Source: Exiguobacterium mexicanum
GTDB lineage: Bacteria; Bacillota; Bacilli; Exiguobacteriales; Exiguobacteriaceae
Reading direction: 5' to 3'
Length of the DNA: 64,000 nucleotides
Assembly (NCBI RefSeq): GCF_005960665.1
Contig: NZ_CP040676.1
Span: forward strand, 630,501 to 694,500
The notes under the pieces: generated by a model
The model's database searches: none
What the model saw: only the letters and a program-made list of their open reading frames with translations
What the model was told of the DNA's origin: nothing
Program-made: the position numbers and the translations under genes
Shown here: positions 1-64,000 of the stretch, piece after piece
Layout of the letters: each line of letters begins with the position of its first letter
How positions within the stretch are numbered: the first letter of the stretch is position 1

Positions 1-1
1 G

Positions 2-739
2 AAGAGCCAAATCTATAAAGTGACGAAGATGCTGTCCGAGCAAGGGACGCATCTCGAAGAAGACAAGCAGAAGCTGACGGATGCTATCTCCGACATTTCC
101 CATCAGCTGAAGACCCCGCTCACCTCGATGACCGTCATGGCGGATTTGCTCAGTGACCCACGGCTGTCAGATGACAAGCGGCAAGAGTTCACGCATAACG
201 TACAGGTGCAGCTCGAGCGGATGGAGTGGCTCGTCTCGTCACTGCTCAAGCTGTCTAAAATCGATGCCGGGACGATTCAGTTCAAACGGGAACCGGTGTC
301 CGTCCCCGCACTCGTTCAAGCCGTGACGGAACCGATGCTCGTGCCGATTGATATTAAAATGCAACGGCTTCAGATCGCGGGTGAGGATGATGTCATGTTC
401 GAAGGCGACTTGAAGTGGACGACCGAGGCGCTCATCAACATCTTAAAGAATTGCGTCGAACATTCACCGGAACAAGGCGAGCTGTTCATCGATTACAGCG
501 AGAACACACTGTACACGGAAATCGTCATTCGCGACACGGGGAGCGGCATCCCCAAGCAAGACATCCCGTATATTTTCCAACGTTTTTATAAGGGTATGAA
601 TGCGAGTGACGACAGCGTCGGCATCGGGCTCGCCATGGCCCACAGCATCATCACAAGCCAACAAGGTGAACTGACCGTACGTAGTGAACGCGGAGCTGGG
701 ACTGCGTTTCAAATTCGATTCTACAAAGCAATCGTCTAA
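2..739 (+). CDS. Sensor histidine kinase, C-terminal part (5' end outside window)
   Basis: Cytoplasmic transmitter part of a membrane sensor histidine kinase. The frame is open to the window edge, so the sensor and membrane segments lie upstream; an in-frame GTG at 20 is therefore not taken as the start. Visible are an H-box (DISHQLKTPL, phosphorylated His), an N-box (ILKNCVEHS), G1 (DTGSGIP), F-box (IFQRFYKG) and G2 (GIGLAM) of a HATPase_c domain. It lies 85 bases before an ATPase/FtsX permease pair, the layout of BceRS-AB-like systems that sense and expel peptide antibiotics. The response regulator is presumably just outside. The stimulus is unknown. Confidence 0.9.
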   Translation, partial: KSQIYKVTKMLSEQGTHLEEDKQKLTDAISDISHQLKTPLTSMTVMADLLSDPRLSDDKRQEFTHNVQVQLERMEWLVSSLLKLSKIDAGTIQFKREPVSVPALVQAVTEPMLVPIDIKMQRLQIAGEDDVMFEGDLKWTTEALINILKNCVEHSPEQGELFIDYSENTLYTEIVIRDTGSGIPKQDIPYIFQRFYKGMNASDDSVGIGLAMAHSIITSQQGELTVRSERGAGTAFQIRFYKAIV

Positions 740-824
740 GTGACGAAACAGTCACTTTCGAGTCACGGACGTGTCACACTCGCTCGGTACACTCAAAGTA
801 GATCAAGTACTGGAGGGTGCAACC

Positions 825-1508
825 ATGAATATATTAGAAGTGCAAAATTTATCAAAAGTATACGGGAAAGACGAGATGGAAGTGCGGGCGCTCGATGACG
901 TGTCGTTCACGGTCAAAAAAGGCGAGTTCGTCTGTATCGTCGGACCGTCGGGCTCGGGAAAGTCGACGTTGTTACATTTGCTCGGCGGTGTCGACGTGCC
1001 GACGAGTGGACAGGTGTTCATCGATAACACGGATATTTACAAGTTGGACGAGACACAGCTCGCCATCTTCCGGCGTCGCCAAATCGGGTTGATTTATCAG
1101 TTTTACAACTTGATTCCGATTTTGACGGTCGAGGAGAACATTACGTTGCCGATGTTGTTGGACGAACAAAAAGTCGACGCCGCCCATTTGGAGCGCATCA
1201 TCGGCATCCTTGGACTGTCGAACCGGTTGACGCATCTGCCGAACCAACTGTCTGGCGGGCAGCAACAACGCGTCTCCATCGGTCGGGCGCTCATCAGCAA
1301 CCCGGCCATCATCTTGGCCGATGAGCCGACGGGGAACTTGGACAGTCAAAACAGTGAAGAGATTATGAGCCTCCTGAAACTGTTCAACAAGAAGTTCAAT
1401 CAGACGCTCATCATCATCACGCACGACGAACGAATCGCCTTGCAGGCCGACCGGATCATCTCGATCGAGGATGGGAAAATTGCGAAGAACGAGGTCGTCC
1501 GCTCATGA
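825..1508 (+). CDS. ABC transporter ATP-binding protein (BceA/MacB-type)
   Basis: A 227-residue ATPase that energises the FtsX-type permease encoded next. Walker A (GPSGSGKST), the signature LSGGQQQR, Walker B (IILADEPTG) and the switch His (ITHD) are all present, and the length fits the LolD/MacB/BceA class. The ATG at 825 follows GGAGGG at about 7 bases and is preferred over a GTG at 771 without a ribosome site. The stop overlaps the next start by 4 bases, so the two subunits are probably translationally coupled. With the upstream kinase this suggests drug or cell-wall-stress resistance rather than nutrient import; the substrate cannot be read from the sequence. Confidence 0.93.
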   Translation: MNILEVQNLSKVYGKDEMEVRALDDVSFTVKKGEFVCIVGPSGSGKSTLLHLLGGVDVPTSGQVFIDNTDIYKLDETQLAIFRRRQIGLIYQFYNLIPILTVEENITLPMLLDEQKVDAAHLERIIGILGLSNRLTHLPNQLSGGQQQRVSIGRALISNPAIILADEPTGNLDSQNSEEIMSLLKLFNKKFNQTLIIITHDERIALQADRIISIEDGKIAKNEVVRS

Positions 1509-4075
1509 ACATCATCAATAAAATGACGCTTCGCCACTTGCGCGAGAACAAGCGGCGCTCGCTCGTCACCATCATCGGGGTCATCATCTCGGTGGCGATG
1601 ATCACGGCCGTGACGACACTGGGTTCATCGTTCCTGGACTTGATGATCCGTCAAGACATCGCGGATAACGGGGAATGGCACGTCCAATACATCAACACGA
1701 ATGAGGAGCAGGTCGAGGCGATTCGGAATGATGCATCGACGAAGGACGTCATCCTATCGAGTGACGGCTATGCGACATTAACGGATTCGCAGAATGCGTA
1801 TAAACCGTACTTATACGTCCGGAACTATAACACGTCGGGGCTGAAAAACTTCCCCGTCGAGTTGACGGAGGGACGCTTGCCGAACAAAGAAGGCGAAGTC
1901 GTCATTTCCGAGGCCATCCGTCAAAATGCGCAAGTCACGTACAACATCGGGGACGAGTTGACGCTCGAGATCGGCGAGCGCATGGACGAATCGTCGGGTC
2001 GTGTATTGACGCAAAACGACGGCTTGATTCGTGACGGGGAGACGATTCTAGAACAGTTGACCGTCGAGGACACGGTGACGTTGACCGTCGTCGGCACAAT
2101 GACGCGCCCGGCCTGGGAGCCGACTTGGTCGCCAGGGTATACGGTCGTCGGATACATTGACGACAAAGCGTTGAACGGTGCGACCGTCGATACGTTCGTT
2201 GCCTTGAACGATGTCGATAACTCGATTTACTCGGATACGGAACGAGTGATGAACGAACAGAAAATTGAAGGGGTCGCCTATAACTCATCGTTGCTTCGCT
2301 ATTACGGAGTGACAGACGACGGCGGATTGCGTAAGACGTTGTATGGTTTCGTCGGGATCATCATGACGGTCATCGTCATCGGCTCGATTTCGCTCATCTA
2401 TAACGCGTTCGCCATCAGCGTATCTGAGCGCTCCCGTTATCTCGGGATGCTCGCGAGTGTCGGGGCGACGAAACGGCAAAAACGAAACTCGGTCTTCTTT
2501 GAAGGACTGATTATCGGAGGGATTAGCATCCCGCTCGGTATCCTTGCCGGGGTGACCGGGATCGGGGTCACGTTCCTGTTCATTAACGCCTTTGCTGAGA
2601 AAGCGCTCAATGTGACGGAGAAGTTTGAGGTCGTCTTCACACCAATCACGCTCCTGTTGACGGTGCTCATTTCGAGCGTGACGATTTTCATCTCGTGTTA
2701 TCTGCCGGCACGCCGCGCTTCGAAGATTTCTGCGATTGACGCGATTCGTCAGACCCAGGACGTGCGACTGACGTCGAAGAACGTGAAGACGTCGAAACTC
2801 GTGCGACGAATCTTCGGATTGGAAGCGGAGATTGGGCTGAAAAACACAAAACGCAACCGGAAACGGTATTTAGCGACGGTGTTCTCGCTCGTCATCAGTA
2901 TCGTGCTCTTTTTAGTCGTCAGTTACTTCACAGATCGACTCGAACAGTCACTCGAGATGTCACAAGGCACGTATGAGTTCGATATTCTCGTGAACGGGTC
3001 GAATCTCAGTAAAGATGACTTACGTCGCTATGAGACGTTGGACCATGTGACGAGCGGGACGTACTTCGAGAATACGACCGTCCAGACGATGGTCGACGAA
3101 GCACGGTTACCGAGCGCGGTCATCGAGAACGAAGACTTGGCATTCAACTTCGATGATGGGAAATTCATGTATTATGTCTCCCTCTATCAATTAGATAATG
3201 AAAGTTTCGATGCGTACTTGAAACAGATCGGGGCAGCCGCCAGCAATTTTGAAGAAGGAGAGATACCGGGTGCCGTCTTGATTGATGAAGTATCGTATCA
3301 AGACGTCGACAAGAAGAAATTTGTGAACTCGAAGACAATTGAGACCGAAATCGGCGATACGCTTGAACTCCGGGACGAGAACGCAACGGACGAGACGGCA
3401 CCGCTCAAAACAATCAAAATCGGCGCCATGACCCACGTCCCCCCGACTGGTGTGATGACGAGCTCACTTGGATGGCTTGATGTGATCGTTCGGGAAGGGA
3501 CGTTTGAAGAGGATGCGATTGGTCAATTGATGAAACAATCAAGTCCATCAATCGCCTTGAACACGAGTAATCCTGAGGCGACGCAACAAGTGATTGAGGC
3601 GGAACAAAATATGGACCAATACATCTTCAACGTGTCGGAGCAGCGTGAACAACAAGAGCAGGTGTTGTTGCTGTTATCGATTTTCGTCTATGGATTCATC
3701 GTCTTGATCTCGCTCATCTCGGTGGCGAACATCTTCAACACAATCTCGACGAGCGTCTCACTCCGACGCCGCGAATTCGCGATGCTACGGTCGGTCGGGA
3801 TGACACCGAAAGGGTTCAACAAGATGGTGTACTATGAGAGCATTTTTTACGGCCTGAAAGCATTGGCGTATGGGGTGCCCGTCAGTGTTCTGATCATGTA
3901 TCTGATTTACCGGGCGCAAATCAACACGTTCGAAGCACCGTTCTCATTGCCATGGGGCGACATCTTGTTCGTCACGGTCGTGATTTTCCTCATCGTCGGT
4001 TCTTCGATGCTATATGCCATCTCGAAAGTGAAGTCGGATAATATCATCGACCGGTTGAAGCAAGAGAATAACTAA
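1505..4075 (+). CDS. ABC transporter permease with two FtsX units
   Basis: An 856-residue membrane protein, the permease partner of the ATPase it overlaps by 4 bases. It reads as two fused FtsX-like halves. Each starts with one hydrophobic segment (about residues 18-40 and 450-475), followed by a large extracytoplasmic region, then a three-helix FtsX block (about 280-400 and 720-845). After each block, short motifs typical of this class recur (SERSRYLGMLASVG and SLRRREFAMLRSVG). Such permeases work mechanically to extract peptides or lipids rather than as channels. A good intrinsic terminator follows, so the kinase-ATPase-permease unit ends here. Confidence 0.9.
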   Translation: MNIINKMTLRHLRENKRRSLVTIIGVIISVAMITAVTTLGSSFLDLMIRQDIADNGEWHVQYINTNEEQVEAIRNDASTKDVILSSDGYATLTDSQNAYKPYLYVRNYNTSGLKNFPVELTEGRLPNKEGEVVISEAIRQNAQVTYNIGDELTLEIGERMDESSGRVLTQNDGLIRDGETILEQLTVEDTVTLTVVGTMTRPAWEPTWSPGYTVVGYIDDKALNGATVDTFVALNDVDNSIYSDTERVMNEQKIEGVAYNSSLLRYYGVTDDGGLRKTLYGFVGIIMTVIVIGSISLIYNAFAISVSERSRYLGMLASVGATKRQKRNSVFFEGLIIGGISIPLGILAGVTGIGVTFLFINAFAEKALNVTEKFEVVFTPITLLLTVLISSVTIFISCYLPARRASKISAIDAIRQTQDVRLTSKNVKTSKLVRRIFGLEAEIGLKNTKRNRKRYLATVFSLVISIVLFLVVSYFTDRLEQSLEMSQGTYEFDILVNGSNLSKDDLRRYETLDHVTSGTYFENTTVQTMVDEARLPSAVIENEDLAFNFDDGKFMYYVSLYQLDNESFDAYLKQIGAAASNFEEGEIPGAVLIDEVSYQDVDKKKFVNSKTIETEIGDTLELRDENATDETAPLKTIKIGAMTHVPPTGVMTSSLGWLDVIVREGTFEEDAIGQLMKQSSPSIALNTSNPEATQQVIEAEQNMDQYIFNVSEQREQQEQVLLLLSIFVYGFIVLISLISVANIFNTISTSVSLRRREFAMLRSVGMTPKGFNKMVYYESIFYGLKALAYGVPVSVLIMYLIYRAQINTFEAPFSLPWGDILFVTVVIFLIVGSSMLYAISKVKSDNIIDRLKQENN

Positions 4076-4084
4076 TATGCATGC

Positions 4085-4118
4085 AAAGGGATTCAGTGTC
4101 TACTGAGTCCCTTTTTTT
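4085..4118 (+). terminator. Intrinsic terminator of the kinase/ABC unit
   Basis: A 12-pair stem with one G-T pair (AAGGGATTCAGT / ACTGAGTCCCTT), a 4-base loop and seven T residues, 9 bases after the permease stop. Confidence 0.85.
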
Positions 4119-4149
4119 GTAAACTAAGAATGAGAAAAGAGGTGGGAGA

Positions 4150-4659
4150 ATGGACATCCGAGAAGTATTGAGTGGCGGAGATTTGCGCTCGGTCGGCCAC
4201 GTCGATGAGGTCGTCGCCTACGTCGGGAACGACCCGGACCGATTCAACGAATTGATGACCGGCTTGACCGATGACCGTCCCGTCGTTCGGATGCGGAGCG
4301 CAGACGCGATGGAGAAAGTGACACGCCGTCATCCAAAGTTGCTTCAAGCGCATCAAGCGTCCTTGTTCCAGCAGCTACATATCACCACTCAACCAGAAGT
4401 GAGATGGCACTTGGCGCAACTCATGCCACGGCTGATGTGGACGGAAGACGAGGCGGCCGACGTCGTTCATATGCTCACCGATTGGATTGCTACGGAGACT
4501 AGCGCCATCGTCATCGTCAACTCCTTGCAGGCGATCTTCGACTTGAGCGCCATGCATCCGCGCTTCCGTGACGAGCTGAAAGCCTTGCTCGAGTCGCAAT
4601 GCGAGACGGGAAGCCCGGCCGTGAAGAGCCGATCTAAAAAACTTTTACAGAAGTTGTGA
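4150..4659 (+). CDS. HEAT-repeat-like helical protein
   Basis: A 169-residue soluble protein of unknown role. The sequence is almost wholly amphipathic helix in repeating units of roughly 35-40 residues (for example DDRPVVRMRSADAMEKV and PEVRWHLAQLMPRL), the pattern of HEAT/ARM-like solenoids used for protein binding. No catalytic motif is visible. GGTGGGAG precedes the ATG closely. It lies between a terminator and the sigma-factor gene, so it may be monocistronic. The HEAT assignment rests on pattern only. Confidence 0.75.
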   Translation: MDIREVLSGGDLRSVGHVDEVVAYVGNDPDRFNELMTGLTDDRPVVRMRSADAMEKVTRRHPKLLQAHQASLFQQLHITTQPEVRWHLAQLMPRLMWTEDEAADVVHMLTDWIATETSAIVIVNSLQAIFDLSAMHPRFRDELKALLESQCETGSPAVKSRSKKLLQKL

Positions 4660-4716
4660 CCGATGGACTTCATTTCCGGTCTATAAAGATGTAAGTACAT
4701 CGAAAGGGGGATTCGA

Positions 4717-5262
4717 TTGGACGATCAAGCGATTATCGATTTGTATTGGCAACGTTCCGAGCGGGCGATTGAGGCGACGGCGCAAAAGTACGGCGGCTAT
4801 TGTCATACGATTTCCTATAACATTTTGCATAGCCGAGAGGACGCGGACGAGTGCGTCAATGACACGTACATGAAAGCGTGGCAAGCGATTCCGCCGACAC
4901 GTCCAGCACGACTCGCCGCCTATTTGGCAAAGCTAGTCCGGAACGTCTCGCTCCATAAGTATGAGAAGGCGAACGCCAAGAAGCGCGGAGCCGGGCAAGT
5001 CCCGTTCATCGTCAGTGAGCTCGAACACTGTCTCGCCTCCTCCGTCGCGACCGATTCAGAAGTCGTCGAGTTGTTGAACGACTTTTTGGCCCATTTGTCG
5101 CAAGAGACCCGGCAGATTTTCATGGGACGTTACTTTCACTTTCAATCAATCAAAGACATCGCGAAGATGCGCCAGGTGAGCGAGAGCAAGGTCAAGATGG
5201 TGCTGCTGCGGACCCGTAATGACTTGAAGCAAGCGCTCGAAGCGGAAGGGGTGGCGCTATGA
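4717..5262 (+). CDS. ECF-type RNA polymerase sigma factor
   Basis: A 181-residue sigma-70-family factor. Region 2 is visible around residues 10-60 (YNILHSREDADECVNDTY, MKAWQAIPP), and region 4 helix-turn-helix at about 130-175 (FHFQSIKDIAKMRQVSESKV). No region 1 or 3 is present. The start is TTG at 4717 behind a strong AAAGGGGG site; no better ATG exists. The stop overlaps the start of a membrane-anchored protein by 4 bases, the classic sigma/anti-sigma pairing. The trigger and regulon cannot be read here. Confidence 0.9.
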   Translation: MDDQAIIDLYWQRSERAIEATAQKYGGYCHTISYNILHSREDADECVNDTYMKAWQAIPPTRPARLAAYLAKLVRNVSLHKYEKANAKKRGAGQVPFIVSELEHCLASSVATDSEVVELLNDFLAHLSQETRQIFMGRYFHFQSIKDIAKMRQVSESKVKMVLLRTRNDLKQALEAEGVAL

Positions 5263-6002
5263 ATGGAGATCGGCTTACACGTTTGATGGGGGACGTCGAT
5301 GACCGTTTCGTCGAGGAATCGATGGAAGTCCAGGATAAGAAAAGAAGACATTGGCGTTGGATGGGTGGTCTTGTGGCAGCAGCCGCTATCACACTCTTCG
5401 CCTTGACATGGGACGGTTTCAAAGAATTGATTCCGCTGTCGGACAACTCGAGCAATATGTCGGTCGCTTATATCGATGAAGGGGAGATCGATGTCGGGAT
5501 GTCGTCGGCAAACCTTGCCGAGATGAGTGAAGACGAGCTGTTCTCGAAATGGAATCCCACCGTGGTGAGAGGCGTCGTAAAGCAGATTGACCATATCGAG
5601 CTCGACTTCAACGGACAAGCGGAATATCAGTCGATCATGACGATTGGCGTGACAGACGTCTATCGAGGTGAGGTTGAGCCTGGGAGTGAGATGAAAGTAC
5701 TCACCGTTGCAGGTGTCGGTTCTGAAGTGCTTCAGTCGGATGCGGACGTCATCTCTGAACTTCGCCTCGGCATGGAAGGGATTTTTATGCCGATTCCATA
5801 CGATGCGTCACACATCTGGTCACAAAACGGGGCCACGCTTCAAGTGATGGACGTGACTGATTACGGATTTCCGGACGGTAATCGGTACATGTTCTTGAAC
5901 ACGGACGAAGGACTCGTCTTCAGTCGAGACGCCTATCCGTCGCTACGTGGCGCTGAAACACTCGATGACGTAGAAGCGTTCATGATGGAACGGTTCCGTT
6001 AA
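5259..6002 (+). CDS. Single-pass membrane protein, probable anti-sigma factor
   Basis: A 247-residue protein coupled by ATGA overlap to the sigma factor. About 30 cytoplasmic residues (DRLTRLMGDVDDRFVEES) precede a basic stretch and one membrane segment at about residues 34-50, then a roughly 195-residue outside domain rich in acidic residues. This topology and gene order are those of anti-sigma regulators that hold an ECF factor until an envelope signal arrives. No zinc-binding HxxxCxxC motif is present, so it is not a ZAS-type anti-sigma. Function is inferred from context. Confidence 0.72.
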   Translation: MNGDRLTRLMGDVDDRFVEESMEVQDKKRRHWRWMGGLVAAAAITLFALTWDGFKELIPLSDNSSNMSVAYIDEGEIDVGMSSANLAEMSEDELFSKWNPTVVRGVVKQIDHIELDFNGQAEYQSIMTIGVTDVYRGEVEPGSEMKVLTVAGVGSEVLQSDADVISELRLGMEGIFMPIPYDASHIWSQNGATLQVMDVTDYGFPDGNRYMFLNTDEGLVFSRDAYPSLRGAETLDDVEAFMMERFR

Positions 6003-6037
6003 CGGGAAGAAGATATGGAAGAGAGGGGGGGACTACG

Positions 6038-6211
6038 ATGACAGAGCAGAATTGGCAAGCGTCGGGTGTAGGACTCGGACTGGTGTTTGGAGCTGGGATT
6101 GGCATCATCAGTTCGCTCCTATTTGGATTTGAATTGGTGTACGGAATCGCGGCAGGTACTGCATTCGGCTATCTCATCGGACTCGTGGTGTCATTGACAG
6201 GAAAGACATGA
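6038..6211 (+). CDS. Small two-helix membrane protein (57 aa)
   Basis: A 57-codon gene starting MTEQNWQASG behind a strong GAGAGGGGGGAC site. Two glycine-rich hydrophobic segments (about residues 11-29 and 34-52, e.g. GVGLGLVFGAGIGIISS and GIAAGTAFGYLIGLVVS) are split by a short turn. It lies 35 bases after the probable anti-sigma gene in the same direction, so it is likely part of that transcript. No family is recognised. The ribosome site and coherent hydrophobic pattern make it a credible gene. Confidence 0.65.
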   Translation: MTEQNWQASGVGLGLVFGAGIGIISSLLFGFELVYGIAAGTAFGYLIGLVVSLTGKT

Positions 6212-6233
6212 TTGAAGGGAAGGCTGACTCAAA

Positions 6234-6341
6234 GTGATTACAAAGAAAATCATGCAGTGGGTGAAGAAGCAAGGAAGTCTTGGGGTTAAGGAAAACTTGC
6301 TCGAAATCATGTTTCGGGTAGGTGGGTTCGGGATTTCTTGA
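6234..6341 (+). CDS. Possible 35-residue ORF
   Basis: A GTG-start frame (MITKKIMQWVKKQG...) preceded by AAGGGAAGG, lying between the small membrane protein and the SIMPL gene. It is basic and amphipathic at the N-terminus. It could be a small real gene or the decayed tail of a larger one; no similarity is recognised. Confidence 0.25.
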   Translation: MITKKIMQWVKKQGSLGVKENLLEIMFRVGGFGIS

Positions 6342-6360
6342 ATCAGAAGGAGGACATCAT

Positions 6361-7011
6361 ATGGATCGCACCATCACTGTCAAAGGAACGGGAAAAGTAT
6401 TGGCTAAACCAGATTTGATTGTCGTGAAAATGGAGTTGACCTCGAAGGCTGTCCGTTACGAAGAGACGATGAACGGGGCGGCAATCGCCGTCACACGTCT
6501 GCAAAAAGCGATTGAACAGGCCGGCTTTGCGAAGACGGATTTAAAGACGACCGACTTCTCGATCGACACCGACTATGAGAGCTATCGGGACAAACAAGGC
6601 AACTATAAATCCCGTTTCCGGGGTTACGTCTGTCAGCAGAAGACGAAACTCGAGTTTCCGCTCGATACGAAACAATTGTCAGCGGTCATCGAACATGTCA
6701 GCAACTCGCTAGCCGAGCCGAAGCTGTCCATCTCGTTCACGATCAAAGACGCGGATTCGATTCAAGACGAATTGCTCGCGAGCGCGGCGGCGAACGCGCG
6801 TCATCGGGCCGAACTGTTGGCGAAAGGGGCCGGGGCGACGCTCGGTGACTTGCTTCAAATCGACTACACATGGGGCGAGCTTCATCTTTATTCGCCGACT
6901 CGTCTCACGCTCCATGACGAGGTTCTCTTCTCGGAGGCGGCGATGCCGGAACTTGAGCCGGATGAGATTGATCTGAGTGACTCGGCGACGTTCGTGTGGG
7001 CGATTCGATGA
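6361..7011 (+). CDS. SIMPL (DUF541) domain protein
   Basis: A 216-residue protein of the SIMPL/BP26 family. The N-terminal TITVKGTGKVLAKPDLI and the later LAKGAGATLGDLLQI are hallmarks of the fold. Unlike many homologues it has no signal peptide and looks cytoplasmic. The ATG at 6361 follows AGGAGG at 7 bases and is preferred over an upstream in-frame ATG without a ribosome site. The stop overlaps the next start by 4 bases. Some family members are linked to oxidative-stress tolerance, but the biochemical function is unknown. Confidence 0.85.
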   Translation: MDRTITVKGTGKVLAKPDLIVVKMELTSKAVRYEETMNGAAIAVTRLQKAIEQAGFAKTDLKTTDFSIDTDYESYRDKQGNYKSRFRGYVCQQKTKLEFPLDTKQLSAVIEHVSNSLAEPKLSISFTIKDADSIQDELLASAAANARHRAELLAKGAGATLGDLLQIDYTWGELHLYSPTRLTLHDEVLFSEAAMPELEPDEIDLSDSATFVWAIR

Positions 7012-7436
7012 GACGCGTCATCGGATTAGTATTGCTCCTTCTGTCTGTCTCTTTGTCGGCTCAAGCTTTGTCGTGGGCGTATGCGTTCGTCGTGTTGGAC
7101 GGACGGGTGTATGAAGTGATGGATGTCGCCGTATTGGAGGCTGACTTGGGAGAAGTCGTCGGCGAGGTCAAGACGATGGCCGACGATATGGATGGCAGCT
7201 ATTATGGGGACGCCTCGAACATGTATCCGGTTGGGACAACATATCGGAAAGTGAACGGGGAAGCGATGGAGGACGTCCTTGCGGTCGAGGGTGGGTCTGG
7301 GTGGAAGCGGGCCGAGTATCGGCATGACGCCCCGTTCAGCATGCGTGACCATCTGGATAAGGTTGCGTATGCGGTGTTTGGAATTGGTGCTGTCCTTTTT
7401 GTGTCTACACGAGTGAAGAAAAGACATAAAAATTAA
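7008..7436 (+). CDS. Small exported or membrane protein of unknown function
   Basis: A 142-residue protein translationally coupled to the SIMPL gene. It has an N-terminal hydrophobic segment (about residues 4-25, with leucine and serine runs) and a C-terminal membrane segment (about 120-135) followed by a basic tail (KKRHKN). The domain between probably lies outside the cell. No LPXTG motif is present. No family is recognised. Confidence 0.7.
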   Translation: MRRVIGLVLLLLSVSLSAQALSWAYAFVVLDGRVYEVMDVAVLEADLGEVVGEVKTMADDMDGSYYGDASNMYPVGTTYRKVNGEAMEDVLAVEGGSGWKRAEYRHDAPFSMRDHLDKVAYAVFGIGAVLFVSTRVKKRHKN

Positions 7437-7519
7437 CTGAATCCATGATGAGGCCTCGTTCATTAAGGGAAGAGTCATATATAGATACGTAGAGCTTTCG
7501 CACAATGGAGGGAGATTGT

Positions 7520-7990
7520 ATGAAAATTCTCATCATCTTTGACTCGATGTACGGGTGTACCGAAAAAGTCGCATATGCCATCAAGGACGGATTCAGCGAC
7601 TTACACCGCGTCGACATCATGCAAATCAGCCACGTCGGATACGGCGACCTCGCCAACCTTGATTTGTTCATCGTTGGTTCGCCGACTCACGGAGGGCGCG
7701 AGACCGAGGACGTGAAGACGTTTCTCGATGGCTTGTCGGACCATGCGCTGCGTGGTACGCGAGCTGCAGCCTTCGATACGAGTATGGCCGAAGAAGATCA
7801 AGGCTTTTTCGTCGGGAAAATCGTCAAATGGTTCGGTCACGCCTCGACCCGCATGGAGCAGTTACTGCTCGAAAAAGGAGCGGAACCGGTGCTGAAAGAG
7901 TCGTTCATCGTCCTTGATAAAGAAGGACCACTCAAAGACGGAGAGCTCAAGCGGGCGACCGAATGGGCCCGTCACTTGATGGACAAATAA
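7520..7990 (+). CDS. Flavodoxin-family protein
   Basis: A 156-residue FMN-binding electron carrier or quinone-reductase-like protein. The phosphate-binding loop is at the N-terminus (FDSMYGCTEKVA), followed by a flavodoxin beta strand and isoalloxazine loop (LFIVGSPTHGGRE) and the alternating beta/alpha pattern. The ATG at 7520 has GGAGGGAG 6 bases before it. An intrinsic terminator follows the stop, so it is probably monocistronic. Redox partner unknown. Confidence 0.88.
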   Translation: MKILIIFDSMYGCTEKVAYAIKDGFSDLHRVDIMQISHVGYGDLANLDLFIVGSPTHGGRETEDVKTFLDGLSDHALRGTRAAAFDTSMAEEDQGFFVGKIVKWFGHASTRMEQLLLEKGAEPVLKESFIVLDKEGPLKDGELKRATEWARHLMDK

Positions 7991-7994
7991 TCTG

Positions 7995-8023
7995 GCGTGT
8001 TCCTTATGGGACGCGTCTTTTTT
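7995..8023 (+). terminator. Intrinsic terminator after the flavodoxin gene
   Basis: Stem GCGTGTTCC / GGGACGCGT with G-T pairs, a 4-base loop and a run of six T residues just after the stop codon. Confidence 0.75.
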
Positions 8024-8100
8024 GACGCAGAATTGTCCGAAGTGTTCGCAAAACGGGTAAATATAAGGGTAGCTCTTTTGTGTGGAACGGAGGGAGAATG

Positions 8101-8502
8101 ATGAAAAAATGGGAACATGACGTCCTCATGGGTTGGATTGTCGTCTTATTGGTGCTCGTTGCGCATTATGTGATCACGGTATCACTCGGCAACACGTATT
8201 TTGCCGAGTCCACGATGAACCGGATGCTTTGGCTCAGTAGCTTCCCGGCCTTTTTGATCGCCTTTCTCGCGGCCCTCTTCCAAAAAACGAACACGCTCAC
8301 GCTCGCTGTTCGTCGTAGTGTCATTTGGACGGCCGAACTCGTCGTCGGCTTCTCGCTCGTTGCCTGGTTTTTCCGGGCGTTCGAGATGTTTTTTGTGAGC
8401 CCGGGCGCGTATTGGGTGTTCGGCGCCGTTCTGCTCGCTCCGCTCGTCTACTTGTTCGAGTTCCGGCGTCAAAACCGTGGGACGAAAGCCGGGGCCCACT
8501 AA
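8101..8502 (+). CDS. Four-helix integral membrane protein
   Basis: A 133-residue membrane protein with four hydrophobic segments (about residues 8-28, 42-60, 72-92 and 98-120) and a basic C-terminus (EFRRQNRGTK). Adjacent ATGs occur at 8098 and 8101; 8101 is chosen because GGAGGG lies 6 bases before it. No family is recognised. A terminator directly follows. Confidence 0.75.
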   Translation: MKKWEHDVLMGWIVVLLVLVAHYVITVSLGNTYFAESTMNRMLWLSSFPAFLIAFLAALFQKTNTLTLAVRRSVIWTAELVVGFSLVAWFFRAFEMFFVSPGAYWVFGAVLLAPLVYLFEFRRQNRGTKAGAH

Positions 8503-8508
8503 ATTTAG

Positions 8509-8536
8509 AAAACGTCTCCGCCATGGAGGCGTTTTT
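8509..8536 (+). terminator. Intrinsic terminator
   Basis: Stem AAAACGTCTCC / GGAGGCGTTTT (11 pairs, one G-T), 5-base loop and T run, 6 bases after the membrane-protein stop. Confidence 0.85.
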
Positions 8537-8590
8537 AGTCTGGTCTGGAATGGGAATGGGGTACAGAAGACAAGAATGGAGGGAATCACC

Positions 8591-9703
8591 ATGAGTCATT
8601 ATTTTTCATCATCATACGAAGAGTCGCGTGAGAAGTTTCTCGCCTTACTCGACAACGTTAAAACCTATTATCCGACGGCCCGCGTGATGTCCCACTCGAT
8701 CGGCGAGGACACGATCGACTTGATCATCGGTGAGCCGGCGGGGTCACGCGAGGCGGTGCTCCTCATGACAATCGGCGAGCATGGCATCGAAGGGTATGCC
8801 GGTGCCGCTGTGACGCATCAGTTCGTCGAGACGCAACTCGAAAACCTTCGGCACGAGTCGACAGGGATCTGTCTCATCCATGCGGTCAATCCGTGGGGGA
8901 TGAAGCACTTCCGCCGCGTCAATGAACATAACGTCGACTTGAACCGGAACTACGTCATCGACCGGGAATCACTCCCGCGTAACGTCAATAAAGAGTTTGA
9001 AGTCATGCGGCACTTGTTCGTCCCGGACGGCGTCATCGATGACTACCATGAATCGCGCGAACATATCTACTCGTTCCTCGGTTCTGGTATCAAGCTCGAC
9101 GGCTTCGAGGCGATGACCGAGGCGAAAGGGATGGGACAATATCAGTTCCCGAAAGGCGTCTATTATGGCGGTGAGTCGGATGAGCCGTCCGCCATCTTTT
9201 TGAAGGAGATTCAACATGACCTGCTCGATCGCTATGACCGCGTCGTCCACATGGATTGGCATACGGCGCTCGGTCCGACGAACGAAGTGACGATGGTCAT
9301 CAGTGAACGGGACGGGCGTGATGCGGACGAACTGAAGCGGACATACGGACTGAAAAATATCCAGACGTATGACCCGACCGACGTCCTCGGAGACTCGACG
9401 AACCATTTCTATTACGTACGGGACACGCACTATCCGGACAAACAACTCGTCTCGGCGTTGTTCGAGTTCGGGACATTCGGGACGTCGACGAAAGCGACGA
9501 TTCGCGAGTTCTTGACAATTATTCTCGAGAACCGGCTCTACTTTGAAGGAACGAAAGACCCGGAAGCCCGCAACGGCATTCAAAAAGAATTCATGGCCAT
9601 GTTTTATCCGGAAGATGAGTCGTGGCGGACGTCCGTATTACGCGAAGGAGCGGCGGCGATTGAGCATGTCTTGAAAGCCGAATCGCTCTGGCGCGACAGT
9701 TGA
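8591..9703 (+). CDS. M14-like zinc carboxypeptidase-family protein (DUF2817 type)
   Basis: A 370-residue cytoplasmic protein. The TIGEHGIEGY motif carries the HxxE pair that binds zinc in M14-type peptidases and deacylases; NEHNVDLNRNY is the following conserved block, and VHMDWHTALGP holds the probable third zinc ligand. No signal peptide. The ATG at 8591 has GGAGGG at about 8 bases and is chosen over an upstream in-frame start inside the preceding terminator. Family members act on small peptides or acyl-amino compounds; the substrate is unknown. Confidence 0.82.
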   Translation: MSHYFSSSYEESREKFLALLDNVKTYYPTARVMSHSIGEDTIDLIIGEPAGSREAVLLMTIGEHGIEGYAGAAVTHQFVETQLENLRHESTGICLIHAVNPWGMKHFRRVNEHNVDLNRNYVIDRESLPRNVNKEFEVMRHLFVPDGVIDDYHESREHIYSFLGSGIKLDGFEAMTEAKGMGQYQFPKGVYYGGESDEPSAIFLKEIQHDLLDRYDRVVHMDWHTALGPTNEVTMVISERDGRDADELKRTYGLKNIQTYDPTDVLGDSTNHFYYVRDTHYPDKQLVSALFEFGTFGTSTKATIREFLTIILENRLYFEGTKDPEARNGIQKEFMAMFYPEDESWRTSVLREGAAAIEHVLKAESLWRDS

Positions 9704-9789
9704 CAGGTTTCCACTTCGGTCAAACGGGAAAAAGTGGGTTGTGGGCAAACACGCACGCCGCTCAACAATCCAACTGGGGGTTTTGACCA

Positions 9790-10590
9790 ATGGGGAACTA
9801 TATTACAGCACATGATGGAACGAGTATTTACGTGGAAGACGTCGGGACAGGCGATGCCGTCGTATTCTTGCACGGCTGGCCGGCAAACAACAACATGTTC
9901 GAGTATCAAAAGAATGCGTTGCTCGAAGCAGGCTATCGCTACGTCGGGATCGACTATCGTGGCTACGGCAAGTCCGATGCACCGGCGACAGGTTATGACT
10001 ATGCGACGATGGCGTCGGACGTGCACATGGTCGTTGACGGGCTTGGCATCAAAGATTTCACGCTCGTCGGCTTCTCGATGGGCGGGGCCATCGCCATCCG
10101 TTACGCCGTCGATTTCCCGGATGACGGGTTGAAGAAACTCGTCCTCTCAGGCGCAGCGGCACCAGTGTTCACGCAACGTCCGGACTATCCGTACGGGATG
10201 ACGCAAGCCGAGGTCGACGCGTTGATTGAGGATACGCTGAAAGACCGTCCGAAGATGCTCGAAGGGTTCGGTGAGATTTTCTTCGAGAAAGAACATTCGA
10301 AACCGATGCAAAACTGGTTCCATCATCTGTCGCTCGTCGCGTCGAGTCACGGGACGATTGCTTCGGCGAAAGCACTCCGTGATGAGGATTTGCGCGAGGA
10401 CTTGTCGAAAGTCAATGTCGAGACGCTTATCATCCATGGCGTCCATGACAAGATTTGTCCGTTCGAGTTCGCGCTCGAAATGGAAAAAGGGATCCCGAAC
10501 GCTCGTATCGAACGGTTCGAGGAGAGCGGTCACGGTACCGTCCTCGACGAGATGGACAAGTTCAACAAGACGTTGCTCGGATTTATTTGA
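9790..10590 (+). CDS. Alpha/beta hydrolase (haloperoxidase/esterase-like)
   Basis: A 266-residue hydrolase. The oxyanion segment FLHGWP is at about residues 26-31, the nucleophile elbow GFSMGG has Ser96, and the catalytic His lies in ESGHGTV near the C-terminus; an Asp before it (HGVHDKICP) completes the triad. The overall pattern resembles cofactor-free haloperoxidase and aryl esterase relatives. A run of five G residues precedes the ATG. It is followed by a strong terminator and so is probably monocistronic. Substrate unknown. Confidence 0.87.
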   Translation: MGNYITAHDGTSIYVEDVGTGDAVVFLHGWPANNNMFEYQKNALLEAGYRYVGIDYRGYGKSDAPATGYDYATMASDVHMVVDGLGIKDFTLVGFSMGGAIAIRYAVDFPDDGLKKLVLSGAAAPVFTQRPDYPYGMTQAEVDALIEDTLKDRPKMLEGFGEIFFEKEHSKPMQNWFHHLSLVASSHGTIASAKALRDEDLREDLSKVNVETLIIHGVHDKICPFEFALEMEKGIPNARIERFEESGHGTVLDEMDKFNKTLLGFI

Positions 10591-10599
10591 GTGTGTGAC

Positions 10600-10628
10600 A
10601 AGCCTAGGACGTTCCTAGGCTTTTTTTG
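10600..10628 (+). terminator. Intrinsic terminator after the hydrolase
   Basis: Perfect 10-pair stem AAGCCTAGGA / TCCTAGGCTT with a 3-base loop and seven T residues. Confidence 0.93.
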
Positions 10629-10912
10629 ATGGCCATCTGTAGCATGTTTGTTACGGATTTTGAGGCTAGAACGACTTGTACACGGGTATAGCTAAAATGA
10701 AGCACTTTGTTCGAGTTGAGATTGAACAAGTTTGCTGTATGTCGAGGTTTTGACGTAGGGTCGTTGGTGTTCGTCACACGGTCAAGGATGGCTATGGAAA
10801 AGCCGCTCGGGACCGTGCCTATTTTTGTGTTCTCACACAATTCGAACAGCTCGTCTGGAAACGCTTCACAAGAAAAAAGAAATAAGCCTCCTTTTGCTAG
10901 AACGGATGACAT
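10604..10912 (-). other. Gene-poor stretch 10629-10994 with an odd 102-codon antisense frame
   Basis: About 365 bases lie between the hydrolase terminator and the CBS gene. The only long frame is on the minus strand (starting MSSVLAKGGLFLFSCEAF) and has no ribosome site before its ATG; it runs into the hydrolase terminator. Base use differs from neighbours (more A/T, less regular third-position G/C). It could be a decayed mobile-element piece or a non-coding segment. I recognise no family with certainty. Confidence 0.2.
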
Positions 10913-10930
10913 TTAGATGGTCAATTTGTG

Positions 10931-10958
10931 CTGACTAGACCTTAATACATGGTACAAT
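10931..10958 (+). promoter_or_regulatory. Sigma-A-type promoter for the CBS-domain gene
   Basis: -35 CTGACT and -10 TACAAT separated by 16 bases, 36 bases before the ATG. Confidence 0.5.
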
Positions 10959-10994
10959 GGAGAGGTGGATTTTTAGATTGAGGAGAGATTGTAC

Positions 10995-11423
10995 ATGAAT
11001 ATCGCTTTCTTTTTATATCCGAAAGAAGACGTCAAATATTTAGACCCGGAATCGACGGTGCGTCAAGCGCTCGAGAAGATGAAACATCATCGCTTCACCT
11101 CGGTGCCGCTCGTATCCGAGAACGGCTTTTACGCCGGGACGATGACAGAAGGGGATTTGCTCTGGGCACTCGCCGAACAGCTTCGCGGGGAAGAAGACTA
11201 CGAAAAAGTGCTCCGGACACGGTTGAAAGATATTAAGCAACGCGTACGGTATAAGCCGGTCGCCATCACGGCGCAAATCGAGGAGCTCGTCGATGCGATC
11301 ACGGATCAAAACTTCGTGCCGGTCGTCGATGACGGGAAGTATTTCATCGGCATCATCCGGCGCCGCGACATCATCGAGTACTACTCGACGAAGTTGAAAC
11401 AGCTCGAGAATAAAGTGAACTGA
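10995..11423 (+). CDS. CBS-domain pair protein
   Basis: A 142-residue protein made of two CBS motifs (about residues 12-65 and 80-132; recurring V-P-V/L-V and G-I/T-DL/DI elements such as FTSVPLVSENGFY and FVPVVDDGKYFIGIIRRRDI). Such stand-alone pairs bind adenine nucleotides or cyclic dinucleotides and signal energy or nucleotide state. The ATG at 10995 has AGGAGAGA at about 8 bases. Flanked by a promoter and a terminator, so probably monocistronic. The ligand cannot be predicted. Confidence 0.87.
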   Translation: MNIAFFLYPKEDVKYLDPESTVRQALEKMKHHRFTSVPLVSENGFYAGTMTEGDLLWALAEQLRGEEDYEKVLRTRLKDIKQRVRYKPVAITAQIEELVDAITDQNFVPVVDDGKYFIGIIRRRDIIEYYSTKLKQLENKVN

Positions 11424-11431
11424 ACGAACGG

Positions 11432-11459
11432 ACCAACCTGTGAAAGCGGGTTGGTTTTT
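11432..11459 (+). terminator. Intrinsic terminator after the CBS gene
   Basis: Stem ACCAACC / GGTTGGT with a 12-base loop and five T residues, 8 bases after the stop. Confidence 0.75.
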
Positions 11460-11497
11460 GTATGTGCGAATACAAGCAACGGGGAGGCGAACTATAG

Positions 11498-12751
11498 ATG
11501 GAAGCACGAGTCATTGAATCGATTGAACTATGGTTTCAAGAGGCAGGGTCTGAGGAATCAGTGAACTTCATCGATTTCATGTTGTTTATGAATGAATCGG
11601 CGCATTCTTTGCTTCACCGAGACACGTTACACGGCATCTTCACCTATCAGGTCCGCTACCAAGACGGGACCACTCAGTCCGTTTCGTACGATAAAGACGA
11701 GTGGGTCGCCTATGAACGGAATGAATGGCAAACCGGTATGAACGGCGGTGAGTGGGTATGGTGGCTCGTCGAGCGATGGCGTTTTGTCGTGGAGTGGTGG
11801 AGCGGTCGGGACTTCCGGACGGGTGACGAGATCGAGGAAAACTTCTATGGAATAATCCCATACGGTGAAGTTCAACCACTTGACGTTCTGTTGTATTCAA
11901 TCATTGAAAATGATGCCCACAACACAGAAGCGTTAATCGAAGCGGGGTATTACCATGACCCGCTGCTGCATGAATGGATGGCGATTCCCGATTCGACGGA
12001 GAGCCTACGACCGCTCGTCTTGGCCGTCTGTTACAACGAAGGAATCATCGAGACACCCCGAACCATCGAGCGAATTGAAGTGACGTTCACCAATCTGACG
12101 ACAGGAGCTGTCCAATCGCTTGCGAGTGCACTCGAAGCGTATGAGAAGCCGGCCGACCTTGATTTAGATGATATGGAGTATCGCGATGACATGTTTTATC
12201 GCGACGAGTCCATCCAAGGGACGATTCGTTATGAGGTGACGTATAAAGGCGGAAGGGTCCAATATGTCGAACATGACAAATCAGAGATATTCATGGACTG
12301 GGACATGGCGATGATCAATTGGTTTTTCGAACATTGGAAGAAACTGTACGAAGCATATGCCGAAAAATCGTTTCCATCCGGTCAACCGTTGCAACGCTTT
12401 GAATCGGGCTATGATTATTGGAAAGCCAGACTGTCGCCTGAAGCGTGGGACGAGCTCATTCAATCGACAGACCCTTTCGACCAGCGGCTTTTGACGGATA
12501 GGGGACCACATGATGAGATTCGAGACGCAAAAGAGCAGTTTGAGATAATGTTCGATCAAGCAGCGGAGCTCTACCTTGAAGATTTGCGTCACGGATTCTA
12601 TGTTGATCAACTGTTGGAACAACGAATCGACGTCGAAAGCTCGTTCGATGCCGTGATTGCGCTTTACAAAGAAATATCCGAGGCACAACAGAAAAGGCGA
12701 ACGAGGGAGCAACTGCTTTATGGGGAAAAGGATGAAGGCAACCTTGATTGA
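11498..12751 (+). CDS. Unknown protein with an internal duplication
   Basis: A 417-residue acidic, tryptophan-rich soluble protein without signal or membrane segments. It contains two related halves: residues about 1-110 (GIFTYQVRYQDGTTQSVSYD, then WWLVERWRFVVEWWSGRDF) and about 190-290 (GTIRYEVTYKGGRVQYVEHD, then WFFEHWKKLYEAYAEKSF). Each half begins with an I-E-x-I-E strand, suggesting a tandem beta-rich module followed by an aromatic helix. A helical tail follows. GGGGAGG precedes the ATG. No family is recognised. Confidence 0.75.
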   Translation: MEARVIESIELWFQEAGSEESVNFIDFMLFMNESAHSLLHRDTLHGIFTYQVRYQDGTTQSVSYDKDEWVAYERNEWQTGMNGGEWVWWLVERWRFVVEWWSGRDFRTGDEIEENFYGIIPYGEVQPLDVLLYSIIENDAHNTEALIEAGYYHDPLLHEWMAIPDSTESLRPLVLAVCYNEGIIETPRTIERIEVTFTNLTTGAVQSLASALEAYEKPADLDLDDMEYRDDMFYRDESIQGTIRYEVTYKGGRVQYVEHDKSEIFMDWDMAMINWFFEHWKKLYEAYAEKSFPSGQPLQRFESGYDYWKARLSPEAWDELIQSTDPFDQRLLTDRGPHDEIRDAKEQFEIMFDQAAELYLEDLRHGFYVDQLLEQRIDVESSFDAVIALYKEISEAQQKRRTREQLLYGEKDEGNLD

Positions 12752-12790
12752 TTGAATAGAGGCTATGGAAAAATAGGGACATTCTTTATA

Positions 12791-12819
12791 CTTGTATGTA
12801 TAGAGTCAAGACATACAAG
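12791..12819. promoter_or_regulatory. Perfect 9-base inverted repeat, operator or leader hairpin
   Basis: CTTGTATGT and ACATACAAG are exact inverted copies around an 11-base centre, ending 16 bases before the pentapeptide-repeat gene. No T run follows, so it is not a terminator. Its position fits a dimeric repressor operator or a leader hairpin. Confidence 0.45.
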
Positions 12820-12835
12820 AAAGGAGTGACAATGG

Positions 12836-13681
12836 ATGGCGATGCCCGATTTACATATGTTGCGTGAATCGCTCAAACCGGATTGTGCGAATTGTTTCGG
12901 TCTCTGTTGTGTGGCGTTCCACTACTTGAAATCTGAGGATTTCCCGATGGACAAACCGGCAGGACAGCCGTGTGTCCATTTGGCAGATTCGTATGCCTGC
13001 AACATCCATTCCGAACTGCGCGAGCGGGGCTTCAAAGGATGTACGGTGTATGACTGTCTCGGGGCAGGGCAGTTCGTGTCACAAGTGACGTTTCACGGAC
13101 GAAGCTGGCGAGAGGGGAAGGTCGATGGGCCGCGCATGTTCGCGATAGTGCCAATCATGAGCCAAGTCCACGAGTTGCTGCTCTACATCACTGACATCCT
13201 GAGCCGGGACATCCCAGAGCACGATGCTCGGTTACTCGAGACATTATTGGAAGAACTGCTGTCATTCCGTGAGTTAGCGCCTGAACAGTTGACCGGGACG
13301 GCGCTGATGGCATTCCGACAACAGGCCCGCCCGTTGTTCGTCCGACTCAGTCAGCACATACGTGCGGAAGGACTGAAACTGGGCGGCCTGACGTTGACGT
13401 CACGACACGAGCAAGACCGTGCCGATTTGATTGGTCGAAACGTGACCAAGCATGACGTGAGAGGAACGTGTTACCGAGGCGCCTTGTTGATTGGTGCTAA
13501 CTTACGTGGGCAAGACCTGTCCTATGTCGATTTCATGGGGGCCGACGTACGAGATCTCGACGTGCGAGGAGCGGTGTTAACCGACAGTCTGTTTTTGACA
13601 CAGATGCAAGTGAACGCGATGAACGGGGACCAGCATACGAGACTGGCGCCCGTTTTCACGCGGCCGAGCCATTGGCTGTAA
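12836..13681 (+). CDS. Cys-rich pentapeptide-repeat protein
   Basis: A 281-residue protein with a cysteine-rich N-terminal part (CANCFGLCC at about residues 18-26, further Cys near 45-80) that could bind metal. The C-terminal part holds pentapeptide-type A(N/D)LXX units (about residues 205-250, e.g. GANLRGQDLSYVDFMGADV) forming a right-handed beta helix. The start ATG has AAGGAG 8-9 bases upstream. Pentapeptide proteins include DNA mimics that protect gyrase, but this short helix does not show which role applies. Confidence 0.78.
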   Translation: MAMPDLHMLRESLKPDCANCFGLCCVAFHYLKSEDFPMDKPAGQPCVHLADSYACNIHSELRERGFKGCTVYDCLGAGQFVSQVTFHGRSWREGKVDGPRMFAIVPIMSQVHELLLYITDILSRDIPEHDARLLETLLEELLSFRELAPEQLTGTALMAFRQQARPLFVRLSQHIRAEGLKLGGLTLTSRHEQDRADLIGRNVTKHDVRGTCYRGALLIGANLRGQDLSYVDFMGADVRDLDVRGAVLTDSLFLTQMQVNAMNGDQHTRLAPVFTRPSHWL

Positions 13682-14004
13682 CGCAAGTGACGACTTCCAC
13701 AATGGAAAGTGTCTTTTTGATGTGCTTGTGTTACGAGAGCGGCGAGAAATGATTCACCGAGCTCCTCGATGACCTCGTCTGGGTCATACCCCAAATTGAA
13801 ATTGAGTCTGACCTGAATCGTGCCAATCACTGAGCACTTGTTGCTGGGAAAATGGGGACTGGGATAATACTTCCAACCGATTTTGAATATGATGTGTGCC
13901 TGGGGAAGACGTGATTTCCTGACGAAACGGTTGCTCGTGCCGAGCAGCCGTTTTTTGTTGCCTCATGTCGGGTACAGTCACAAGAGACAAAGGAGGGGAC
14001 AACC
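13682..14004. other. Intergenic stretch with possible gene remnant on the minus strand
   Basis: This 323-base interval has no intact gene. On the minus strand, about 13723-13830 reads as plausible coding sequence (QVRLNFNLGYDPDEVIEEL), continued upstream in a second frame, as a frameshifted remnant would be; no ribosome site precedes it. A weak hairpin (13690-13720) follows the pentapeptide gene, and a strong plus-strand terminator sits at 13927. No family is recognised. Confidence 0.3.
13927..13956 (+). terminator. Intrinsic terminator upstream of the cupin gene
   Basis: 11-pair stem ACGGTTGCTCG / CGAGCAGCCGT (one G-T), 3-base loop and six T residues. It probably ends transcripts from the pentapeptide gene, 245 bases upstream. 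Confidence 0.8.
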
Positions 14005-14508
14005 ATGGATGTGAAAACATACCGATTTGAAGATGATGGGTCAATCCCGAACAATCCAGATTTTCCGGTGCTGTTGTACCGGGGCGTATTTGATGAGACG
14101 GACGGCATGCAGGCGACGTTCGAACATAACGGTTGGGGCAACAGCTGGGTCAACGGGGTGTTCGATTATCACCATTACCATAGCAATACGCATGAAGTGC
14201 TCGGCGTGAAGTCGGGCCGGGCGACCGTCCAACTTGGCGGTGCGACCGGGGACCTCGTCTCGCTTCAAGCAGGAGACGTCTTGATTTTGCCGGCCGGGAC
14301 GGGACATCGCCGTCTCGAGGCGAGTGAAGACTTTGCCATCGTCGGTGCCTATCCGGAAGGACGCGATTATGACACGTTGACAGGGAAACCGGAAGAACGA
14401 CCGGACAGTGTGCAACGGATCGAACGAGTCGACAAACCGGCGACTGATCCCGTCTTTGGGACGACCGGACCGTTACATGAACAATGGACGAAGGAGGAGA
14501 TGGCATGA
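14005..14508 (+). CDS. Cupin-domain protein (YjlB-like)
   Basis: A 167-residue single-domain cupin resembling B. subtilis YjlB. The N-terminal FEDDGSIPNNPDFPVLLY matches that family; the first cupin motif has clustered histidines (FDYHHYHSNTHEVLGV) and the second has AGDVLILPAGTGHRRL. These would bind one metal ion. GGAGGGG lies 7 bases before the ATG. The stop overlaps the aldo/keto reductase start by 4 bases, so they form an operon. Enzymatic role unknown; sugar or small-molecule metabolism is possible from the partner. Confidence 0.88.
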   Translation: MDVKTYRFEDDGSIPNNPDFPVLLYRGVFDETDGMQATFEHNGWGNSWVNGVFDYHHYHSNTHEVLGVKSGRATVQLGGATGDLVSLQAGDVLILPAGTGHRRLEASEDFAIVGAYPEGRDYDTLTGKPEERPDSVQRIERVDKPATDPVFGTTGPLHEQWTKEEMA

Positions 14509-15395
14509 ACCGCATTCCACATACATTAATTTTGGCGGCACTGAAACAACACGTGGCTGAATTGCCAGACGGGCGTGAGATGAGGGCCCTCGGGCAAGGC
14601 ACATGGCGCATGGGAGAAGACGAATCGAAACGGGAAGCCGAGATCGAGGCACTCCGGACGGGACTCGACTGCGGGTTGCACGTCATCGATACTGCGGAGA
14701 TGTACGGGGAAGGGAAATCGGAGTCGCTCGTCGGTGAAGCGATTCAAGACCGGCGGGAAGACGTGTTCCTCGTCTCGAAAGTGTATCCGCATAACGCCGG
14801 GGGCGACAAACTCGTCCAAGCTTGTGACGCGACGCTCGAACGGCTCGGTACGGACTACCTCGACTTATATCTCCTGCATTGGCGCGGGAACATCCCGCTC
14901 GAGGAGACGGTCGACGGGCTCGAACAGTTGAAGGCGGACGGTAAGATCCGAGCGTGGGGTGTCTCGAACTTTGATGTCGACGACATGAAAGAACTGCTCG
15001 CCTTGCCGAAGGGGAAACATTGCGCGGTCAACCAAGTGCTCTATCATCTCGGCAGCCGCGGCGTCGAATACGACTTGTTGCCATTTTTACAGGAGCAAGG
15101 AATCCCGATGATGGCTTACGCCCCGCTCGCGGAAGGCAGCGACGTGAAAGAGAAAGTCTTCAACGACGAGACGGTGAACCGGATCGCCGAGGCGTACAGT
15201 GCGACGCCGGCCCAAATTTTGCTTGCGTGGACGGTGCGGAGCGGAAACGTCATCGCCATCCCGAAAGCGGGGCAGAAAGCGCACGTCGAAGAGAACGGCG
15301 CGGCGTTGCTCCTCAACTTGACCGAGGACGACTTCAACGCGCTCGACGAGGCGTTCCCGCCACCGAGCCAAAAAGAACCATTAGATGTGATTTGA
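14505..15395 (+). CDS. Aldo/keto reductase
   Basis: A 296-residue NADPH-dependent reductase with a (beta/alpha)8 fold. The catalytic tetrad is visible: Asp62 and Tyr67 (IDTAEMYGEG), Lys92 (VSKVYP) and His125 (LLHWRG). Cofactor-binding segments near the C-terminus (IAIPKAGQ) are typical. The ATG overlaps the cupin stop and follows AAGGAGGA. A hairpin at 15400-15425 separates it from the convergent Lrp-type regulator. Physiological substrate unknown; related proteins reduce methylglyoxal and sugars. Confidence 0.92.
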   Translation: MNRIPHTLILAALKQHVAELPDGREMRALGQGTWRMGEDESKREAEIEALRTGLDCGLHVIDTAEMYGEGKSESLVGEAIQDRREDVFLVSKVYPHNAGGDKLVQACDATLERLGTDYLDLYLLHWRGNIPLEETVDGLEQLKADGKIRAWGVSNFDVDDMKELLALPKGKHCAVNQVLYHLGSRGVEYDLLPFLQEQGIPMMAYAPLAEGSDVKEKVFNDETVNRIAEAYSATPAQILLAWTVRSGNVIAIPKAGQKAHVEENGAALLLNLTEDDFNALDEAFPPPSQKEPLDVI

Positions 15396-15399
15396 AGAC

Positions 15400-15425
15400 A
15401 CAGGTGGGCTCACGGGCTCACCTGT
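15400..15425. terminator. Hairpin between convergent aldo/keto reductase and Lrp-type genes
   Basis: 10-pair stem ACAGGTGGGC / GCTCACCTGT overlapping the 3' end of the minus-strand regulator. Only a weak T tract follows on the plus strand, so termination may be partial. Confidence 0.5.
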
Positions 15426-15850
15426 TGTTGCGTCTTGACCTCGGAGAAGATGAAATGTGTGACGGTCTGGGCGTAAGGGATGGCCGCATCGATGAACTGC
15501 TCGGCCTCGGCGAACGTCGCAAATTGCATCTTCAGCATATAGCAGGCGCTCCCGGAGATGCGATAACAGAATGACACGTTCGACTGCTGACCCAAAAACT
15601 GAGTGAACGCCTCATAGTTCCCGTTCTTCACGGTCGCCTCGATGAGACATTGAATCGGTCGACCAAGCAATTCATGATCGATATTAATCGTGTAGCCTTT
15701 GATGACGCCAAATGACTCGAGTCGGCGGACGCGTTCGCCGACGGACGGAGCCGATAAATTGATGCGGCGCCCGAGTTCGCTCATCGAGAGGCGGCTGTCG
15801 TTTGTTAGTTCATGTAAGAGGAGACGGTCGATATCGTCGATTTTTAGCAT
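15410..15850 (-). CDS. Lrp/AsnC-family transcription regulator
   Basis: A 146-residue regulator with an N-terminal helix-turn-helix (LSMSELGRRINLSAPSVGERVRRL) and a C-terminal RAM ligand-binding and oligomerisation domain. The start (MLKIDDIDRL) has AAGGAGA about 10 bases upstream and is preferred over an upstream in-frame ATG. It is divergent from the AhpD-like gene with 116 bases between them, so it may control that gene. Family members sense amino acids or small effectors; which one is unknown. Confidence 0.9.
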   Translation of the reverse strand: MLKIDDIDRLLLHELTNDSRLSMSELGRRINLSAPSVGERVRRLESFGVIKGYTINIDHELLGRPIQCLIEATVKNGNYEAFTQFLGQQSNVSFCYRISGSACYMLKMQFATFAEAEQFIDAAIPYAQTVTHFIFSEVKTQQQVSP

Positions 15851-15966
15851 GAAATGAATTCTCCTTTTTTTCGTATTATATGGCATGTATTGTACCTGGA
15901 TTCCGTTATGAATGAAATGGGAAACACTGTAATCACCTTCTATACTTATATACAGGAGGTGTTGAA

Positions 15967-16395
15967 ATGAGTCGAATCCAACCAGCTGTCATCGGAAAGA
16001 CGCCGTTCGAACGATTGCTCGGGCATGACGAGGGTGTGATGCGACAGTGGTCAGCGCTCGGAGACACGTTAACGGGCGAGGGGAGACTGTCCGCCGAGTT
16101 GAAAGAACAGGTACGACGGACGCTCGCCCAACAAAACGGCTGTGACTACTGCCAGGCGAAAGGAAAGCCTGAACCGCATATGTTCGACGAACGGACGGCA
16201 CTCGCCGTTGGGTTCGCCGATGTATTTTTACAACTGAAAGGCGACATGCCGGCCTCATCAATTCGTGTGCTCCAAGACGTCTTCACGGATGCCGAGATCA
16301 GTGAACTTTGCGCTTTTATCGCCTTCATGACGGCCTCGCAATACGTCGGTGCCATGCTCGGGCTGGAACGCGAAAACCCACTCACGCTGACGTGA
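15967..16395 (+). CDS. AhpD/carboxymuconolactone decarboxylase-like protein
   Basis: A 142-residue helical protein of the AhpD-like superfamily. The CxxC pair (Cys59-Asp-Tyr-Cys62 in NGCDYCQAKG) and the following helices match the core used in peroxide-reducing AhpD relatives. AGGAGG lies 6 bases before the ATG. It is divergent from the Lrp/AsnC gene. It probably takes part in thiol-based peroxide or redox detoxification, inferred from family. Confidence 0.82.
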   Translation: MSRIQPAVIGKTPFERLLGHDEGVMRQWSALGDTLTGEGRLSAELKEQVRRTLAQQNGCDYCQAKGKPEPHMFDERTALAVGFADVFLQLKGDMPASSIRVLQDVFTDAEISELCAFIAFMTASQYVGAMLGLERENPLTLT

Positions 16396-16402
16396 GTGGG
16401 TT
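16375..16402. terminator. Terminator shared by AhpD-like gene and pepF
   Basis: Perfect 12-pair stem AACCCACTCACG / CGTGAGTGGGTT with a 4-base loop, overlapping the AhpD-like stop codon. CGTTTT follows on the plus strand; in the other direction only three T residues follow. Confidence 0.75.
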
Positions 16403-16406
16403 CGTT

Positions 16407-18101
16407 TTAGTTCGCTAATGGGTGTTTCAATAGATAGTCTTCAATCTGTCCGACCGTCTGTTTCAACACGCCGTCCTCGAACGGCGACTTGAGACCGGCC
16501 AATTCGACGAGCTCGAGGAACGAGCGGCTGCCGCCGGCTTGGCAGAGCGTGAGGTAATCGCTCCACGCCGCCTCACGGTCCTCATGCATGCGCACCCAGA
16601 ATTGGAAGGCGCACACTTGCGCGAGCGTGTAGTCGATGTAGTAGAACGGGCTCTGGAAGATGTGTCCTTGTTGGTGCCACCAAGCGCCTGTCTCGAGGTA
16701 GTCGTTCGTCTCATAGTCACGGTGCGGCAAGTACACCTTCTCAAGGTCACGCCATGCCTGGCGACGCTCAGCGACCGTCATGTCAGGGTTGCGGTAGACG
16801 ACGTGCTGGAACTCGTCGACGAGGACGCCGTACGGGAGGAACGTGATGCTTCCTGCCAAGTGATTGAACTTGTATTTGTCGACTTGGTCGCCGAAGAACA
16901 GTTCCATCCATGGCCAGCAGAAGAACTCCATCGACATCGAGTGGATCTCACACGCCTCGTATGTCGGGAATGCGTATTCCGGCGTCGTCAAATGACGGCT
17001 CTCGTACACTTGGAAGGCGTGACCGACCTCGTGCGTGAGCACGTCGATATCGCCGGCCGTCCCGTTGAAGTTCGAGAAGATGAATGGCAGACCTTCCGAC
17101 GGGAGGTACGTGCAGTAACCGCCGCCGGCCTTGCCCGGTTTCGCCGTCAAGTCGAGGGCGCCGCGCTGTTGCATGAACTGGAAGAACTCGTCCGTCTCTT
17201 TTGAGAGTTCACGATACATCGTGTTCCCGCCTTCGATGATGAACGCCTCGTCGCCCTGTGGCGTCGCGTTGCCGTCTGGGAAGACGAACGACTCGTCGTA
17301 GTACGTGAGCGAATCGACGCCGATCCGTTTCGCCTGCTTCTCTTTTAACGTCGTCGCGAGCGGGACGATGACGTCGCGCACTTGTTTGCGGAAGTTGTCG
17401 ACGTTCGACTCGTCATAGCCGACACGTTGCATCCGGACGTAACCGAGCTCGACGAACGACGGGAAGCCGAGCGCGTGCGCGATGTCGGTCCGGACGCGGA
17501 CGAGTTCGCCGTAGATGCGGTCGAGTTCGTCTCCGTTGTCGGCCAGATATGTATAACGGGCCTCGGATGCCGCTTTTCGTACCGAGCGGTCAGGAGACTG
17601 AAGATACGGGCCGAACTGGGACAAGTTGAGCGTCTTGCCGTCGAATTCGATTTGGGCCGCCGACATGACTTTCTGATAGGCGGTCGCCAATCGGTTCTCT
17701 TCCTGCAGTTTCGGGATGAGCGACTCCTCGAACGTTTTGAGTGCGCGCTCGGCGAGTTCGAACAACTGGCTGCCCCATTCCTGTTCGAGTTGGCTGCGCA
17801 GGTCGTGCTCGGTCAAGACGCGGTAATACGCTTGGACCTCTTTCTCGTAAACCGGTAACGCATCGTCAAAAAATGTCTGCTCGGCCTCGTAGAACGCATC
17901 ACGCGTATCGATCGAGTGGCGGATTGCGACGAGTTGACTTTGCGTCTCGAACGCGTTCCGTTCCTGGTTGATTTGGCGAATCAATTCGTTCGCCTCTTCG
18001 AGTGTGCTCGCTTGTTGCAATTCGACTGAATAGTCCGACAATCGGCTGTTCAAAACGTCCAAATCGGGCCGTTCATATGACAATTTTGTGAAAGTCGTCA
18101 T
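16407..18101 (-). CDS. pepF: M3-family oligoendopeptidase (PepF-like)
   Basis: A 564-residue zinc metallopeptidase that cleaves short peptides in the cytoplasm. The zinc-binding HEVGHAFQVY (HExxH) is near residue 360, and a second Glu in the EACEIHSMSMEFF segment supplies the third ligand. The N-terminal helical lobe typical of M3 peptidases covers the first half. The start (MTTFTKLSY) has GGAGG at 9 bases and is preferred over an ATG six codons upstream. It is divergent from the EIIA gene. Confidence 0.93.
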   Translation of the reverse strand: MTTFTKLSYERPDLDVLNSRLSDYSVELQQASTLEEANELIRQINQERNAFETQSQLVAIRHSIDTRDAFYEAEQTFFDDALPVYEKEVQAYYRVLTEHDLRSQLEQEWGSQLFELAERALKTFEESLIPKLQEENRLATAYQKVMSAAQIEFDGKTLNLSQFGPYLQSPDRSVRKAASEARYTYLADNGDELDRIYGELVRVRTDIAHALGFPSFVELGYVRMQRVGYDESNVDNFRKQVRDVIVPLATTLKEKQAKRIGVDSLTYYDESFVFPDGNATPQGDEAFIIEGGNTMYRELSKETDEFFQFMQQRGALDLTAKPGKAGGGYCTYLPSEGLPFIFSNFNGTAGDIDVLTHEVGHAFQVYESRHLTTPEYAFPTYEACEIHSMSMEFFCWPWMELFFGDQVDKYKFNHLAGSITFLPYGVLVDEFQHVVYRNPDMTVAERRQAWRDLEKVYLPHRDYETNDYLETGAWWHQQGHIFQSPFYYIDYTLAQVCAFQFWVRMHEDREAAWSDYLTLCQAGGSRSFLELVELAGLKSPFEDGVLKQTVGQIEDYLLKHPLAN

Positions 18102-18149
18102 TGTAAGCGCCTCCATCATGTGAAATTTTTATAAAGTGTAAAAAGGGCT

Positions 18150-18165
18150 TGCAAAAGCGATTGCA
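18150..18165. promoter_or_regulatory. Candidate LacI/CcpA-family operator
   Basis: TGCAAAAGCGATTGCA lies between divergent pepF and the EIIA-Glc gene. It shares the AANCGNTTGCA core with the two sites flanking the pgmB promoter in this window and resembles cre/MalR operators. Assignment rests on pattern only. Confidence 0.35.
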
Positions 18166-18307
18166 CACTCGTATTCTTACGATGTGTAAACGAATTCGCA
18201 CTACCTTATTACAACTATACCGTTTATAGGGTAGGGATTGAAGAGGAAGCTTTTCGGGTATAAAAGCTAAGACTTTGATTAACAGAACATGTTGGAGGGA
18301 TTAAGCT

Positions 18308-18808
18308 ATGGGATTCTTTAAAAAACTATTTGGTGGTAAAGAAGAACAACTTAACGCGGTTTCACCGCTTACAGGGAAGGTCATTGACATCACGAACGTT
18401 CCTGACCAAGTGTTCTCGCAAAAAATGATGGGTGACGGCATCGCAGTCGAACCGACAGACGGCAAAGTCGTCTCGCCGGTCAACGGTACAATCGCGACTG
18501 TCTTCCCGACAAAACACGCAATTGGAATCAACGCTGACAACGGTGCAGAGTACTTGATTCACATCGGTCTCGATACGGTCAATCTTAAAGGTGAAGGCTT
18601 CGAAACGCACGTGACAGAAGGTCAGGCCGTCAAAGCTGGCGACACGCTCGTCACGTTCGACCTCGACTTCATCAAAGCGAACGCGCCGTCGACGATCACA
18701 CCGGTGATCATCACGAACCACGACAGCTTCGGCGTGAACAAACTCGTTGCTGAAGGCGACACGGTCACAGCCGGTTCTACAGAAGTCGTCGAATTGACGA
18801 AAAAATAA
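18308..18808 (+). CDS. crr: Free-standing PTS EIIA component, glucose family
   Basis: A 166-residue EIIA-Glc domain encoded alone. The two conserved active-site histidines are His70 (PTKHAIG) and His85 ([10 protein letters not shown]); the latter carries the phosphoryl group from HPr. Such proteins feed IIBC permeases that lack a IIA domain, and the trehalose permease at 34.9 kb is exactly that. The ribosome site is GGAGGG about 11 bases before the ATG. It is monocistronic with its own terminator. Role in regulation of other systems is possible but not shown here. Confidence 0.92.
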
Positions 18809-18820
18809 GTTGAACATTTT

Positions 18821-18852
18821 ACTCGGAGGCGTATGCTTCCGAGTATTTTTTT
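18821..18852 (+). terminator. Intrinsic terminator of the EIIA gene
   Basis: 10-pair stem ACTCGGAGGC / GCTTCCGAGT with a 4-base loop, then A and seven T residues. Confidence 0.92.
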
Positions 18853-18894
18853 ATGGATTCGGGAACTATACTAAAAAGAGAGGGGGAGAGAGAC

Positions 18895-19494
18895 ATGGAT
18901 GGAAAAAACGCACCGTACCGGGGTTATGGGAATCGGATTCGAATATTACGTGAGCGGGCCGGCATCTCGGTCGAGGCACTCGCCGACCGCATCGGCGTCG
19001 CCCCGTACTTTATTCGCCGGACCGAACTGAGTGAAGTCTACCCGACGATGCCTTACATAGAGGCGCTCGCCGAGGCGCTCAAGATCGACGCGAACTATTT
19101 GGCCCGCCATATTTGGACGGGCGAGTCGCTCAAAGTGCTCATGAAAGGGACGGTCCCAGAACTTGAACAAATGAAGCTCGCCTACGATGAGGCGATGCAC
19201 GGCAAGTCGACCGAGGACATGCAGCGGCAGCTGGAGGCACGCATGCGCATCTTCGACCTCATGCATGAGGAAGAACTCCGTCGCATCTTCGCCGAAGACG
19301 AGGAACCGACGACACATCATGCGCTCGAGGCGCTCGTCGATGCCGTGCTCGACCTGGGACGCTCGCACGAACCGACGCATCGGATCGTGCCGTTCGCCCG
19401 CTATATCGAGCAGCTCGTACCGGACCAGTTCGTCGACAACTCGTTCCAATATACAGAGTTCGGGGTCGTCGATAAATCGTATAAATTGCAGTGA
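18895..19494 (+). CDS. XRE-family helix-turn-helix protein
   Basis: A 199-residue DNA-binding protein. The N-terminal 65 residues form a Cro/C1-type HTH (GNRIRILRERAGISVEALAD, then PYFIRRTELSEVYP). The C-terminal helical part (about 80-199) is acidic and unrecognised, perhaps for dimerisation or partner binding. The start at 18895 behind AGGGGGAG is chosen because an earlier in-frame ATG lies in the terminator T run. A small hairpin terminator follows. No phage or toxin genes sit beside it. Confidence 0.85.
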   Translation: MDGKNAPYRGYGNRIRILRERAGISVEALADRIGVAPYFIRRTELSEVYPTMPYIEALAEALKIDANYLARHIWTGESLKVLMKGTVPELEQMKLAYDEAMHGKSTEDMQRQLEARMRIFDLMHEEELRRIFAEDEEPTTHHALEALVDAVLDLGRSHEPTHRIVPFARYIEQLVPDQFVDNSFQYTEFGVVDKSYKLQ

Positions 19495-19497
19495 GGG

Positions 19498-19518
19498 CCG
19501 TGGGGGACCACGGTTTTT
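19498..19518 (+). terminator. Short intrinsic terminator after the HTH gene
   Basis: Stem CCGTGG / CCACGG, 4-base loop and five T residues, just after the stop codon. Confidence 0.65.
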
Positions 19519-19543
19519 CATTATGGATGAAAGGAACAATGTG

Positions 19544-20032
19544 ATGATTGCTGTTCAAGTACTGAAACGACGGTTGGTGAACAACCGGCTCGATGTCCAG
19601 TTAGAAGAAGGATACGTGAATCAACTGACATTCTCCTTCAACGGTCCAGCTACTGCGACGGAGTTAGAGCGGTTGCCGAAAGAAACACCGGTAGCGGTCC
19701 GTTCATGGTTAACCGAACAGAACGGTGCCAAACTGTTCGAAGACCCGGAATACGGCGGAGCAATCGAATTGTTCTCGATCGAGGACATCCTTGAGCACCA
19801 ACAATTATGGGACTGTCCGGCGCGTTTTCTACCGATAGGGGCGGGGCGTGACGGAGAATGGATGGTTTGTGAATACATAAGTGAGACGGACAATCGGATG
19901 TGGATTGGAGAATTTTTGAGCTTTGATGAAGAGGGCGCTAAATTGAACCGCTTGCCGTTCAACTTTTCACAATGGTTGGACTATGTGATTGTGGCACAAG
20001 GTGCTTCATTTTGGGATTGGTATCGAGCATAA
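19544..20032 (+). CDS. SMI1/KNR4-like protein
   Basis: A 162-residue protein. The LERLPKETPVAVRSWLTEQNG and IELFSIEDILEHQ segments, followed by LPIGAGRDGEWMVCEY, are typical of the SMI1/KNR4 (SUKH) superfamily. Members serve as immunity proteins for contact-dependent toxins or as general cytoplasmic proteins; no toxin gene is adjacent. The ATG at 19544 has AAGGA 9 bases upstream and is preferred over an ATG at 19523. Role unknown. Confidence 0.7.
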   Translation: MIAVQVLKRRLVNNRLDVQLEEGYVNQLTFSFNGPATATELERLPKETPVAVRSWLTEQNGAKLFEDPEYGGAIELFSIEDILEHQQLWDCPARFLPIGAGRDGEWMVCEYISETDNRMWIGEFLSFDEEGAKLNRLPFNFSQWLDYVIVAQGASFWDWYRA

Positions 20033-20065
20033 AAAAGAACGGCCGCCCATTTGGGTGGCCGTTCT
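20031..20065 (-). terminator. Intrinsic terminator for the 20071-20496 gene
   Basis: Stem AGAACGGCCGCCCA / GGGTGGCCGTTCT with a short loop. On the minus strand it is followed by six T residues. It may also stop the convergent SMI1/KNR4 transcript. Confidence 0.85.
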
Positions 20066-20070
20066 GTCGT

Positions 20071-20496
20071 TCAGCGCACAGAACGTGCGTCATATCTTAC
20101 TTTCGGTCGTGTCCCGGCAAGTAGGAAGCCGAGCACGATGTTGAGAATCGTGAGCACCCAACCGACGTAACCGAACGTGTAGGCGAGGCTCGCGAGCATC
20201 GTCTGCCAGTCGAGTAAGGACGCGGCGTCACCTCTGATGGTGAAGCGGATCGCGGTGAATCCGATGAGCGTCGTCGTCGTGATCAAGATGCCGATCCACG
20301 CGCCGCCGAACCGCGACGTCTCTGGACGCCGGCTGACCGGATACCAAAAAGCGAGCGTCCCGAGGAACGTGCTTCCCGCGTATGCGAGCAAGATTTGCCA
20401 CAGCGCATCGGCGTCCAAGAAGACGGTATAACAGATGAACGTCGTGAGCGTCGTCATGAAAGTAAAGATTAAAGCTGCGAGTAATCGTGATCGCAT
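20071..20496 (-). CDS. Four-helix membrane protein of unknown function
   Basis: A 141-residue protein with four hydrophobic segments (about residues 5-27, 32-50, 66-84 and 108-128) and arginine-rich loops and tail (positive-inside). The start (MRSRLL) has AGGAGG 9 bases upstream and is preferred over an earlier in-frame ATG. No family is recognised. It is separated from the upstream ABC exporter genes by about 60 bases on the same strand and might be cotranscribed. Confidence 0.72.
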   Translation of the reverse strand: MRSRLLAALIFTFMTTLTTFICYTVFLDADALWQILLAYAGSTFLGTLAFWYPVSRRPETSRFGGAWIGILITTTTLIGFTAIRFTIRGDAASLLDWQTMLASLAYTFGYVGWVLTILNIVLGFLLAGTRPKVRYDARSVR

Positions 20497-20559
20497 TGTT
20501 CGTTTCCTCCTCATTTTGCACATTCTTTAGAGTATACGAAAACGAAAATGCTGTAAACG

Positions 20560-21753
20560 TTATTGTCGATTCTGTAATATTTGTCGCCATTGTTTAATCG
20601 CGTTGTTGCCGTAGAATAGGACGCCGCCGCGATAAAATTTCGAGCCGACCCACAAAATCACACCGATCGTGGCAATCATGATGCCGATTGACAACGCGAC
20701 TTCCCATACCGGCACATCGACGAGCATGACACGAAGGAACATGAGCATCGGCGTGAAGAACGGTACGTACGACAAAATCGTGACGATCGGTGCTTCCGGG
20801 TTGTTCAAGCCGAACATGGCGGCGAGGAACCCGGCGACAAGCAGCATGATGACCGGCATCGTCATCTGTTGCGATTCTTCGACCCGGCTGACGAGTGAGC
20901 CGAGTACGGCGAACATGGCCGCATAGAGGAGGTAGCCGAGCGTGAAGAACGTCAACAGGTAGACGACGGCCCGGACGTTGCCGGCGTTATCGATGACCGA
21001 CTGGGCCATCTCGTTACTGCGGGCGCTGAAGTACCCGAAGCCGAGGAAAATCGCGATTTGAAGCAACGCGAGCGTCCCGATGGCCGAGATTTTGGCGAGC
21101 ATGTGCGTCACCGGATGCGTCGTCGAGATGATCAGCTCCATGACGCGTGACGACTTCTCGGTCGTGACCTCGGTCGAAATCATCGAGCCGTACGTGATGA
21201 TTGAGACGTAGAGCAACATGAGCATGACGTAGACGAACGCGAATGACGAGAACAGTTCGTCCGAGTTCTCTCCGCCGCGGCCGAGATACGACTCTTCGAC
21301 CGTGACAGGTTCATTCAACGCCGCGAGGACGGCCGGATCGATGTTCGACGTCTCGATCAGTTCGGCGTTCCGGATTTCGCGGAGCGCCGTCTGGAGGACC
21401 GTCGTGAAGTCCGGTTCTGGCCGTTCCGATAGAACGCGGGCCGAATCGCCCTCGATGAAGGCGACAATCTCATAATCCCCATTGTCGAGGCCAGCACGCG
21501 CCTCGGACTCGGAGATTGCGGCCGATTCGATGTCTTCATAACCGAGCGACTGCATGAGCGTCGTCAGTTCGTTGTTTTCAGTGACGAGGATGGCTTGGGC
21601 CTGGTCGGTATCCTCGAAGTTCGCGAGCAATCGGTCGATGTTCGTGAAACCGAAGATGAACAGGATCGTCAACAACGTCGAGATGAGGAACGCCTTCGAG
21701 CGCAGTTTCGAGCGTAACGTGAACGAGTAAAGTGGTCCGAAGTTATGAAACAT
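20560..21753 (-). CDS. ABC-2 type exporter permease (YhaP/NatB-like)
   Basis: A 397-residue membrane protein resembling B. subtilis YhaP/NatB. One N-terminal membrane helix (about residues 18-40) is followed by an extracytoplasmic domain to about residue 170, then a block of five or six helices including TEKSSRVMELIISTTHPVTHM, a hallmark of the family. It overlaps the ATPase gene by 11 bases and has AAGGAGG before its ATG. Relatives export sodium or peptides/drugs; the substrate here is unknown. Confidence 0.9.
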   Translation of the reverse strand: MFHNFGPLYSFTLRSKLRSKAFLISTLLTILFIFGFTNIDRLLANFEDTDQAQAILVTENNELTTLMQSLGYEDIESAAISESEARAGLDNGDYEIVAFIEGDSARVLSERPEPDFTTVLQTALREIRNAELIETSNIDPAVLAALNEPVTVEESYLGRGGENSDELFSSFAFVYVMLMLLYVSIITYGSMISTEVTTEKSSRVMELIISTTHPVTHMLAKISAIGTLALLQIAIFLGFGYFSARSNEMAQSVIDNAGNVRAVVYLLTFFTLGYLLYAAMFAVLGSLVSRVEESQQMTMPVIMLLVAGFLAAMFGLNNPEAPIVTILSYVPFFTPMLMFLRVMLVDVPVWEVALSIGIMIATIGVILWVGSKFYRGGVLFYGNNAIKQWRQILQNRQ

Positions 21754-22633
21754 GTTGGCCGACCTCCTTGATGAAGATGTCGTTTAATGAGACGGGCTGG
21801 CGCATGAACGTCGTGATGGCGGCCCCGTTCGCCACGAGGGCACCGAGCACCGCATCGCTGTCGTCGAACGAGTCGAGCCGGACGAAGTGGCCATCCTTAT
21901 GTGGTTCGACCGCCCGGACGACCGGGAGGGCTTGGAGCACGTCAGGTCGGTCCGTCTCGATAAAGAGCACCGGTTCAGCGTAACGTTCCTTGATCGTCGG
22001 CACGTCGCCGCTGACGACCGCGCGGCCGCCTTTCAAGATGCCGATGTGTTGGCACAGCTCCTCGACGTGCTCCATCCGGTGGCTCGAGAAGACGATCGTC
22101 GTCCCGGCGTCGCGGAGGGCGAGCACTTCACGTTTCAAGATCTCGACGTTGACCGGGTCGAGCCCACTGAACGGTTCATCGAGGATGAGCAGCTCCGGGT
22201 TGTGGAGCAGGGCGGCCACGAGTTGAATCTTCTGCTGGTTCCCTTTGGACAGTTGTTCGACGCGCATCGTCTCATACTGCGGGATTTCGAGTCGTTCGAG
22301 CCATGACTTGACCGCCCGTTTCGCCTCGGCTTGGCGCATTCCTTTCAAGCTTGCTAAAAAGACGAGCTGGTCCCGGACGGGTGACTTCGGATAGAGGCCC
22401 CGTTCTTCCGGCAGATAGCCGACGATGCGGTGGTCGACTTTTCGGCCGTCCCAGAGAATCGTCCCGTCACTCGGTTTTAGAATGTCGAGAATCATGCGGA
22501 ACGTCGTCGTCTTCCCAGCCCCGTTCGCCCCGAGCAGGCCAAACATCTCGCCTTTCGGGACGTGGAAGCTCAAGTCGTCGACAGCGGTGAAGTCACCGAA
22601 CTGTTTTGACACACGATCGATTTGTAACGTCAT
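21743..22633 (-). CDS. ABC transporter ATP-binding protein (YhaQ/NatA-like)
   Basis: A 296-residue ATPase for the downstream permease. Walker A (GANGAGKTT), signature (LSKGNQQKIQ), Walker B (LLILDEPFSGLDP) and the switch His (FSSHRMEH) are all present; the last 80 residues form a C-terminal extension typical of YhaQ/NatA. AAGGAGG lies about 7 bases before the ATG. It is divergent from mhqO, with 115 bases between. Confidence 0.93.
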   Translation of the reverse strand: MTLQIDRVSKQFGDFTAVDDLSFHVPKGEMFGLLGANGAGKTTTFRMILDILKPSDGTILWDGRKVDHRIVGYLPEERGLYPKSPVRDQLVFLASLKGMRQAEAKRAVKSWLERLEIPQYETMRVEQLSKGNQQKIQLVAALLHNPELLILDEPFSGLDPVNVEILKREVLALRDAGTTIVFSSHRMEHVEELCQHIGILKGGRAVVSGDVPTIKERYAEPVLFIETDRPDVLQALPVVRAVEPHKDGHFVRLDSFDDSDAVLGALVANGAAITTFMRQPVSLNDIFIKEVGQHVS

Positions 22634-22711
22634 ATATGTACCTCCTTATAGGTGTCTACTATTAGCGTACGCCATATTGAGCAAAAAGTTTCACATTTCT
22701 TCGAAAATGAT

Positions 22712-22731
22712 TTATCTTGAAATCAAGATAA
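22712..22731. promoter_or_regulatory. MhqR-like operator upstream of mhqO
   Basis: TTATCTTGAAATCAAGATAA is a perfect palindrome (9-base arms, AA centre) immediately before the mhqO ribosome site. It keeps the ATCT-GA-TC-AGAT spacing of the B. subtilis MhqR operator. Repression relieved by quinones is the expected behaviour; the regulator gene is not in this window. Confidence 0.7.
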
Positions 22732-22748
22732 TAAAAGGAGGACATGAG

Positions 22749-23693
22749 ATGACGAAGCAATCAGCGGGTATCCATCACATCTCGGCGATGGTGAAAGACC
22801 CACAACGCACATTAGACTTTTACGGGAATGTCCTCGGACTCCGGTTCGTCAAACAGACGGTCAACTTCGATGACCCGGGCACGTACCATTTCTATTTTGG
22901 GGACGAGCAAGGGTCACCGGGGACGGTCATCACGTTCTTCCCGATTCCAGGGATCGGCAAAGGCAGCGTCGGCAGTGGACAAGTCGGGGTCACGGCTTAT
23001 CTCGTCCCGGAAGGCAGTCTCTTATTTTGGGAGAAACGATTGAACGACCATGGCGTCGGCACGGTCGCAACTGAACGGTTCGGCGAGCCGTCGCTCTTGT
23101 TTGAAGACCCGGACGGACTCGTCGTCGAGCTCGTCGCCCGGGCGAGTTCGAAACAGACGAGTTGGGTCGTGCCGGGCGTGACATCAGCTGAAGCAATCAC
23201 CGGTTTTGCCGGAGCGACGCTGTTGTCGAAAGACCCTGAGGCGACGGTCCGCTTGTTGACGGGACTGTTTGGCTTTGAGACGGTAGGGGAAGATTCAGAA
23301 TGGATTCGCCTACAAGCCTCGGCCGACTACGGCAACGTCATCGACGTGAAAAAGACCATCTTGCCGAACGGGGTGCCCGGTTCGGGGACGGTCCATCATA
23401 TCGCGTGGCGCGTCAATGACGGGGAAGACTACACGACGTGGCAAGACGCCATCTTCGAGCTCGGGCTCCGTCCGACCGAAGTGAAAGAGCGCCACTACTT
23501 CCGCTCGGTCTACTTCCATGACGCCGGCCGAATTCTTCATGAACTGGCGACCGATGCGCCCGGCTTTTTGATCGATGAGAGTTTGGAGGGCCTCGGCTCG
23601 ACGCTCCAGCTCCCGGCATGGTTCGAACAAGACCGTGACGCGATCACCCGTACGTTACCGACAATTACAATCCCGAGAGGAGACATGACATGA
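22749..23693 (+). CDS. mhqO: Ring-cleaving dioxygenase, glyoxalase fold (MhqO-like)
   Basis: A 314-residue protein made of two vicinal-oxygen-chelate halves, close in length to B. subtilis MhqO. His9 or His10 in AGIHHISAMV, His in TVHHIAWRVND and Glu in ILHELATDAPGF are the likely metal ligands. It opens the ring of hydroquinone-type compounds, detoxifying quinones. The ATG follows AAGGAGG at 7-8 bases. It overlaps mhqD by 4 bases and lies behind an MhqR-like palindrome. Confidence 0.88.
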   Translation: MTKQSAGIHHISAMVKDPQRTLDFYGNVLGLRFVKQTVNFDDPGTYHFYFGDEQGSPGTVITFFPIPGIGKGSVGSGQVGVTAYLVPEGSLLFWEKRLNDHGVGTVATERFGEPSLLFEDPDGLVVELVARASSKQTSWVVPGVTSAEAITGFAGATLLSKDPEATVRLLTGLFGFETVGEDSEWIRLQASADYGNVIDVKKTILPNGVPGSGTVHHIAWRVNDGEDYTTWQDAIFELGLRPTEVKERHYFRSVYFHDAGRILHELATDAPGFLIDESLEGLGSTLQLPAWFEQDRDAITRTLPTITIPRGDMT

Positions 23694-24289
23694 TACATCA
23701 ATTCATTCAAGGCACGACCGAGACGACACTCGTTTTATTGCACGGCACAGGGGGGACGGAGCAGGACTTGATTCCGCTTGCACGAAGACTCGCTCCCGAG
23801 GCGAACATTTTGACGCTCCGTGGGGACGTGCTCGAGAACGGCATGTCTCGCTTCTTCCGCCGTCACGCGGAAGGGGTCCTTGACCTCGAGGACTTGAAGC
23901 AGCAGACGGAACGGTTCTTGACGTTCTTGGATGATGCGGCGGCGGAATATGGCATCGACCGCGACCAGATGATCCCGCTCGGCTATTCGAACGGGGCCAA
24001 CTTGATCGGATCGGCGCTTTACCGGAAGAATGCGTTCCACGCATCCCTTTTGTTCCACCCGATGGTGCCCGACCGTTCACTCACGTTGCCAGACCTTACG
24101 GGGGCGAACGTGTTCATCTCGGCCGGGGAGCGTGACCCGATTTGCCCGAAAACAGAAACAGAAGAGCTCACATCGACGCTCCGAAATGCCGGAGCGGACG
24201 TTGAACTCTTCTATCACGAAGGCGGGCACGAGCTGCGTATGGAAGAAGTCGAGGCAGCACAGACCTGGCTGGCGCCGTATCTCGGTTAA
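23690..24289 (+). CDS. mhqD: Carboxylesterase (MhqD-like)
   Basis: A 199-residue alpha/beta hydrolase of the phospholipase/carboxylesterase class. The oxyanion segment LLHGTGGTE is at about residue 16, the nucleophile elbow GYSNG has Ser100, the Asp is in ERDPICPK, and the catalytic His lies in EGGHEL. Order and overlap with mhqO match the MhqR regulon of B. subtilis, where the pair confers resistance to methylhydroquinone. Its stop overlaps the convergent membrane gene by 4 bases. Confidence 0.87.
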   Translation: MIHQFIQGTTETTLVLLHGTGGTEQDLIPLARRLAPEANILTLRGDVLENGMSRFFRRHAEGVLDLEDLKQQTERFLTFLDDAAAEYGIDRDQMIPLGYSNGANLIGSALYRKNAFHASLLFHPMVPDRSLTLPDLTGANVFISAGERDPICPKTETEELTSTLRNAGADVELFYHEGGHELRMEEVEAAQTWLAPYLG

Positions 24290-24774
24290 GCCATCTTCTT
24301 CGGTTTCGATGGTCTCGAGTAGACGACAAGCACACCACGATCAATCAAATAGGCGGCGAACAGACGCTTCGCCTCTTCAGAGCGGACAGTTCGGTCGATT
24401 TGGATATACAATCGGCCGAGCTTTTTTTGTGACGTGCGGGTCAATAACCAGATGGAGTCGAGCGTGTACTGCCAGCTACGGAGCGTGTCGGCCCCGATGT
24501 ACATGTATCGGTTCGATGTGCGTTCGAGCAGGTAGTTGAGCCACCAGACGTCACGCGCGAGTTTCATGGCGACGCCGATGAAGAACGAAAGGAACACAAA
24601 GGACAGCACGGACAGAATCGGATGGATGGCAGTGAATCGTTCCCAGATCGGTTCGAAGGCGACGATGAGCAGTCCGACGGAAAAGGCGCCGGTGAACCAC
24701 CAAAATCCGAAGTTAGAGAATGAACGTTTCGGGTCATGTACCATGTGGTGACGGTTACGAATGACGGAAGCCAT
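24286..24774 (-). CDS. Two-helix membrane protein
   Basis: A 162-residue protein. Two hydrophobic segments (about residues 23-43 and 53-73) form a hairpin and are followed by a basic cytoplasmic C-terminal half. The start (MASVIRN) has GGAGG at about 8 bases, preferred over an ATG three codons earlier. Its stop overlaps the mhqD stop tail to tail. No family is recognised. Confidence 0.72.
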   Translation of the reverse strand: MASVIRNRHHMVHDPKRSFSNFGFWWFTGAFSVGLLIVAFEPIWERFTAIHPILSVLSFVFLSFFIGVAMKLARDVWWLNYLLERTSNRYMYIGADTLRSWQYTLDSIWLLTRTSQKKLGRLYIQIDRTVRSEEAKRLFAAYLIDRGVLVVYSRPSKPKKMA

Positions 24775-24925
24775 TCTCCACACCTCCTTTTATTAGAATA
24801 TTCTGATTATTTGGTAAGACTACTATACTATACTGTACCCACTCTCGTCTATTTGAATACGCTTGAAACATGCTGTCGGATGAAGATTTCTTGACGTTTC
24901 GGCTTGCGAAGGGCAAATCCGGGGA

Positions 24926-24953
24926 ATGATGACAGTGACGTCATCATTTTTTT
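24926..24953 (+). terminator. Orphan plus-strand terminator
   Basis: Perfect 8-pair stem ATGATGAC / GTCATCAT with a 6-base loop and seven T residues. The nearest upstream plus-strand gene ends more than 600 bases earlier and a minus-strand gene intervenes, so it may end a small RNA. Confidence 0.65.
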
Positions 24954-25053
24954 GTGGAAACGTAATTTCATCAGTTCAAAAAAACGGCTATGATGAATGA
25001 GGCAAAAAAAGAGAGTACAATCAGAAAACTAACAGAGAACTAGAGGGAAAGAC

Positions 25054-26109
25054 ATGCGAAATCATTGGTACGATAATATTAAAGGCGTGCTCGTCTTGCT
25101 CGTCGTGTTCGGTCACTTGTTGACGGACGTGCGCGGTGCTTACGACGACATCTTGCCGAAATGGGTCTATTTATTCTTATACACGTTCCACATGCCATTA
25201 TTCATTATGCTGAGCGGTTACTTCTTCCGGGAGAACCGCTATTTGCGCGTCATCCAGCTGTTCGTCGTCTACGTCATCTGGCAAGTAATCCTCGGCTCAT
25301 GGTTTGCCTTCACCGAGGGCATCCCGCTCTTGTCGCTCGAGAACCCGGGACTGATTCTATTGAAGCCGTATTGGGCGCTCTGGTACTTGATGGCGATCAT
25401 CATCTGGTACGTCATCACCCCGTATGTGACCCAGTTGAAAGGATACGTGCTGTACGCGCTCCTATTCGCGCTCTTGTTCGGCTTCCAAGCTGAATCGACC
25501 GGCTTCTTCGCCCTGCGGAAAGTCATCATGTTCTATCCGTTCTTCTTGATCGGGAACTGGATGAGCGCGCGGAACACGATGAACTTCTTCGAACTGCCGA
25601 AGCGGGCCGAGCAACGGAACCGGTATCGGATCGGCGGATTTGCCGTCTTCACGGCGCTCACGCTCGGGCTGCTCGCCTCGATGAGTCTTCAGAACGAGAG
25701 CGCGTTCTATCATATCGGCAACTTGTTCAAGTTCCGGTTCGCCTATGAGACGGCGGTGCCGGAGGCGATCTGGAGCGGGCCGTTCGCCTTCTTGATCGTC
25801 TATACGGTATCGATCCTCATGGCGATCAGTTTCGCACTCATCATCCCGGGGCGCGAGCTACCGGTCATCACTCGGGCCGGAAAGTACAGTCTCTACATTT
25901 ATTTGGTGCACGTCTTCCTCGTCGTCGCCTGGAAGGCGTTCGTGCCGGCTGGGTTCATGCCGACGTCATGGCTCCAATTGCTCGTCTTGTTCGGTGTCGC
26001 CTTCTTGATTGTCCTATTGATCATCAGCCCGCCGGTCGTCAAGCTATTGAAGCCGCTCGTCGAGATCGACGTCCGCCGTGCCCAAGATGTGAAAGATGCA
26101 AAACCGTAA
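25054..26109 (+). CDS. Membrane acyltransferase (acyltransferase-3 / fucose-4-O-acetylase-like)
   Basis: A 351-residue integral membrane protein with about ten hydrophobic segments. The N-terminal WYDNIKGVLVLLVVFGHL contains the conserved His of the acyltransferase-3 superfamily; FHMPLFIMLSGYFFRE and PYWALWYLMAI are further hallmarks. Members O-acylate cell-wall or exopolysaccharide sugars. It is followed by a short gap and the Asp23-type gene. The acceptor polymer is unknown. Confidence 0.88.
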   Translation: MRNHWYDNIKGVLVLLVVFGHLLTDVRGAYDDILPKWVYLFLYTFHMPLFIMLSGYFFRENRYLRVIQLFVVYVIWQVILGSWFAFTEGIPLLSLENPGLILLKPYWALWYLMAIIIWYVITPYVTQLKGYVLYALLFALLFGFQAESTGFFALRKVIMFYPFFLIGNWMSARNTMNFFELPKRAEQRNRYRIGGFAVFTALTLGLLASMSLQNESAFYHIGNLFKFRFAYETAVPEAIWSGPFAFLIVYTVSILMAISFALIIPGRELPVITRAGKYSLYIYLVHVFLVVAWKAFVPAGFMPTSWLQLLVLFGVAFLIVLLIISPPVVKLLKPLVEIDVRRAQDVKDAKP

Positions 26110-26182
26110 ACCCTTTTCTAAACGGACGTTTTCCGCTACACTTTATAAAGGGAAGCGAAACTAGAGTTAAGGAAGTGACACC

Positions 26183-26518
26183 ATGCCATACGAAAATGGA
26201 ATGCATAGCACAGAAGGAGACGTCAACGTCTCACGTCACGTCGTCGAAATGATCGCCGCAGTCGCGGTCAAAGAGACGAAACACGTGTCGTTCACGCAAG
26301 AAGATACGAAACTGTCGGAGCGTGCGCTCATGAAGCACGTCAAAGTCGACGAATCGTCAGAAGGCGTCACGATCAACTTGTCGCTCTACATCGCTTACGG
26401 TCAATCGATCGTCAAGACGGTGACAGCCGTACAAGAACGCATCACGCAAGACATGGATACGATGCTCGCGATGACACCGCTATCGGTCAACGTGAAAGTC
26501 GTCGGCATCCAGTTGTAA
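26183..26518 (+). CDS. Asp23/Gls24-family protein
   Basis: A 111-residue Asp23/Gls24-type protein. The VNVSRHVVEMIAAVAVKE segment and the C-terminal NVKVVGIQL strand fit the family, whose members form envelope-associated scaffolds or respond to alkaline and cell-wall stress. AAGGAAGTG lies about 8 bases before the ATG. It has no transmembrane anchor of its own. A terminator follows. Confidence 0.83.
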   Translation: MPYENGMHSTEGDVNVSRHVVEMIAAVAVKETKHVSFTQEDTKLSERALMKHVKVDESSEGVTINLSLYIAYGQSIVKTVTAVQERITQDMDTMLAMTPLSVNVKVVGIQL

Positions 26519-26554
26519 GCAGTGGGAGAGGCGAATGCTTCTCCTGCTTTTTTA
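26519..26554 (+). terminator. Intrinsic terminator after the Asp23 gene
   Basis: Stem GCAGTGGGAGAGGC / GCTTCTCCTGC with a small bulge, 4-base loop and a long T tract. Confidence 0.85.
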
Positions 26555-26561
26555 TTTTTTT

Positions 26562-26629
26562 GCGAAAGCGGTTGCATGATGATGGCTTTTTCATTTATAA
26601 TAGAAATCGAACAAGTGCAACCGTTTGCA
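26562..26629 (+). promoter_or_regulatory. pgmB promoter flanked by two LacI-type operators
   Basis: -10 TATAAT is at 26596-26601 with a weak -35 TTGCAT 18 bases before it. GCGAAAGCGGTTGCA (26562-26576) overlaps the -35; TGCAACCGTTTGCA (26616-26629) lies just downstream of the start region. Read on one strand, both share the CGGTTGCA half and the AANCGGTTGCA core. This pair fits repression by a MalR- or CcpA-like LacI-family protein. Confidence 0.6.
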
Positions 26630-26718
26630 TCAATGACCAATCGTGCAACGGGTACTTGTCAAGTTCCCTTAATGTAGTCTGACGACAGAAACATTAGAAG
26701 GAAAGGCGGAAAGCATGT

Positions 26719-27384
26719 ATGTCGACGATTGAAGCAGTCATTTTTGATTTGGACGGTGTCATCACTGACACCGCGGAGTACCATTACCTCGCTTGGAAAC
26801 AACTCGGAGAAGAGCTCGATATTCCGTTTGACCGCGAGTTCAATGAGACGTTAAAAGGCGTGAGTCGGACGGACTCGCTCGAGCGCATCCTCGCGCTCGG
26901 TGGGAGACAGGACGATTTCACACCGGATGAGAAAGCGGAACTCGCACAGAAGAAGAACGAGCATTACGTTGAACTCATTCAACACATCTCTTCAGACGAT
27001 TTGTTGCCGGGCATCATTTCATTCCTCGATGAAATCAAAGAGGCTGGTCTCAAAATCGGAATGGCCTCGGCTTCTAAAAACGCATTCGCGGTCGTAGACG
27101 CACTTGGTGTCCGTCATTACTTCGATCACATTGTCGATGCAGCAACTGTCGCCGAATCGAAACCACATCCCGAAGTGTTTTTGAAGGCTGCCTCTGCCCT
27201 TGGCGTGAAACCCGAACATGCCATCGGTGTTGAAGACGCAGCCGCAGGCGTGACTGCAATCAAAGCGGCAAACATGTTTGCTGTCGCCGTCGGGGAAGAA
27301 TCGATGCTTGGTCATGCAGACCTCATCGTCGCTTCGACCGACGAACTCTCGCTCGCACGCATCCTCGAACGCGTCGGCGCGTAA
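26719..27384 (+). CDS. pgmB: Beta-phosphoglucomutase
   Basis: A 221-residue HAD-superfamily enzyme that converts beta-glucose 1-phosphate to glucose 6-phosphate. The nucleophile motif FDLDGVITDT (Asp10, Asp12) opens the protein; ASASKN is motif II, KPHPEVFLKAA holds the motif III Lys, and GVEDAAAGV is motif IV. The length is that of PgmB. It normally follows maltose or trehalose phosphorylase, but no phosphorylase gene is next to it. The promoter with paired operators suggests sugar-responsive control. Confidence 0.93.
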   Translation: MSTIEAVIFDLDGVITDTAEYHYLAWKQLGEELDIPFDREFNETLKGVSRTDSLERILALGGRQDDFTPDEKAELAQKKNEHYVELIQHISSDDLLPGIISFLDEIKEAGLKIGMASASKNAFAVVDALGVRHYFDHIVDAATVAESKPHPEVFLKAASALGVKPEHAIGVEDAAAGVTAIKAANMFAVAVGEESMLGHADLIVASTDELSLARILERVGA

Positions 27385-27406
27385 AGACTACGATCATCTT
27401 CCGTGA

Positions 27407-27440
27407 GATGACGACTGCCCCGAACAGTCGTCATCTTTTT
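27407..27440 (+). terminator. Intrinsic terminator of pgmB
   Basis: 11-pair stem GATGACGACTG / CAGTCGTCATC, 7-base loop and five T residues. Confidence 0.92.
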
Positions 27441-27601
27441 GTGTTGGGTCAAAAGGCCTAAATGGATAAAAGTGCCTAAAAACAGATGACAAGCACATTA
27501 CAAAAACGTTACACTTTTAATTGGGAATAAGTAATAACTGGCAATAATTGATGAAATTGGGTAATGGGGAACATCAATTAAGTGTAGAGGAGGACTTGTG
27601 C

Positions 27602-28015
27602 ATGGAATCTACGGACGTCAATGAGAATATCTATCGGGAACTGATGGAAATCGAAGAGTCGTATCGTCAGTTGCAGCGTCGGGCGGAATACTTGATTTCA
27701 GAGTTGAACCGAAACAAGCGCGAAGAGGAATCACTCCTCGATCCGGCGAAACGACTGCGCCCGCGTCGCGTCAATCAACGTTATCCGCTCGAGGTCTACG
27801 TCCATCAGGTAACAGACCTGTTGAAAGAACGGAAGACGATGAGCGTGCGGGACATCCAGATGGAGCTCGAATTGCGCTATCGGCATCACATTAGCAATAT
27901 TTACCAATTGATGGTGAAAATCGAATCGGTCAATCCTGACATCAAAAAGATTGGCCGCGGCTTGTATACATACGAGGCCACGGATGAAGTGACGACGCAT
28001 CCGGCCCACGCCTGA
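27602..28015 (+). CDS. Coiled-coil plus winged-helix-like protein, possibly Rok-like
   Basis: A 137-residue protein. The N-terminal 45 residues (NIYRELMEIEESYRQLQRR) are predicted coiled coil; a basic linker (KRLRPRRVNQR) follows, then a domain of about 65 residues (VTDLLKERKTMSVRDIQMEL ... KKIGRGLYTYEA). This layout and the closing pattern resemble Rok, the nucleoid-associated repressor of competence genes in B. subtilis. Similarity is by eye and modest. The ATG at 27602 has GAGGAGG at 8 bases. It has its own terminator. Confidence 0.65.
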   Translation: MESTDVNENIYRELMEIEESYRQLQRRAEYLISELNRNKREEESLLDPAKRLRPRRVNQRYPLEVYVHQVTDLLKERKTMSVRDIQMELELRYRHHISNIYQLMVKIESVNPDIKKIGRGLYTYEATDEVTTHPAHA

Positions 28016-28021
28016 ACGTGA

Positions 28022-28051
28022 CCCGACGAGACGACCTCGTCGGGATTTTTT
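28022..28051 (+). terminator. Intrinsic terminator of the Rok-like gene
   Basis: Perfect 9-pair stem CCCGACGAG / CTCGTCGGG, 5-base loop, then A and six T residues. Confidence 0.92.
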
Positions 28052-28091
28052 CGTTGTAACATTTCTGATACGTCTCGCCTCAAGGGAAATA

Positions 28092-28100
28092 TGCTATAAT
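28092..28100 (+). promoter_or_regulatory. Extended -10 promoter of tagO
   Basis: TGC-TATAAT, a perfect -10 with the TGn extension, 41 bases before the start codon. No good -35 is seen. Confidence 0.6.
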
Positions 28101-28141
28101 TCGCCAGAGTCTATTTTTTTATGAGAGAGGAACGTTGGCCC

Positions 28142-29194
28142 ATGCTATGGATTGCCATGTTGGTCAGTTTTGTGATGGCCATCTTGATCACGCCGCTCGT
28201 TCGCCGGTTTGCTTTTCTGATCGGAGCGGTCGATCACCCGAACGCCCGAAAAGTACATTTACGGACGATGCCACGGATCGGCGGCCTCGCCATCTTCATC
28301 GCTTTTTTCATCGGCTACGCCTTGTTGCTGCCGACGAGTCGATATAACGATGCCATCTTGATCGGGGCGGTCGTCATCATCTTGACCGGCTTCATCGATG
28401 ACCGGTTCCAGTTGACGGCCCGCGTCAAGCTGATGGGGCAGATGATCGCGACGGTCATCGTCTTGAACGCCGGTATGCGCATCGAATTGATTAACCTCCC
28501 GTTCGACCAGCAACTCTATCTCGGTTCATGGAGCATCCCGGTGACGGTGCTCTGGCTGATCGGGATCACGAACGCGATCAACTTGATTGATGGGCTCGAC
28601 GGGCTCGCTGCGGGCGTCTCAAGCATCGCCCTCGGGACGATTTCCCTGCTCGCCATCATCCAAGGCAACGTCTATTTGACGATGATGGCCTTGTTGCTCC
28701 TGGCGAGCACGCTCGGTTTTCTCGTCCATAACTTCTATCCGGCGAAGATCTTCATGGGAGACACCGGGGCGCTCTTCCTCGGTTATATGCTCGCCGTGTT
28801 CTCGCTCATCGGGTTCAAGAACGTAACGCTGTTCTCGCTCGTCGTGCCGGTGCTCTTGCTCGGACTGCCGATCTCGGACACGATCTTCGCGATCGTCCGC
28901 CGGCTCGTGCAAGGCCGTCCGCCGATGTCGCCTGATAAGTCGCACATGCATCACCAGTTGATCGACATGGGCTTCACGACACGGCAGGCCGTTCTGCTCA
29001 TGTACGGGATGACATTCTTCTTCGGTATCGCCTCGATTCTGTTCGCCAAGACGACGATGCTCGGGGCGGTCATCACGTTCGTCATCGTGCTCATCGTCAT
29101 CGAGCTGATCGTCGAATCGACCGAGTTGATCCATCCGAACTATAAGCCGATCATCCAGACATCACGACGCCTGCTCGGCCGGCCGAAGGCCTGA
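28142..29194 (+). CDS. tagO: Undecaprenyl-phosphate GlcNAc-1-phosphate transferase
   Basis: A 350-residue polytopic membrane enzyme of the MraY/WecA/TagO family that starts wall teichoic acid synthesis on undecaprenyl phosphate. The Asp-rich FIDDRFQL and NLIDGLDGLAAG loops, KIFMGDTGALF, and the His-rich PDKSHMHHQLI loop are characteristic. About ten membrane helices. The ATG at 28142 is chosen over one at 28121 because GAGAGG lies between them. Convergent with an LCP-family gene that may attach the same polymer. Confidence 0.93.
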   Translation: MLWIAMLVSFVMAILITPLVRRFAFLIGAVDHPNARKVHLRTMPRIGGLAIFIAFFIGYALLLPTSRYNDAILIGAVVIILTGFIDDRFQLTARVKLMGQMIATVIVLNAGMRIELINLPFDQQLYLGSWSIPVTVLWLIGITNAINLIDGLDGLAAGVSSIALGTISLLAIIQGNVYLTMMALLLLASTLGFLVHNFYPAKIFMGDTGALFLGYMLAVFSLIGFKNVTLFSLVVPVLLLGLPISDTIFAIVRRLVQGRPPMSPDKSHMHHQLIDMGFTTRQAVLLMYGMTFFFGIASILFAKTTMLGAVITFVIVLIVIELIVESTELIHPNYKPIIQTSRRLLGRPKA

Positions 29195-29206
29195 TTTGAC
29201 CATATG

Positions 29207-29242
29207 AAAACGACCGGGGACACGCGTCCCCGGTCGTTTTTT
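29207..29242. terminator. Bidirectional terminator between tagO and the LCP gene
   Basis: Perfect 15-pair stem AAAACGACCGGGGAC / GTCCCCGGTCGTTTT with a 4-base loop; T runs result in both directions. Confidence 0.92.
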
Positions 29243-29246
29243 GGTA

Positions 29247-30269
29247 TCAGTACGTCGTCGTCTCGCTGAAACCGTCTTCCGTTTCATTCAAGCCGTCGCC
29301 GGTTCCGTTGTCACTGTCTTCCTCCGTCACCGGCAGGCCGAGCTCGCTCTTCAAGAGCGTGCGTTTCTCGCTCAAATCGGCCGGGTCGAGTTCGTAGTAA
29401 TACACACCGCCGAGCGTCAAGTCACCGCCTGCGAGCGTCTCTTGGTTGAACGAGCGGAGCGACTTCGTATACGGCTGCAGCTGTGACGCCTCGGACAAGG
29501 ACATATTCGTTCGGATGTTATCGCCGACCGCATTCATGATCCGGTTGAGCTTCGTGAACGAATTGATCGTCGTCGCCTCGTTGATGATGGCCTCGAGCAC
29601 CTGCTGTTGACGTTTCGCCCGTCCGACGTCACCCTCGGGGTCGTCCTTGCGCATGCGCGCGTAGGCGAGTGCTTCTTTTCCATCTAACATTTGGACGCCG
29701 GGTTCGAGCTCGACGTTACCGGTCGCCCGGCCCGAGATCGGGACGAGCACATCGACCTCGACGCCGCCGACCGCATCGACGAGATCCTCGATGCCGTCAA
29801 AGTTGATCGTCGCGTAGTAGTCGATTGGGATGTCGAACAGCTTCTCGACCGTCGCGATCGTCGTGTCGATGCCGCCGTAGGCGTAGGCGTGGTTGATCTT
29901 GTCTTTGAACTCGCCGTCCGTCGTCATGATGTCTACGTATGAGTCGCGCGGGATGCTGACGAGCGTCACTTGGCGCGATTCCTTGTTGAACGTCGCCACC
30001 ATGAGCGAGTCGGTCCGTCCTTCCTCGAGCGAGGCGCCGCCATCGACGCCGGCGAGTAGGACGGAGAAGTGATCTTTCGTCAGGTCGACCGCCTCTTCCC
30101 GACGGTCCGACTTGTCACCTCGTGTCAGCTCGCTGTTCGTGTTCTCCGCCGTCTCGTTCGCCTTAAAGACGAAGTAGCCGAAGGCCGACCCGCCAATCAA
30201 CAGGACGAGGCCGAGCACGAGCAGGACGATCTTCCACACGGGGCGTTTCTTGCGGGAGTCTTGTTCCAT
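29247..30269 (-). CDS. LytR-CpsA-Psr (LCP) family protein
   Basis: A 340-residue enzyme that transfers anionic polymers such as teichoic acid from lipid carrier to peptidoglycan. One membrane anchor (about residues 14-34) precedes the LCP domain (about 65-270) with the conserved GRTDSLMVAT, SIPRDSYVDI and DGKEALAYARMRKDD motifs, whose Arg and Asp bind lipid pyrophosphate and metal. The C-terminal tail is acidic and unstructured. GAGGAG lies 6 bases before the ATG. It follows yvyE on the same strand by 41 bases. Confidence 0.92.
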   Translation of the reverse strand: MEQDSRKKRPVWKIVLLVLGLVLLIGGSAFGYFVFKANETAENTNSELTRGDKSDRREEAVDLTKDHFSVLLAGVDGGASLEEGRTDSLMVATFNKESRQVTLVSIPRDSYVDIMTTDGEFKDKINHAYAYGGIDTTIATVEKLFDIPIDYYATINFDGIEDLVDAVGGVEVDVLVPISGRATGNVELEPGVQMLDGKEALAYARMRKDDPEGDVGRAKRQQQVLEAIINEATTINSFTKLNRIMNAVGDNIRTNMSLSEASQLQPYTKSLRSFNQETLAGGDLTLGGVYYYELDPADLSEKRTLLKSELGLPVTEEDSDNGTGDGLNETEDGFSETTTY

Positions 30270-30310
30270 GTCGTCTCCTCATTTCATTCGTTTCCTTTAG
30301 TATACGTGAC

Positions 30311-30952
30311 CTACCGCACAAAATCACGTTCGATGATGCGTTGGTCCTGGGTCTCGAGTCCCCCTTGTCCGTTCGTCAAATCGACGAGCCATGCCATCGC
30401 GGCCTCGGTCTCTTCGACCGGCACCGAGATGTGGAACGTGACGGTGTCCGCGTAGACGATGTCGTCGAGGAGGTACGACGATTGCCGCAGTTCGTTCTCG
30501 ACCTTGCCGATCCAACCGTAATCGACCGTGAGCGTCAAGCGTTGCATCGGGATGCGCTCGACGATGCCGACTGCGTCGAGCCCTTCGCTCACCGTGCCGC
30601 CGTATGCGCGAATCAGTCCGCCACCGCCGAGCTTGATGCCGCCGAAGTAGCGGGTGACGACGACGACCGTGTCTTTCAACTCGCGTTTTCGGAGCACCTC
30701 GAGCATTGGCAGCCCGGCCGTCCCGCTCGGCTCGCCGTCATCGTTCGCTTTTTGGAACTCGTTCCGCGCGCCGATGATATAGGCCGAACAGTTATGGTTG
30801 GCGCTCCAATGCGCTTTTTTGATGGCTTGGATGAACGCCTGCGCCTCTGCTTCAGACGTGACCCGTTTGAAGTGGGCGATAAATTTTGACTTTTGAATGA
30901 CGACCTCGTATTCTCCGTCTTGTTTTATAGTATAATTTTGTTCAGTAGACAT
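30311..30952 (-). CDS. yvyE: YvyE/YigZ-family (UPF0029/IMPACT) protein
   Basis: A 213-residue protein of the YigZ/IMPACT family. The N-terminal UPF0029 domain has the signature SANHNCSAYIIG, DDGEPSGTAG and VTRYFGGIKLGGGGL; a C-terminal DUF1949-type domain follows. Molecular role is unclear; eukaryotic relatives affect the Gcn2 pathway. Divergent from degSU, the same arrangement as in B. subtilis, and probably cotranscribed with the LCP gene. Confidence 0.93.
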   Translation of the reverse strand: MSTEQNYTIKQDGEYEVVIQKSKFIAHFKRVTSEAEAQAFIQAIKKAHWSANHNCSAYIIGARNEFQKANDDGEPSGTAGLPMLEVLRKRELKDTVVVVTRYFGGIKLGGGGLIRAYGGTVSEGLDAVGIVERIPMQRLTLTVDYGWIGKVENELRQSSYLLDDIVYADTVTFHISVPVEETEAAMAWLVDLTNGQGGLETQDQRIIERDFVR

Positions 30953-31055
30953 TTCTGAAAATTCTCCTTTCTATTTTTGAATATTTTTTTTAAAATTCAA
31001 GTAGGCGTCAACGCCTGGTGCGGCGAATGGGAAGGAGAGCCTCCATTTTTTACTG

Positions 31056-31080
31056 TAAACGAACGTTCCGCAGTCGATAA
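31056..31080 (+). promoter_or_regulatory. Weak sigma-D-like promoter candidate before degS
   Basis: TAAA, 13 bases, GTCGATAA (6 of 8 to GCCGATAT), about 45 bases before the degS start. Spacing is on the short side, so this is tentative. Confidence 0.3.
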
Positions 31081-31126
31081 TAGGAATAGATGAAGACTTA
31101 CTACCGAATTATTAGGGGATGGCATC

Positions 31127-32251
31127 GTGAATCATATTACCGATCGTACAGCTTTAGAACATATCATAACAAATATGATTGATACGGTGACGGAAAGTAA
31201 AGAGGAGATCGTCCGGATTACCGAGAGTTCGGCCAACGAGTATTCGTTGATTCAAAACGAACTGAAAGAGTTGACGCAAAAGATCGAGTTTTATATCGAG
31301 GAGTCGGAACGGCTCGACCTGCTCGTGAAAGCGACGAAGAACAAACTCGTCCAAGTGAGCAAGAAGTTTCATATACATAGCGAGCAAGAGATTCGAGAGG
31401 CGTATGAACGCGCCAACCAAATGCAGCTCGAGCGCTTTCTCATCCAAAAAGAAGAGATGGCCGGCCAACAGCGTCGCAACGACCTCGAACGCCGCCTGCT
31501 CGTCCTCGAGGACACGATCGAACGGGCCGACAAACTAGTCAGCCGCGTCTCCGTCGTGCTGAACTTCCTTCGGGACGATCTGCAGCAAGAGTATTCGGAC
31601 ATGATGAAGAAGCAGGAGATGGCGATCAGCGTCTTCGAGGCGGCCGAACGGGAACGGCGCCACCTCGCCCGTGAGATGCACGACGGACCGGCGCAATCGC
31701 TTGCTCATATTTTGATTCGAGCCGATTTGATTGAGAAGACGTTCGACAAGCGCGGGAAAGACGAGGCGTTCGCCGAACTGCACGAGCTGAAACGCCTCAT
31801 CCGCGGCGCGCTCGTCGACGTCCGGCGGCTCATCTACGACCTTCGTCCGATGTCACTTGACGACCTCGGCTTCTTGCCGACGCTCGAACGATACCTCCAC
31901 CAGACCGAGGAATATACGACCATCAAGACACGGCTCAACTACCGGGGGTCTCGGGCCAGATTGCCTGAGAAACTGGAGATCAACGTGTTCCGGCTCGTCC
32001 AAGAGGCCGTCCAAAACGCGATCAAACACTCGAAGACAGCGGAGATCATCGTCAACGTCGAGCAAGCGCACGACGCGATACATATTCATGTACGGGACCA
32101 TGGGGTCGGATTCGTGCCGAGCACGATTGGCGAGGAGTCGTTCGGGATCGTTGGAATGCGGGAACGGATCGAGCTTGTGAACGGAAGCATGACCATTGAT
32201 TCGGAAGTCGGCAAAGGGACGGTCGTCCGCATGTCGATTCCAATCACGTAA
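31127..32251 (+). CDS. degS: Two-component sensor kinase DegS
   Basis: A 374-residue soluble histidine kinase that phosphorylates DegU and so controls exoenzymes, competence and motility. A long N-terminal coiled-coil sensor region (about 1-160) precedes the HisKA_3 motif [11 protein letters not shown] with His185, and a HATPase domain ([33 protein letters not shown]). No membrane segment, as in B. subtilis DegS. Start is GTG at 31127 behind AGGGGATGG. degU follows after 25 bases. Confidence 0.95.
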
Positions 32252-32276
32252 GACAAGAACAAGGGGGAGTATCCAG

Positions 32277-32969
32277 ATGGAACAATTACAAACACGCATC
32301 GCGATCGTGGATGACCATGAGCTGTTTCGAGAAGGCTTGAAACGGATCTTTGATTTAGAGGACGAATTCACGGTCGTCGCCGAAGGACGGACCGGCACCG
32401 AGGCGATTCGCATCGCCGCCGACCACAAACCAGAGATCTTGATTCTCGATATCAACATGCCTGAGCTGAACGGAATCGAGGCGACGAAACAGTTGTCGGT
32501 GCTGTCACCAGAGACGCGTGTCCTCATCCTGTCGATTCACGACGACGAGTCATACATCACGCACGCGCTCGAAGCGGGAGCATCTGGGTTCTTACTCAAA
32601 GAAGTCGCATCGACCGAGCTCATCTCGGCGGTCCGTTCGGTCGCGAAAGACGGGGCGTACCTGCACCCGAAAGTGACGACGAACGTCTTGAAGGAATACC
32701 GTCGCTTGCTCCAATTCAAAGGGGAGCAGGCCGGCCGTAACGTCGAGAACCGCACGGACGATCCGGTCTACCAATTGTTGTCGCGTCGTGAAGTCGAAGT
32801 GTTGCACTTGCTCGCCGAGGGCCGCTCGAACCGCGACATCAGCGACATGTTGTTCATCAGCGAGAAGACGGTCAAGAACCACGTCTCGTCGGTGCTTCGC
32901 AAGATGGAAGTGAACGACCGGACGCAAGCCGTCGTCGATGCCATCCGCCGCGGATGGGTTGAGATTTGA
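32277..32969 (+). CDS. degU: Response regulator DegU
   Basis: A 230-residue NarL/FixJ-type response regulator. The receiver domain has the acidic pocket IVDDHE, the phosphoacceptor Asp58 (LILDINMPE) and Lys in GFLLKEVA; the C-terminal LuxR-type HTH ([28 protein letters not shown]) binds DNA. The ATG at 32277 follows AGGGGGAG. Partner is DegS directly upstream. Expected targets in the window include the comF and flagellar genes, by analogy to B. subtilis. Confidence 0.96.
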
Positions 32970-32976
32970 CCTCTAC

Positions 32977-32996
32977 CGATGCAATACATCGTTTTT
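32977..32996 (+). terminator. Weak hairpin terminator after degU
   Basis: Stem CGATG / CATCG with a 5-base loop and five T residues; only 5 pairs, so probably leaky. Confidence 0.4.
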
Positions 32997-32997
32997 A

Positions 32998-33006
32998 TGC
33001 TACAAT
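32998..33006 (+). promoter_or_regulatory. Extended -10 promoter of degV
   Basis: TGC-TACAAT with TG extension, 57 bases before the degV start. The same ATGCTACAATATG stretch recurs before the acetyltransferase gene at 52.7 kb. Confidence 0.5.
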
Positions 33007-33063
33007 ATGGAATGGAATCCACATTCAATTGGAAAATGAAACGATGTAAAGTGAGGATATAGC

Positions 33064-33912
33064 ATGGGAAACATAGCCATTTTGACCGACAGTACCGCCT
33101 ATTTGCCGGCCGAATTTTGTGAGCGCCACGACGTCCACGTCGCACCGCTCAGCGTGATTTTTGACGGGGGGTCGTTCCGCGAAGCCGTCGATATCACGAC
33201 CGAGGCTTTTTATGACCGGATCGAGGCAGGGAACTTGCCGACGACGTCCCAGCCGAGCATCGGGGAAACGATTGAATTGATTGAACGTTTGCCGGACGAG
33301 GTAACGGATGTGATCGCGATCACCCTCTCGAGCGGGATCAGCGGCACGTACCAGTCGATGATCGCCTTGAACGGTATGGTCGACGTCAACGTCCACGCGT
33401 TCGATTCGGAGATCTCATGTATGCCTCAAGCGTTCCTCGTCGAAGAAGCGATCCATCTGCGCGACGCAGGTGCGTCGGCACAGGAGATCATGGCTCACCT
33501 TGAAAAGATGCGCGAGTTGATTCGTGCGTACTTTGTCGTCGATGACCTTGACCACCTCCAACGAGGCGGACGACTCAGCGCGGCACAGGCGCTCGTCGGA
33601 TCGTTCCTTCAAATCAAGCCGGTGTTGCATTTCCAAGACCGGTTGATCGTCCCGTTCGAAAAGATTCGGACGTACAAGAAGGCGGTCCGCCGCATCGAAG
33701 AGATGATGGAACAATCGATCGAGGGCGACGGTGCAGGCTACTGTATCGGCATCATCCACGCCAATTGCCCGGACCGTCAGGCCGAGGAGATCGCATCGAT
33801 GAAACAGAAGTTTCCACAGGCCCATGTCACGGGCGGTCATTTCGGACCGGTCATCGGGACACACCTTGGACCTGGTGCGATCGGCATCACGTGGTATCGC
33901 CGCGAGTGGTAA
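33064..33912 (+). CDS. DegV-family fatty-acid-binding protein (FakB-like)
   Basis: A 282-residue DegV-domain protein that binds a fatty acid and, in FakB relatives, presents it to the kinase FakA. The N-terminal ILTDSTAYLP with the ligand-carboxylate-binding Ser/Thr loop, TTSQPSIGE and TLSSGISGTYQS are family signatures; GGRLSAAQALVGSFLQIKPVL closes the site. It occupies the place of yviA next to degSU. A terminator follows. Confidence 0.92.
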   Translation: MGNIAILTDSTAYLPAEFCERHDVHVAPLSVIFDGGSFREAVDITTEAFYDRIEAGNLPTTSQPSIGETIELIERLPDEVTDVIAITLSSGISGTYQSMIALNGMVDVNVHAFDSEISCMPQAFLVEEAIHLRDAGASAQEIMAHLEKMRELIRAYFVVDDLDHLQRGGRLSAAQALVGSFLQIKPVLHFQDRLIVPFEKIRTYKKAVRRIEEMMEQSIEGDGAGYCIGIIHANCPDRQAEEIASMKQKFPQAHVTGGHFGPVIGTHLGPGAIGITWYRREW

Positions 33913-33916
33913 ACAA

Positions 33917-33942
33917 AAGACGGCCATCCGGTCGTCTTTTTC
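33917..33942 (+). terminator. Intrinsic terminator of degV
   Basis: 9-pair stem AAGACGGCC / GGTCGTCTT (one G-T), 4-base loop, T run. Confidence 0.8.
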
Positions 33943-33961
33943 GATAGAGAGGAGTGAGCCT

Positions 33962-34669
33962 GTGGCCAAATATCGTCAAATCTATGAGCGCCTCGCCGAG
34001 CGGATGAAGACCGGGGAATATGCGGCGGAGTCGAAGCTGCCATCCGAGACCGAGCTCATGCATGAGTATGAGGCGAGCCGAGGCACGGTCCGGAAAGCGC
34101 TCGACCTGCTCCAAGAGCACGGGTACGTCCGGAAGCATCACGGGAAAGGCGTCTTCGTGCTCCGGCGCGACCAAATCGAGTTCCAATTCAACGGCATCGT
34201 CAGCTTCTCGGAAGTGTACGCTTCCTTGCTCGGCCGCTCGATCCAGACGTCGATCGCTTCGTTTGAGGACATCGAGGCGCCGACTTGGCTCGCCGACCGG
34301 ATGAACCTTGAGCCGGGGACGCGGATGTACCGGATCGAACGGGTCCGGAACTTCGACGGGGAGGACGTCATCCTAGACGTGAACTATTTCGTCAAAGACC
34401 TCGTTCCGGGACTGACGGAAGAGATCGCTGCCCGTTCGATCTATGAGTACGTCGAGCATGAGCTCGGGCTCCAGATCAGTTACGCCAAGCGGAAGATCGC
34501 GGCCGAGGATGTGACCGAGCTCGACCGGATGCGGCTCGACCTCCACGATTACGAGTACGTCATCGTCATCACGAACGACACGTTCCTCTATGAGGGCAGA
34601 CAGTTCGAGTATACCGAGTCCCGCCACCGGCTCGACAAGTTTCAGTTCAGTGACGTGGCGCGCCGCTAG
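33962..34669 (+). CDS. treR: Trehalose operon repressor TreR (GntR family)
   Basis: A 235-residue regulator with an N-terminal winged helix (LPSETELMHEYEASRGTVRKAL, then LQEHGYVRKHHGKGVFV) and a C-terminal UTRA effector domain (about 80-230), which in TreR binds trehalose 6-phosphate. The start is GTG at 33962 behind GAGGAG; upstream ATG options lie within degV. It sits directly before treP-treA, separated by its own terminator and by two matching palindromes that are the likely operators. Confidence 0.92.
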   Translation: MAKYRQIYERLAERMKTGEYAAESKLPSETELMHEYEASRGTVRKALDLLQEHGYVRKHHGKGVFVLRRDQIEFQFNGIVSFSEVYASLLGRSIQTSIASFEDIEAPTWLADRMNLEPGTRMYRIERVRNFDGEDVILDVNYFVKDLVPGLTEEIAARSIYEYVEHELGLQISYAKRKIAAEDVTELDRMRLDLHDYEYVIVITNDTFLYEGRQFEYTESRHRLDKFQFSDVARR

Positions 34670-34671
34670 TG

Positions 34672-34700
34672 CCCCTTCTTTCGAAGGGGTCTTTTTTTTT
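34672..34700 (+). terminator. Intrinsic terminator of treR
   Basis: 7-pair stem CCCCTTC / GAAGGGG with a 4-base loop, followed by a T tract of ten with one C inside. Confidence 0.88.
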
Positions 34701-34763
34701 CGTTTTGAATCGAGGGGAGAGGGAACAAAAATAGTGAACGCCTGTCACATAGTTGTCACGTAT

Positions 34764-34812
34764 AACTTATATAGATAAGTTGTTGACAGAACTCGTCTAT
34801 ATAAGTTAAACT
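34764..34812 (+). promoter_or_regulatory. treP promoter between two TreR-type operators
   Basis: -35 TTGACA at 34783-34788 and -10 TAAACT at 34807-34812 (18-base spacing). Operator 1 is AACTTATATAGATAAGTT (34764-34781); operator 2, read on the minus strand, is AACTTATATAGACGAGTT (34790-34807), matching 16 of 18. Operator 1 abuts the -35 and operator 2 covers the spacer, so a bound GntR-type repressor would block polymerase. Confidence 0.75.
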
Positions 34813-34840
34813 TTGTTTGTACTCATAAGTAACCGTTTTC

Positions 34841-34854
34841 AACAAACGCTTTCA
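34841..34854 (-). promoter_or_regulatory. Candidate catabolite-response element (cre)
   Basis: On the minus strand TGAAAGCGTTTGTT matches 12 of 14 positions of the CcpA consensus TGWAANCGNTNWCA. It lies downstream of the treP -10, where CcpA would act as a roadblock. Confidence 0.5.
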
Positions 34855-34873
34855 AACAAAGGAGGCCTACAAT

Positions 34874-36322
34874 ATGAAGGCAGATTATCGTCAAATCGCC
34901 GCGGATATCCTTGAAGCCATCGGGGGCAAGGATAACGTCGACAAAGCGGCACACTGTGTCACGCGGCTCCGTCTTTCGTTGAAAGACCAGTCGCTCGTCA
35001 ATGAAGCGAAAGTGAAAGAAGCCGATCTCGTCAAAGGCGCATTCGAAAACTCGGGTGTGTATCAGGTCGTCATCGGGGCCGGGGACGTCGAACGTGTCTA
35101 TGCCGAGTTCATCAAACTCGCTGGGCTTGAAGCGGCGACGGTCGCCGAGGTCAAATCGTCGGGCGGTAAGAAGATGAACCCGCTCCAGAAGCTCGTCAAA
35201 GTGTTCTCGGACGTGTTCATGCCGATTATCCCGGCCATCATCGTTGCCGGTCTATTGATGGGGATTAACAACTTGCTCGCCTCAGAAGGACTGTTCGTCG
35301 AAGGTGCGACGCTGATTGAGGAATATCCGAACCTACAAGGGTTATGGGATCTCGTCAACATGATGGCGAACACGGCGTTCGTCTTCCTCCCGGCACTCGT
35401 CGGTTGGTCGGCGACGAAACGGTTCGGCGGCAGCGAAGTGCTCGGGATCGTCATGGGTCTCTTGCTCGTCCACCCGGATCTCTTGAATGCATGGGGTTAC
35501 GGACAAGCAGCGCTGGAAGGCGACGTTCCGACGTTCAATATCCTCGGCTTGTTCGAGATCGAGAAAGTTGGCTACCAAGGTCAGATTCTTCCGATTTTGG
35601 CCGCGGCCTTCATTTTGAGCCATATTGAGATTTTCTTGAAAAAACATGTACCGAATGCGATTCAATTGCTCGTCGTGCCAATCACGACAATCGTCATCAC
35701 TGGTTTCCTTGCGCTTTCGATTGTCGGACCGCTCACACGTGGCCTCGGTAACTTGATTGCAACGGGAATCGTCAACGTGTTTGAAGCGGTACCGGTCGTC
35801 GGGGCACTCCTGTTCGGTCTGCTCTACGCACCACTCGTCGTTACCGGGATGCACCACTTGTTCCTCGCCATCGACCTGCAGCTCATCGCGGAGACGAACG
35901 GGACGTTCCTCTGGCCGATGCTCGCTTTGTCGAACATCGCCCAAGGTGCAGCCGCACTTGCGATGTTCCTCGTGTTCAAACACGACGCCAAACAAAAGAG
36001 TATGGCTTCGACGTCATCGATCTCGGCATTCTTCGGGATTACCGAGCCGGCCATGTTCGGGGTGAACTTGCCGAACAAGTTCCCATTCTACTCGGCGATG
36101 ATCGGGTCGGCCGTCGCGGCGGTGTTCATCACATTGAACGACGTCCAAGCGTTCGCTGTCGGGGTCGGGGGTCTTCCTGGATTCCTGTCAATCTTCACCG
36201 ATAAGATTCTTATCTTCATCGTCGGGATGGTCATCGCCCTCGTCATACCGTTCGTGTTGACGATCGCTCTGTCGAAACGTTACATGAAAAAAGGCGAAAT
36301 CGAGAAAAACAAAGTCGCATAA
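34874..36322 (+). CDS. treP: PTS trehalose permease, EIIBC
   Basis: A 482-residue membrane protein that imports trehalose and phosphorylates it to trehalose 6-phosphate. The EIIB domain (about 1-85) has the phospho-Cys28 in AAHCVTRLRL; the EIIC domain (about 105-470) has about ten membrane helices with the conserved ITEPAMFGVNLP loop. There is no IIA domain; the free-standing EIIA-Glc encoded at 18.3 kb is the natural donor. AAAGGAGG precedes the ATG. Regulated by the paired operators and cre upstream; treA follows. Confidence 0.95.
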   Translation: MKADYRQIAADILEAIGGKDNVDKAAHCVTRLRLSLKDQSLVNEAKVKEADLVKGAFENSGVYQVVIGAGDVERVYAEFIKLAGLEAATVAEVKSSGGKKMNPLQKLVKVFSDVFMPIIPAIIVAGLLMGINNLLASEGLFVEGATLIEEYPNLQGLWDLVNMMANTAFVFLPALVGWSATKRFGGSEVLGIVMGLLLVHPDLLNAWGYGQAALEGDVPTFNILGLFEIEKVGYQGQILPILAAAFILSHIEIFLKKHVPNAIQLLVVPITTIVITGFLALSIVGPLTRGLGNLIATGIVNVFEAVPVVGALLFGLLYAPLVVTGMHHLFLAIDLQLIAETNGTFLWPMLALSNIAQGAAALAMFLVFKHDAKQKSMASTSSISAFFGITEPAMFGVNLPNKFPFYSAMIGSAVAAVFITLNDVQAFAVGVGGLPGFLSIFTDKILIFIVGMVIALVIPFVLTIALSKRYMKKGEIEKNKVA

Positions 36323-36335
36323 GAAGATGACTGAC

Positions 36336-36365
36336 AAGGGGAGGGACGGAGGTTCTTCCCCTTTT
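36336..36365 (+). terminator. Hairpin between treP and treA, possible partial terminator
   Basis: 7-pair stem AAGGGGA / TCCCCTT with a long loop and four T residues. It could lower treA expression relative to treP or protect the treP mRNA end. Confidence 0.45.
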
Positions 36366-36405
36366 CCTGTACAAATGAAAACTCTTACAAAAGGAGACTA
36401 CACCT

Positions 36406-38043
36406 ATGACACCATCAAACTGGCGCAAATCTGTCGTCTATCAAATTTATCCGAAAAGCTTCTATAGCCCGGAAGGCAATGCCACCGGCTCGATCAAAGG
36501 CGTGACGGCCAAGCTCGACTATTTGGCCGAGCTCGGCATCGAATACATCTGGATGACGCCGGTGTACAAGTCACCACAAAACGATAACGGCTATGACGTC
36601 AGCGACTATTACGCGATCGACCCGTCGTACGGGACGATGGACGATCTTGACGAGCTCGTCCGCGAGGCCGAGGCGCGCGGCATCGGGCTCATGATGGACA
36701 TCGTCGTCAACCACTCGTCGACCGAGCATGAGTGGTTCCAGAAGTCGCTCGCCGGCGACGAGCGCTACCGCGACTATTACATCTGGCGCGACGAGCCGAC
36801 GAACTGGGAGTCGAAGTTCGGCGGCAACGCCTGGAAGTACGATGAGAAGAGCGGCCAATATTATCTCCACTTGTTCGACGTGACCCAGGCCGACCTCAAC
36901 TGGGAGAACGAGCAGATGCGCGAGGACGTATATGAAATGATGCGCTTTTGGCGTGACAAAGGCATCAAAGGGTTCCGCCTCGACGTCATCAACTTGATCT
37001 CGAAGCAGCAGGACTTCCCGGAAGACGACTCGGACGGCCGCAAGTTCTATACGGACGGGCCGCGCATCCATGAATATTTGAAAGAGATGAACCGCGAGGT
37101 GTTCGACGGCCACGACGTCATCACGGTCGGCGAGATGTCATCGACGACGCTCGACCACTGCGTCCGCTACTCGAGCCCGGACGAGCGCGAGCTCAGCATG
37201 ACGTTCAGCTTCCATCACTTGAAAGTCGACTATCCGAACGGCGAGAAGTTCGTCGCCGCCCCGTTCGACTTCATCCAACTGAAAGACATCATGTCGACGT
37301 GGCAGGAAGGGATGCACGGCAAGGGCTGGAACGCCATCTTCTGGTGCAACCATGACCAGCCGCGCGTCGTCAGCCGGTTCGGCAACGACACCGACCATCG
37401 CGTCGAGAGCGCGAAGATGCTCGCGACCGTGCTCCATGGCCTCCAAGGGACACCGTACATCTATCAAGGCGAGGAGATCGGCATGACGAACCCAGGCTTC
37501 GACTCGCTCGACGAGTATCGTGACATCGAGACGCTCAACGCCTATAACTTGAAACGCGAACAGGGCGTGTCGCACGAGGACATGATGGCCGCCATCAAAC
37601 AGAAGTCGCGCGACAACTCGCGGACGCCGATGCAGTGGGACGCGACGCCGCACGCCGGCTTCACGAGCGGGACGCCGTGGATCAACGTGGCGCCGAACTA
37701 TACCGATGTCAACGTCGAGACGGCGCTCGACGACCCGAACTCGGTGTTCTACCACTACAAGAACTTGATCTCGCTCCGCAAAGAGTTCGACGTGTTGACG
37801 GACGGGGACTATACGCTCCTCACACCGGACGCGCTCGATGTCTGGGCGTACACGCGGAAGACGGAAGACGAGGAAGTGCTCGTCGTCGCCAACTTCTACG
37901 GCCCTGAGACGACGTATGAGATCCCGGCAGGTTTCTCGCAGGCCGAGGTCGTCAGCCACAACTATGACGTGCCGCAGCTCGACGGGACGACGTTGTCGCT
38001 CCGGGCGTATGAGGCGATCATGTTCTACAAACGGAACGCATAA
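36406..38043 (+). CDS. treA: Alpha,alpha-phosphotrehalase (trehalose-6-phosphate hydrolase)
   Basis: A 545-residue glycoside hydrolase family 13 enzyme that splits trehalose 6-phosphate into glucose and glucose 6-phosphate in the cytoplasm. Conserved regions: DIVVNHSS (I), GFRLDVIN with nucleophile Asp193 (II), VGEMSS with acid/base Glu243 (III) and CNHDQPR with Asp317 (IV). A C-terminal beta domain follows. AAAGGAG lies 11 bases before the ATG. The 83-base gap after treP contains a weak hairpin; a strong terminator follows. Confidence 0.95.
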   Translation: MTPSNWRKSVVYQIYPKSFYSPEGNATGSIKGVTAKLDYLAELGIEYIWMTPVYKSPQNDNGYDVSDYYAIDPSYGTMDDLDELVREAEARGIGLMMDIVVNHSSTEHEWFQKSLAGDERYRDYYIWRDEPTNWESKFGGNAWKYDEKSGQYYLHLFDVTQADLNWENEQMREDVYEMMRFWRDKGIKGFRLDVINLISKQQDFPEDDSDGRKFYTDGPRIHEYLKEMNREVFDGHDVITVGEMSSTTLDHCVRYSSPDERELSMTFSFHHLKVDYPNGEKFVAAPFDFIQLKDIMSTWQEGMHGKGWNAIFWCNHDQPRVVSRFGNDTDHRVESAKMLATVLHGLQGTPYIYQGEEIGMTNPGFDSLDEYRDIETLNAYNLKREQGVSHEDMMAAIKQKSRDNSRTPMQWDATPHAGFTSGTPWINVAPNYTDVNVETALDDPNSVFYHYKNLISLRKEFDVLTDGDYTLLTPDALDVWAYTRKTEDEEVLVVANFYGPETTYEIPAGFSQAEVVSHNYDVPQLDGTTLSLRAYEAIMFYKRNA

Positions 38044-38054
38044 CGCATAACGAG

Positions 38055-38094
38055 AAAAACTCGCCAGACGAAAAATCGTCTGACGAGTTTTTTG
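38055..38094. terminator. Intrinsic terminator of treA
   Basis: 14-position stem AACTCGCCAGACGA / TCGTCTGACGAGTT with one mismatch, flanked by A and T runs, so usable in both directions (the convergent gene ends at 38106). Confidence 0.9.
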
Positions 38095-38105
38095 ATTATA
38101 CGTCG

Positions 38106-38459
38106 TTAGTCGAAGGCGTCGCGTCTGTCCAATGACCGTGAGACGTTCGCGACATCCCCGATATTGTCGTCCACGACGTCTCCGGCTCGAGTGACGCGCA
38201 CCCACAACTCAGCTTCGGCATGGGACGGGGACGCGAACAAGACGTAATACTTCGCATCGTACAGGGATAAGTACGTCACGTCGGTCATGACGAGTTCCAT
38301 CTCGGGATACGTCGTGTCGACATACGTTTCGGCTGCTCGGACGGCTCGTTGTTCGGCCGCCTCACTGCCGTTCAGCACATACCACACCCACCAACCGAGA
38401 CAGAACACGGCCATCATTCCGAGTACGGTCAAGACGTTATGAAGCGGTCGTTTGTGCAT
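38106..38459 (-). CDS. Single-pass membrane protein of unknown function
   Basis: A 117-residue protein with one N-terminal membrane helix (about residues 9-30) and an outside domain of about 85 residues (AVRAAETYVDTTYPEMELVM...). The fold hints at a small PepSY-like domain, but I cannot confirm this. The start (MHKRPLHN) has a moderate GCAGGTG ribosome site and is preferred over an ATG six codons upstream. Convergent with treA. Confidence 0.65.
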   Translation of the reverse strand: MHKRPLHNVLTVLGMMAVFCLGWWVWYVLNGSEAAEQRAVRAAETYVDTTYPEMELVMTDVTYLSLYDAKYYVLFASPSHAEAELWVRVTRAGDVVDDNIGDVANVSRSLDRRDAFD

Positions 38460-38641
38460 CGGACACCTGCTTTCCAATTATTGGTCTACTCCTACTATAA
38501 AAGAGATGTTGCACCGTTCGCCTCGGTCGTAAGTCGCAAATGGCTCAGGTTCCGTACGGGAATGGTGACGCTACATGCTGACAACGCCTCATGTCCGTCG
38601 GCTTCTCACATGATATCCTCATTCAAAAAGGACTGATTGTA

Positions 38642-39799
38642 TTGGGACAACTCATCATCCGCGACACCGGCACGCCCGCCATCCGCTTCGGCATCTGTCA
38701 ACGCTGTCTGAGCGCGGACACCCGCTCGTTCACGTGCCACCACGGTGCGTGTCGCTATTGTCGGAATTGCCTCCATCTCGGCCGTGTCTGTCAGTGCGAC
38801 CGTCTCGGGGAAGAAGACATCACGACACCGGTCGAACCGACAGAACTCGTCATGCCGTTCGAACTGTCGGGAGACCAGCAGCACGTCAGCCGGCAGTTGC
38901 TCACCTGGTGGAAAACTCAAACGAGCGGGCTTGTCCATGCCGTTTGTGGTGCCGGCAAGACGGAGATGACGTTCCCCGTCATCGCACGCGTCGTCAATGA
39001 CGGGAAGCGTGTCCTCGTCGTCTCGCCGCGCCGTGACGTCGCCATCGAATGGGTCGACCGGCTCGAGGCCGCCTTCTCCGTCCCAATCACCCGGCGTTAC
39101 GGGGGCGGGGACAAGGACACGATTGGGATGATCACTGTCGCGACGGCGCCGCTGCTCGTGAACTTACGACATGTGTTCGATTACGTCCTCGTCGATGAGT
39201 CTGATGCCTTCCCGTTCGCCTTCGATTTGGCACTTTGGTGGACGCTCCGCCGAGCCGGGAAAGGCCTATTCTTGTTCGTGACGGCGACGCCGACCGTATG
39301 GCAGCGCCAGTTCCCGACCGTGCATCTATCGCGCCGCTATCACGGCCACGACTTGCCGGTGCCGCGACTCGTCCGTGAGACGGGGCAGGCCATCCTCGAC
39401 TTCTGTCGGCAATACGAGGGGTCCCCACGTTTGCTGTTCATCCCGACGAAGCCGGACCTTGCCCGATACAGGGAGCTGCTTGAGACAAACGGCTTCCCCT
39501 GCAAAGCCGTCTCGGCCGATACGGACGAGCGGACGGATACACTCGAATGGCTCGAGGCGACGAACGGGATCGTGCTCGCGACGTCGATTTGGGAGCGGGG
39601 CATGACCGTGACCGGGGTCAACGTCGCCGTCCTCGACAGCAGCCACGCCTTGTTCTCGTCCCGCGCCCTCGTCCAGATGGCAGGGCGGGCCGGTCGGAAA
39701 CCGACCGCGCCGACCGGGGATGTCGTCTTCTTCTACCACGAGCGCACGTTCCGGCAAGACCGGGCCATCCGCGAAATCGAGGAGGCGAACCGGAGATGA
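38642..39799 (+). CDS. comFA: Competence DNA-uptake ATPase ComFA
   Basis: A DEAD-box-like ATPase that helps pull transforming DNA through the membrane. The N-terminal zinc finger is Cys-rich (ICQRCLSAD, CRYCRNCLHLGRVCQC); Walker A is VCGAGKTEM, motif II is DESD, motif III VTATPT, and motif VI QMAGRAGRK. I chose TTG at 38642 because AAAGGA lies 9 bases before it; an in-frame ATG at 38591 lacks a ribosome site, so the N-terminus is uncertain. comFC overlaps by 4 bases; the usual comFB is absent. Confidence 0.9.
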   Translation: MGQLIIRDTGTPAIRFGICQRCLSADTRSFTCHHGACRYCRNCLHLGRVCQCDRLGEEDITTPVEPTELVMPFELSGDQQHVSRQLLTWWKTQTSGLVHAVCGAGKTEMTFPVIARVVNDGKRVLVVSPRRDVAIEWVDRLEAAFSVPITRRYGGGDKDTIGMITVATAPLLVNLRHVFDYVLVDESDAFPFAFDLALWWTLRRAGKGLFLFVTATPTVWQRQFPTVHLSRRYHGHDLPVPRLVRETGQAILDFCRQYEGSPRLLFIPTKPDLARYRELLETNGFPCKAVSADTDERTDTLEWLEATNGIVLATSIWERGMTVTGVNVAVLDSSHALFSSRALVQMAGRAGRKPTAPTGDVVFFYHERTFRQDRAIREIEEANRR

Positions 39800-40464
39800 A
39801 CTGTCTCGTCTGCCGAAAACCGTTCGCTATTCCGTGGAGCCCGGCGACGCTCTTAAAACGGGACTGGGTCTGCCCGGACTGCGAGGGGAGATTGACCCCG
39901 ATCATCTCGGGCTGCCCGCGCTGCGGCCATCCGACCGAGGACGGGGCGACATGCGACGATTGCGTCCGGTGGCTTGCCCTCGGTCTCGATTTGACCGTGC
40001 GCTCGCTCTACCTATATGACGAGGCGGGTGTGAACTGGCTCCACCGCTACAAGTTCGGCGGTGACGTCGTCCTGGCCAATCAGATGCGCCCGGTACTAAG
40101 GCAGCTGCGAGAACCGGATGTCGTCTACGTGCCGATCCCGCTCAGCGAGGAGCGGTTACGGACGCGGCGTTTCAATCAGGCCGAGGTGCTCGCCCGATTG
40201 ATCGGACCGACGGAACGGACGCTCGTGAAAGCCGAGGTTTCAAGTCAGCGCGAACTTGGGAAAGAAGAAAGGCGGCACCGTGCGAACCCGTTCACTGTAC
40301 AGCGGTTACCGCGCTGTGGCAAAATTGTCCTCGTCGATGACGTCTATACGACCGGGACGACGTTGCATCAAGCGGCGCTCACCCTGCGCCGGGCCGGGGT
40401 GGAACAAGTTTCTGCCGTTTGCCTGTTCCGGACGCTAAACAAATTAAAAATGCGTCCGATATAA
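39796..40464 (+). CDS. comFC: Competence protein ComFC, phosphoribosyltransferase fold
   Basis: A 222-residue protein needed for DNA uptake. An N-terminal zinc ribbon (CLVCRKPF, CPDCEGRL, CPRCGHP, CDDC) precedes a type I phosphoribosyltransferase domain with the PRPP loop VLVDDVYTTGTT. The ATG overlaps the comFA stop. In B. subtilis it binds ComFA, and direct adjacency here supports the same partnership. Confidence 0.93.
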   Translation: MNCLVCRKPFAIPWSPATLLKRDWVCPDCEGRLTPIISGCPRCGHPTEDGATCDDCVRWLALGLDLTVRSLYLYDEAGVNWLHRYKFGGDVVLANQMRPVLRQLREPDVVYVPIPLSEERLRTRRFNQAEVLARLIGPTERTLVKAEVSSQRELGKEERRHRANPFTVQRLPRCGKIVLVDDVYTTGTTLHQAALTLRRAGVEQVSAVCLFRTLNKLKMRPI

Positions 40465-40477
40465 AGGGCAGAGGTGA

Positions 40478-40867
40478 ATGACTGTGGAAGCAACAACTTG
40501 TCAAACATGCGGACGGCTGTTCATGAAACAAAGCCGCTCGCCTTACTGCCCATCCTGCGCGGAAGTCGATTTCCAAAACTTCTTGAAAGTCCGGGACTTC
40601 ATCCGCGAACCCGCCAACAAACAGACGACGATCGGGGCCCTTGTCGAAGCGACAGGAGTCTCCGAACTTGATATCACGCGATATATCCATGAAGGACGCT
40701 TGATCATCAAGGACAACCCGTCTCTGAACATCGCCTGCGTGCGCTGCGGCAATCCGACGAACCAAGGAAAGGTATGCGCGGGTTGTCAGACCGACATGCA
40801 GCAAGAACTGAAAGGGCTACAAGCCACCGTCACGAAACAAAGCGTTCGCGCTTATCGTTTGGACTAA
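40478..40867 (+). CDS. yvyF: Flagellar operon protein YvyF
   Basis: A 129-residue protein with an N-terminal zinc ribbon (CQTCGRLF...YCPSC), a helical middle with a MerR/HTH-like segment (VEATGVSELDITRYIHEG) and a second Cys set (CVRCGNPTNQGKVCAGC). It matches YvyF (TIGR03826-type) in size and place between comFC and flgM. Its function is thought to be regulatory but is not settled. Confidence 0.88.
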   Translation: MTVEATTCQTCGRLFMKQSRSPYCPSCAEVDFQNFLKVRDFIREPANKQTTIGALVEATGVSELDITRYIHEGRLIIKDNPSLNIACVRCGNPTNQGKVCAGCQTDMQQELKGLQATVTKQSVRAYRLD

Positions 40868-40891
40868 CAACTGAGAAGAGGGGGGACACGT

Positions 40892-41143
40892 ATGCGCATC
40901 GATTCTGCAAAGTGGGTACACTTACCGAACACTTATGAGAAGAAAACGCAACCTGAGACGAAGCCCGAGCTGACACGCCAAACGGACCAACTATCGATAT
41001 CGGCCGAAGCCCGCGCCCGGTTTGAAGAACCGGTGAAACATCCGGAGCGCCTGGAGAAGATTAACGCCTTGAAGGCGGAAATCAACGCTGGGACGTATTC
41101 ACGGGACGCGCGCGAGATCGCCAAACGCTTTCTACAAGGATGA
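40892..41143 (+). CDS. flgM: Anti-sigma-D factor FlgM
   Basis: An 83-residue protein with the FlgM pattern: disordered N-terminus, then TDQLSISAEARARFEE and a C-terminal helix RLEKINALKAEINAGTYS that binds sigma-D. It holds late flagellar genes (hag, fliD operon, receptors in this window) off until the hook is complete. Ribosome site GAGGGGGG about 8 bases before the ATG. A double hairpin and terminator separate it from flgN. Confidence 0.9.
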   Translation: MRIDSAKWVHLPNTYEKKTQPETKPELTRQTDQLSISAEARARFEEPVKHPERLEKINALKAEINAGTYSRDAREIAKRFLQG

Positions 41144-41192
41144 ATGAAAGCGAGGTCCGAGGGAGACCTTCGCATAAATATGATGGCACGGA

Positions 41193-41238
41193 AGCTGACT
41201 AAACAAGGGACACCCTTTCTTTAGTCGGCTCTTTTTTT
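41193..41238 (+). terminator. Nested-hairpin terminator between flgM and flgN
   Basis: 11-pair stem AGCTGACTAAA / TTTAGTCGGCT enclosing a smaller AAGGG / CCCTT hairpin, then C and seven T residues, 17 bases before flgN. A further hairpin (GCGAGGTC / GACCTTCGC, 41149-41172) precedes it. Confidence 0.85.
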
Positions 41239-41255
41239 GGACAAAGGAGAGACTT

Positions 41256-41612
41256 ATGCTCACATTACATACACGTTTGCTCGAAATCGCTTATGAAAAA
41301 GAACGACTGCTCGTCAACGGAGATATGCCCGCTTTTAGCGCGCTCGTCAAGGAAGAGGCGACGCTCGTCCGACAAATCAAACAAAAAGAGGCGGAACGAC
41401 TTCAAGGAACGTACGTTTTGGACGATGAAGAGAAAGAAGCGTTACGACCGGTCGTCCTCGAGCTGAAACGACAAAATGAATTAAACGCCGTCTTGCTCGA
41501 ACAGTCGCTCCGGTATATCGAATGGCATTTGGACATGCTCCTGCCAGAGGCAGATGATTTCACGTACGGTCAACAGGCGCTCGAGACGCGCTCGTTCAGC
41601 CGAGATGTATAA
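41256..41612 (+). CDS. flgN: Flagellar chaperone FlgN
   Basis: A 118-residue all-helical protein, the export chaperone for hook-filament junction proteins FlgK and FlgL, encoded next. Heptad-like helices (LLEIAYEKERLLVNGD, EEATLVRQIKQKEAERL) and a C-terminal helix fit the family, whose sequence is weakly conserved; position decides the call. AAAGGAGAG precedes the ATG. A terminator upstream implies a separate promoter or read-through. Confidence 0.85.
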   Translation: MLTLHTRLLEIAYEKERLLVNGDMPAFSALVKEEATLVRQIKQKEAERLQGTYVLDDEEKEALRPVVLELKRQNELNAVLLEQSLRYIEWHLDMLLPEADDFTYGQQALETRSFSRDV

Positions 41613-41624
41613 GGAGGAAGTTTA

Positions 41625-43118
41625 ATGGGCTCAACATTTATGGGATTAGAGACGGCGCGTCGCAGTTTGACGACGCACCAGTGGGCGCTCCAGGCGACAG
41701 GGAACAACGTCGCCAACGCCTCGAACCCGGGTTACTCACGCCAGCGCCTATCGCTCGGCATGACCGAACAGCTCAGCGTCAACTTCGGCGGAACGAAGGC
41801 CGGGCAGTTCGGGACAGGTGTCCGCGGGGAGACGCTCGCTCGGATCCGTGACTTGATGATCGACCAGCAATATCGTGACGAATCGGTCAAGAACGCCTAC
41901 TACGCCACGAAAGAGGCAGCGTTCGGCCGCATGGAGGACATCGTCAACGAGCCGTCCGAGACGGGCCTCGCCAAATCGCTCGACTTATTCTGGGCCTCGC
42001 TCCAAGACTTGTCGGTCAACCCGGATGACGCCGGCGCGCGCAGCGTCGTGCGCCAACGGGCGATGACGCTCGCGGAGACGTTCAACTACATGTCGTCCTC
42101 GCTCCAAAAAGTACAGGCCGACCTAGCCTCAGAAGGCGACGTCGTCGTCAAGAAAGTGAACGACTTGATGACGAAGATCAGTGAGGTCAACCGTCAAATC
42201 GGTGACGCGGAGCCGCTCGGCGTGCTCCCGAACGAGCTGTATGACGAGCGTGACCGCTACATGGACGAGCTTGCCCAATATATGGACTTCAAACGCGTCC
42301 CGGTCGACTATACGAACGGGGAATCGCGCGGGAACTCACAGAAAGTCGCCGAGGGCCGGATCGACATCGTCGTCACGATCGGTGGCGTCGACCATAAGCT
42401 CGTCGATGGGATCAACGGCACGGTCGGCTCGTTCGACGGTCTCGACATGACCGATGCGACCGGAGCGGACGTGGCCCTCACGCATGCATCGATGCCAAAC
42501 GGTAAATGGAAAGCGCTCGTCGAGATGTACGGTACGGACACGCCCGAATCAGGCAGCGTGAACGGCGCGTACGCGACGATGTTGAAAGACTTGGACGAGA
42601 TGGCCGGCCAGTTCGCCTCGGCGTTCAATACGGCCCACAGCAACAACATGGACGCCAAAGGCAACGCCGGGACGGCGAACTTCTTCGAAGGGACGGCGAG
42701 CGCCGCGACGATCAAAGTGAGCGACGCCGTCATGAACAACCTCGATTTGATCGCCGCGTCTCAAGACGGCAACATCGGGGACGGCAGCGGGGCACTTGCG
42801 TTGGCGAACTTGAAGTCGGCCACGCTCAGCTTCGACGGATCGGTCCAGACAGAGACGTCGATCGGGAAGTACTATCAGAACGTCATCGGGAACATGGCTG
42901 TCGCCGCCGACCAGAGCGGACGACTCGCGACCAGCACGTTCGCCCTCATGGCGAGCTCGGACCAGCGCCGCCAGGCAGTGAGCGCCGTCTCGCTCGACGA
43001 AGAGATGACGATGATGATTCAATATCAACACGCTTATAACGCGGCGGCCCGCAACATCACGGCCGTCGACGAGATGCTCGACAAAATCATCAACGGCATG
43101 GGTGTCGTAGGGAGGTAA
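41625..43118 (+). CDS. flgK: Hook-filament junction protein FlgK
   Basis: A 497-residue structural protein (HAP1) joining the hook to the filament. The N-terminal MGLETARRSLTTHQWALQAT and NNVANASNPGYSRQR motif and the C-terminal MIQYQHAYNAAARNI, EMLDKIINGMG form the coiled-coil D0/D1 ends; the middle is variable. AAGGAGG lies 8 bases before the ATG. flgL follows after 6 bases. Exported by the flagellar type III system without a signal peptide. Confidence 0.95.
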   Translation: MGSTFMGLETARRSLTTHQWALQATGNNVANASNPGYSRQRLSLGMTEQLSVNFGGTKAGQFGTGVRGETLARIRDLMIDQQYRDESVKNAYYATKEAAFGRMEDIVNEPSETGLAKSLDLFWASLQDLSVNPDDAGARSVVRQRAMTLAETFNYMSSSLQKVQADLASEGDVVVKKVNDLMTKISEVNRQIGDAEPLGVLPNELYDERDRYMDELAQYMDFKRVPVDYTNGESRGNSQKVAEGRIDIVVTIGGVDHKLVDGINGTVGSFDGLDMTDATGADVALTHASMPNGKWKALVEMYGTDTPESGSVNGAYATMLKDLDEMAGQFASAFNTAHSNNMDAKGNAGTANFFEGTASAATIKVSDAVMNNLDLIAASQDGNIGDGSGALALANLKSATLSFDGSVQTETSIGKYYQNVIGNMAVAADQSGRLATSTFALMASSDQRRQAVSAVSLDEEMTMMIQYQHAYNAAARNITAVDEMLDKIINGMGVVGR

Positions 43119-43124
43119 TGCTTG

Positions 43125-44054
43125 ATGCGAGTCACACAGACGATGCTCACACAGACGAACTTGAAACACTTATCGAGCAGCTATAACAAGCTCGCCCAAG
43201 TGCAAGAACAGCTCATCAGCGGGAAACGGATTCAACGGGCTTCGGAAGACCCGGTCGTCGCCATGCAAGGCATGCGCTACCGGACCGAGGTGCGCGAGGT
43301 CGACCAGTTCCGCCGCAACGTCAGCGAAGCGACGAGCTGGATGGACTTGACCGACTCGACGTTGAACGAAGTGACGGAAGCCGTCAAACGGATTCGCGAA
43401 CTGACGACGCAGGCGGCGAACGACACGTACGAGTCGTCGCAACGTCAAATTATCCAAAGTGAGGTCAATCAGTTGATCGAACATATCGGCTCACTCGCGA
43501 ACGCGAAGTCGGGCGAGAAATATATTTACAACGGCACGAAGACGGACCAACCACTCGTCGACATGGACGCCTTGAAGGCGTTCCTTGCCGACCCGAACGG
43601 GGACGTCAACAGCATCTATCCGGACGGGGCGCCGGCAGCGAGCGGGAAAGTCGCCTTTGAAGTGTCGAAAGGCATCACCGTCCAAGTGAACATGCAGCCG
43701 GAGACGGTGTTCGGCAGCGACGTGTTCGCCGGACTCCACGACCTCGTCTCGAAACTGGCCGACCCGAACACGACCGGTGAGGTTCTTTCGAACGAGCTCG
43801 CCGACCTCGACGTGATCGCCCAAAACTTGATCACGGAACGGGCCGAGCTCGGGGCGCGCGCCAACCGGTTGGAACTCGTCGACAACCGCCTGCAAGAACA
43901 TGAGATCATCGCCAAGACGATCATGTCCGATAACGAAGACATCGACATCGAAAAAGTCATCATGGAGCTCAAGTCTCACGAGACGGTGCACCGGGCCGCG
44001 CTATCGGCCGGCGCCCGAATCATTCAACCGACGCTCCTCGACTTCCTCCGGTAA
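43125..44054 (+). CDS. flgL: Hook-filament junction protein FlgL
   Basis: A 310-residue flagellin-like junction protein (HAP3). The N-terminal LKHLSSSYNKLAQVQEQLIS, GKRIQRASEDPV and RRNVSEATSWMDLTDSTL blocks are typical; the C-terminus ends in a short helix. The ATG at 43125 has GGGAGG at 10 bases; a TTG one codon earlier is also possible. Follows flgK in the flg operon. Confidence 0.94.
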   Translation: MRVTQTMLTQTNLKHLSSSYNKLAQVQEQLISGKRIQRASEDPVVAMQGMRYRTEVREVDQFRRNVSEATSWMDLTDSTLNEVTEAVKRIRELTTQAANDTYESSQRQIIQSEVNQLIEHIGSLANAKSGEKYIYNGTKTDQPLVDMDALKAFLADPNGDVNSIYPDGAPAASGKVAFEVSKGITVQVNMQPETVFGSDVFAGLHDLVSKLADPNTTGEVLSNELADLDVIAQNLITERAELGARANRLELVDNRLQEHEIIAKTIMSDNEDIDIEKVIMELKSHETVHRAALSAGARIIQPTLLDFLR

Positions 44055-44057
44055 ACG

Positions 44058-44633
44058 ATGAACATCGCCCGGCTTGAGATGCGGCAGACGCAGGCCGCGA
44101 TTCAAATCACGTCGAACCGGCCCCACCTCGAGATGAGGCAAGGCCGGGCCGATGTGTCGATGACGCAAGGCAAGGTCGAGATGACCCAACAGACGACAAG
44201 TGGTACGCTCGAGGTCGACTCGTCGGTCGCGCGCAGTGAAAGCAACTTGAAGGCGGCGCTCGAGCTCGGGCGCCATTTCGGTCAGCTCGGGGAGCAGGCG
44301 GCCCGGGAAGCGATCTCGACTACGGCCCGGGACGGGGACCGGCTCATGCGCATCGAGAACGGCAACCCGATCGCCGCGATGGCCGCTGAGAAGACGAGCG
44401 CCCCGTACCCGGTCGTCGACATGGACTTCATGCCGAAATCGCTCGACCGCGTGAAGTTGACGTATACGCCGGCGGATGTCAAAATCGAGTGGAACCTGAC
44501 GCCGGCACAGATTGATGTATCACTCACCCCAGCCGACATCTCGTTCACGCCATGGACGACGGACATCTCGCTCCGTCAGCAGGCGTCGCTCGAGATGTGG
44601 CCGGTCGGTGGCATGTATGATGAGACGCGTTGA
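44058..44633 (+). CDS. yviE: Flagellar-cluster protein YviE-like (DUF6470)
   Basis: A 191-residue protein in the position of B. subtilis yviE, between flgL and fliW. It is rich in short beta repeats of the type LEMRQGRADVSMTQGKVEM and TPADVKIEWNLTPAQIDVSL. No catalytic motif. Function unknown; conserved location suggests a role in assembly or regulation of late flagellar parts. It starts 3 bases after the flgL stop. Confidence 0.82.
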   Translation: MNIARLEMRQTQAAIQITSNRPHLEMRQGRADVSMTQGKVEMTQQTTSGTLEVDSSVARSESNLKAALELGRHFGQLGEQAAREAISTTARDGDRLMRIENGNPIAAMAAEKTSAPYPVVDMDFMPKSLDRVKLTYTPADVKIEWNLTPAQIDVSLTPADISFTPWTTDISLRQQASLEMWPVGGMYDETR

Positions 44634-44648
44634 AAGTGAGGACAACCC

Positions 44649-45086
44649 ATGTTCATTGAGACAGACTATTTTGGCAAAATCGAAGTAAATGAAGAAGAGA
44701 CGATCTCGTTCGTCAGCGAGATTCCCGGATTCCCGGACTCGAAGACGTTCACCCTCATCCCGTACGGCGACGAGCTCCCGTTTTGGTCGCTCCAGTCGCT
44801 CGAGGACCCGGCCTGCGCCTTCGTCGTGACGAACCCGTTCTGGCACAAGCCGGACTATGCGTTCGAATTGACCGACGGCGCGAAAGAGCAACTTGGCATC
44901 GATGAGGCGGAACACGTCTCGGTGTATGCCATCGTGACGCTCCGCGAACCGTTCGACGCCTCGACGCTCAACTTGAAGGCCCCAATCGTCATCGAGACGA
45001 AAGAGCGCCGCGGGAAGCAAGTCATCTTGGATGACGTCTACCCGGCCCGGTTCCCGCTCGGCGGTCAGAAAGAAGAGGTGCGCTGA
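44649..45086 (+). CDS. fliW: Flagellar assembly factor FliW
   Basis: A 145-residue protein that binds both flagellin and CsrA, and so releases flagellin mRNA from repression when flagellin is exported. The [19 protein letters not shown] and [20 protein letters not shown] motifs are diagnostic. AAGTGAGG precedes the ATG. It overlaps csrA by one base, so the two regulators are made together. Target: the hag leader at 58.6 kb. Confidence 0.95.
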
Positions 45087-45313
45087 TGCTCGTATTGAAA
45101 CGAAAACAAGGCGAGGCCATCCATATCGGGGACGATGTGACGCTCACCGTGCTCGCCATCGAAGGCGACCAGGTCAAGCTCGGCATCGACGCCCCGCGCC
45201 ATATCGACATCCATCGTCATGAGGTGTACGTCCAGATGCAGGCCGAGAACGAATCGGCCCGCGACAGCGCCAACTTGATGAAACAGATGATGCAAAACAA
45301 GTCGGAAGCGTGA
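45086..45313 (+). CDS. csrA: RNA-binding translational repressor CsrA
   Basis: A 75-residue Csr[36 protein letters not shown] and [11 protein letters not shown] are the canonical beta-strand RNA-binding core, with a longer C-terminal helix. It binds GGA motifs in leaders; the hag leader in this window has them at the ribosome site. The start codon shares its A with the fliW stop. A terminator overlaps the gene end. Confidence 0.97.
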
Positions 45314-45328
45314 GCTTCCGGCTTTTTA
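45303..45328 (+). terminator. Terminator of the flg-fliW-csrA operon
   Basis: 7-pair stem CGGAAGC / GCTTCCG with a GTGA loop and five T residues; it includes the csrA stop codon. Confidence 0.82.
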
Positions 45329-45412
45329 GCTGTCCTAAAATTTGGATAGGGTGACATGCGTCACTTTTGTACGATAGGATAGGAGGAAAGAAATGGCGGG
45401 AGAGGACAAGGC

Positions 45413-46468
45413 TTGGGTCAAGTCATCAACATCTTTTTCATCAATGTCAGTATCATCTATCTCGTTTTATCACTGGCCCTGTATCTCATGCGCCAGCTGT
45501 TGCCGATTCAGGCAGGTTCTCCTTATGCGGTCCGCATCTGGTTTGGTCTCGCCATGGGGCTCGCGGCCGTACTGTTGACGGTCAACTCGTTTCAAGTCGG
45601 AGAGGCAAGAGTCGACCTCCGGATTATCCCGCTCGCGCTCTCAGGCGCCTATGCCGGACCGGTCGGAGTCGCCGTCACGATGGGGTTGACTCTTCTCAGT
45701 CGCTTCGGTCTCGACGGCATGACCGACCAATTCATCCGCTCGTTCGGCACGCTCGGCTTGTTCTTCGTGTTGTCGCTCGTGTTAAATCGACTGGTGATGC
45801 GACGCGGTCACTTGTATTCGGCCTATCTCGTGTTCGGGGCCGTGCTCGTCTTGTTTCGAATTGCTAGCAACGTCCCGATTCAGGCGTTCACGACCGTGTT
45901 CTTGCCGTATTTCGTCATGACGTTCCTCGGTGGCTGGATGTGTTACTGGGTCGCGAAACAGATTGAGACGCACCTGCGCATGTTCCGGCTGCACGCGCAG
46001 CGGGCGACGATTGACGAGCTGACGGGTCTCCCGAACCGCTATATGATGCTCGAACGTTTGAACGAGGTCGAGATGTCGGGTCTCCCTTGGGCGCTGTTCG
46101 TCATCGATGTCGACCGGTTCAAGCAGTTGAACGATACATATGGTCATCGAGCCGGTGACGCAGCGCTTCACCACATCGGTCAAACGTTACAGGCGAACTG
46201 TCCGCCGGACGGCTTCGTCGGGCGCTACGGCGGGGAAGAGTTCTTGATGGTACTCGAGGACGTCGGAGACGTGAGGTCGATTGCCGACGACATCGTCACT
46301 GTCGTCCGGGATACACCATTCTCGTTCGAAGGGACAACAATCCCGATGACGGTGTCGATCGGAGCCACGCTTGCAGGAGCGGAGCCCGGCACGGTCGTAT
46401 TCGAACGTGCCGACGCCGCGCTCTATCAGGCAAAGATGAACGGGCGCGATCAAGCGAAAATTGGATAA
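45413..46468 (+). CDS. Membrane diguanylate cyclase (GGDEF)
   Basis: A 351-residue protein that makes cyclic di-GMP. The N-terminal 190 residues hold five or six membrane helices of the 5TMR-LYT type; the GGDEF domain follows with DELTGLPNRYM, DVDRFKQLND and the active-site RYGGEEF. The product-inhibition site expected just before the active site lacks its Arg (NCPPD instead of RxxD), so feedback control may be missing. The start is TTG at 45413 behind GGAGAGG; no in-frame ATG fits. Its location beside csrA and flagellar genes suits motility control. Confidence 0.9.
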   Translation: MGQVINIFFINVSIIYLVLSLALYLMRQLLPIQAGSPYAVRIWFGLAMGLAAVLLTVNSFQVGEARVDLRIIPLALSGAYAGPVGVAVTMGLTLLSRFGLDGMTDQFIRSFGTLGLFFVLSLVLNRLVMRRGHLYSAYLVFGAVLVLFRIASNVPIQAFTTVFLPYFVMTFLGGWMCYWVAKQIETHLRMFRLHAQRATIDELTGLPNRYMMLERLNEVEMSGLPWALFVIDVDRFKQLNDTYGHRAGDAALHHIGQTLQANCPPDGFVGRYGGEEFLMVLEDVGDVRSIADDIVTVVRDTPFSFEGTTIPMTVSIGATLAGAEPGTVVFERADAALYQAKMNGRDQAKIG

Positions 46469-46470
46469 AT

Positions 46471-46501
46471 AAAAAATCGGTCCCGCGGGGCCGATTTTTT
46501 T
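46471..46501. terminator. Bidirectional terminator
   Basis: Stem AAAAAATCGGTCCC / GGGGCCGATTTTTT between the convergent cyclase and YitT genes, with A and T runs on both sides. Confidence 0.88.
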
Positions 46502-47414
46502 AGTGGATATTTTTCTTTTTGAACTGGCCGCCCCGGACGTCATGGATATTGCCGATGGCGAGGAACGCCTTCTCGTCATAGTCGTCGAGGATGTCTTTCA
46601 GTTTCGTCTCTTCAAGTCGGCTGATGACGGTGAAGACGACCTTCTTGCCGTCGCCCGTGTAGGCGCCTTCCCCGTGCAAATACGTCACACCCCGGCCGAG
46701 TCGGTCCATGATGGCTTGACCGACGTCATCGGGTGAGGTGGTGATGATCCACGCGGCCTTCGACTGATCGATTCCTTCGAGCACGATATCGATCGTCTTG
46801 AAGGCGATGAAATACGTGAGGAGCGAGTACATGGCCCGGTCCCAGCTGAAGACGAACCCGGCCATTCCGAGGATGAAGATGTTGAAGAACATGACGATCT
46901 CACCGACGGAGAACGGCAACCGGTCCGTGAACGATACGGCCAAAATCTCGGTCCCGTCGAGCGACCCACCGGCCCGGATGACGAGCCCGACCCCGGCGCC
47001 GAGCAAGAAGCCGCCGAACACGGTCGACAACAGCAAATCGTCAGTGAACGGCTCGACCGAATGGAGCAAGATCGTGAAGCCGGACATGAGCGTGATCGCC
47101 AACAACGTGACGACGGCGAACGTCTTCCCGATTTGGCGATAGCCGAAGAAGATGAACGGGATGTTGAACAAGACGAGCCAGATGGCGAGCTTCGTGTCGG
47201 TCAAATACGACGTGATGATCGAGACGCCGACGATGCCGCCGTCGATGATTTGGTTCGGGACGAGGAATGCCTCGAGCCCGACCGCGAAGATGAAGGCGCC
47301 GAGCAACAGGAGCAGCCCCTTGGCGAGAAGCTCGGTCGGTTTGATCGGGTTATGGACACGTTTCAAGCGGAGCATTTCCTCCGGAGTCGGGGAAGGCATC
47401 GGTGGACGCTGCAT
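46500..47414 (-). CDS. YitT-family membrane protein (copy 1)
   Basis: A 304-residue DUF161/DUF2179 protein. About 30 N-terminal cytoplasmic residues, five or six membrane helices (GLEAFLVPNQIIDGGIVGVS is the family signature) and a C-terminal soluble DUF2179 domain from about residue 220. Function in this family is unsettled; transport or signalling has been proposed. GGGAGTG precedes the ATG. Divergent from a paralogue at 47577. Confidence 0.9.
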   Translation of the reverse strand: MQRPPMPSPTPEEMLRLKRVHNPIKPTELLAKGLLLLLGAFIFAVGLEAFLVPNQIIDGGIVGVSIITSYLTDTKLAIWLVLFNIPFIFFGYRQIGKTFAVVTLLAITLMSGFTILLHSVEPFTDDLLLSTVFGGFLLGAGVGLVIRAGGSLDGTEILAVSFTDRLPFSVGEIVMFFNIFILGMAGFVFSWDRAMYSLLTYFIAFKTIDIVLEGIDQSKAAWIITTSPDDVGQAIMDRLGRGVTYLHGEGAYTGDGKKVVFTVISRLEETKLKDILDDYDEKAFLAIGNIHDVRGGQFKKKNIH

Positions 47415-47576
47415 CGGGGGTCACTCCCTTTTTCTTTTTAGTATAGCAAACCTCACACGAGATGAAGCAGAAGCGGCAGACAATCTGACACAAGTTTTTG
47501 TCGATATCGTATATGCTATTTTACTATTATTTTATGCTAGACTAGGAAAGTTGATTTATAAAGGAGGACATGATTC

Positions 47577-48437
47577 ATGAAACGTGACAATCGAGCCTGG
47601 CTGATGGGCTTTCAAATCATTATGAATATCATCGGCGGGATGATCGCGGCGTACGGCCTCGAGTCGGTGTTGATCCCGAATAGCGTGTCGGACGGCGGCA
47701 TCACCGGCATCAGCATCGTCGTCTCCCAACTGACGGGCGTGCCGCTCGGGGTGTTCCTCGGAATTCTGAACATCCCGTTCGTCTATCTCGGCTATAAGCA
47801 GATCGGGAAGAGCTTCGCCATCCTATCGGTCACGGGCATCGCCTCGCTCTCAATCGGGACGCTCATCATGCACCGCGTCCCGACGATTATCGATGGGGAC
47901 ACGCTGCTCGTCACGGTCGTCGGCGGAATCATTCTCGGACTCGGGATGGGGCTATCGCTCCGGAACGGAGGCGCCCTCGACGGCATCGACATGCTGGCCG
48001 TCCTGTTATCACGGAAGTTGCCGTTCGGGACGAGCGACTTGATTCTGTTCTTGAACGTGTTCGTCTTCATCGTCGTCTCGACGGTGTTCGGCCTGCAAGG
48101 AGCGGTGCTGTCGGCCATCGCCTACTTCATCGCCTCGAAAGTGATTCATATCGTTGAGGAGGGACTGAGCGGTGCGAAGACGTTCAAGATCATCACGGGC
48201 GCGCCTGAGGTCATGGTCGAGACGATTCGCGACCGGCTCGGTCGGAGCGCGACGCTCAACCAGATTCAAGGTGCCTACTCGAAAGAGTGCTATTACGAGA
48301 TCACGTGCGTCATCAACCGGCTCGAGGAGCGGAAGATGAAAGAAATCATCAACCAGGTCGACCCAGAGGCGTTCGTCGTCGTGTACGAGGTGTCCGAGGT
48401 CAAAGGCGGGAATTTCCGAAAACGCGATATCCATTGA
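47577..48437 (+). CDS. YitT-family membrane protein (copy 2)
   Basis: A 286-residue paralogue of the divergent neighbour, with the same layout: membrane helices with the SVLIPNSVSDGGITGISI signature, then a DUF2179 tail ending in VKGGNFRKRDIH, close to the RGGQFKKKNIH of copy 1. AAAGGAGG lies about 7 bases before the ATG. The head-to-head pair probably arose by inverted duplication and could form a heteromer. Confidence 0.9.
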   Translation: MKRDNRAWLMGFQIIMNIIGGMIAAYGLESVLIPNSVSDGGITGISIVVSQLTGVPLGVFLGILNIPFVYLGYKQIGKSFAILSVTGIASLSIGTLIMHRVPTIIDGDTLLVTVVGGIILGLGMGLSLRNGGALDGIDMLAVLLSRKLPFGTSDLILFLNVFVFIVVSTVFGLQGAVLSAIAYFIASKVIHIVEEGLSGAKTFKIITGAPEVMVETIRDRLGRSATLNQIQGAYSKECYYEITCVINRLEERKMKEIINQVDPEAFVVVYEVSEVKGGNFRKRDIH

Positions 48438-48445
48438 TTCACATC

Positions 48446-48473
48446 GAGCAGCCGCGGCTGCTTGATTTTTTTT
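48446..48473 (+). terminator. Intrinsic terminator after YitT copy 2
   Basis: Stem AGCAGCC / GGCTGCT followed by TGA and eight T residues. Confidence 0.85.
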
Positions 48474-48535
48474 GTAGAAGCAGGGAAATGCGGGACGGAT
48501 AGGGAACAAGTGGGGATTCAGAAAGGAGAGACCGT

Positions 48536-49489
48536 ATGCGTCCGCTGTTATTAGGTGTACTCGCCGCCTTGTTTTTCGCGAGCACGTTCGTCTTGAATGA
48601 ATCGATGCAGGTCGGCGGAGGCAGTTGGGCGTATAGCGCCTCGCTCCGCTTCCTGTTCATGATCCCGCTGCTCATGGTCGTCGTGGCCGTCCGGGGTGGC
48701 ATGACCCGGGTGCGCCACGCCATCGTCGACGAGCCGTGGCCGTGGCTCGTCTGGGGGACGGTCGGCTTCGGTCTGTTTTACGTCCCGATCTGTCTCGCCG
48801 CCGAGGTCGCCCCGCCTTGGCTCATCGCCGGCACGTGGCAAGTGACGATTATCGCCGGGGCGCTGTTGTCGCCCCTCTTCCGTCGTGGTGACGGGACGCG
48901 GGAACGGATTCCGTGGACGGCGCTCCGCTTCTCGGGGCTTATCCTGTTCGGCGTCGTCTTGATGCAAGTCGAGTTCCTCGCCGACTTCGAGCCACGTTTC
49001 TTGGCGGTGGGTGTGCTTCCGGTACTGATTGCTGCGTTCGCCTATCCGCTCGGTAACCGGAAGATGATGGCCCACACCGACCTCGACGTGTTCGAGCGCA
49101 TCCTCGGTATGTGTATCGGTTCGCTCCCGGTCTGGCTCCTCTTGTTCGGTTACGGGTTGACGACCGGTGCGCCCACGGGTTCGCAACTGACGCAGACGCT
49201 CCTCGTCGCACTCTTGTCGGGCGTCGTCGCGACGGTACTCTTCTTCAAGGCGACCGACCTCGTCAAACACGATATGGGGAGACTGGCGACGGTCGAGGCG
49301 ACCCAGGCGCTCGAGGTGTTGTTCGCGCTTATCGGCGAATTGTTTTTCCTCGGGGCACATCTGCCGTCCGGGCTGTCGCTCGTCGGCATCTCGCTCGTCA
49401 TGATTGGGGTCGTCTTGCACAGCCGTAGCCAGTTTCGTGTAAAGGAGAAGACGGTGCCGGCGGCGAATCGATACGACAAGGAGGGATGA
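48536..49489 (+). CDS. EamA/DMT-type transporter (multidrug-resistance-like)
   Basis: A 317-residue membrane protein with ten hydrophobic segments in two halves, the drug/metabolite transporter plan. The start MRPLLLGVLAALFFASTFVL with NESMQ, and the C-terminal half with TDLVKHDMGRLATVEATQAL, fit the EmrE-like (PF13536-type) subfamily. AAAGGAGAG precedes the ATG. The next gene starts 3 bases after the stop, so they form an operon. Substrate unknown. Confidence 0.87.
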   Translation: MRPLLLGVLAALFFASTFVLNESMQVGGGSWAYSASLRFLFMIPLLMVVVAVRGGMTRVRHAIVDEPWPWLVWGTVGFGLFYVPICLAAEVAPPWLIAGTWQVTIIAGALLSPLFRRGDGTRERIPWTALRFSGLILFGVVLMQVEFLADFEPRFLAVGVLPVLIAAFAYPLGNRKMMAHTDLDVFERILGMCIGSLPVWLLLFGYGLTTGAPTGSQLTQTLLVALLSGVVATVLFFKATDLVKHDMGRLATVEATQALEVLFALIGELFFLGAHLPSGLSLVGISLVMIGVVLHSRSQFRVKEKTVPAANRYDKEG

Positions 49490-49491
49490 AG

Positions 49492-49788
49492 ATGAAACCG
49501 TATGGATTGTTCGGCAAATTGACGGCCGTTCCGGGCGAGCACGAGATGCTTCTCGCCATCTTGCTCGAGGCGGCCGAGGCGATGGAACGAGAGGCGACGT
49601 GTTGCGTGTATCAAGTCGCGGCGTCGCTCGACGACGAGTCGATCGTCGTCTATGAGGTGTGGGAAAGTATGGAGGCGCATCAACAATCGCTGTCGCTTGA
49701 GACGACACAGACGTTGATTGGGAAGGCACGGCCGATTCTGGCCAATATCGAGCGCTTGGCGGTGTTCGAGCCGCGGGACGGTCATTAA
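49492..49788 (+). CDS. Antibiotic-biosynthesis-monooxygenase-like (ABM) protein
   Basis: A 98-residue ferredoxin-like ABM-fold protein (YGLFGKLTAVPGEHEMLLAI ... SIVVYEVWESMEAHQQSL). Such dimers act as small monooxygenases or as quinol/haem-handling proteins. The ATG at 49492 has AAGGAGGG about 7 bases upstream and is preferred over the ATG at 49486. Coupled to the upstream transporter; the pair may handle the same toxic compound, an inference. Confidence 0.85.
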   Translation: MKPYGLFGKLTAVPGEHEMLLAILLEAAEAMEREATCCVYQVAASLDDESIVVYEVWESMEAHQQSLSLETTQTLIGKARPILANIERLAVFEPRDGH

Positions 49789-49814
49789 AAAAATCCACGT
49801 CCGTGGACGTGGAT
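49786..49814 (-). terminator. Intrinsic terminator of the 49821-50318 gene
   Basis: Perfect 10-pair stem ATCCACGTCC / GGACGTGGAT with a two-base centre; on the minus strand a run of seven T residues follows. Overlaps the ABM stop region. Confidence 0.88.
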
Positions 49815-49820
49815 GAAAGG

Positions 49821-50318
49821 TCATGCTTTCGTCAAGCTGCCTTTGACTTGCTCATAAAACTCGTCCATCATCCCAGTCCGGCTACCGAGCTGGCAGATGA
49901 GTTCGAGCGTCTCTTTATAGAACTTTTTGACGAGTCCTTTGTTTTTGATGTTGTCCATCGACGCCATCGTCTTGTCGAGGTTTTGGAGAATCTCTTCAAT
50001 CTGGTCGTCCGAGTCCGGTTTCACGACCGTCATATTGTCCGGAATTTTGACGACTTTGTCTTGCTCCTGATGACGGAACGACGCGCCGAAGCCGAGATTC
50101 TCGATGAACAAGTGCGGCATCACTTTCTGACCGAAGAACTGCTTATGCCATTCCGTCGCTTTCATCGTGTCCATGTCCTGCTTGAACGTGGACGCTGTCG
50201 AGACGTACTTTTTGAACAGGTCGGTCATGAACTTCTCGATGACCGGGATTTGAAGGGCGAAGACGTTTTTTAAGAGCGCGTCGAGCTGTGCGCGTGACAA
50301 TTGTTGTTCGTTTGACAT
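49821..50318 (-). CDS. Soluble helical protein of unknown function
   Basis: A 165-residue cytoplasmic protein, largely helical, with no cysteine-rich or catalytic motif. The N-terminal SRAQLDALLKNVFALQIPVI and C-terminal LDKTMASMDNIKNKGLVKKF are amphipathic. AGAGGAACTG precedes the ATG. Monocistronic between divergent or convergent neighbours, with a strong terminator. No family is recognised. Confidence 0.7.
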   Translation of the reverse strand: MSNEQQLSRAQLDALLKNVFALQIPVIEKFMTDLFKKYVSTASTFKQDMDTMKATEWHKQFFGQKVMPHLFIENLGFGASFRHQEQDKVVKIPDNMTVVKPDSDDQIEEILQNLDKTMASMDNIKNKGLVKKFYKETLELICQLGSRTGMMDEFYEQVKGSLTKA

Positions 50319-50475
50319 ATCAGTTCCTCTTTTCTATAATACGATATCTTCATCGTATGGGATTGACGGACGTGCGTCAACGCATCCTAAAACATTTTTT
50401 CAGAATATTTAGTGTACGCTCGATGAGATATGAGATAATCAGGTCATGACAGACTTCACAGAAGGAGTGGTTCAG

Positions 50476-50961
50476 ATGAATAAAACAATGAAATGGGCGG
50501 TCGCGCTTGGCGTGACGGGTGCCCTCGTCGCAACGGTCGGTGTCGTCTCGTCCCGGGGACGGACTGACGATACGACGCAGACGATCCGTGACCGTGAGCT
50601 CGGTTATGAGATCATTCTCCCGTCGAAAATCGTCGAGGCGATTGAGCGTGGGGACGTCTATATCGAGAAGGCGCAGGACGTCGTCGATGTCGGCGATCAG
50701 AACAGCTACGGCACGTTCGACCTCTACTATAACGTCGAGGACGGTGACGACCAGTTGTTGTTCCATTTGGACTTGATTGACCGTGAACTATCGGAAGCGG
50801 CGTTCGCCCAGGAAGTCGGCTACGGCAACTACCTCGGTGCGAGCGACAAGACGTTCTTCTGGGTCGAACCGACCGAGGCCGTCCCGGGTGCCGAGGCGCA
50901 CACGGATGAGATCGCGGAGCTGCTTGAGACGCTCCCAGAGCTCGAGTTCCGTACGTTATGA
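50476..50961 (+). CDS. Exported or membrane-anchored small protein
   Basis: A 161-residue protein with an N-terminal hydrophobic segment (about residues 7-25) serving as signal or anchor, then an acidic outside domain (DRELGYEIILPSKIVEAI...). AGAAGGAG lies about 8 bases before the ATG. Its own terminator has been split by the IS element that follows, see 50961 and 52664. No family is recognised. Confidence 0.72.
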   Translation: MNKTMKWAVALGVTGALVATVGVVSSRGRTDDTTQTIRDRELGYEIILPSKIVEAIERGDVYIEKAQDVVDVGDQNSYGTFDLYYNVEDGDDQLLFHLDLIDRELSEAAFAQEVGYGNYLGASDKTFFWVEPTEAVPGAEAHTDEIAELLETLPELEFRTL

Positions 50962-50980
50962 GCCTGCCCGCTATGATATG

Positions 50981-51042
50981 CTCCCCAATAAGTAGACAGA
51001 TGAAATAACAAATCTGTTTATCTGATTGGGGAGTGTTTTTTT
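50981..51042 (+). terminator. Hairpin with T run inside the IS left end
   Basis: CTCCCCAAT and ATTGGGGAG (9 pairs) enclose an inner ACAGAT / ATCTGT stem and are followed by TG and seven T residues, ending at the orfA start. It would stop transcription entering from outside and keep transposase low. Confidence 0.65.
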
Positions 51043-51717
51043 ATGACGAGAAGTCGACATACGATCGAACAAAAACTGAGCGCGCTGCGCATGATGAATC
51101 AAGGCACATATACCTGGAAGGAAATCAGGGAGGCACATGACGTCTCTATGGACACCCTTCAGTTATGGAAAGTAAAATTCGATACCGGCGGTATTGACGC
51201 GTTGAAGCAATCGAGGACATGGAAGCCCTACACCAAGGAACAGAAGATTGCGGCGGTCCGTGACTATCTCGGTGGTCTCACTAAACTAGAGACACTCTCC
51301 AAACATCAAATCAGTCACTGGTCTGTTCTTCACAGATGGATTAGGAAGTATACTAGTCATAGCGAGTTAACAGATTCGAGAAAAGGGATGGGTCTAGCTA
51401 TGACAAAAGGAAGAAAAACTACATTTGAAGAGCGCTTTGAGATCGTGAAATACTGTTTGGAGAATGGTCGCAACTACCAGCAGACCGCGGAACAATATCA
51501 GGTATCCTATGCCCAGGTCTATGGCTGGGTCAAGAAGTATGACACGACCGGGGCCGAAGCGCTCCTAGACCGCCGTGGGCGTACGAAGCCAGAGGATGAA
51601 CTAAGTGAAGAAGAGAAGCTGAAACGTCGTATCCAGCAAATGGAGCTTGAGAACGAACTTCTTCGTGCGGACAACCTGTTCCTAAAAAAGTTAGAGGAGA
51701 TCGAGAGGAGGTCGTGA
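51043..51717 (+). CDS. IS3-family OrfA
   Basis: A 224-residue DNA-binding protein of the IS150 type. Two helix-turn-helix blocks (TWKEIREAHDVSMDTLQLWK and NYQQTAEQYQVSYAQVYGWV) are followed by a C-terminal leucine-rich coiled coil (LKRRIQQMELENELLRADNL). No ribosome site precedes the ATG, only the T run of the hairpin, so translation is weak. Near the end, A-AAA-AAG (51684-51690) in register permits a -1 shift into orfB. Confidence 0.9.
   Translation: MTRSRHTIEQKLSALRMMNQGTYTWKEIREAHDVSMDTLQLWKVKFDTGGIDALKQSRTWKPYTKEQKIAAVRDYLGGLTKLETLSKHQISHWSVLHRWIRKYTSHSELTDSRKGMGLAMTKGRKTTFEERFEIVKYCLENGRNYQQTAEQYQVSYAQVYGWVKKYDTTGAEALLDRRGRTKPEDELSEEEKLKRRIQQMELENELLRADNLFLKKLEEIERRS
51684..51690 (+). 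promoter_or_regulatory. Programmed -1 frameshift site
   Basis: Slippery heptamer A-AAA-AAG in the orfA frame. After a -1 slip the reading frame is open (GTT AGA GGA GAT ...) through the orfB start, giving an OrfAB fusion transposase as in other IS3-family elements. Confidence 0.8.
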
Positions 51718-52613
51718 TCAGCCAGGTACGGCTACAGCAAAGATATATCGCCATCAAAGAATTGAACGAAGAGGAAGCCCTCTCGATTGTGCTCCTCTGC
51801 CGGGTCGCCGGCATCTCACGGGCGGCCTATTACAAATGGTTGAATCGCACCATATCGGTGCGTCAAGAAGAGAACGAGAAGCTCCTGGAGGACATCCGTC
51901 TACTCTATGATCAGGCGAACGGGACATACGGGTACCGTCGGATCACGATGACCATCAATCGGTTACGCCGGCAACAAAGCTTGTCCCCGTTCAATGAAAA
52001 GCGAATCTATCGTTTGATGCATAGCCATGGGATTCAATCGATCATCCGCCGGAAGCGGAGGAAACATAAGAAGTCAACGCCACAGCATGTGGCCGAGAAC
52101 TTGATGAACCGAGAGTTCAGCGCGGCCCGGCCGGACGAGAAATGGTGCACCGACGTCACCGAGTTCAAATACGGTGCCGGAAAGAAGGCGTACCTTAGCG
52201 CGATTATCGACCTGTACGACGGCTCAATCGTCGCCTATCGTGTCGGGAAGTCCAACAACAACGGGCTCGTCTTTAAAACGATGATGCCAGCCATCGCGCG
52301 TCTACGTACAGGAGCGAGTCTGATGATCCATAGCGACCGAGGGTTCCAATACACCTCGAGAGGGTTCAAACGCATGGTAGAGGACGCGGGACTGACCCAC
52401 AGCATGTCCCGCGTGGGACGCTGTATCGACAACGCCCCAATCGAGAGTTTCTGGGGCACCCTGAAAGTGGAGATGTACTATTTGCGTGAGTTCCAGGCCT
52501 ATAGCGAACTGACGAAGGCAATCGAGAACTACATAGCGTTCTACAACCACGACCGTTTCCAGAAACGACTAAACGGCCTGAGTCCTGTCGAATACAGGTC
52601 TCAAGCCGCCTAG
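51714..52613 (+). CDS. IS3-family OrfB transposase (DDE)
   Basis: A 299-residue integrase-core transposase. The N-terminal HTH_21 part (YGYRRITMTINRLRRQ) precedes the DDE domain: Asp in WCTDVTEFK, Asp in MIHSDRGFQYTS and Glu in DNAPIESFWGTLK, with 35 residues between the last two as expected. It overlaps orfA by 4 bases. It may start at GTG 51714 behind AGGAGG, or be made as a fusion by frameshift. All catalytic residues are intact, so the element may be active. Confidence 0.93.
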   Translation: MISQVRLQQRYIAIKELNEEEALSIVLLCRVAGISRAAYYKWLNRTISVRQEENEKLLEDIRLLYDQANGTYGYRRITMTINRLRRQQSLSPFNEKRIYRLMHSHGIQSIIRRKRRKHKKSTPQHVAENLMNREFSAARPDEKWCTDVTEFKYGAGKKAYLSAIIDLYDGSIVAYRVGKSNNNGLVFKTMMPAIARLRTGASLMIHSDRGFQYTSRGFKRMVEDAGLTHSMSRVGRCIDNAPIESFWGTLKVEMYYLREFQAYSELTKAIENYIAFYNHDRFQKRLNGLSPVEYRSQAA

Positions 52614-52681
52614 GTTGGTTTTCATTATTTACACTGTCTACTTGACGGGGAGCAGTTCACTACGGCGGGCTTTTTCGATTA

Positions 52682-52690
52682 TGCTACAAT
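52682..52690 (+). promoter_or_regulatory. Extended -10 promoter of the acetyltransferase gene
   Basis: TGC-TACAAT, 18 bases before the ATG; the surrounding ATGCTACAATATG is identical to the degV promoter region. Confidence 0.5.
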
Positions 52691-52708
52691 ATGACGTGAG
52701 GTGATTTC

Positions 52709-53536
52709 ATGAATTGGACAGTAGAAGAAGTGAGACAAGCAGAACAGGTTGGCGCGCTCGAGGCAGCGGTCAACGCATATGACAAGATTGACGTGAAACT
52801 CGGGCACGTGGCGGTCGGTCAGAACGACTACGCCGTCTATGATGACGAAACGCTCGTCGGCTATATGGTGCTCTTCCCGTATCTCCCGAACGAGTATGAA
52901 GTGAACGCGCTCGTTCATCCGGACTATCGCAAACAAGGCGTCTTCACGGCGCTTTTGGAGGCGGCAAAGCAAGACGCGAAACAGAACGGCTGTGAGGCGT
53001 TCACGTTCGTCATCGACCGCAAGTCGAAGGACGGCAAGGCGGTCATCGACCATCTCGGCGCGGCGTACCAATTCTCAGAATACAACTTGGTGCTCAAAAA
53101 AGCCGAGCTGTTCTTGAAGCCGAACGAAGTATCGCTCCGCGAGGCGACGGACGCCGACCGTCCGCTTATCATCGAGACGCTCAGTGAGGCGTTCGGCGAC
53201 CCGCTCGACGTGACGGAGAACATCTATCAACAGATTGACACGCCGGACCGCGTGACCTATATCGGTGAGGTCGATGGTCGTCCGGTGGGGGTCATTCGTG
53301 CCCTCCTTTCGGGCGAAGATGCCGGCAGCATCCATGCGTTCGGCGTCAAGGCGGACGAGCAAGGCAAGGGCTACGGCACGAAGATGTTGAAGCAGATGGT
53401 CCAGCAGCTGTTCCGCATGGGCCGGACGAAGCTTGAGCTCGACGTCGAGACGGAGAACAAGGCCGCGCTCGAGATTTACAAGCGGGCCGGATTTGCGGAA
53501 AACGGCGGCTATGAGTTCTATTTATTAGAACTGTGA
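52709..53536 (+). CDS. GNAT-family acetyltransferase with two GNAT modules
   Basis: A 275-residue protein with two GNAT folds in tandem. The first (about 1-130) has VNALVHPDYRKQGVFTALLEA; the second (about 140-275) has IHAFGVKADEQGKGYGTKML, the better-preserved acetyl-CoA loop (Q-G-K-G-Y-G). GAGGTGAT precedes the ATG. Substrate unknown. The next small membrane gene follows closely. Confidence 0.88.
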   Translation: MNWTVEEVRQAEQVGALEAAVNAYDKIDVKLGHVAVGQNDYAVYDDETLVGYMVLFPYLPNEYEVNALVHPDYRKQGVFTALLEAAKQDAKQNGCEAFTFVIDRKSKDGKAVIDHLGAAYQFSEYNLVLKKAELFLKPNEVSLREATDADRPLIIETLSEAFGDPLDVTENIYQQIDTPDRVTYIGEVDGRPVGVIRALLSGEDAGSIHAFGVKADEQGKGYGTKMLKQMVQQLFRMGRTKLELDVETENKAALEIYKRAGFAENGGYEFYLLEL

Positions 53537-53546
53537 GGTGAGATAA

Positions 53547-53870
53547 ATGGTTCGGAATTTGAAATGGCTCGGGGCCGCCTTTGAGGCGTTCCTCGGTATA
53601 CCGGCACTCGGTGGGCTGTTCATCATCAGCATGGGCTACACACCGCTCGGGTTCATGCTCGTGTTCCATATCGTCTTGCTCGTCGTGTCGCTGTCGCGGC
53701 TGAAACGAATTTCGGTCGGGGCACTCGTCGGGATTACGGCATCGGTGCTCGGGTTCATCCCGTTCCTCGGCATGATGCTACACTGGGCGGCTGCGATCGC
53801 ACTCGCAATCGACGCACTCATGACCCCGCGCGAACAGGTGCACATGACAAAAGAAGATGACCGTTTTTAA
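53547..53870 (+). CDS. Small membrane protein (three helices)
   Basis: A 107-residue protein with three hydrophobic segments (about residues 8-28, 33-48 and 55-88, the last perhaps two helices) and a charged C-terminal tail (REQVHMTKEDDRF). GAGGTGAG lies before the ATG, 10 bases after the acetyltransferase stop. No family is recognised. Confidence 0.72.
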   Translation: MVRNLKWLGAAFEAFLGIPALGGLFIISMGYTPLGFMLVFHIVLLVVSLSRLKRISVGALVGITASVLGFIPFLGMMLHWAAAIALAIDALMTPREQVHMTKEDDRF

Positions 53871-53875
53871 TGAAG

Positions 53876-53903
53876 ACGCTCTCGGTGACGAGGGCGTTTT
53901 TTC
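53876..53903 (+). terminator. Intrinsic terminator
   Basis: 9-pair stem ACGCTCTCG / CGAGGGCGT with one G-T pair, 4-base loop and six T residues. Confidence 0.88.
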
Positions 53904-53934
53904 ATTGACCAAAACTTCAACTGAAAACGCTATA

Positions 53935-53958
53935 CAAAAGCTGGGGTTAGGACGATAT
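53935..53958 (+). promoter_or_regulatory. Sigma-D-type promoter of the chemotaxis receptor
   Basis: CAAA (53935-53938), 12 bases, GACGATAT (7 of 8 to GCCGATAT), 35 bases before the start codon. Late-flagellar control is expected for a receptor gene. Confidence 0.6.
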
Positions 53959-53993
53959 AAAAGGTGATGAAGACATAAGAGGAGGAACTCATA

Positions 53994-55289
53994 GTGAAGC
54001 TATTCAAAAACTTTACGACCCAACTGCTCGCTTGGATTTTGGTCACATCCTTTATCACGGGCGGAGCGGTCGGCTGGATCACGCTTTTGCTGCTCACCGA
54101 GCTTGAGATGGAGAAAGGGCAGGTCATGCTCGTCGGGACGGCCGTGGCCTTGCTCATTTCAGGAATCGGCGGTGCCGTCATCTACTTGATCGCCCGTCGC
54201 CCGCTCAAGGCAATCGAATTGGCGTCGGACAAGGCGGTCGAAGTCGGCAACGGCGACTTGACGGTCGTGTTCGCGGACGAGACGACGACAGACCGTTCAG
54301 AGATGGGCCGTCTGCTCCTCTCGATGGACAACATGGTCGGACACCTTCGTGAACAAGGGACGAACATGCGCTACACAGCGGACCAGCTCACCGGTTCGGC
54401 GCAAGAGATTGCGGCAGCGGTCCAAGAAGGCAATATCGCCGGCGACAACATCCGTCAAGCGATGGACGCCTTGAACAAGATGCTCGAGGACAACGTCAGC
54501 GCGACGTATAGCTCTATGGACTTGCTCGGTGCTGTCGCTCGGACGATGGAGAACATCCGTCAAGAGATGGGCTCGGCGCTCGAATCAGCGAGTGAGATGC
54601 AACAAGAAGCGGAGAGTGGCAAAGGCCTTGCCTCGTCGTCGGTCGATGCGATGCATGCGATTGCTGGAAAAGTCGAGCAGTCGTCGACGCTCAACAGCAA
54701 GTTGACAGAGATGACGGGCGAGATCTCACGCATTACGGACGTTATCAGCGACATCTCGGCGCAGACGAACTTACTTGCCTTGAACGCATCGATTGAAGCG
54801 GCTCGGGCCGGTGAACACGGACGCGGCTTCGCGGTCGTCGCGGCCGAAGTCAAGAAGCTCGCCGAACAGACGGCGAACTCGACGCAAGAGATCACGGATT
54901 TGATTGTCGACGTGAAACGTCTCGTCGGTGACACGTCGTCATCGATGGCGAACGTGAAAGCGGAAGTGGAGACGGGCGTAGGTCTCGTTGAGAAGGCGGG
55001 TGGTGCGTTCGCATCAATCCACAACTCGGCGAACGAAGTGTACAGCCACGTCCATTCGGTCGATGCGCTCATAGATGAGTCGCGTGGCCAGATCGACTCG
55101 GTCGTCACGAACTCGGCTGGGATCGTCGGTATGGTCGAAGAGGCGTCACGCTACGCGACGGAAGTCACGTCAGCGGCAAGCCAACAGGCGGCGAGTCTCG
55201 GTGAAGTGAATGGCGCGATGACGGAGCTCGTCCGGGTCGCGGAGAGTTTGCAGAATGAGACGGAAATGGTCAAAGTATCAAATAATTGA
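53994..55289 (+). CDS. Methyl-accepting chemotaxis-type receptor without outer sensor domain
   Basis: A 431-residue signal transducer. Two adjacent membrane helices (about residues 10-34 and 44-66) leave almost no extracytoplasmic loop, so it must sense inside the cell or within the membrane. A HAMP region (about 67-120) precedes the coiled-coil signalling domain whose hairpin tip reads [33 protein letters not shown]. The start is GTG at 53994 behind GAGGAGG. It signals to CheA/CheW, encoded elsewhere. Confidence 0.92.
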
Positions 55290-55344
55290 TTTAGTAATAG
55301 CCTATTTAAATCAATTATTCGTAAAATGAATTATGAGAATGGTA

Positions 55345-55394
55345 AAAACAGAGGACTGTTACCCGACCGGGCGATAACAATCCTCTGTTTTTGT
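55345..55394 (+). terminator. Intrinsic terminator of the receptor gene
   Basis: Stem AACAGAGGA / TCCTCTGTT with inner TGTTA / TAACA pairing, followed by TTTTG. A separate inverted repeat AATAATTGATTTA / TAAATCAATTATT overlaps the stop codon about 60 bases earlier. Confidence 0.82.
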
Positions 55395-55413
55395 TTGTCT
55401 TATCATGGGTATC

Positions 55414-55447
55414 AAAAAAGAAGGAGCTGATAAACTCTCCTTCTTTA
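55414..55447 (-). terminator. Intrinsic terminator of the glucosaminidase gene
   Basis: Stem AAAGAAGGAG / CTCCTTCTTT; on the minus strand six T residues follow. Lies 16 bases beyond the stop codon. Confidence 0.85.
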
Positions 55448-55462
55448 AACGTTCAAGTTGTT

Positions 55463-58231
55463 TTAATAAATAAAGCGTGGAATATCAAACTCAACTGTAT
55501 ATTCTTCAAGCTGTTTATAAATCTCATGAATTTTAAAGGTTTGCTTATAGGCCCACTCGATATCGGTAGCGTATTGATACGTACCAGGTTTTGCTGGGTT
55601 AAAGCGCATTTTGTAAAGTGTATTCTGTTGTCGCGTATTGTTCACGTATCGTTTACTGATCCATTCTCCACCGCCATAAATAGAAGCTGCGGGAGTAAAC
55701 CAGCCATTATCAAATGCGTGCTTGGCACCACCAGCTGTCGGATTGGCATCGGTCGCACCGATTCCGTACATGTTATAGACGAGTTTGTGACGAGTGCTCG
55801 TAGAAGTACTCAAGTTCCCATTCGTATCTACCCAAACACCAGAAGCAAGAGTGGATGTCCCGTTTCCTGTTTCAAGGAAAGCGTGTGACATTAAATAAAT
55901 TTCGTTAATATTAAATGCCTTACCAGCGTCGATGAAAGCCTGTGCTTGACCAGATAAGATACCTTTACCTTGTAGTGCTTTATTCAAAATGGTTGCAGAG
56001 ACACTGGATGATTTAGACAAATCTAAATACTGGAATGACTCGCGAGGTGAATCAAGCGCAGCCTCGAATTTAACGAGACGAGGATCAACTTGATTTAAAA
56101 TATCAGACTCCATCGCTAACCGCCATGCGTTATCGAAGACTCGTTCAGATTCTCCTGCTTTCCGCTTATAAGAGATGATATAGAAGTTGTCTTTTTCTCC
56201 AAGAATCGAGACCACACTGTTACTGTTCAAAACTCCATAGATGTGGGAATTTGTTGTGGCATCGGCACGTACGTTCAAAGTGCTCGCCGAAACTCTTCCG
56301 CTTTGAGTGCCTTCAATCAATTGGATGAACTCTTTAGATACATAAGCAGCAGATCCACGGTATTTATCTGTCTGTGCATTAACATTCTTTTGAATTTGAA
56401 CCATATCAGTTAATTTCAATTCATAATCGCTATAGTTTAAAACGACGTTTTTCGTGCCTGGGATTGTCTCTGGAACAGTCGGGCCCGTATATGGTTTGAT
56501 GTAAGCGCTACTGACATAAGCAGGAATCAATTTATCACCAAGTTCAAATTCGATCTTAACCCACGAGTCATTTACATGTTCGATGACTCCGATAATTTGG
56601 TTGAACAATACAGTGCCGATTTCGTTTGAAGCTGTGACTTGTGGAGTACTACGAACCTTTAAACTCGGCATTGCTGTGACGATAGCCTCGTATTCAATTG
56701 AATAGTCCTCTTCTGTTTCAACCGGTTTACTTGTCGACGCGGGTGATTTCTCAGTTAAATATTTTTTAGAGACGTAACCGACTTTCCCATCATATTTAAC
56801 CTTATACCAATCACCATGAGCAGATACAAACTCGACCTGTTTGTCGGTTAAGATAGTAGTCATTACTTTCCCGCTCAATGAATTTTTATCGCGCAAATTC
56901 AGATTAGCGGTTGTATAATAGTATTTTTTAGCAGTCGGAGCTACGGGTTTTGAAGAGGTTGGCTTGACTTCTGTCAAATAGCTACTCGCAACATAACCGG
57001 TTTTTCCGTTGTAAGTTACACGATACCAACTACCAGATTTCGATACATAGGTCACTTCTTTATTTTTCGGAATCGTGAGCAGAATTTTACCGGACCAAGA
57101 GGCCGCACTTCGTAAGTTAAGGTTTTCTTTTGTTTTATACGTAACTTTTTTAACGGGTGTGGATGCAGGCGGTTTAGGGGTTGGTTTTGGTGCTACAGGG
57201 CTAACCGTTTTGGTAGTTACCGCAACATAACTAGCAGACACATAACCTGTCTTTGATCCATATTTTACGCGATACCAATTCCCGGATTTCGAGATGTATT
57301 GGACCTCTTTGTTTTTTGGGATAGTGACGAGCACTTTACCCGAAAGTGATGCCGAACTACGTAAATTAAGATTTTCTTTGGTCTTATATACATTTGTTTT
57401 TGTTGTCGTTGAGGCGGGTGGCTTCGGTGTTGGCTTTGGAGCAGTAGGCTTTACGGTAACAGGATTAACGCTTTTATTGGTTACCTTAATATAGCTAGCA
57501 GACACAAAACCGGTTTTGGAGCCGTATTTCACCTTAAACCAATTGCCAGACTTCGCAATGTATTGGACTTCTTTGTTTTTCGGAATCGTAACGAGTACTT
57601 TGCCTTTCGTCGAGGCCGTGCTACGTAAATTCAAATTCACGGTTGTGGCATACACTTGTTTCGTCGTGCTAGATGAAGCGTTGTTTTTTGTGACTGTAGT
57701 AGGCTTCGGTGCAGCCGCGGTAGCATTTTTGACGACTGTGTTTTGTACCTTGACGTATTTGGCTGCGACATACCCAGTCTTTGATCCGTACTTTACGCGA
57801 TACCAAGTTCCTGTTTTTGAAAGGTATTGCACCTCTTTATTCTTAGGGATGGTGACAAGGACTCGCGCTTTCAGGCTGGCCGATTGACGCAAATTCAAGT
57901 TATCGGTGACAGTATATGTCTGCTTGACCTTACTTGTCGGTGCAGGTGTTGCTGTTGTCATTTTTAAATAGGCGGAAGAAACGTAGCGTTTCGCCCCTTT
58001 ATAGTCAATCTCAGCCCAAGACCCTTTGACGTTCAAGACAGAGACTTTGTTTCCTTTTGTCAACTTTCCAACGATTGGAGATGATGTAGAGGAAGATTGT
58101 CGAACATTTAAGATAGATGTATCGACAGTAGCTGTTTTCGATGCGGCATTTACGTCTTGAGTATACATCGTGGCAAACAGCACACCGGATAAAAAGATGG
58201 CTGTACTCAAGCGTTTACTTCGTTTGTTCAA
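55463..58231 (-). CDS. Secreted N-acetylglucosaminidase with SH3b repeats (LytD-like)
   Basis: A 922-residue exported cell-wall hydrolase. A signal peptide (about 1-29, ending VNAA) is followed by about eight bacterial SH3 repeats, most with an NLNLR...VTIPKNKEV...YGSKTGYV core, spaced by Thr/Pro/Lys-rich linkers; these bind peptidoglycan. The C-terminal glucosaminidase domain (about 730-922) has the catalytic Glu in SHAFLETGNGTS. TTG start at 58231 behind AAGGAGGG. Lower GC than the genes before 55 kb. Its place beside hag suits a lysin for motility and cell separation, as LytD/LytC in Bacillus. Confidence 0.9.
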   Translation of the reverse strand: MNKRSKRLSTAIFLSGVLFATMYTQDVNAASKTATVDTSILNVRQSSSTSSPIVGKLTKGNKVSVLNVKGSWAEIDYKGAKRYVSSAYLKMTTATPAPTSKVKQTYTVTDNLNLRQSASLKARVLVTIPKNKEVQYLSKTGTWYRVKYGSKTGYVAAKYVKVQNTVVKNATAAAPKPTTVTKNNASSSTTKQVYATTVNLNLRSTASTKGKVLVTIPKNKEVQYIAKSGNWFKVKYGSKTGFVSASYIKVTNKSVNPVTVKPTAPKPTPKPPASTTTKTNVYKTKENLNLRSSASLSGKVLVTIPKNKEVQYISKSGNWYRVKYGSKTGYVSASYVAVTTKTVSPVAPKPTPKPPASTPVKKVTYKTKENLNLRSAASWSGKILLTIPKNKEVTYVSKSGSWYRVTYNGKTGYVASSYLTEVKPTSSKPVAPTAKKYYYTTANLNLRDKNSLSGKVMTTILTDKQVEFVSAHGDWYKVKYDGKVGYVSKKYLTEKSPASTSKPVETEEDYSIEYEAIVTAMPSLKVRSTPQVTASNEIGTVLFNQIIGVIEHVNDSWVKIEFELGDKLIPAYVSSAYIKPYTGPTVPETIPGTKNVVLNYSDYELKLTDMVQIQKNVNAQTDKYRGSAAYVSKEFIQLIEGTQSGRVSASTLNVRADATTNSHIYGVLNSNSVVSILGEKDNFYIISYKRKAGESERVFDNAWRLAMESDILNQVDPRLVKFEAALDSPRESFQYLDLSKSSSVSATILNKALQGKGILSGQAQAFIDAGKAFNINEIYLMSHAFLETGNGTSTLASGVWVDTNGNLSTSTSTRHKLVYNMYGIGATDANPTAGGAKHAFDNGWFTPAASIYGGGEWISKRYVNNTRQQNTLYKMRFNPAKPGTYQYATDIEWAYKQTFKIHEIYKQLEEYTVEFDIPRFIY

Positions 58232-58616
58232 TGGTTTCCCTCCTTGATTTGAAAACGATAAATAATGAATGTTCGAACCAAGTATAGAGAAAATTGGGAA
58301 TGGATTGAAAGGAAGAATTTATAAAATAGGTAAACGCTTGTGTGTTAATTGGAACTTTTATGGTGTCATTTAATGTGTATTTTAAGAAAGGAATATTAAG
58401 TTGAGCCTGTTTCTTAGTATATAAAGATAGGTGTTATCTGTTTATGTATCAGCCATAAGGTGTGTGGGAATTAAGGTCGTCATATCACTTTTGATTTGAT
58501 ACGTCAGGAATCATTACCAAAGTGAATTGTAGAGGATTAGTGCAATCACTCGGCCAGACTTTCGAATTATCAATCTATAAAGAAATGCACGATTTGAATT
58601 ATTTTTCCGAAAATGC
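58232..58616. other. AT-rich divergent intergenic region
   Basis: About 385 bases between the glucosaminidase start and the hag promoter. It carries a possible minus-strand -10 (TATACT) about 60 bases before the glucosaminidase start with a poor -35. No credible gene is seen; the base composition is clearly more A/T than the upstream 55 kb. Confidence 0.5.
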
Positions 58617-58643
58617 TAAACAGAATCGCGATGACTCCGATAT
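58617..58643 (+). promoter_or_regulatory. Sigma-D promoter of hag
   Basis: TAAA (58617-58620), 15 bases, TCCGATAT (58636-58643): 11 of 12 consensus positions with ideal spacing. About 120 bases of leader follow before the flagellin start. Confidence 0.92.
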
Positions 58644-58649
58644 AGAGTA

Positions 58650-58766
58650 TGGAAACGATAAAACGTTCCAACTAATACAAGGTGAGGGGCCGGCCTAAGC
58701 CTTGTATGCTCGGACAAATGGATTTGGAAGAGCGGAAAAAACTCAAACCTATGGAGGGAAATTACA
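58650..58766 (+). promoter_or_regulatory. hag mRNA leader with hairpin and CsrA-type GGA motifs
   Basis: ATACAAGG / CCTTGTAT (58674-58707) form a stem enclosing the palindrome GGCCGGCC. Downstream lie ATGGATTTGGAAGAGCGGAAA and, at the ribosome site, CTATGGAGGGAAA, giving several GGA motifs. This matches the CsrA-repressed hag leader of B. subtilis, where one site covers the Shine-Dalgarno. csrA and fliW are in this window. Confidence 0.72.
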
Positions 58767-59858
58767 ATGATTATCAATAACAACTTAAACGCAATGAACG
58801 CACATCGTAATATGTCATTCAACACTTCGAACACTGGTAAAGCGATGGAGAAATTGTCTTCAGGTCTTCGCATCAACCGTGCAGGTGACGATGCTGCTGG
58901 TCTTGCAATCTCTGAAAAAATGCGTGGTCAAATTCGCGGTTTAGACCAAGCGACACGTAACTCACAAGATGGTATTTCTATGATTCAAACAGCTGAAGGT
59001 GCATTGAATGAGACGCACTCAATCCTTCAACGTATGCGTGAACTTGGAGTTCAAGGTGCCAACGATACTAACGTTGCTCAAGATCGTGATGCTATCCAAG
59101 AAGAACTCACTGCTTTAAAGAGTGAAATCGATCGCATCGGCAATACAACAGAATTTAACAAACAAACATTATTAAACGGCGGTCTTGGTGGAACTGTTGA
59201 TCAAGATGCTGCTACTACTACAGTACTTGCTGTTACAGGTGTAGCTAGTGCTTCAACTAATGGAGCGGCAGCAGGTACTTACGCAATTACTGCCGCTGCT
59301 GGTGAGTTAACTATGACTTTCGGTGGTAAAACGCAAACAATCGCCAATGCTGACGGAGCTCAAGAGTTGAACTTCTCTGAATTCGGCATTTCGATTAAAA
59401 CAAATGCAGGTTACACAGCTGATGATGCTGTAGGTAACGTTGTAGTTGACCCTGGATCAGTTACTTTCCAAATCGGAGCTAACGAAGATCAAAACTTAAG
59501 CCTTAACATTCGTAACATGAAAACGGATGGTGTCTTAAACCTTGCTACTGCTGGTCGTGTAGATGTTTCTACGCACGATGCAGCTAAAGCTTCTGTAACA
59601 AATATCGAGAGCGCAATCACTGAAGTTTCGAAAGAACGTTCAAAATTAGGTGCATACCAAAACCGTCTCGAGCACACAATCAACAACCTTAAAACATCTT
59701 CTGAAAACCTAACAGCGGCTGAATCACGCGTTCGTGACGTTGACATGGCGAAAGAAATGATGAACTTTACGAAAAACAACATCCTCAACCAAGCTTCGCA
59801 AGCAATGTTAGCTCAATCGAAATCTCAACCAGAAGCGGTTCTTCAACTTCTTCGGTAA
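58767..59858 (+). CDS. hag: Flagellin; exon 1 plus intron-encoded tail (unspliced form)
   Basis: A 363-residue flagellin as read from unspliced mRNA. The N-terminal INNNLNAMNAHRNMSFN, SSGLRINRAGDDAAGLA and GISMIQTAEGALNE blocks and the C-terminal NRLEHTINNLKTSSENL, ESRVRDVDMAKEMM and QASQAMLAQ form the D0/D1 rods; the variable centre is short. The ribosome site is ATGGAGGG 9-10 bases before the ATG. Predicted exon 1 ends at 59813 (349 codons, after MLA); the last 14 codons and stop then belong to the intron and encode QSKSQPEAVLQLLR. Splicing would replace them by exon 2 at 60209. Exported by the flagellar system; chaperone FliS is at 63.6 kb. Confidence 0.95.
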   Translation: MIINNNLNAMNAHRNMSFNTSNTGKAMEKLSSGLRINRAGDDAAGLAISEKMRGQIRGLDQATRNSQDGISMIQTAEGALNETHSILQRMRELGVQGANDTNVAQDRDAIQEELTALKSEIDRIGNTTEFNKQTLLNGGLGGTVDQDAATTTVLAVTGVASASTNGAAAGTYAITAAAGELTMTFGGKTQTIANADGAQELNFSEFGISIKTNAGYTADDAVGNVVVDPGSVTFQIGANEDQNLSLNIRNMKTDGVLNLATAGRVDVSTHDAAKASVTNIESAITEVSKERSKLGAYQNRLEHTINNLKTSSENLTAAESRVRDVDMAKEMMNFTKNNILNQASQAMLAQSKSQPEAVLQLLR

Positions 59859-60208
59859 GATTTACGGGCGTCTTATCTGGTAACGGATAAGAGTACCACT
59901 GGGTGAATTGCTGGGACTCCTGAGAGCCCTCCTTACGACAACGTGACTGGAAACGGTGAGCGTGAGCGTTATGAAAAAAGGAAGGGATTGGACAATCAGC
60001 AGCCAAGCATCTGTCAGGAAACTGTGATGAAGGTTCAACGACTAGGATGAACGACCTACCGACTTCAGGTCCATGGTTATGAGATCCGTACCTCAACAAC
60101 GGTGAGGGAAGTGCCCAGCCCCTATTTTACAATAACATTTTATTTTATATTAAAATTGTAAAAGGGTGAAGATATAGTCTGGTCTATATTGAAAAATATG
60201 GTGAACTG
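59814..60208 (+). ncRNA. Group I intron (predicted 395 bases) in the flagellin gene
   Basis: A self-splicing ribozyme candidate. Core elements appear in order: P (AATTGCTGGGA, 59906-59916), Q (AATCAGCAGCCAAGC, 59994-60008), R (GTTCAACGACTAG, 60033-60045) and S (AAGATATAGTC, 60169-60179). P7 pairs GACTA (60040) with TAGTC (60175) perfectly. P2 is TCTTATC / GATAAGA (59871-59892), P6 CATC / GATG with a GAAA-capped CAG/CTG extension, a long P7-P8 arm CCCTATTTTACAAT / ATTGTAAAAGGG, and P9 CTATATT-GAAA-AATATGG. The 5' site follows a T (GCT^CAA) and the intron ends in G (AACTG^CAAG), as the family requires. No protein gene lies inside. IA2-like by motif style. A second junction pair, 3-4 bases further on at both ends, is also possible. 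Confidence 0.88.
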
Positions 60209-60253
60209 CAAGCAAATCAACAGCCGCAAGCTGTACTTCAATTGCTCCGTTAA
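60209..60253 (+). CDS. hag: Flagellin exon 2 (alternative C-terminus after splicing)
   Basis: Fourteen codons and TAA encoding QANQQPQAVLQLLR, the usual Bacillales flagellin tail. Joined to codon 349 of exon 1 it restores ...AMLAQANQQPQAVLQLLR with 363 residues in total. It has no start codon or ribosome site and makes sense only as a spliced exon. A strong terminator follows 32 bases later. Confidence 0.85.
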   Translation, partial: QANQQPQAVLQLLR

Positions 60254-60284
60254 TATAGCAATTGACTATCTAAACGTTATATTA

Positions 60285-60319
60285 AAAACCGTGGAGCTTA
60301 TGCTTCACGGTTTTTCACG
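60285..60319. terminator. Bidirectional terminator of hag and the homing endonuclease gene
   Basis: 14-pair stem AAAAACCGTGGAGC / GCTTCACGGTTTTT (one G-T), 4-base loop, T runs both ways. It contains the stop codon of the minus-strand endonuclease gene. Confidence 0.92.
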
Positions 60320-61134
60320 TCTTGCCATTTATAAACGACCGACCAGTATGTTCGATTCAATCGTCGGGCAATCTCTTTGTCCGTGACTCCTTGTTGTTTC
60401 CAATTGATGAGTAAAGCGATGTCTTCGTCACTATACGGTCTAGCGGGGATGGAGACGCGAATCTTGTAGTCCGGATGTGTTTGTTTATACGTCTCTACTT
60501 CGGTCTGTAGACGTGTTCCCCATGACAGTTTATATATGAAGTCAGGTAGTTCGGCAATGTAAGGCTCGAATAAATTTAAAATGTCGAACGTGTCAGTCAC
60601 TTTTGTCGTTTTCAAATAGTAGCCGGTGCCGCTCGGCGTGCCTGATGTTCGAACGTTAATGTCGTAGCGCGCTTTCATCCAGGTGGCTAACTGTTCCAAC
60701 TGGTGTCTTGAAAATGCTTGTAAGTAGAAAGCGATATGAGGAGTGAATTGAATTTCTTTCTTATCATGATTGAAACGCTTACTGAGGAGAAGGGAGCCAT
60801 CGTCTAAGTAGAGTGTGAGCAGAAATGAAGGATGATGGATATCTTTAAGCAACTTGAATGGAACGTGTTTTTTGTTGTTCGGATAAAAAAGTGGGAAGAG
60901 TTTCGTCATCAGAGGAATTGAGCGCGACACGAGGTTGTTTCCCCGTAAGTACAATAAATTAGATAGCTTTTGTTGTTTCCATTGGCGGTAACTTAACTGT
61001 CCCATCCCGAAATGCTCCCGGTAACTGTTGTTCACCCGTCGATCATACGGATAGCACTTCGTGATTTCTCCATCCCCCAAAATACTAGCAACTAGAATCG
61101 CTACTTGTTCGTCGGATAATCCTTCCCAGTCCAT
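60298..61134 (-). CDS. LAGLIDADG homing endonuclease, free-standing, with C-terminal HTH
   Basis: A 278-residue DNA endonuclease with two LAGLIDADG motifs: VASILGDGE at about residues 15-23 and LTLYLDDGS at about 106-114, so a monomer should cut an asymmetric site. The C-terminal 45 residues (DEDIALLINWKQQGVTDKEIARRLNRTYW) are a helix-turn-helix, probably for added specificity. AAAGGAG lies 9 bases before the ATG. It is outside the group I intron, 44 bases after exon 2, and transcribed towards hag. It most likely cuts intronless flagellin genes and so spreads intron and endonuclease together; this is inferred from position. Confidence 0.88.
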   Translation of the reverse strand: MDWEGLSDEQVAILVASILGDGEITKCYPYDRRVNNSYREHFGMGQLSYRQWKQQKLSNLLYLRGNNLVSRSIPLMTKLFPLFYPNNKKHVPFKLLKDIHHPSFLLTLYLDDGSLLLSKRFNHDKKEIQFTPHIAFYLQAFSRHQLEQLATWMKARYDINVRTSGTPSGTGYYLKTTKVTDTFDILNLFEPYIAELPDFIYKLSWGTRLQTEVETYKQTHPDYKIRVSIPARPYSDEDIALLINWKQQGVTDKEIARRLNRTYWSVVYKWQDVKNREA

Positions 61135-61493
61135 CTCAATTCTCTCCTTTACATAGTAATCTTCTTATAGAAGTAATCCCCGATTTATCTTAATGACCTG
61201 ATTCAATAATTTGTTAGCTCATCTCAAGTTTTTGATTGACAAGTCGATACATAGGAAGATAAAAGGTGCTTGAACGGTCAACGATTTGTTAAAGGAGCTC
61301 AAAGCTGTCTACACCGAACAAAAGCGATTGGACGAACTAGAAGAATTTTGATGATAATATGTGATCCATCGCGATTGAAGCAACGACTTGTGAAGCCGAG
61401 AAAAAGTACAGTTGCAGGAACAATTTCAAGATTTATAAGCCTAGGTCAACTATTTAGAAGTGAAGAAACATCAATCATTTCGCCAAAGCACTA
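61135..61493. other. Intergenic stretch with a possible transposase scrap
   Basis: About 360 bases between the endonuclease start and the flaG promoter. Plus strand 61276-61353 encodes DLLKELKAVYTEQKRLDELEEF and a stop, which resembles an internal piece of IS256-type transposases; no start or further domain remains. Nothing else is recognised. Confidence 0.35.
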
Positions 61494-61519
61494 CAAACTG
61501 ACCTGATTTCGACCGATAT
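61494..61519 (+). promoter_or_regulatory. Sigma-D-type promoter of flaG-fliD-fliS-fliT
   Basis: CAAA (61494-61497), 14 bases, ACCGATAT (7 of 8), 37 bases before the flaG start. Fits late-class flagellar expression together with hag. Confidence 0.78.
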
Positions 61520-61555
61520 AATCCATGAGAACAATGAGTAGAGGAGTAGACGCAT

Positions 61556-61912
61556 ATGAACCCGACCATTTCTGAAGTCCGGCTTCACCTACCTTCTTCC
61601 GTCTTGCCGTATGAACAAACGAAAAACGTGTTCGTCGAAGCGAATCAAAAAGCCCTCGCTGACGAAGGCATCGTTATTCTCCCGACGCCTCAACACGTGA
61701 CAAAATTAGAGGCGGCCGTCGAGAAGGCGAATCTGGTACTCGAGCAACAACGTACCGGTTTGAAGTTCATGAAACATGAAAAACTGAACGACTACTATAT
61801 TCAAATCGTGGATACGAACAACGAAGTCATTCGCGAAATCCCAAGCAAGAAGTCACTCGACTTCTTCGCGGCGTTCATAGAATTTAATCAGCTCTTCGAT
61901 GAACGTGTATAA
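61556..61912 (+). CDS. flaG: FlaG-family flagellar protein (YvyC-like)
   Basis: A 118-residue protein. The first half is poorly conserved; the C-terminal LKFMKHEKLNDYYIQIVDTN, NEVIREIPSKKSLDFFAAF is the FlaG signature. It influences filament length in other bacteria. Ribosome site GAGTAGAGGAG about 9 bases before the ATG. First gene of the sigma-D operon with fliD. Confidence 0.9.
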   Translation: MNPTISEVRLHLPSSVLPYEQTKNVFVEANQKALADEGIVILPTPQHVTKLEAAVEKANLVLEQQRTGLKFMKHEKLNDYYIQIVDTNNEVIREIPSKKSLDFFAAFIEFNQLFDERV

Positions 61913-61924
61913 AGGAGGTAAATC

Positions 61925-63592
61925 ATGACGTCACCCATCCGATTTGGCGGACTCGCCAGTGGAATTGATACCGATACAATCATAAAGCAATTGATGCAAG
62001 TGGAACGAGTACCGGTCGACAAGCTTGAACAAAAGAAACAAACGACTGAATGGAAGCGAGACGCCTACCGCGAAATCAATCGCTCACTCATGACAATGCG
62101 GAACAGTGCGGTCGATCTCATGTTTAGTCGAAACTTTCTGGCTAAAACTGCATCGTCATCTGACACGTCTCGTGTAGAAGTCACTTCTTCACCATCGAGT
62201 GGGAATGCCGCGCTCGAGATTCGAAGTGTAGAGAATTTGGCAACTTCTGCGAGTCATATTGTTCAATTGAGAGATAAGAATAACAATTTGGTAACGCGAG
62301 AGACTGCTGCTAAGGATTTGGACTTAGAAATCAATACAAAAATACAAACGTTCACGGGTTCCCCAACTGAAGTTACTTTAGATTCAAAGATGAATGACGG
62401 CGGTAAACTGTTTATTAACAATGTAGAATTGTTGCCGACAGAATATACCTATGATTCAGCTACAGGAAAAGTGACATTCAATTCACAGATTGCTGAAGGG
62501 GCTGAATTAAAGTACGAATCCGGTTTTAAAATCGAATATATTAACAAGGACGGCGGTACTCCAGCAGAGCTGACGATTGGAGCAGATGCCAAGTTTAGTG
62601 ATGTTATCACTCAATTGAGTTCGAAAGACACAAATTTCTCCGCATTCTTCAACGAAGCTTCTGGGGAGTTGGCACTAACTCATCGAAACACTGGAAGTGA
62701 ATCGACGATTGCTTTCACTGGTGCAGCAGCAACGTTTTTTAACGCTAGTGTTGCAAGCGACATTAAAGGTGAAGATGCAGTTTTCAACGTAAATGGGATT
62801 CAGCTAACACGAAGTTCGAATACGGTGATAATCGACAATATGACAATCACACTTAAGTCTGAGTTTAAAGCTGCTGATAATCCGACGCCAGTTACGCTCT
62901 TGGCCGCAACCGACACCCAAAAGATTTTCGACAACATCAAAGGATTCGTCGACAAATATAATGAGACAATTGATCTTATGAATAAAAAAGTCCGTGAAGA
63001 ACGTTTCCGTTCATTTACTCCGCTCACTCAGGCACAGCGCGATGAACTCTCTGAAGACGAAATCAAGAAGTGGGAAGACAAAGCAATGAGCGGGATGCTT
63101 CGTGGCGATACGATTGTTCGAAGTGCGATGGATACGATGCGTAGCAAATGGTCAAGTACATCGGTTTCAACGAATGATGATACGATGCAACAATTGTTCC
63201 AAATCGGACTTGCGACCGGTGCTGATTTCACAAGTGGCGGGAAAATCGAGTTGAATGAAGAGAAACTCAAAGCCGCTATCGAGAATGATCCAGAGCAGGT
63301 GTATCAACTGTTCACAAATGCAGAAAGTGGATTGCTTCCACAAATTCGTGATGCAGCGACTAACTCACGGTCATCCATCACACGGATTGCTGGTGCTGAT
63401 GGTGCCGGTGCCCCGACGTATTCAATGGGACGTGAAATGAACGCAATAGATACTCGTATCCAGCGCTTAAACGATTTATTAGTCGATAAAGAAAACGCCT
63501 ACTACCGTCGCTTCGCAGCGATGGAGACGGCGATGAACCAGGCGAACTCGCAAGCCGCCTCACTTCAACAGTTCTTAGGCGGAGGCATGTAA
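61925..63592 (+). CDS. fliD: Filament cap protein FliD
   Basis: A 555-residue cap protein (HAP2) that promotes flagellin insertion at the filament tip. The N-terminal RFGGLASGIDTDTIIKQLMQ and VDKLEQKKQTTEWKRDAYR blocks and the C-terminal NDLLVDKENAYYRRFAAMET with NSQAASLQQFLGG are diagnostic; the middle is variable and AT-richer. AAAGGAGG precedes the ATG. Between flaG and its export partner gene fliS/fliT. Confidence 0.95.
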   Translation: MTSPIRFGGLASGIDTDTIIKQLMQVERVPVDKLEQKKQTTEWKRDAYREINRSLMTMRNSAVDLMFSRNFLAKTASSSDTSRVEVTSSPSSGNAALEIRSVENLATSASHIVQLRDKNNNLVTRETAAKDLDLEINTKIQTFTGSPTEVTLDSKMNDGGKLFINNVELLPTEYTYDSATGKVTFNSQIAEGAELKYESGFKIEYINKDGGTPAELTIGADAKFSDVITQLSSKDTNFSAFFNEASGELALTHRNTGSESTIAFTGAAATFFNASVASDIKGEDAVFNVNGIQLTRSSNTVIIDNMTITLKSEFKAADNPTPVTLLAATDTQKIFDNIKGFVDKYNETIDLMNKKVREERFRSFTPLTQAQRDELSEDEIKKWEDKAMSGMLRGDTIVRSAMDTMRSKWSSTSVSTNDDTMQQLFQIGLATGADFTSGGKIELNEEKLKAAIENDPEQVYQLFTNAESGLLPQIRDAATNSRSSITRIAGADGAGAPTYSMGREMNAIDTRIQRLNDLLVDKENAYYRRFAAMETAMNQANSQAASLQQFLGGGM

Positions 63593-63606
63593 GAGGAGGA
63601 ATTTAA

Positions 63607-63981
63607 ATGGTAGCCAACCCATATGCAGCTTATCAAAATAATGCGGTCACGACCGCTAACCCGCAAGAACTGACGCTCATGCTGTATGACGGGGCACTCA
63701 AGTTCATACGCCTCGCCAAACTCGCCATCGAGCAAGGAAACCTGGACTTGAAGAACACGAACATCCAAAAAGCGCAAGCCATCTTCCAAGAGATGCGCTT
63801 GACGCTCAATAAGAACATCGCAATCTCGGCGAACCTTGACTTGCTGTACGAGTACATGTGGCGTCGTCTTTTGGACGCAAACATCAAGAACGACGCAATC
63901 ATCCTCGACGAAGTGCTCGACTTTACGACAGAGCTCCGCGACACGTGGAAGGAAGCGATGAAACTCGCGAAGCAAGCATGA
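63607..63981 (+). CDS. fliS: Flagellin-specific chaperone FliS
   Basis: A 124-residue four-helix protein that binds the C-terminus of flagellin and keeps it unfolded until export. NPYAAYQNNAVTTANPQELTLMLYDGALKFI is split by the family's invariant residues; NLDLLYEYMWRRLLDANIK is the second block. AGAGGAGG lies about 8 bases before the ATG. Since it recognises the flagellin C-terminal helix, the two alternative flagellin tails in this window are both candidate clients. The stop overlaps the next start. Confidence 0.95.
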   Translation: MVANPYAAYQNNAVTTANPQELTLMLYDGALKFIRLAKLAIEQGNLDLKNTNIQKAQAIFQEMRLTLNKNIAISANLDLLYEYMWRRLLDANIKNDAIILDEVLDFTTELRDTWKEAMKLAKQA

Positions 63982-64000
63982 GACCGATTGATGAGATTAT
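63978..64000 (+). CDS. fliT: Start of next flagellar gene, probably fliT (truncated by window)
   Basis: An ATG overlapping the fliS stop by 4 bases opens a frame (MRPIDEI...) running off the window. In B. subtilis fliT, the FliD chaperone, occupies this place. The identity is positional only. Confidence 0.45.

Follow-up and report, generated by a model that had tools for sequence, protein, structure and literature searches.

The flagellin gene hag of Exiguobacterium mexicanum, in the 64,000-nucleotide stretch of DNA analysed here (the window), is interrupted near its 3' end by a group I intron, and the first codons of that intron encode a second C-terminal end for the protein. The initial annotation had claimed that flagellin is encoded with or without splicing. 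The claim is supported by the presence of the intron-encoded end in 76 of 79 introns at this site and by purifying selection acting in frame on both ends, and is further backed by P1 pairing at the 5' splice site, with one compensatory change. We consider it probable (about 0.6), judging from sequence comparison, that the intron-encoded end serves as a fail-safe, through which unspliced mRNA would give a usable flagellin. The layout is far more general than this one strain and is found in several Bacilli families.

The hag gene, its intron and its two ends

The elements of the locus are as follows.

58767..59813, + strand: hag (flagellin) exon 1, 349 codons (ORF, Pfam, site aligned in relatives)
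59814..60208, + strand: group I intron, 395 nt, with C at the 5' end and G at the 3' end (Rfam, splice-site rules, relatives)
59814..59858, + strand: intron-encoded alternative C-terminus (tail 1), QSKSQPEAVLQLLR followed by UAA (sequence, homologues, selection test)
60209..60253, + strand: hag exon 2 (tail 2), QANQQPQAVLQLLR followed by UAA (ends of intronless relatives, selection test)
60284..60315, + strand: hairpin ending in U's, likely a transcription terminator, 3' of exon 2 (fold)
59811..59814, + strand: 5' strand of P1, GCU^C, with the splice site between 59813 and 59814 (folds onto 59866-59869)
59866..59869, + strand: internal guide sequence GGGC, which pairs with GCUC, with U.G at the splice site (fold, relatives)
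59820..59863, + strand: P1 extension (P1a), in which 59820-59825 pairs with 59858-59863 (MFE fold, swap test)

Read straight through, hag is listed as an ORF at 58767-59858 (+ strand) of 363 amino acids that ends in QSKSQPEAVLQLLR, and its product matches Flagellin_N and Flagellin_C in Pfam. Exon 1 ends in ...QAMLA, with GCU directly 5' of the 5' splice site, and the first 45 nt of the intron encode the 14 residues of tail 1 and its stop codon. Joining exon 1 (349 codons) to exon 2 (14 codons) gives 363 residues, the same as the unspliced reading. A recheck of the ORFs and the sequence showed that the initial annotation had placed hag, the intron and exon 2 correctly and that the protein is indeed equally long either way; the two tails, which were said to mimic each other with different codons, agree at 27 of 42 bases in the window. 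When hag was aligned with intronless relatives, a check named at the outset, the exon-2 tail matched their ends with the same or nearly the same protein. The hairpin 3' of exon 2 has a folding energy of -20.6 kcal/mol (z -7.28; 0 of 200 shuffles were as good) and is absent from the list produced by a terminator consensus scan; the same scan listed no terminator-like site on the + strand between tail 1 and exon 2. Ca. 8 kb downstream, to the right of the window, lies a second and more distant flagellin gene (49-53% identity; G000:C4:698454-699269).

A covariance search with Rfam model RF00028 (Intron_gpI) gave a match at 59840-60201 that covers the full model (1-253) with 88.2 bits (gathering threshold 50; E 1.4e-22); nothing else in the 2501 bases scanned reached E<=1. 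The group I intron proposed earlier is thereby borne out, and a full RF00028 core lies between the two tails, unlike what is expected if exon 2 were the remnant of a second gene with no intron core in between. Group I introns need a U before the 5' splice site and a G as the last intron base. On rechecking the sequence, U59813 was found to precede the intron and G60208 to end it, and both features, which the initial annotation had pointed out, are present in 40/40 members of the first curated set of homologues. By its core, its P1 U·G pair and its terminal G, the element is confirmed as a group I intron, for which self-splicing is predicted. Splice sites nearer the guide sequence, such as CUU^CUU with UUG^CUC, were weighed since Rfam had put P1 near 59840-59870. 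They were rejected on the grounds that P1 of the GCUC/GGGC type appears in 8/8 folds with a compensatory change in loci L065 and L094, that a G precedes exon 2 in 40/40 homologues, and that the sequence just upstream of this G is variable.

Pairing of the exon end GCU and intron base C with GGGC just 5' of P2 is predicted in all eight introns that were folded, and in two genomes of one genus (L065, L094) a UCU exon end is accompanied by a GGGA guide, a compensatory change. Codons 2-5 of tail 1 pair with bases between the stop codon and the guide sequence, and in the MFE fold of the window most of codons 5-14 lie inside the P1a loop. The partners in P1a change together between lineages (AAUC/GAUU, ACAACA/UGUUGU, CACAGCA/UGUUGUG). 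In 61 distinct tail/linker combinations, the mean energy of P1a was -5.66 kcal/mol with a tail's own linker versus -3.48 (sd 0.23) with swapped linkers, the best of 200 shuffles reaching -4.16, a control that is less strict than it appears in view of the relatedness of the sequences; pairing was weak (above -3 kcal/mol) in 5 of the 61. Folding and the swap test show that tail 1 is predicted to sit in an enlarged P1 hairpin, with P1a pairing holding in most cases. Introns L092 and L099 have, instead of tail 1, a compact and far shorter P1 hairpin. The layout drawn in the initial annotation therefore stands, with a different emphasis: the tail is part of an enlarged P1 hairpin, and the arrangement reaches beyond this strain.

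Distribution of the layout and selection on both tails

Six of 19 genomes in the genus and 14 of 19 in its sister genus show the two-tail layout (20/38 Exiguobacteriales genomes), and because it recurs in this way it is not a chance arrangement. Within the genus, tail 1 begins with QSKSQPE, QSNSQPQ, QSQSQPQ or QANSAPQ, each then followed by AVLQLLR, while tail 2 is an identical protein in all six intron-bearing genomes and agrees with the C-termini of the intronless relatives, Q[AS]NQQPQAVLQLLR. The tails of the sister genus are QSNQTPQGVLQLLR and QANQQPQGVLQLLR.

A search of 398 genomes of the class with RF00028, in which four to five candidates per genome were scored under stricter filters, reached E<=1e-8 in at least 84 genomes, and loci were inspected in 82 of these, at only some places in each. 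In this Rfam-based sample flagellin introns occupy two sites, site 1 after ESR[IV]RDVD and site 2, which is the site of the window; site 1 only was found in 6 genomes, site 2 only in 28, and both in 12. At site 2, a full 14-residue tail 1 is present in 38 of 40 genomes, in a sample that was not conditioned on the tail and half of which (20/40) is Exiguobacteriales. The two exceptions, G070 and G059, read QFEQVA and QLLVA before the stop. Site 1 introns (L060, L063, L064, L066, L068, L070, L072-L075, L077, L081, L092, L094-L096, L107 and L121) differ, in that their frame runs for 5-6 codons (YALAA, YVLTAA, YAEAA and others) and then stops in all 18 genomes. The first count of these had required a stop within 20 codons; a recount made without that condition, in which overlapping loci count a few genes twice, gave the early stop and no 14-residue tail at 25/25 sites. 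Skipping of the middle exon is conceivable in the 12 genomes that have both introns.

Pattern searches extended the sample. In family f3, with spacers of 22-52 nt (longer ones, such as that of G200, are missed), 49 sites were found in 47 of 261 genomes, with tail 1 intact in 48, the exception being the frameshifted L177. The same spacer range found the pattern in 0 of 41 genomes of family f37, where the spacer is longer (53 nt in G138); with spacers of 26-56 nt, 17 sites appeared in 17 of the 41 genomes, with tail 1 intact in 17/17 and tail 2 seen in 16/17, the remaining site being L200, at which tail 2 was looked for and not found. Across the phylum, the 22-52 nt pattern, which misses longer spacers, turned up in 2 of 398 genomes. 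Several genomes carry more than one hag: G001 has two neighbouring copies (L008/L024), of which the first has both intron and tail 1 and the second is intronless with the canonical tail, and G552 (L177/L181) and G580 (L191/L192) have two intron-bearing copies each, with a frameshifted tail 1 in one copy of G552.

Among 79 distinct site 2 introns, the 14-residue tail 1 is intact in 76, short in two and frameshifted in one (L177), and tail 2 is present in 79/79. To enter this set, an intron had to have a GCU or TCU exon end, a GGGC or GGGA guide and the motif ATAGTC, and G had to precede exon 2; introns with GTAGTC, of which five were seen, are missed, junction-identical sites were merged, and the duplicate L024 was dropped. 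Synonymous and nonsynonymous changes were then counted by parsimony (transition weight 2, simple expectation) along a tree of these 76 introns from which the tail sequences had been excluded. Tail 1 accumulated 207.7 synonymous changes, against 93.1 (sd 7.8) expected without protein constraint, and 91.3 nonsynonymous ones; codons 6-14 contributed 155.5 and 29.5. When the same bases were read in frames +1 and +2, the counts became 40.8/254.2 and 13.3/284.7. Tail 2 gave 173/18. Since the in-frame counts are unlike those of the shifted frames, we conclude from these substitution patterns that each tail is conserved as protein, with the stricter constraint on tail 2; splicing should therefore matter too. 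The VLQLL of tail 1 (positions 9-13) is unchanged in 76/76 introns, and residues 2-6 and 8 vary. Stop codons are found within tail 1 in frame +1 in 28 of the 76 and in frame +2 in 10, and in none in frame 0. Within one gene, the two tails are on average 67% identical in DNA and 82% in protein.

Three comparisons of Exiguobacterium tail 1 by DNA identity come out about equal: 0.704 with its own tail 2, 0.676 with the tail 1 of other Bacilli and 0.690 with their tail 2. DNA identity therefore does not decide between a single origin of tail 1 and repeated capture. In the intron tree L092 and L099 are nested among introns with tail 1 (support 0.985 and 0.946), which suggests that tail 1 was lost twice. 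Because these two persist without it and L177 carries a frameshift, tail 1 is not indispensable. Two further ideas were tried and dropped. Residue 8 of tail 1 appeared to track tail 2 in 64 of 76 introns of the first set, and failed to do so in six of seven new cases with Ala in tail 1; spare flagellin genes might have excused the loss of the tail, and no second flagellin gene was found in G070 or G059 at E<=1e-20.

Possible roles of the intron-encoded tail

For introns in highly expressed bacterial protein genes, translation can block folding, and truncated proteins would be released. In the mechanism that we favour, a group I intron that always sits with 14 flagellin codons still to follow would bear, within P1, a functional copy of the 3' coding end that is otherwise lost. 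From the unspliced message, flagellin with tail 1 would be made, the ribosome stopping at 59856-59858, before P2 and the ribozyme core; from the spliced message, flagellin with the canonical tail 2 of exon 2 would be made. Because no truncated subunit would be released, the intron would do almost no harm to a structural gene with high expression, even if splicing were slow or ribosomes blocked it. Selection acting on tail 1 implies translation of the unspliced message into a useful protein, and selection on tail 2 implies that splicing also happens; we infer that both messages are present and translated, that both proteins assemble, and that avoidance of truncation is what maintains tail 1. 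A caveat is that in the 12 genomes with both introns tail 1 could help only once the first intron had been spliced. The initial annotation had further proposed that the early stop shields the ribozyme core. A stop ahead of the core is real; by itself, it does not explain a 14-residue tail, because in-frame stops are common in group I introns, as described in a passage of PMC3984707, and introns at site 1 stop after 5-6 codons. There is perhaps an even chance that these elements represent a widespread class of mobile intron that insures its host gene, with a protein-coding exon substitute in the hairpin of the 5' splice site, optional splicing, and two subunits of equal length in a ratio set by a race between ribosome and ribozyme.

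Were tail 1 kept only as RNA, as an extension of P1, its coding sense would be incidental. P1a pairing does constrain codons 2-5, but the excess of synonymous changes in codons 6-14 (155.5 versus 29.5), which the other frames lack, contradicts this reading, and the two tail-less introns form a P1 hairpin from far shorter sequence; we regard it as barely credible. A regulated switch between isoforms is a livelier alternative, though still unlikely. Splicing would respond to temperature, translation or growth state, and the tails would differ on purpose, with consequences for secretion, chaperone binding or filament properties. The initial annotation had likewise suggested that two filament variants could arise, which may differ where FliS binds. 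In keeping with a switch, tail 1 retains Ser at position 2 (54 of 76 introns) and one of Met, Thr and Ser at position 5 (57 of 76), where tail 2 has Ala (75/76) and Gln (63/76), and splicing of the thermophile flagellin intron is temperature dependent and maybe regulatory according to a citing passage in PMC4853749. However, the tails are 82% identical in protein, both Ser and Ala are used at position 2 by the 14 aligned intronless flagellins, and positions 2-5 of tail 1 are also constrained by P1a pairing; because of this last point we rank a switch below avoidance of truncation.

Two readings would deny one of the tails a present function. Tail 1 might be the real gene end and exon 2 a displaced relic, by analogy with fungal mitochondrial genes hit by endonuclease elements. 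PMC3630166 describes mobile ORFs (Allomyces atp6; Glomus atp6, atp9, cox2 and nad3) in which an element likewise imports a replacement gene end, with diverged DNA and similar protein, beside a gene for an endonuclease, mostly of the LAGLIDADG kind. The Glomus layout is similar: its two atp6 ends share 63.5% of their DNA sequence and 91% of their protein sequence, against average values of 67% and 82% here. In those genes, however, the element displaces the native end, which in atp6 and cox2 gives rise to no mRNA, whereas here a ribozyme could restore the native end and both ends are under selection. A native end that is displaced and unneeded, the mark of the fungal mobile ORFs, is not what we find: the exon-2 tail is intact in 79/79 introns and under strong selection (173/18, stronger than for tail 1). 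It follows a G-ended intron in phase in all 79 (the G was required by that search, and was found in 40/40 when it was not), and in L092 and L099 it is the only complete end. A relic exon 2 thus seems very improbable. Alternatively, tail 1 could be a by-product of homing, left by one or more captures of a host tail and now without function. The intron does have a homing endonuclease gene as its neighbour, its distribution is patchy, and the failure of tail 1 DNA to group by kind (0.704, 0.676, 0.690) would fit repeated ancient captures. But an identity to the own tail 2 that is barely above that to foreign ones means that any captures would not be recent, and through ca. 299 inferred changes among 76 introns the frame, the length and VLQLL were kept, contrary to what lack of function predicts. 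We consider a by-product of homing distinctly improbable.

Known systems and the neighbouring endonuclease

Group I introns in flagellin genes of thermophilic Bacillus and Geobacillus were reported by Hayakawa and Ishizuka (2009, 2012; cited in PMC3984707 and PMC4853749), and the Geobacillus intron was classed as IA2 (PMC4853749). They resemble the present intron in kind and in host gene and possibly belong to the same family, on the guess that f37, in which 17 of 41 genomes have tail 1, holds those genera. The citing passages in these two papers speak of splicing as a suggested control of motility and make no mention of an alternative tail. In the open-licence PMC literature searched for flagellin introns and for productive group I retention, as far as its accessible text goes, no intron-encoded alternative flagellin tail is described; the original thermophile reports may describe one. 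A group II intron in the surface-layer protein gene of Clostridium tetani, according to PMC3919590, also yields spliced and unspliced messages that encode different isoforms. It differs in its ribozyme and in its four alternative splicing reactions, and, as described there, is without the single equal-length exon substitute inside the splice-site hairpin that is present here. Exon skipping in orf142 of phage Twort likewise gives more than one mature message from a gene with a group I intron, and the passages of PMC10136302 describe no functional product of a retained intron.

The intron family would show a way round the conflict with translation, namely to encode the missing protein end in the intron. 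If our interpretation holds, retaining an intron can be productive in bacteria and subject to selection, the locus offers a clean system for measuring competition between translation and self-splicing, and annotations in which flagellin ends with tail 1 overlook a second isoform in many Bacilli.

Beside exon 2, head-on to hag and overlapping the hairpin at 60284..60315, lies one further gene.

60298..61134, - strand: free-standing LAGLIDADG homing endonuclease gene (LAGLIDADG_2; PF03161, E 4.3e-13)

Matches to this endonuclease are found beside 6/6 intron-bearing hag genes of the genus, one of them a 29-residue remnant, and in the sister genus beside 6 of 14 introns, plus one remnant; the flanks searched in both genera were ca. 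1.5 kb. Relatives with 37-42% identity also stand beside five intronless hag genes of the genus (L009, L011, L012, L013, L020), and others near some introns of other Bacilli. Of the named loci, four have a relative of the adjoining endonuclease, and all four are from Exiguobacterium. An ORF-less intron adjacent to a free-standing endonuclease gene fits a putative collaborative homing pair. As in the collaborative homing systems treated in a passage of PMC3984707, an intron without an internal endonuclease gene lies beside a free-standing LAGLIDADG gene; here, by contrast, relatives of the endonuclease also occur beside intronless hag genes, and cutting of the intronless hag site is putative.

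Elsewhere in the genome there is one weak, sub-threshold group I intron match (24.6 bits; G000:C4:1869935-1870196, L002). The intron core at 59904-60044 is matched by 116 phage records, 86 of them from Staphylococcus and Bacillus phages, with 70-81% identity among the 20 matches listed.
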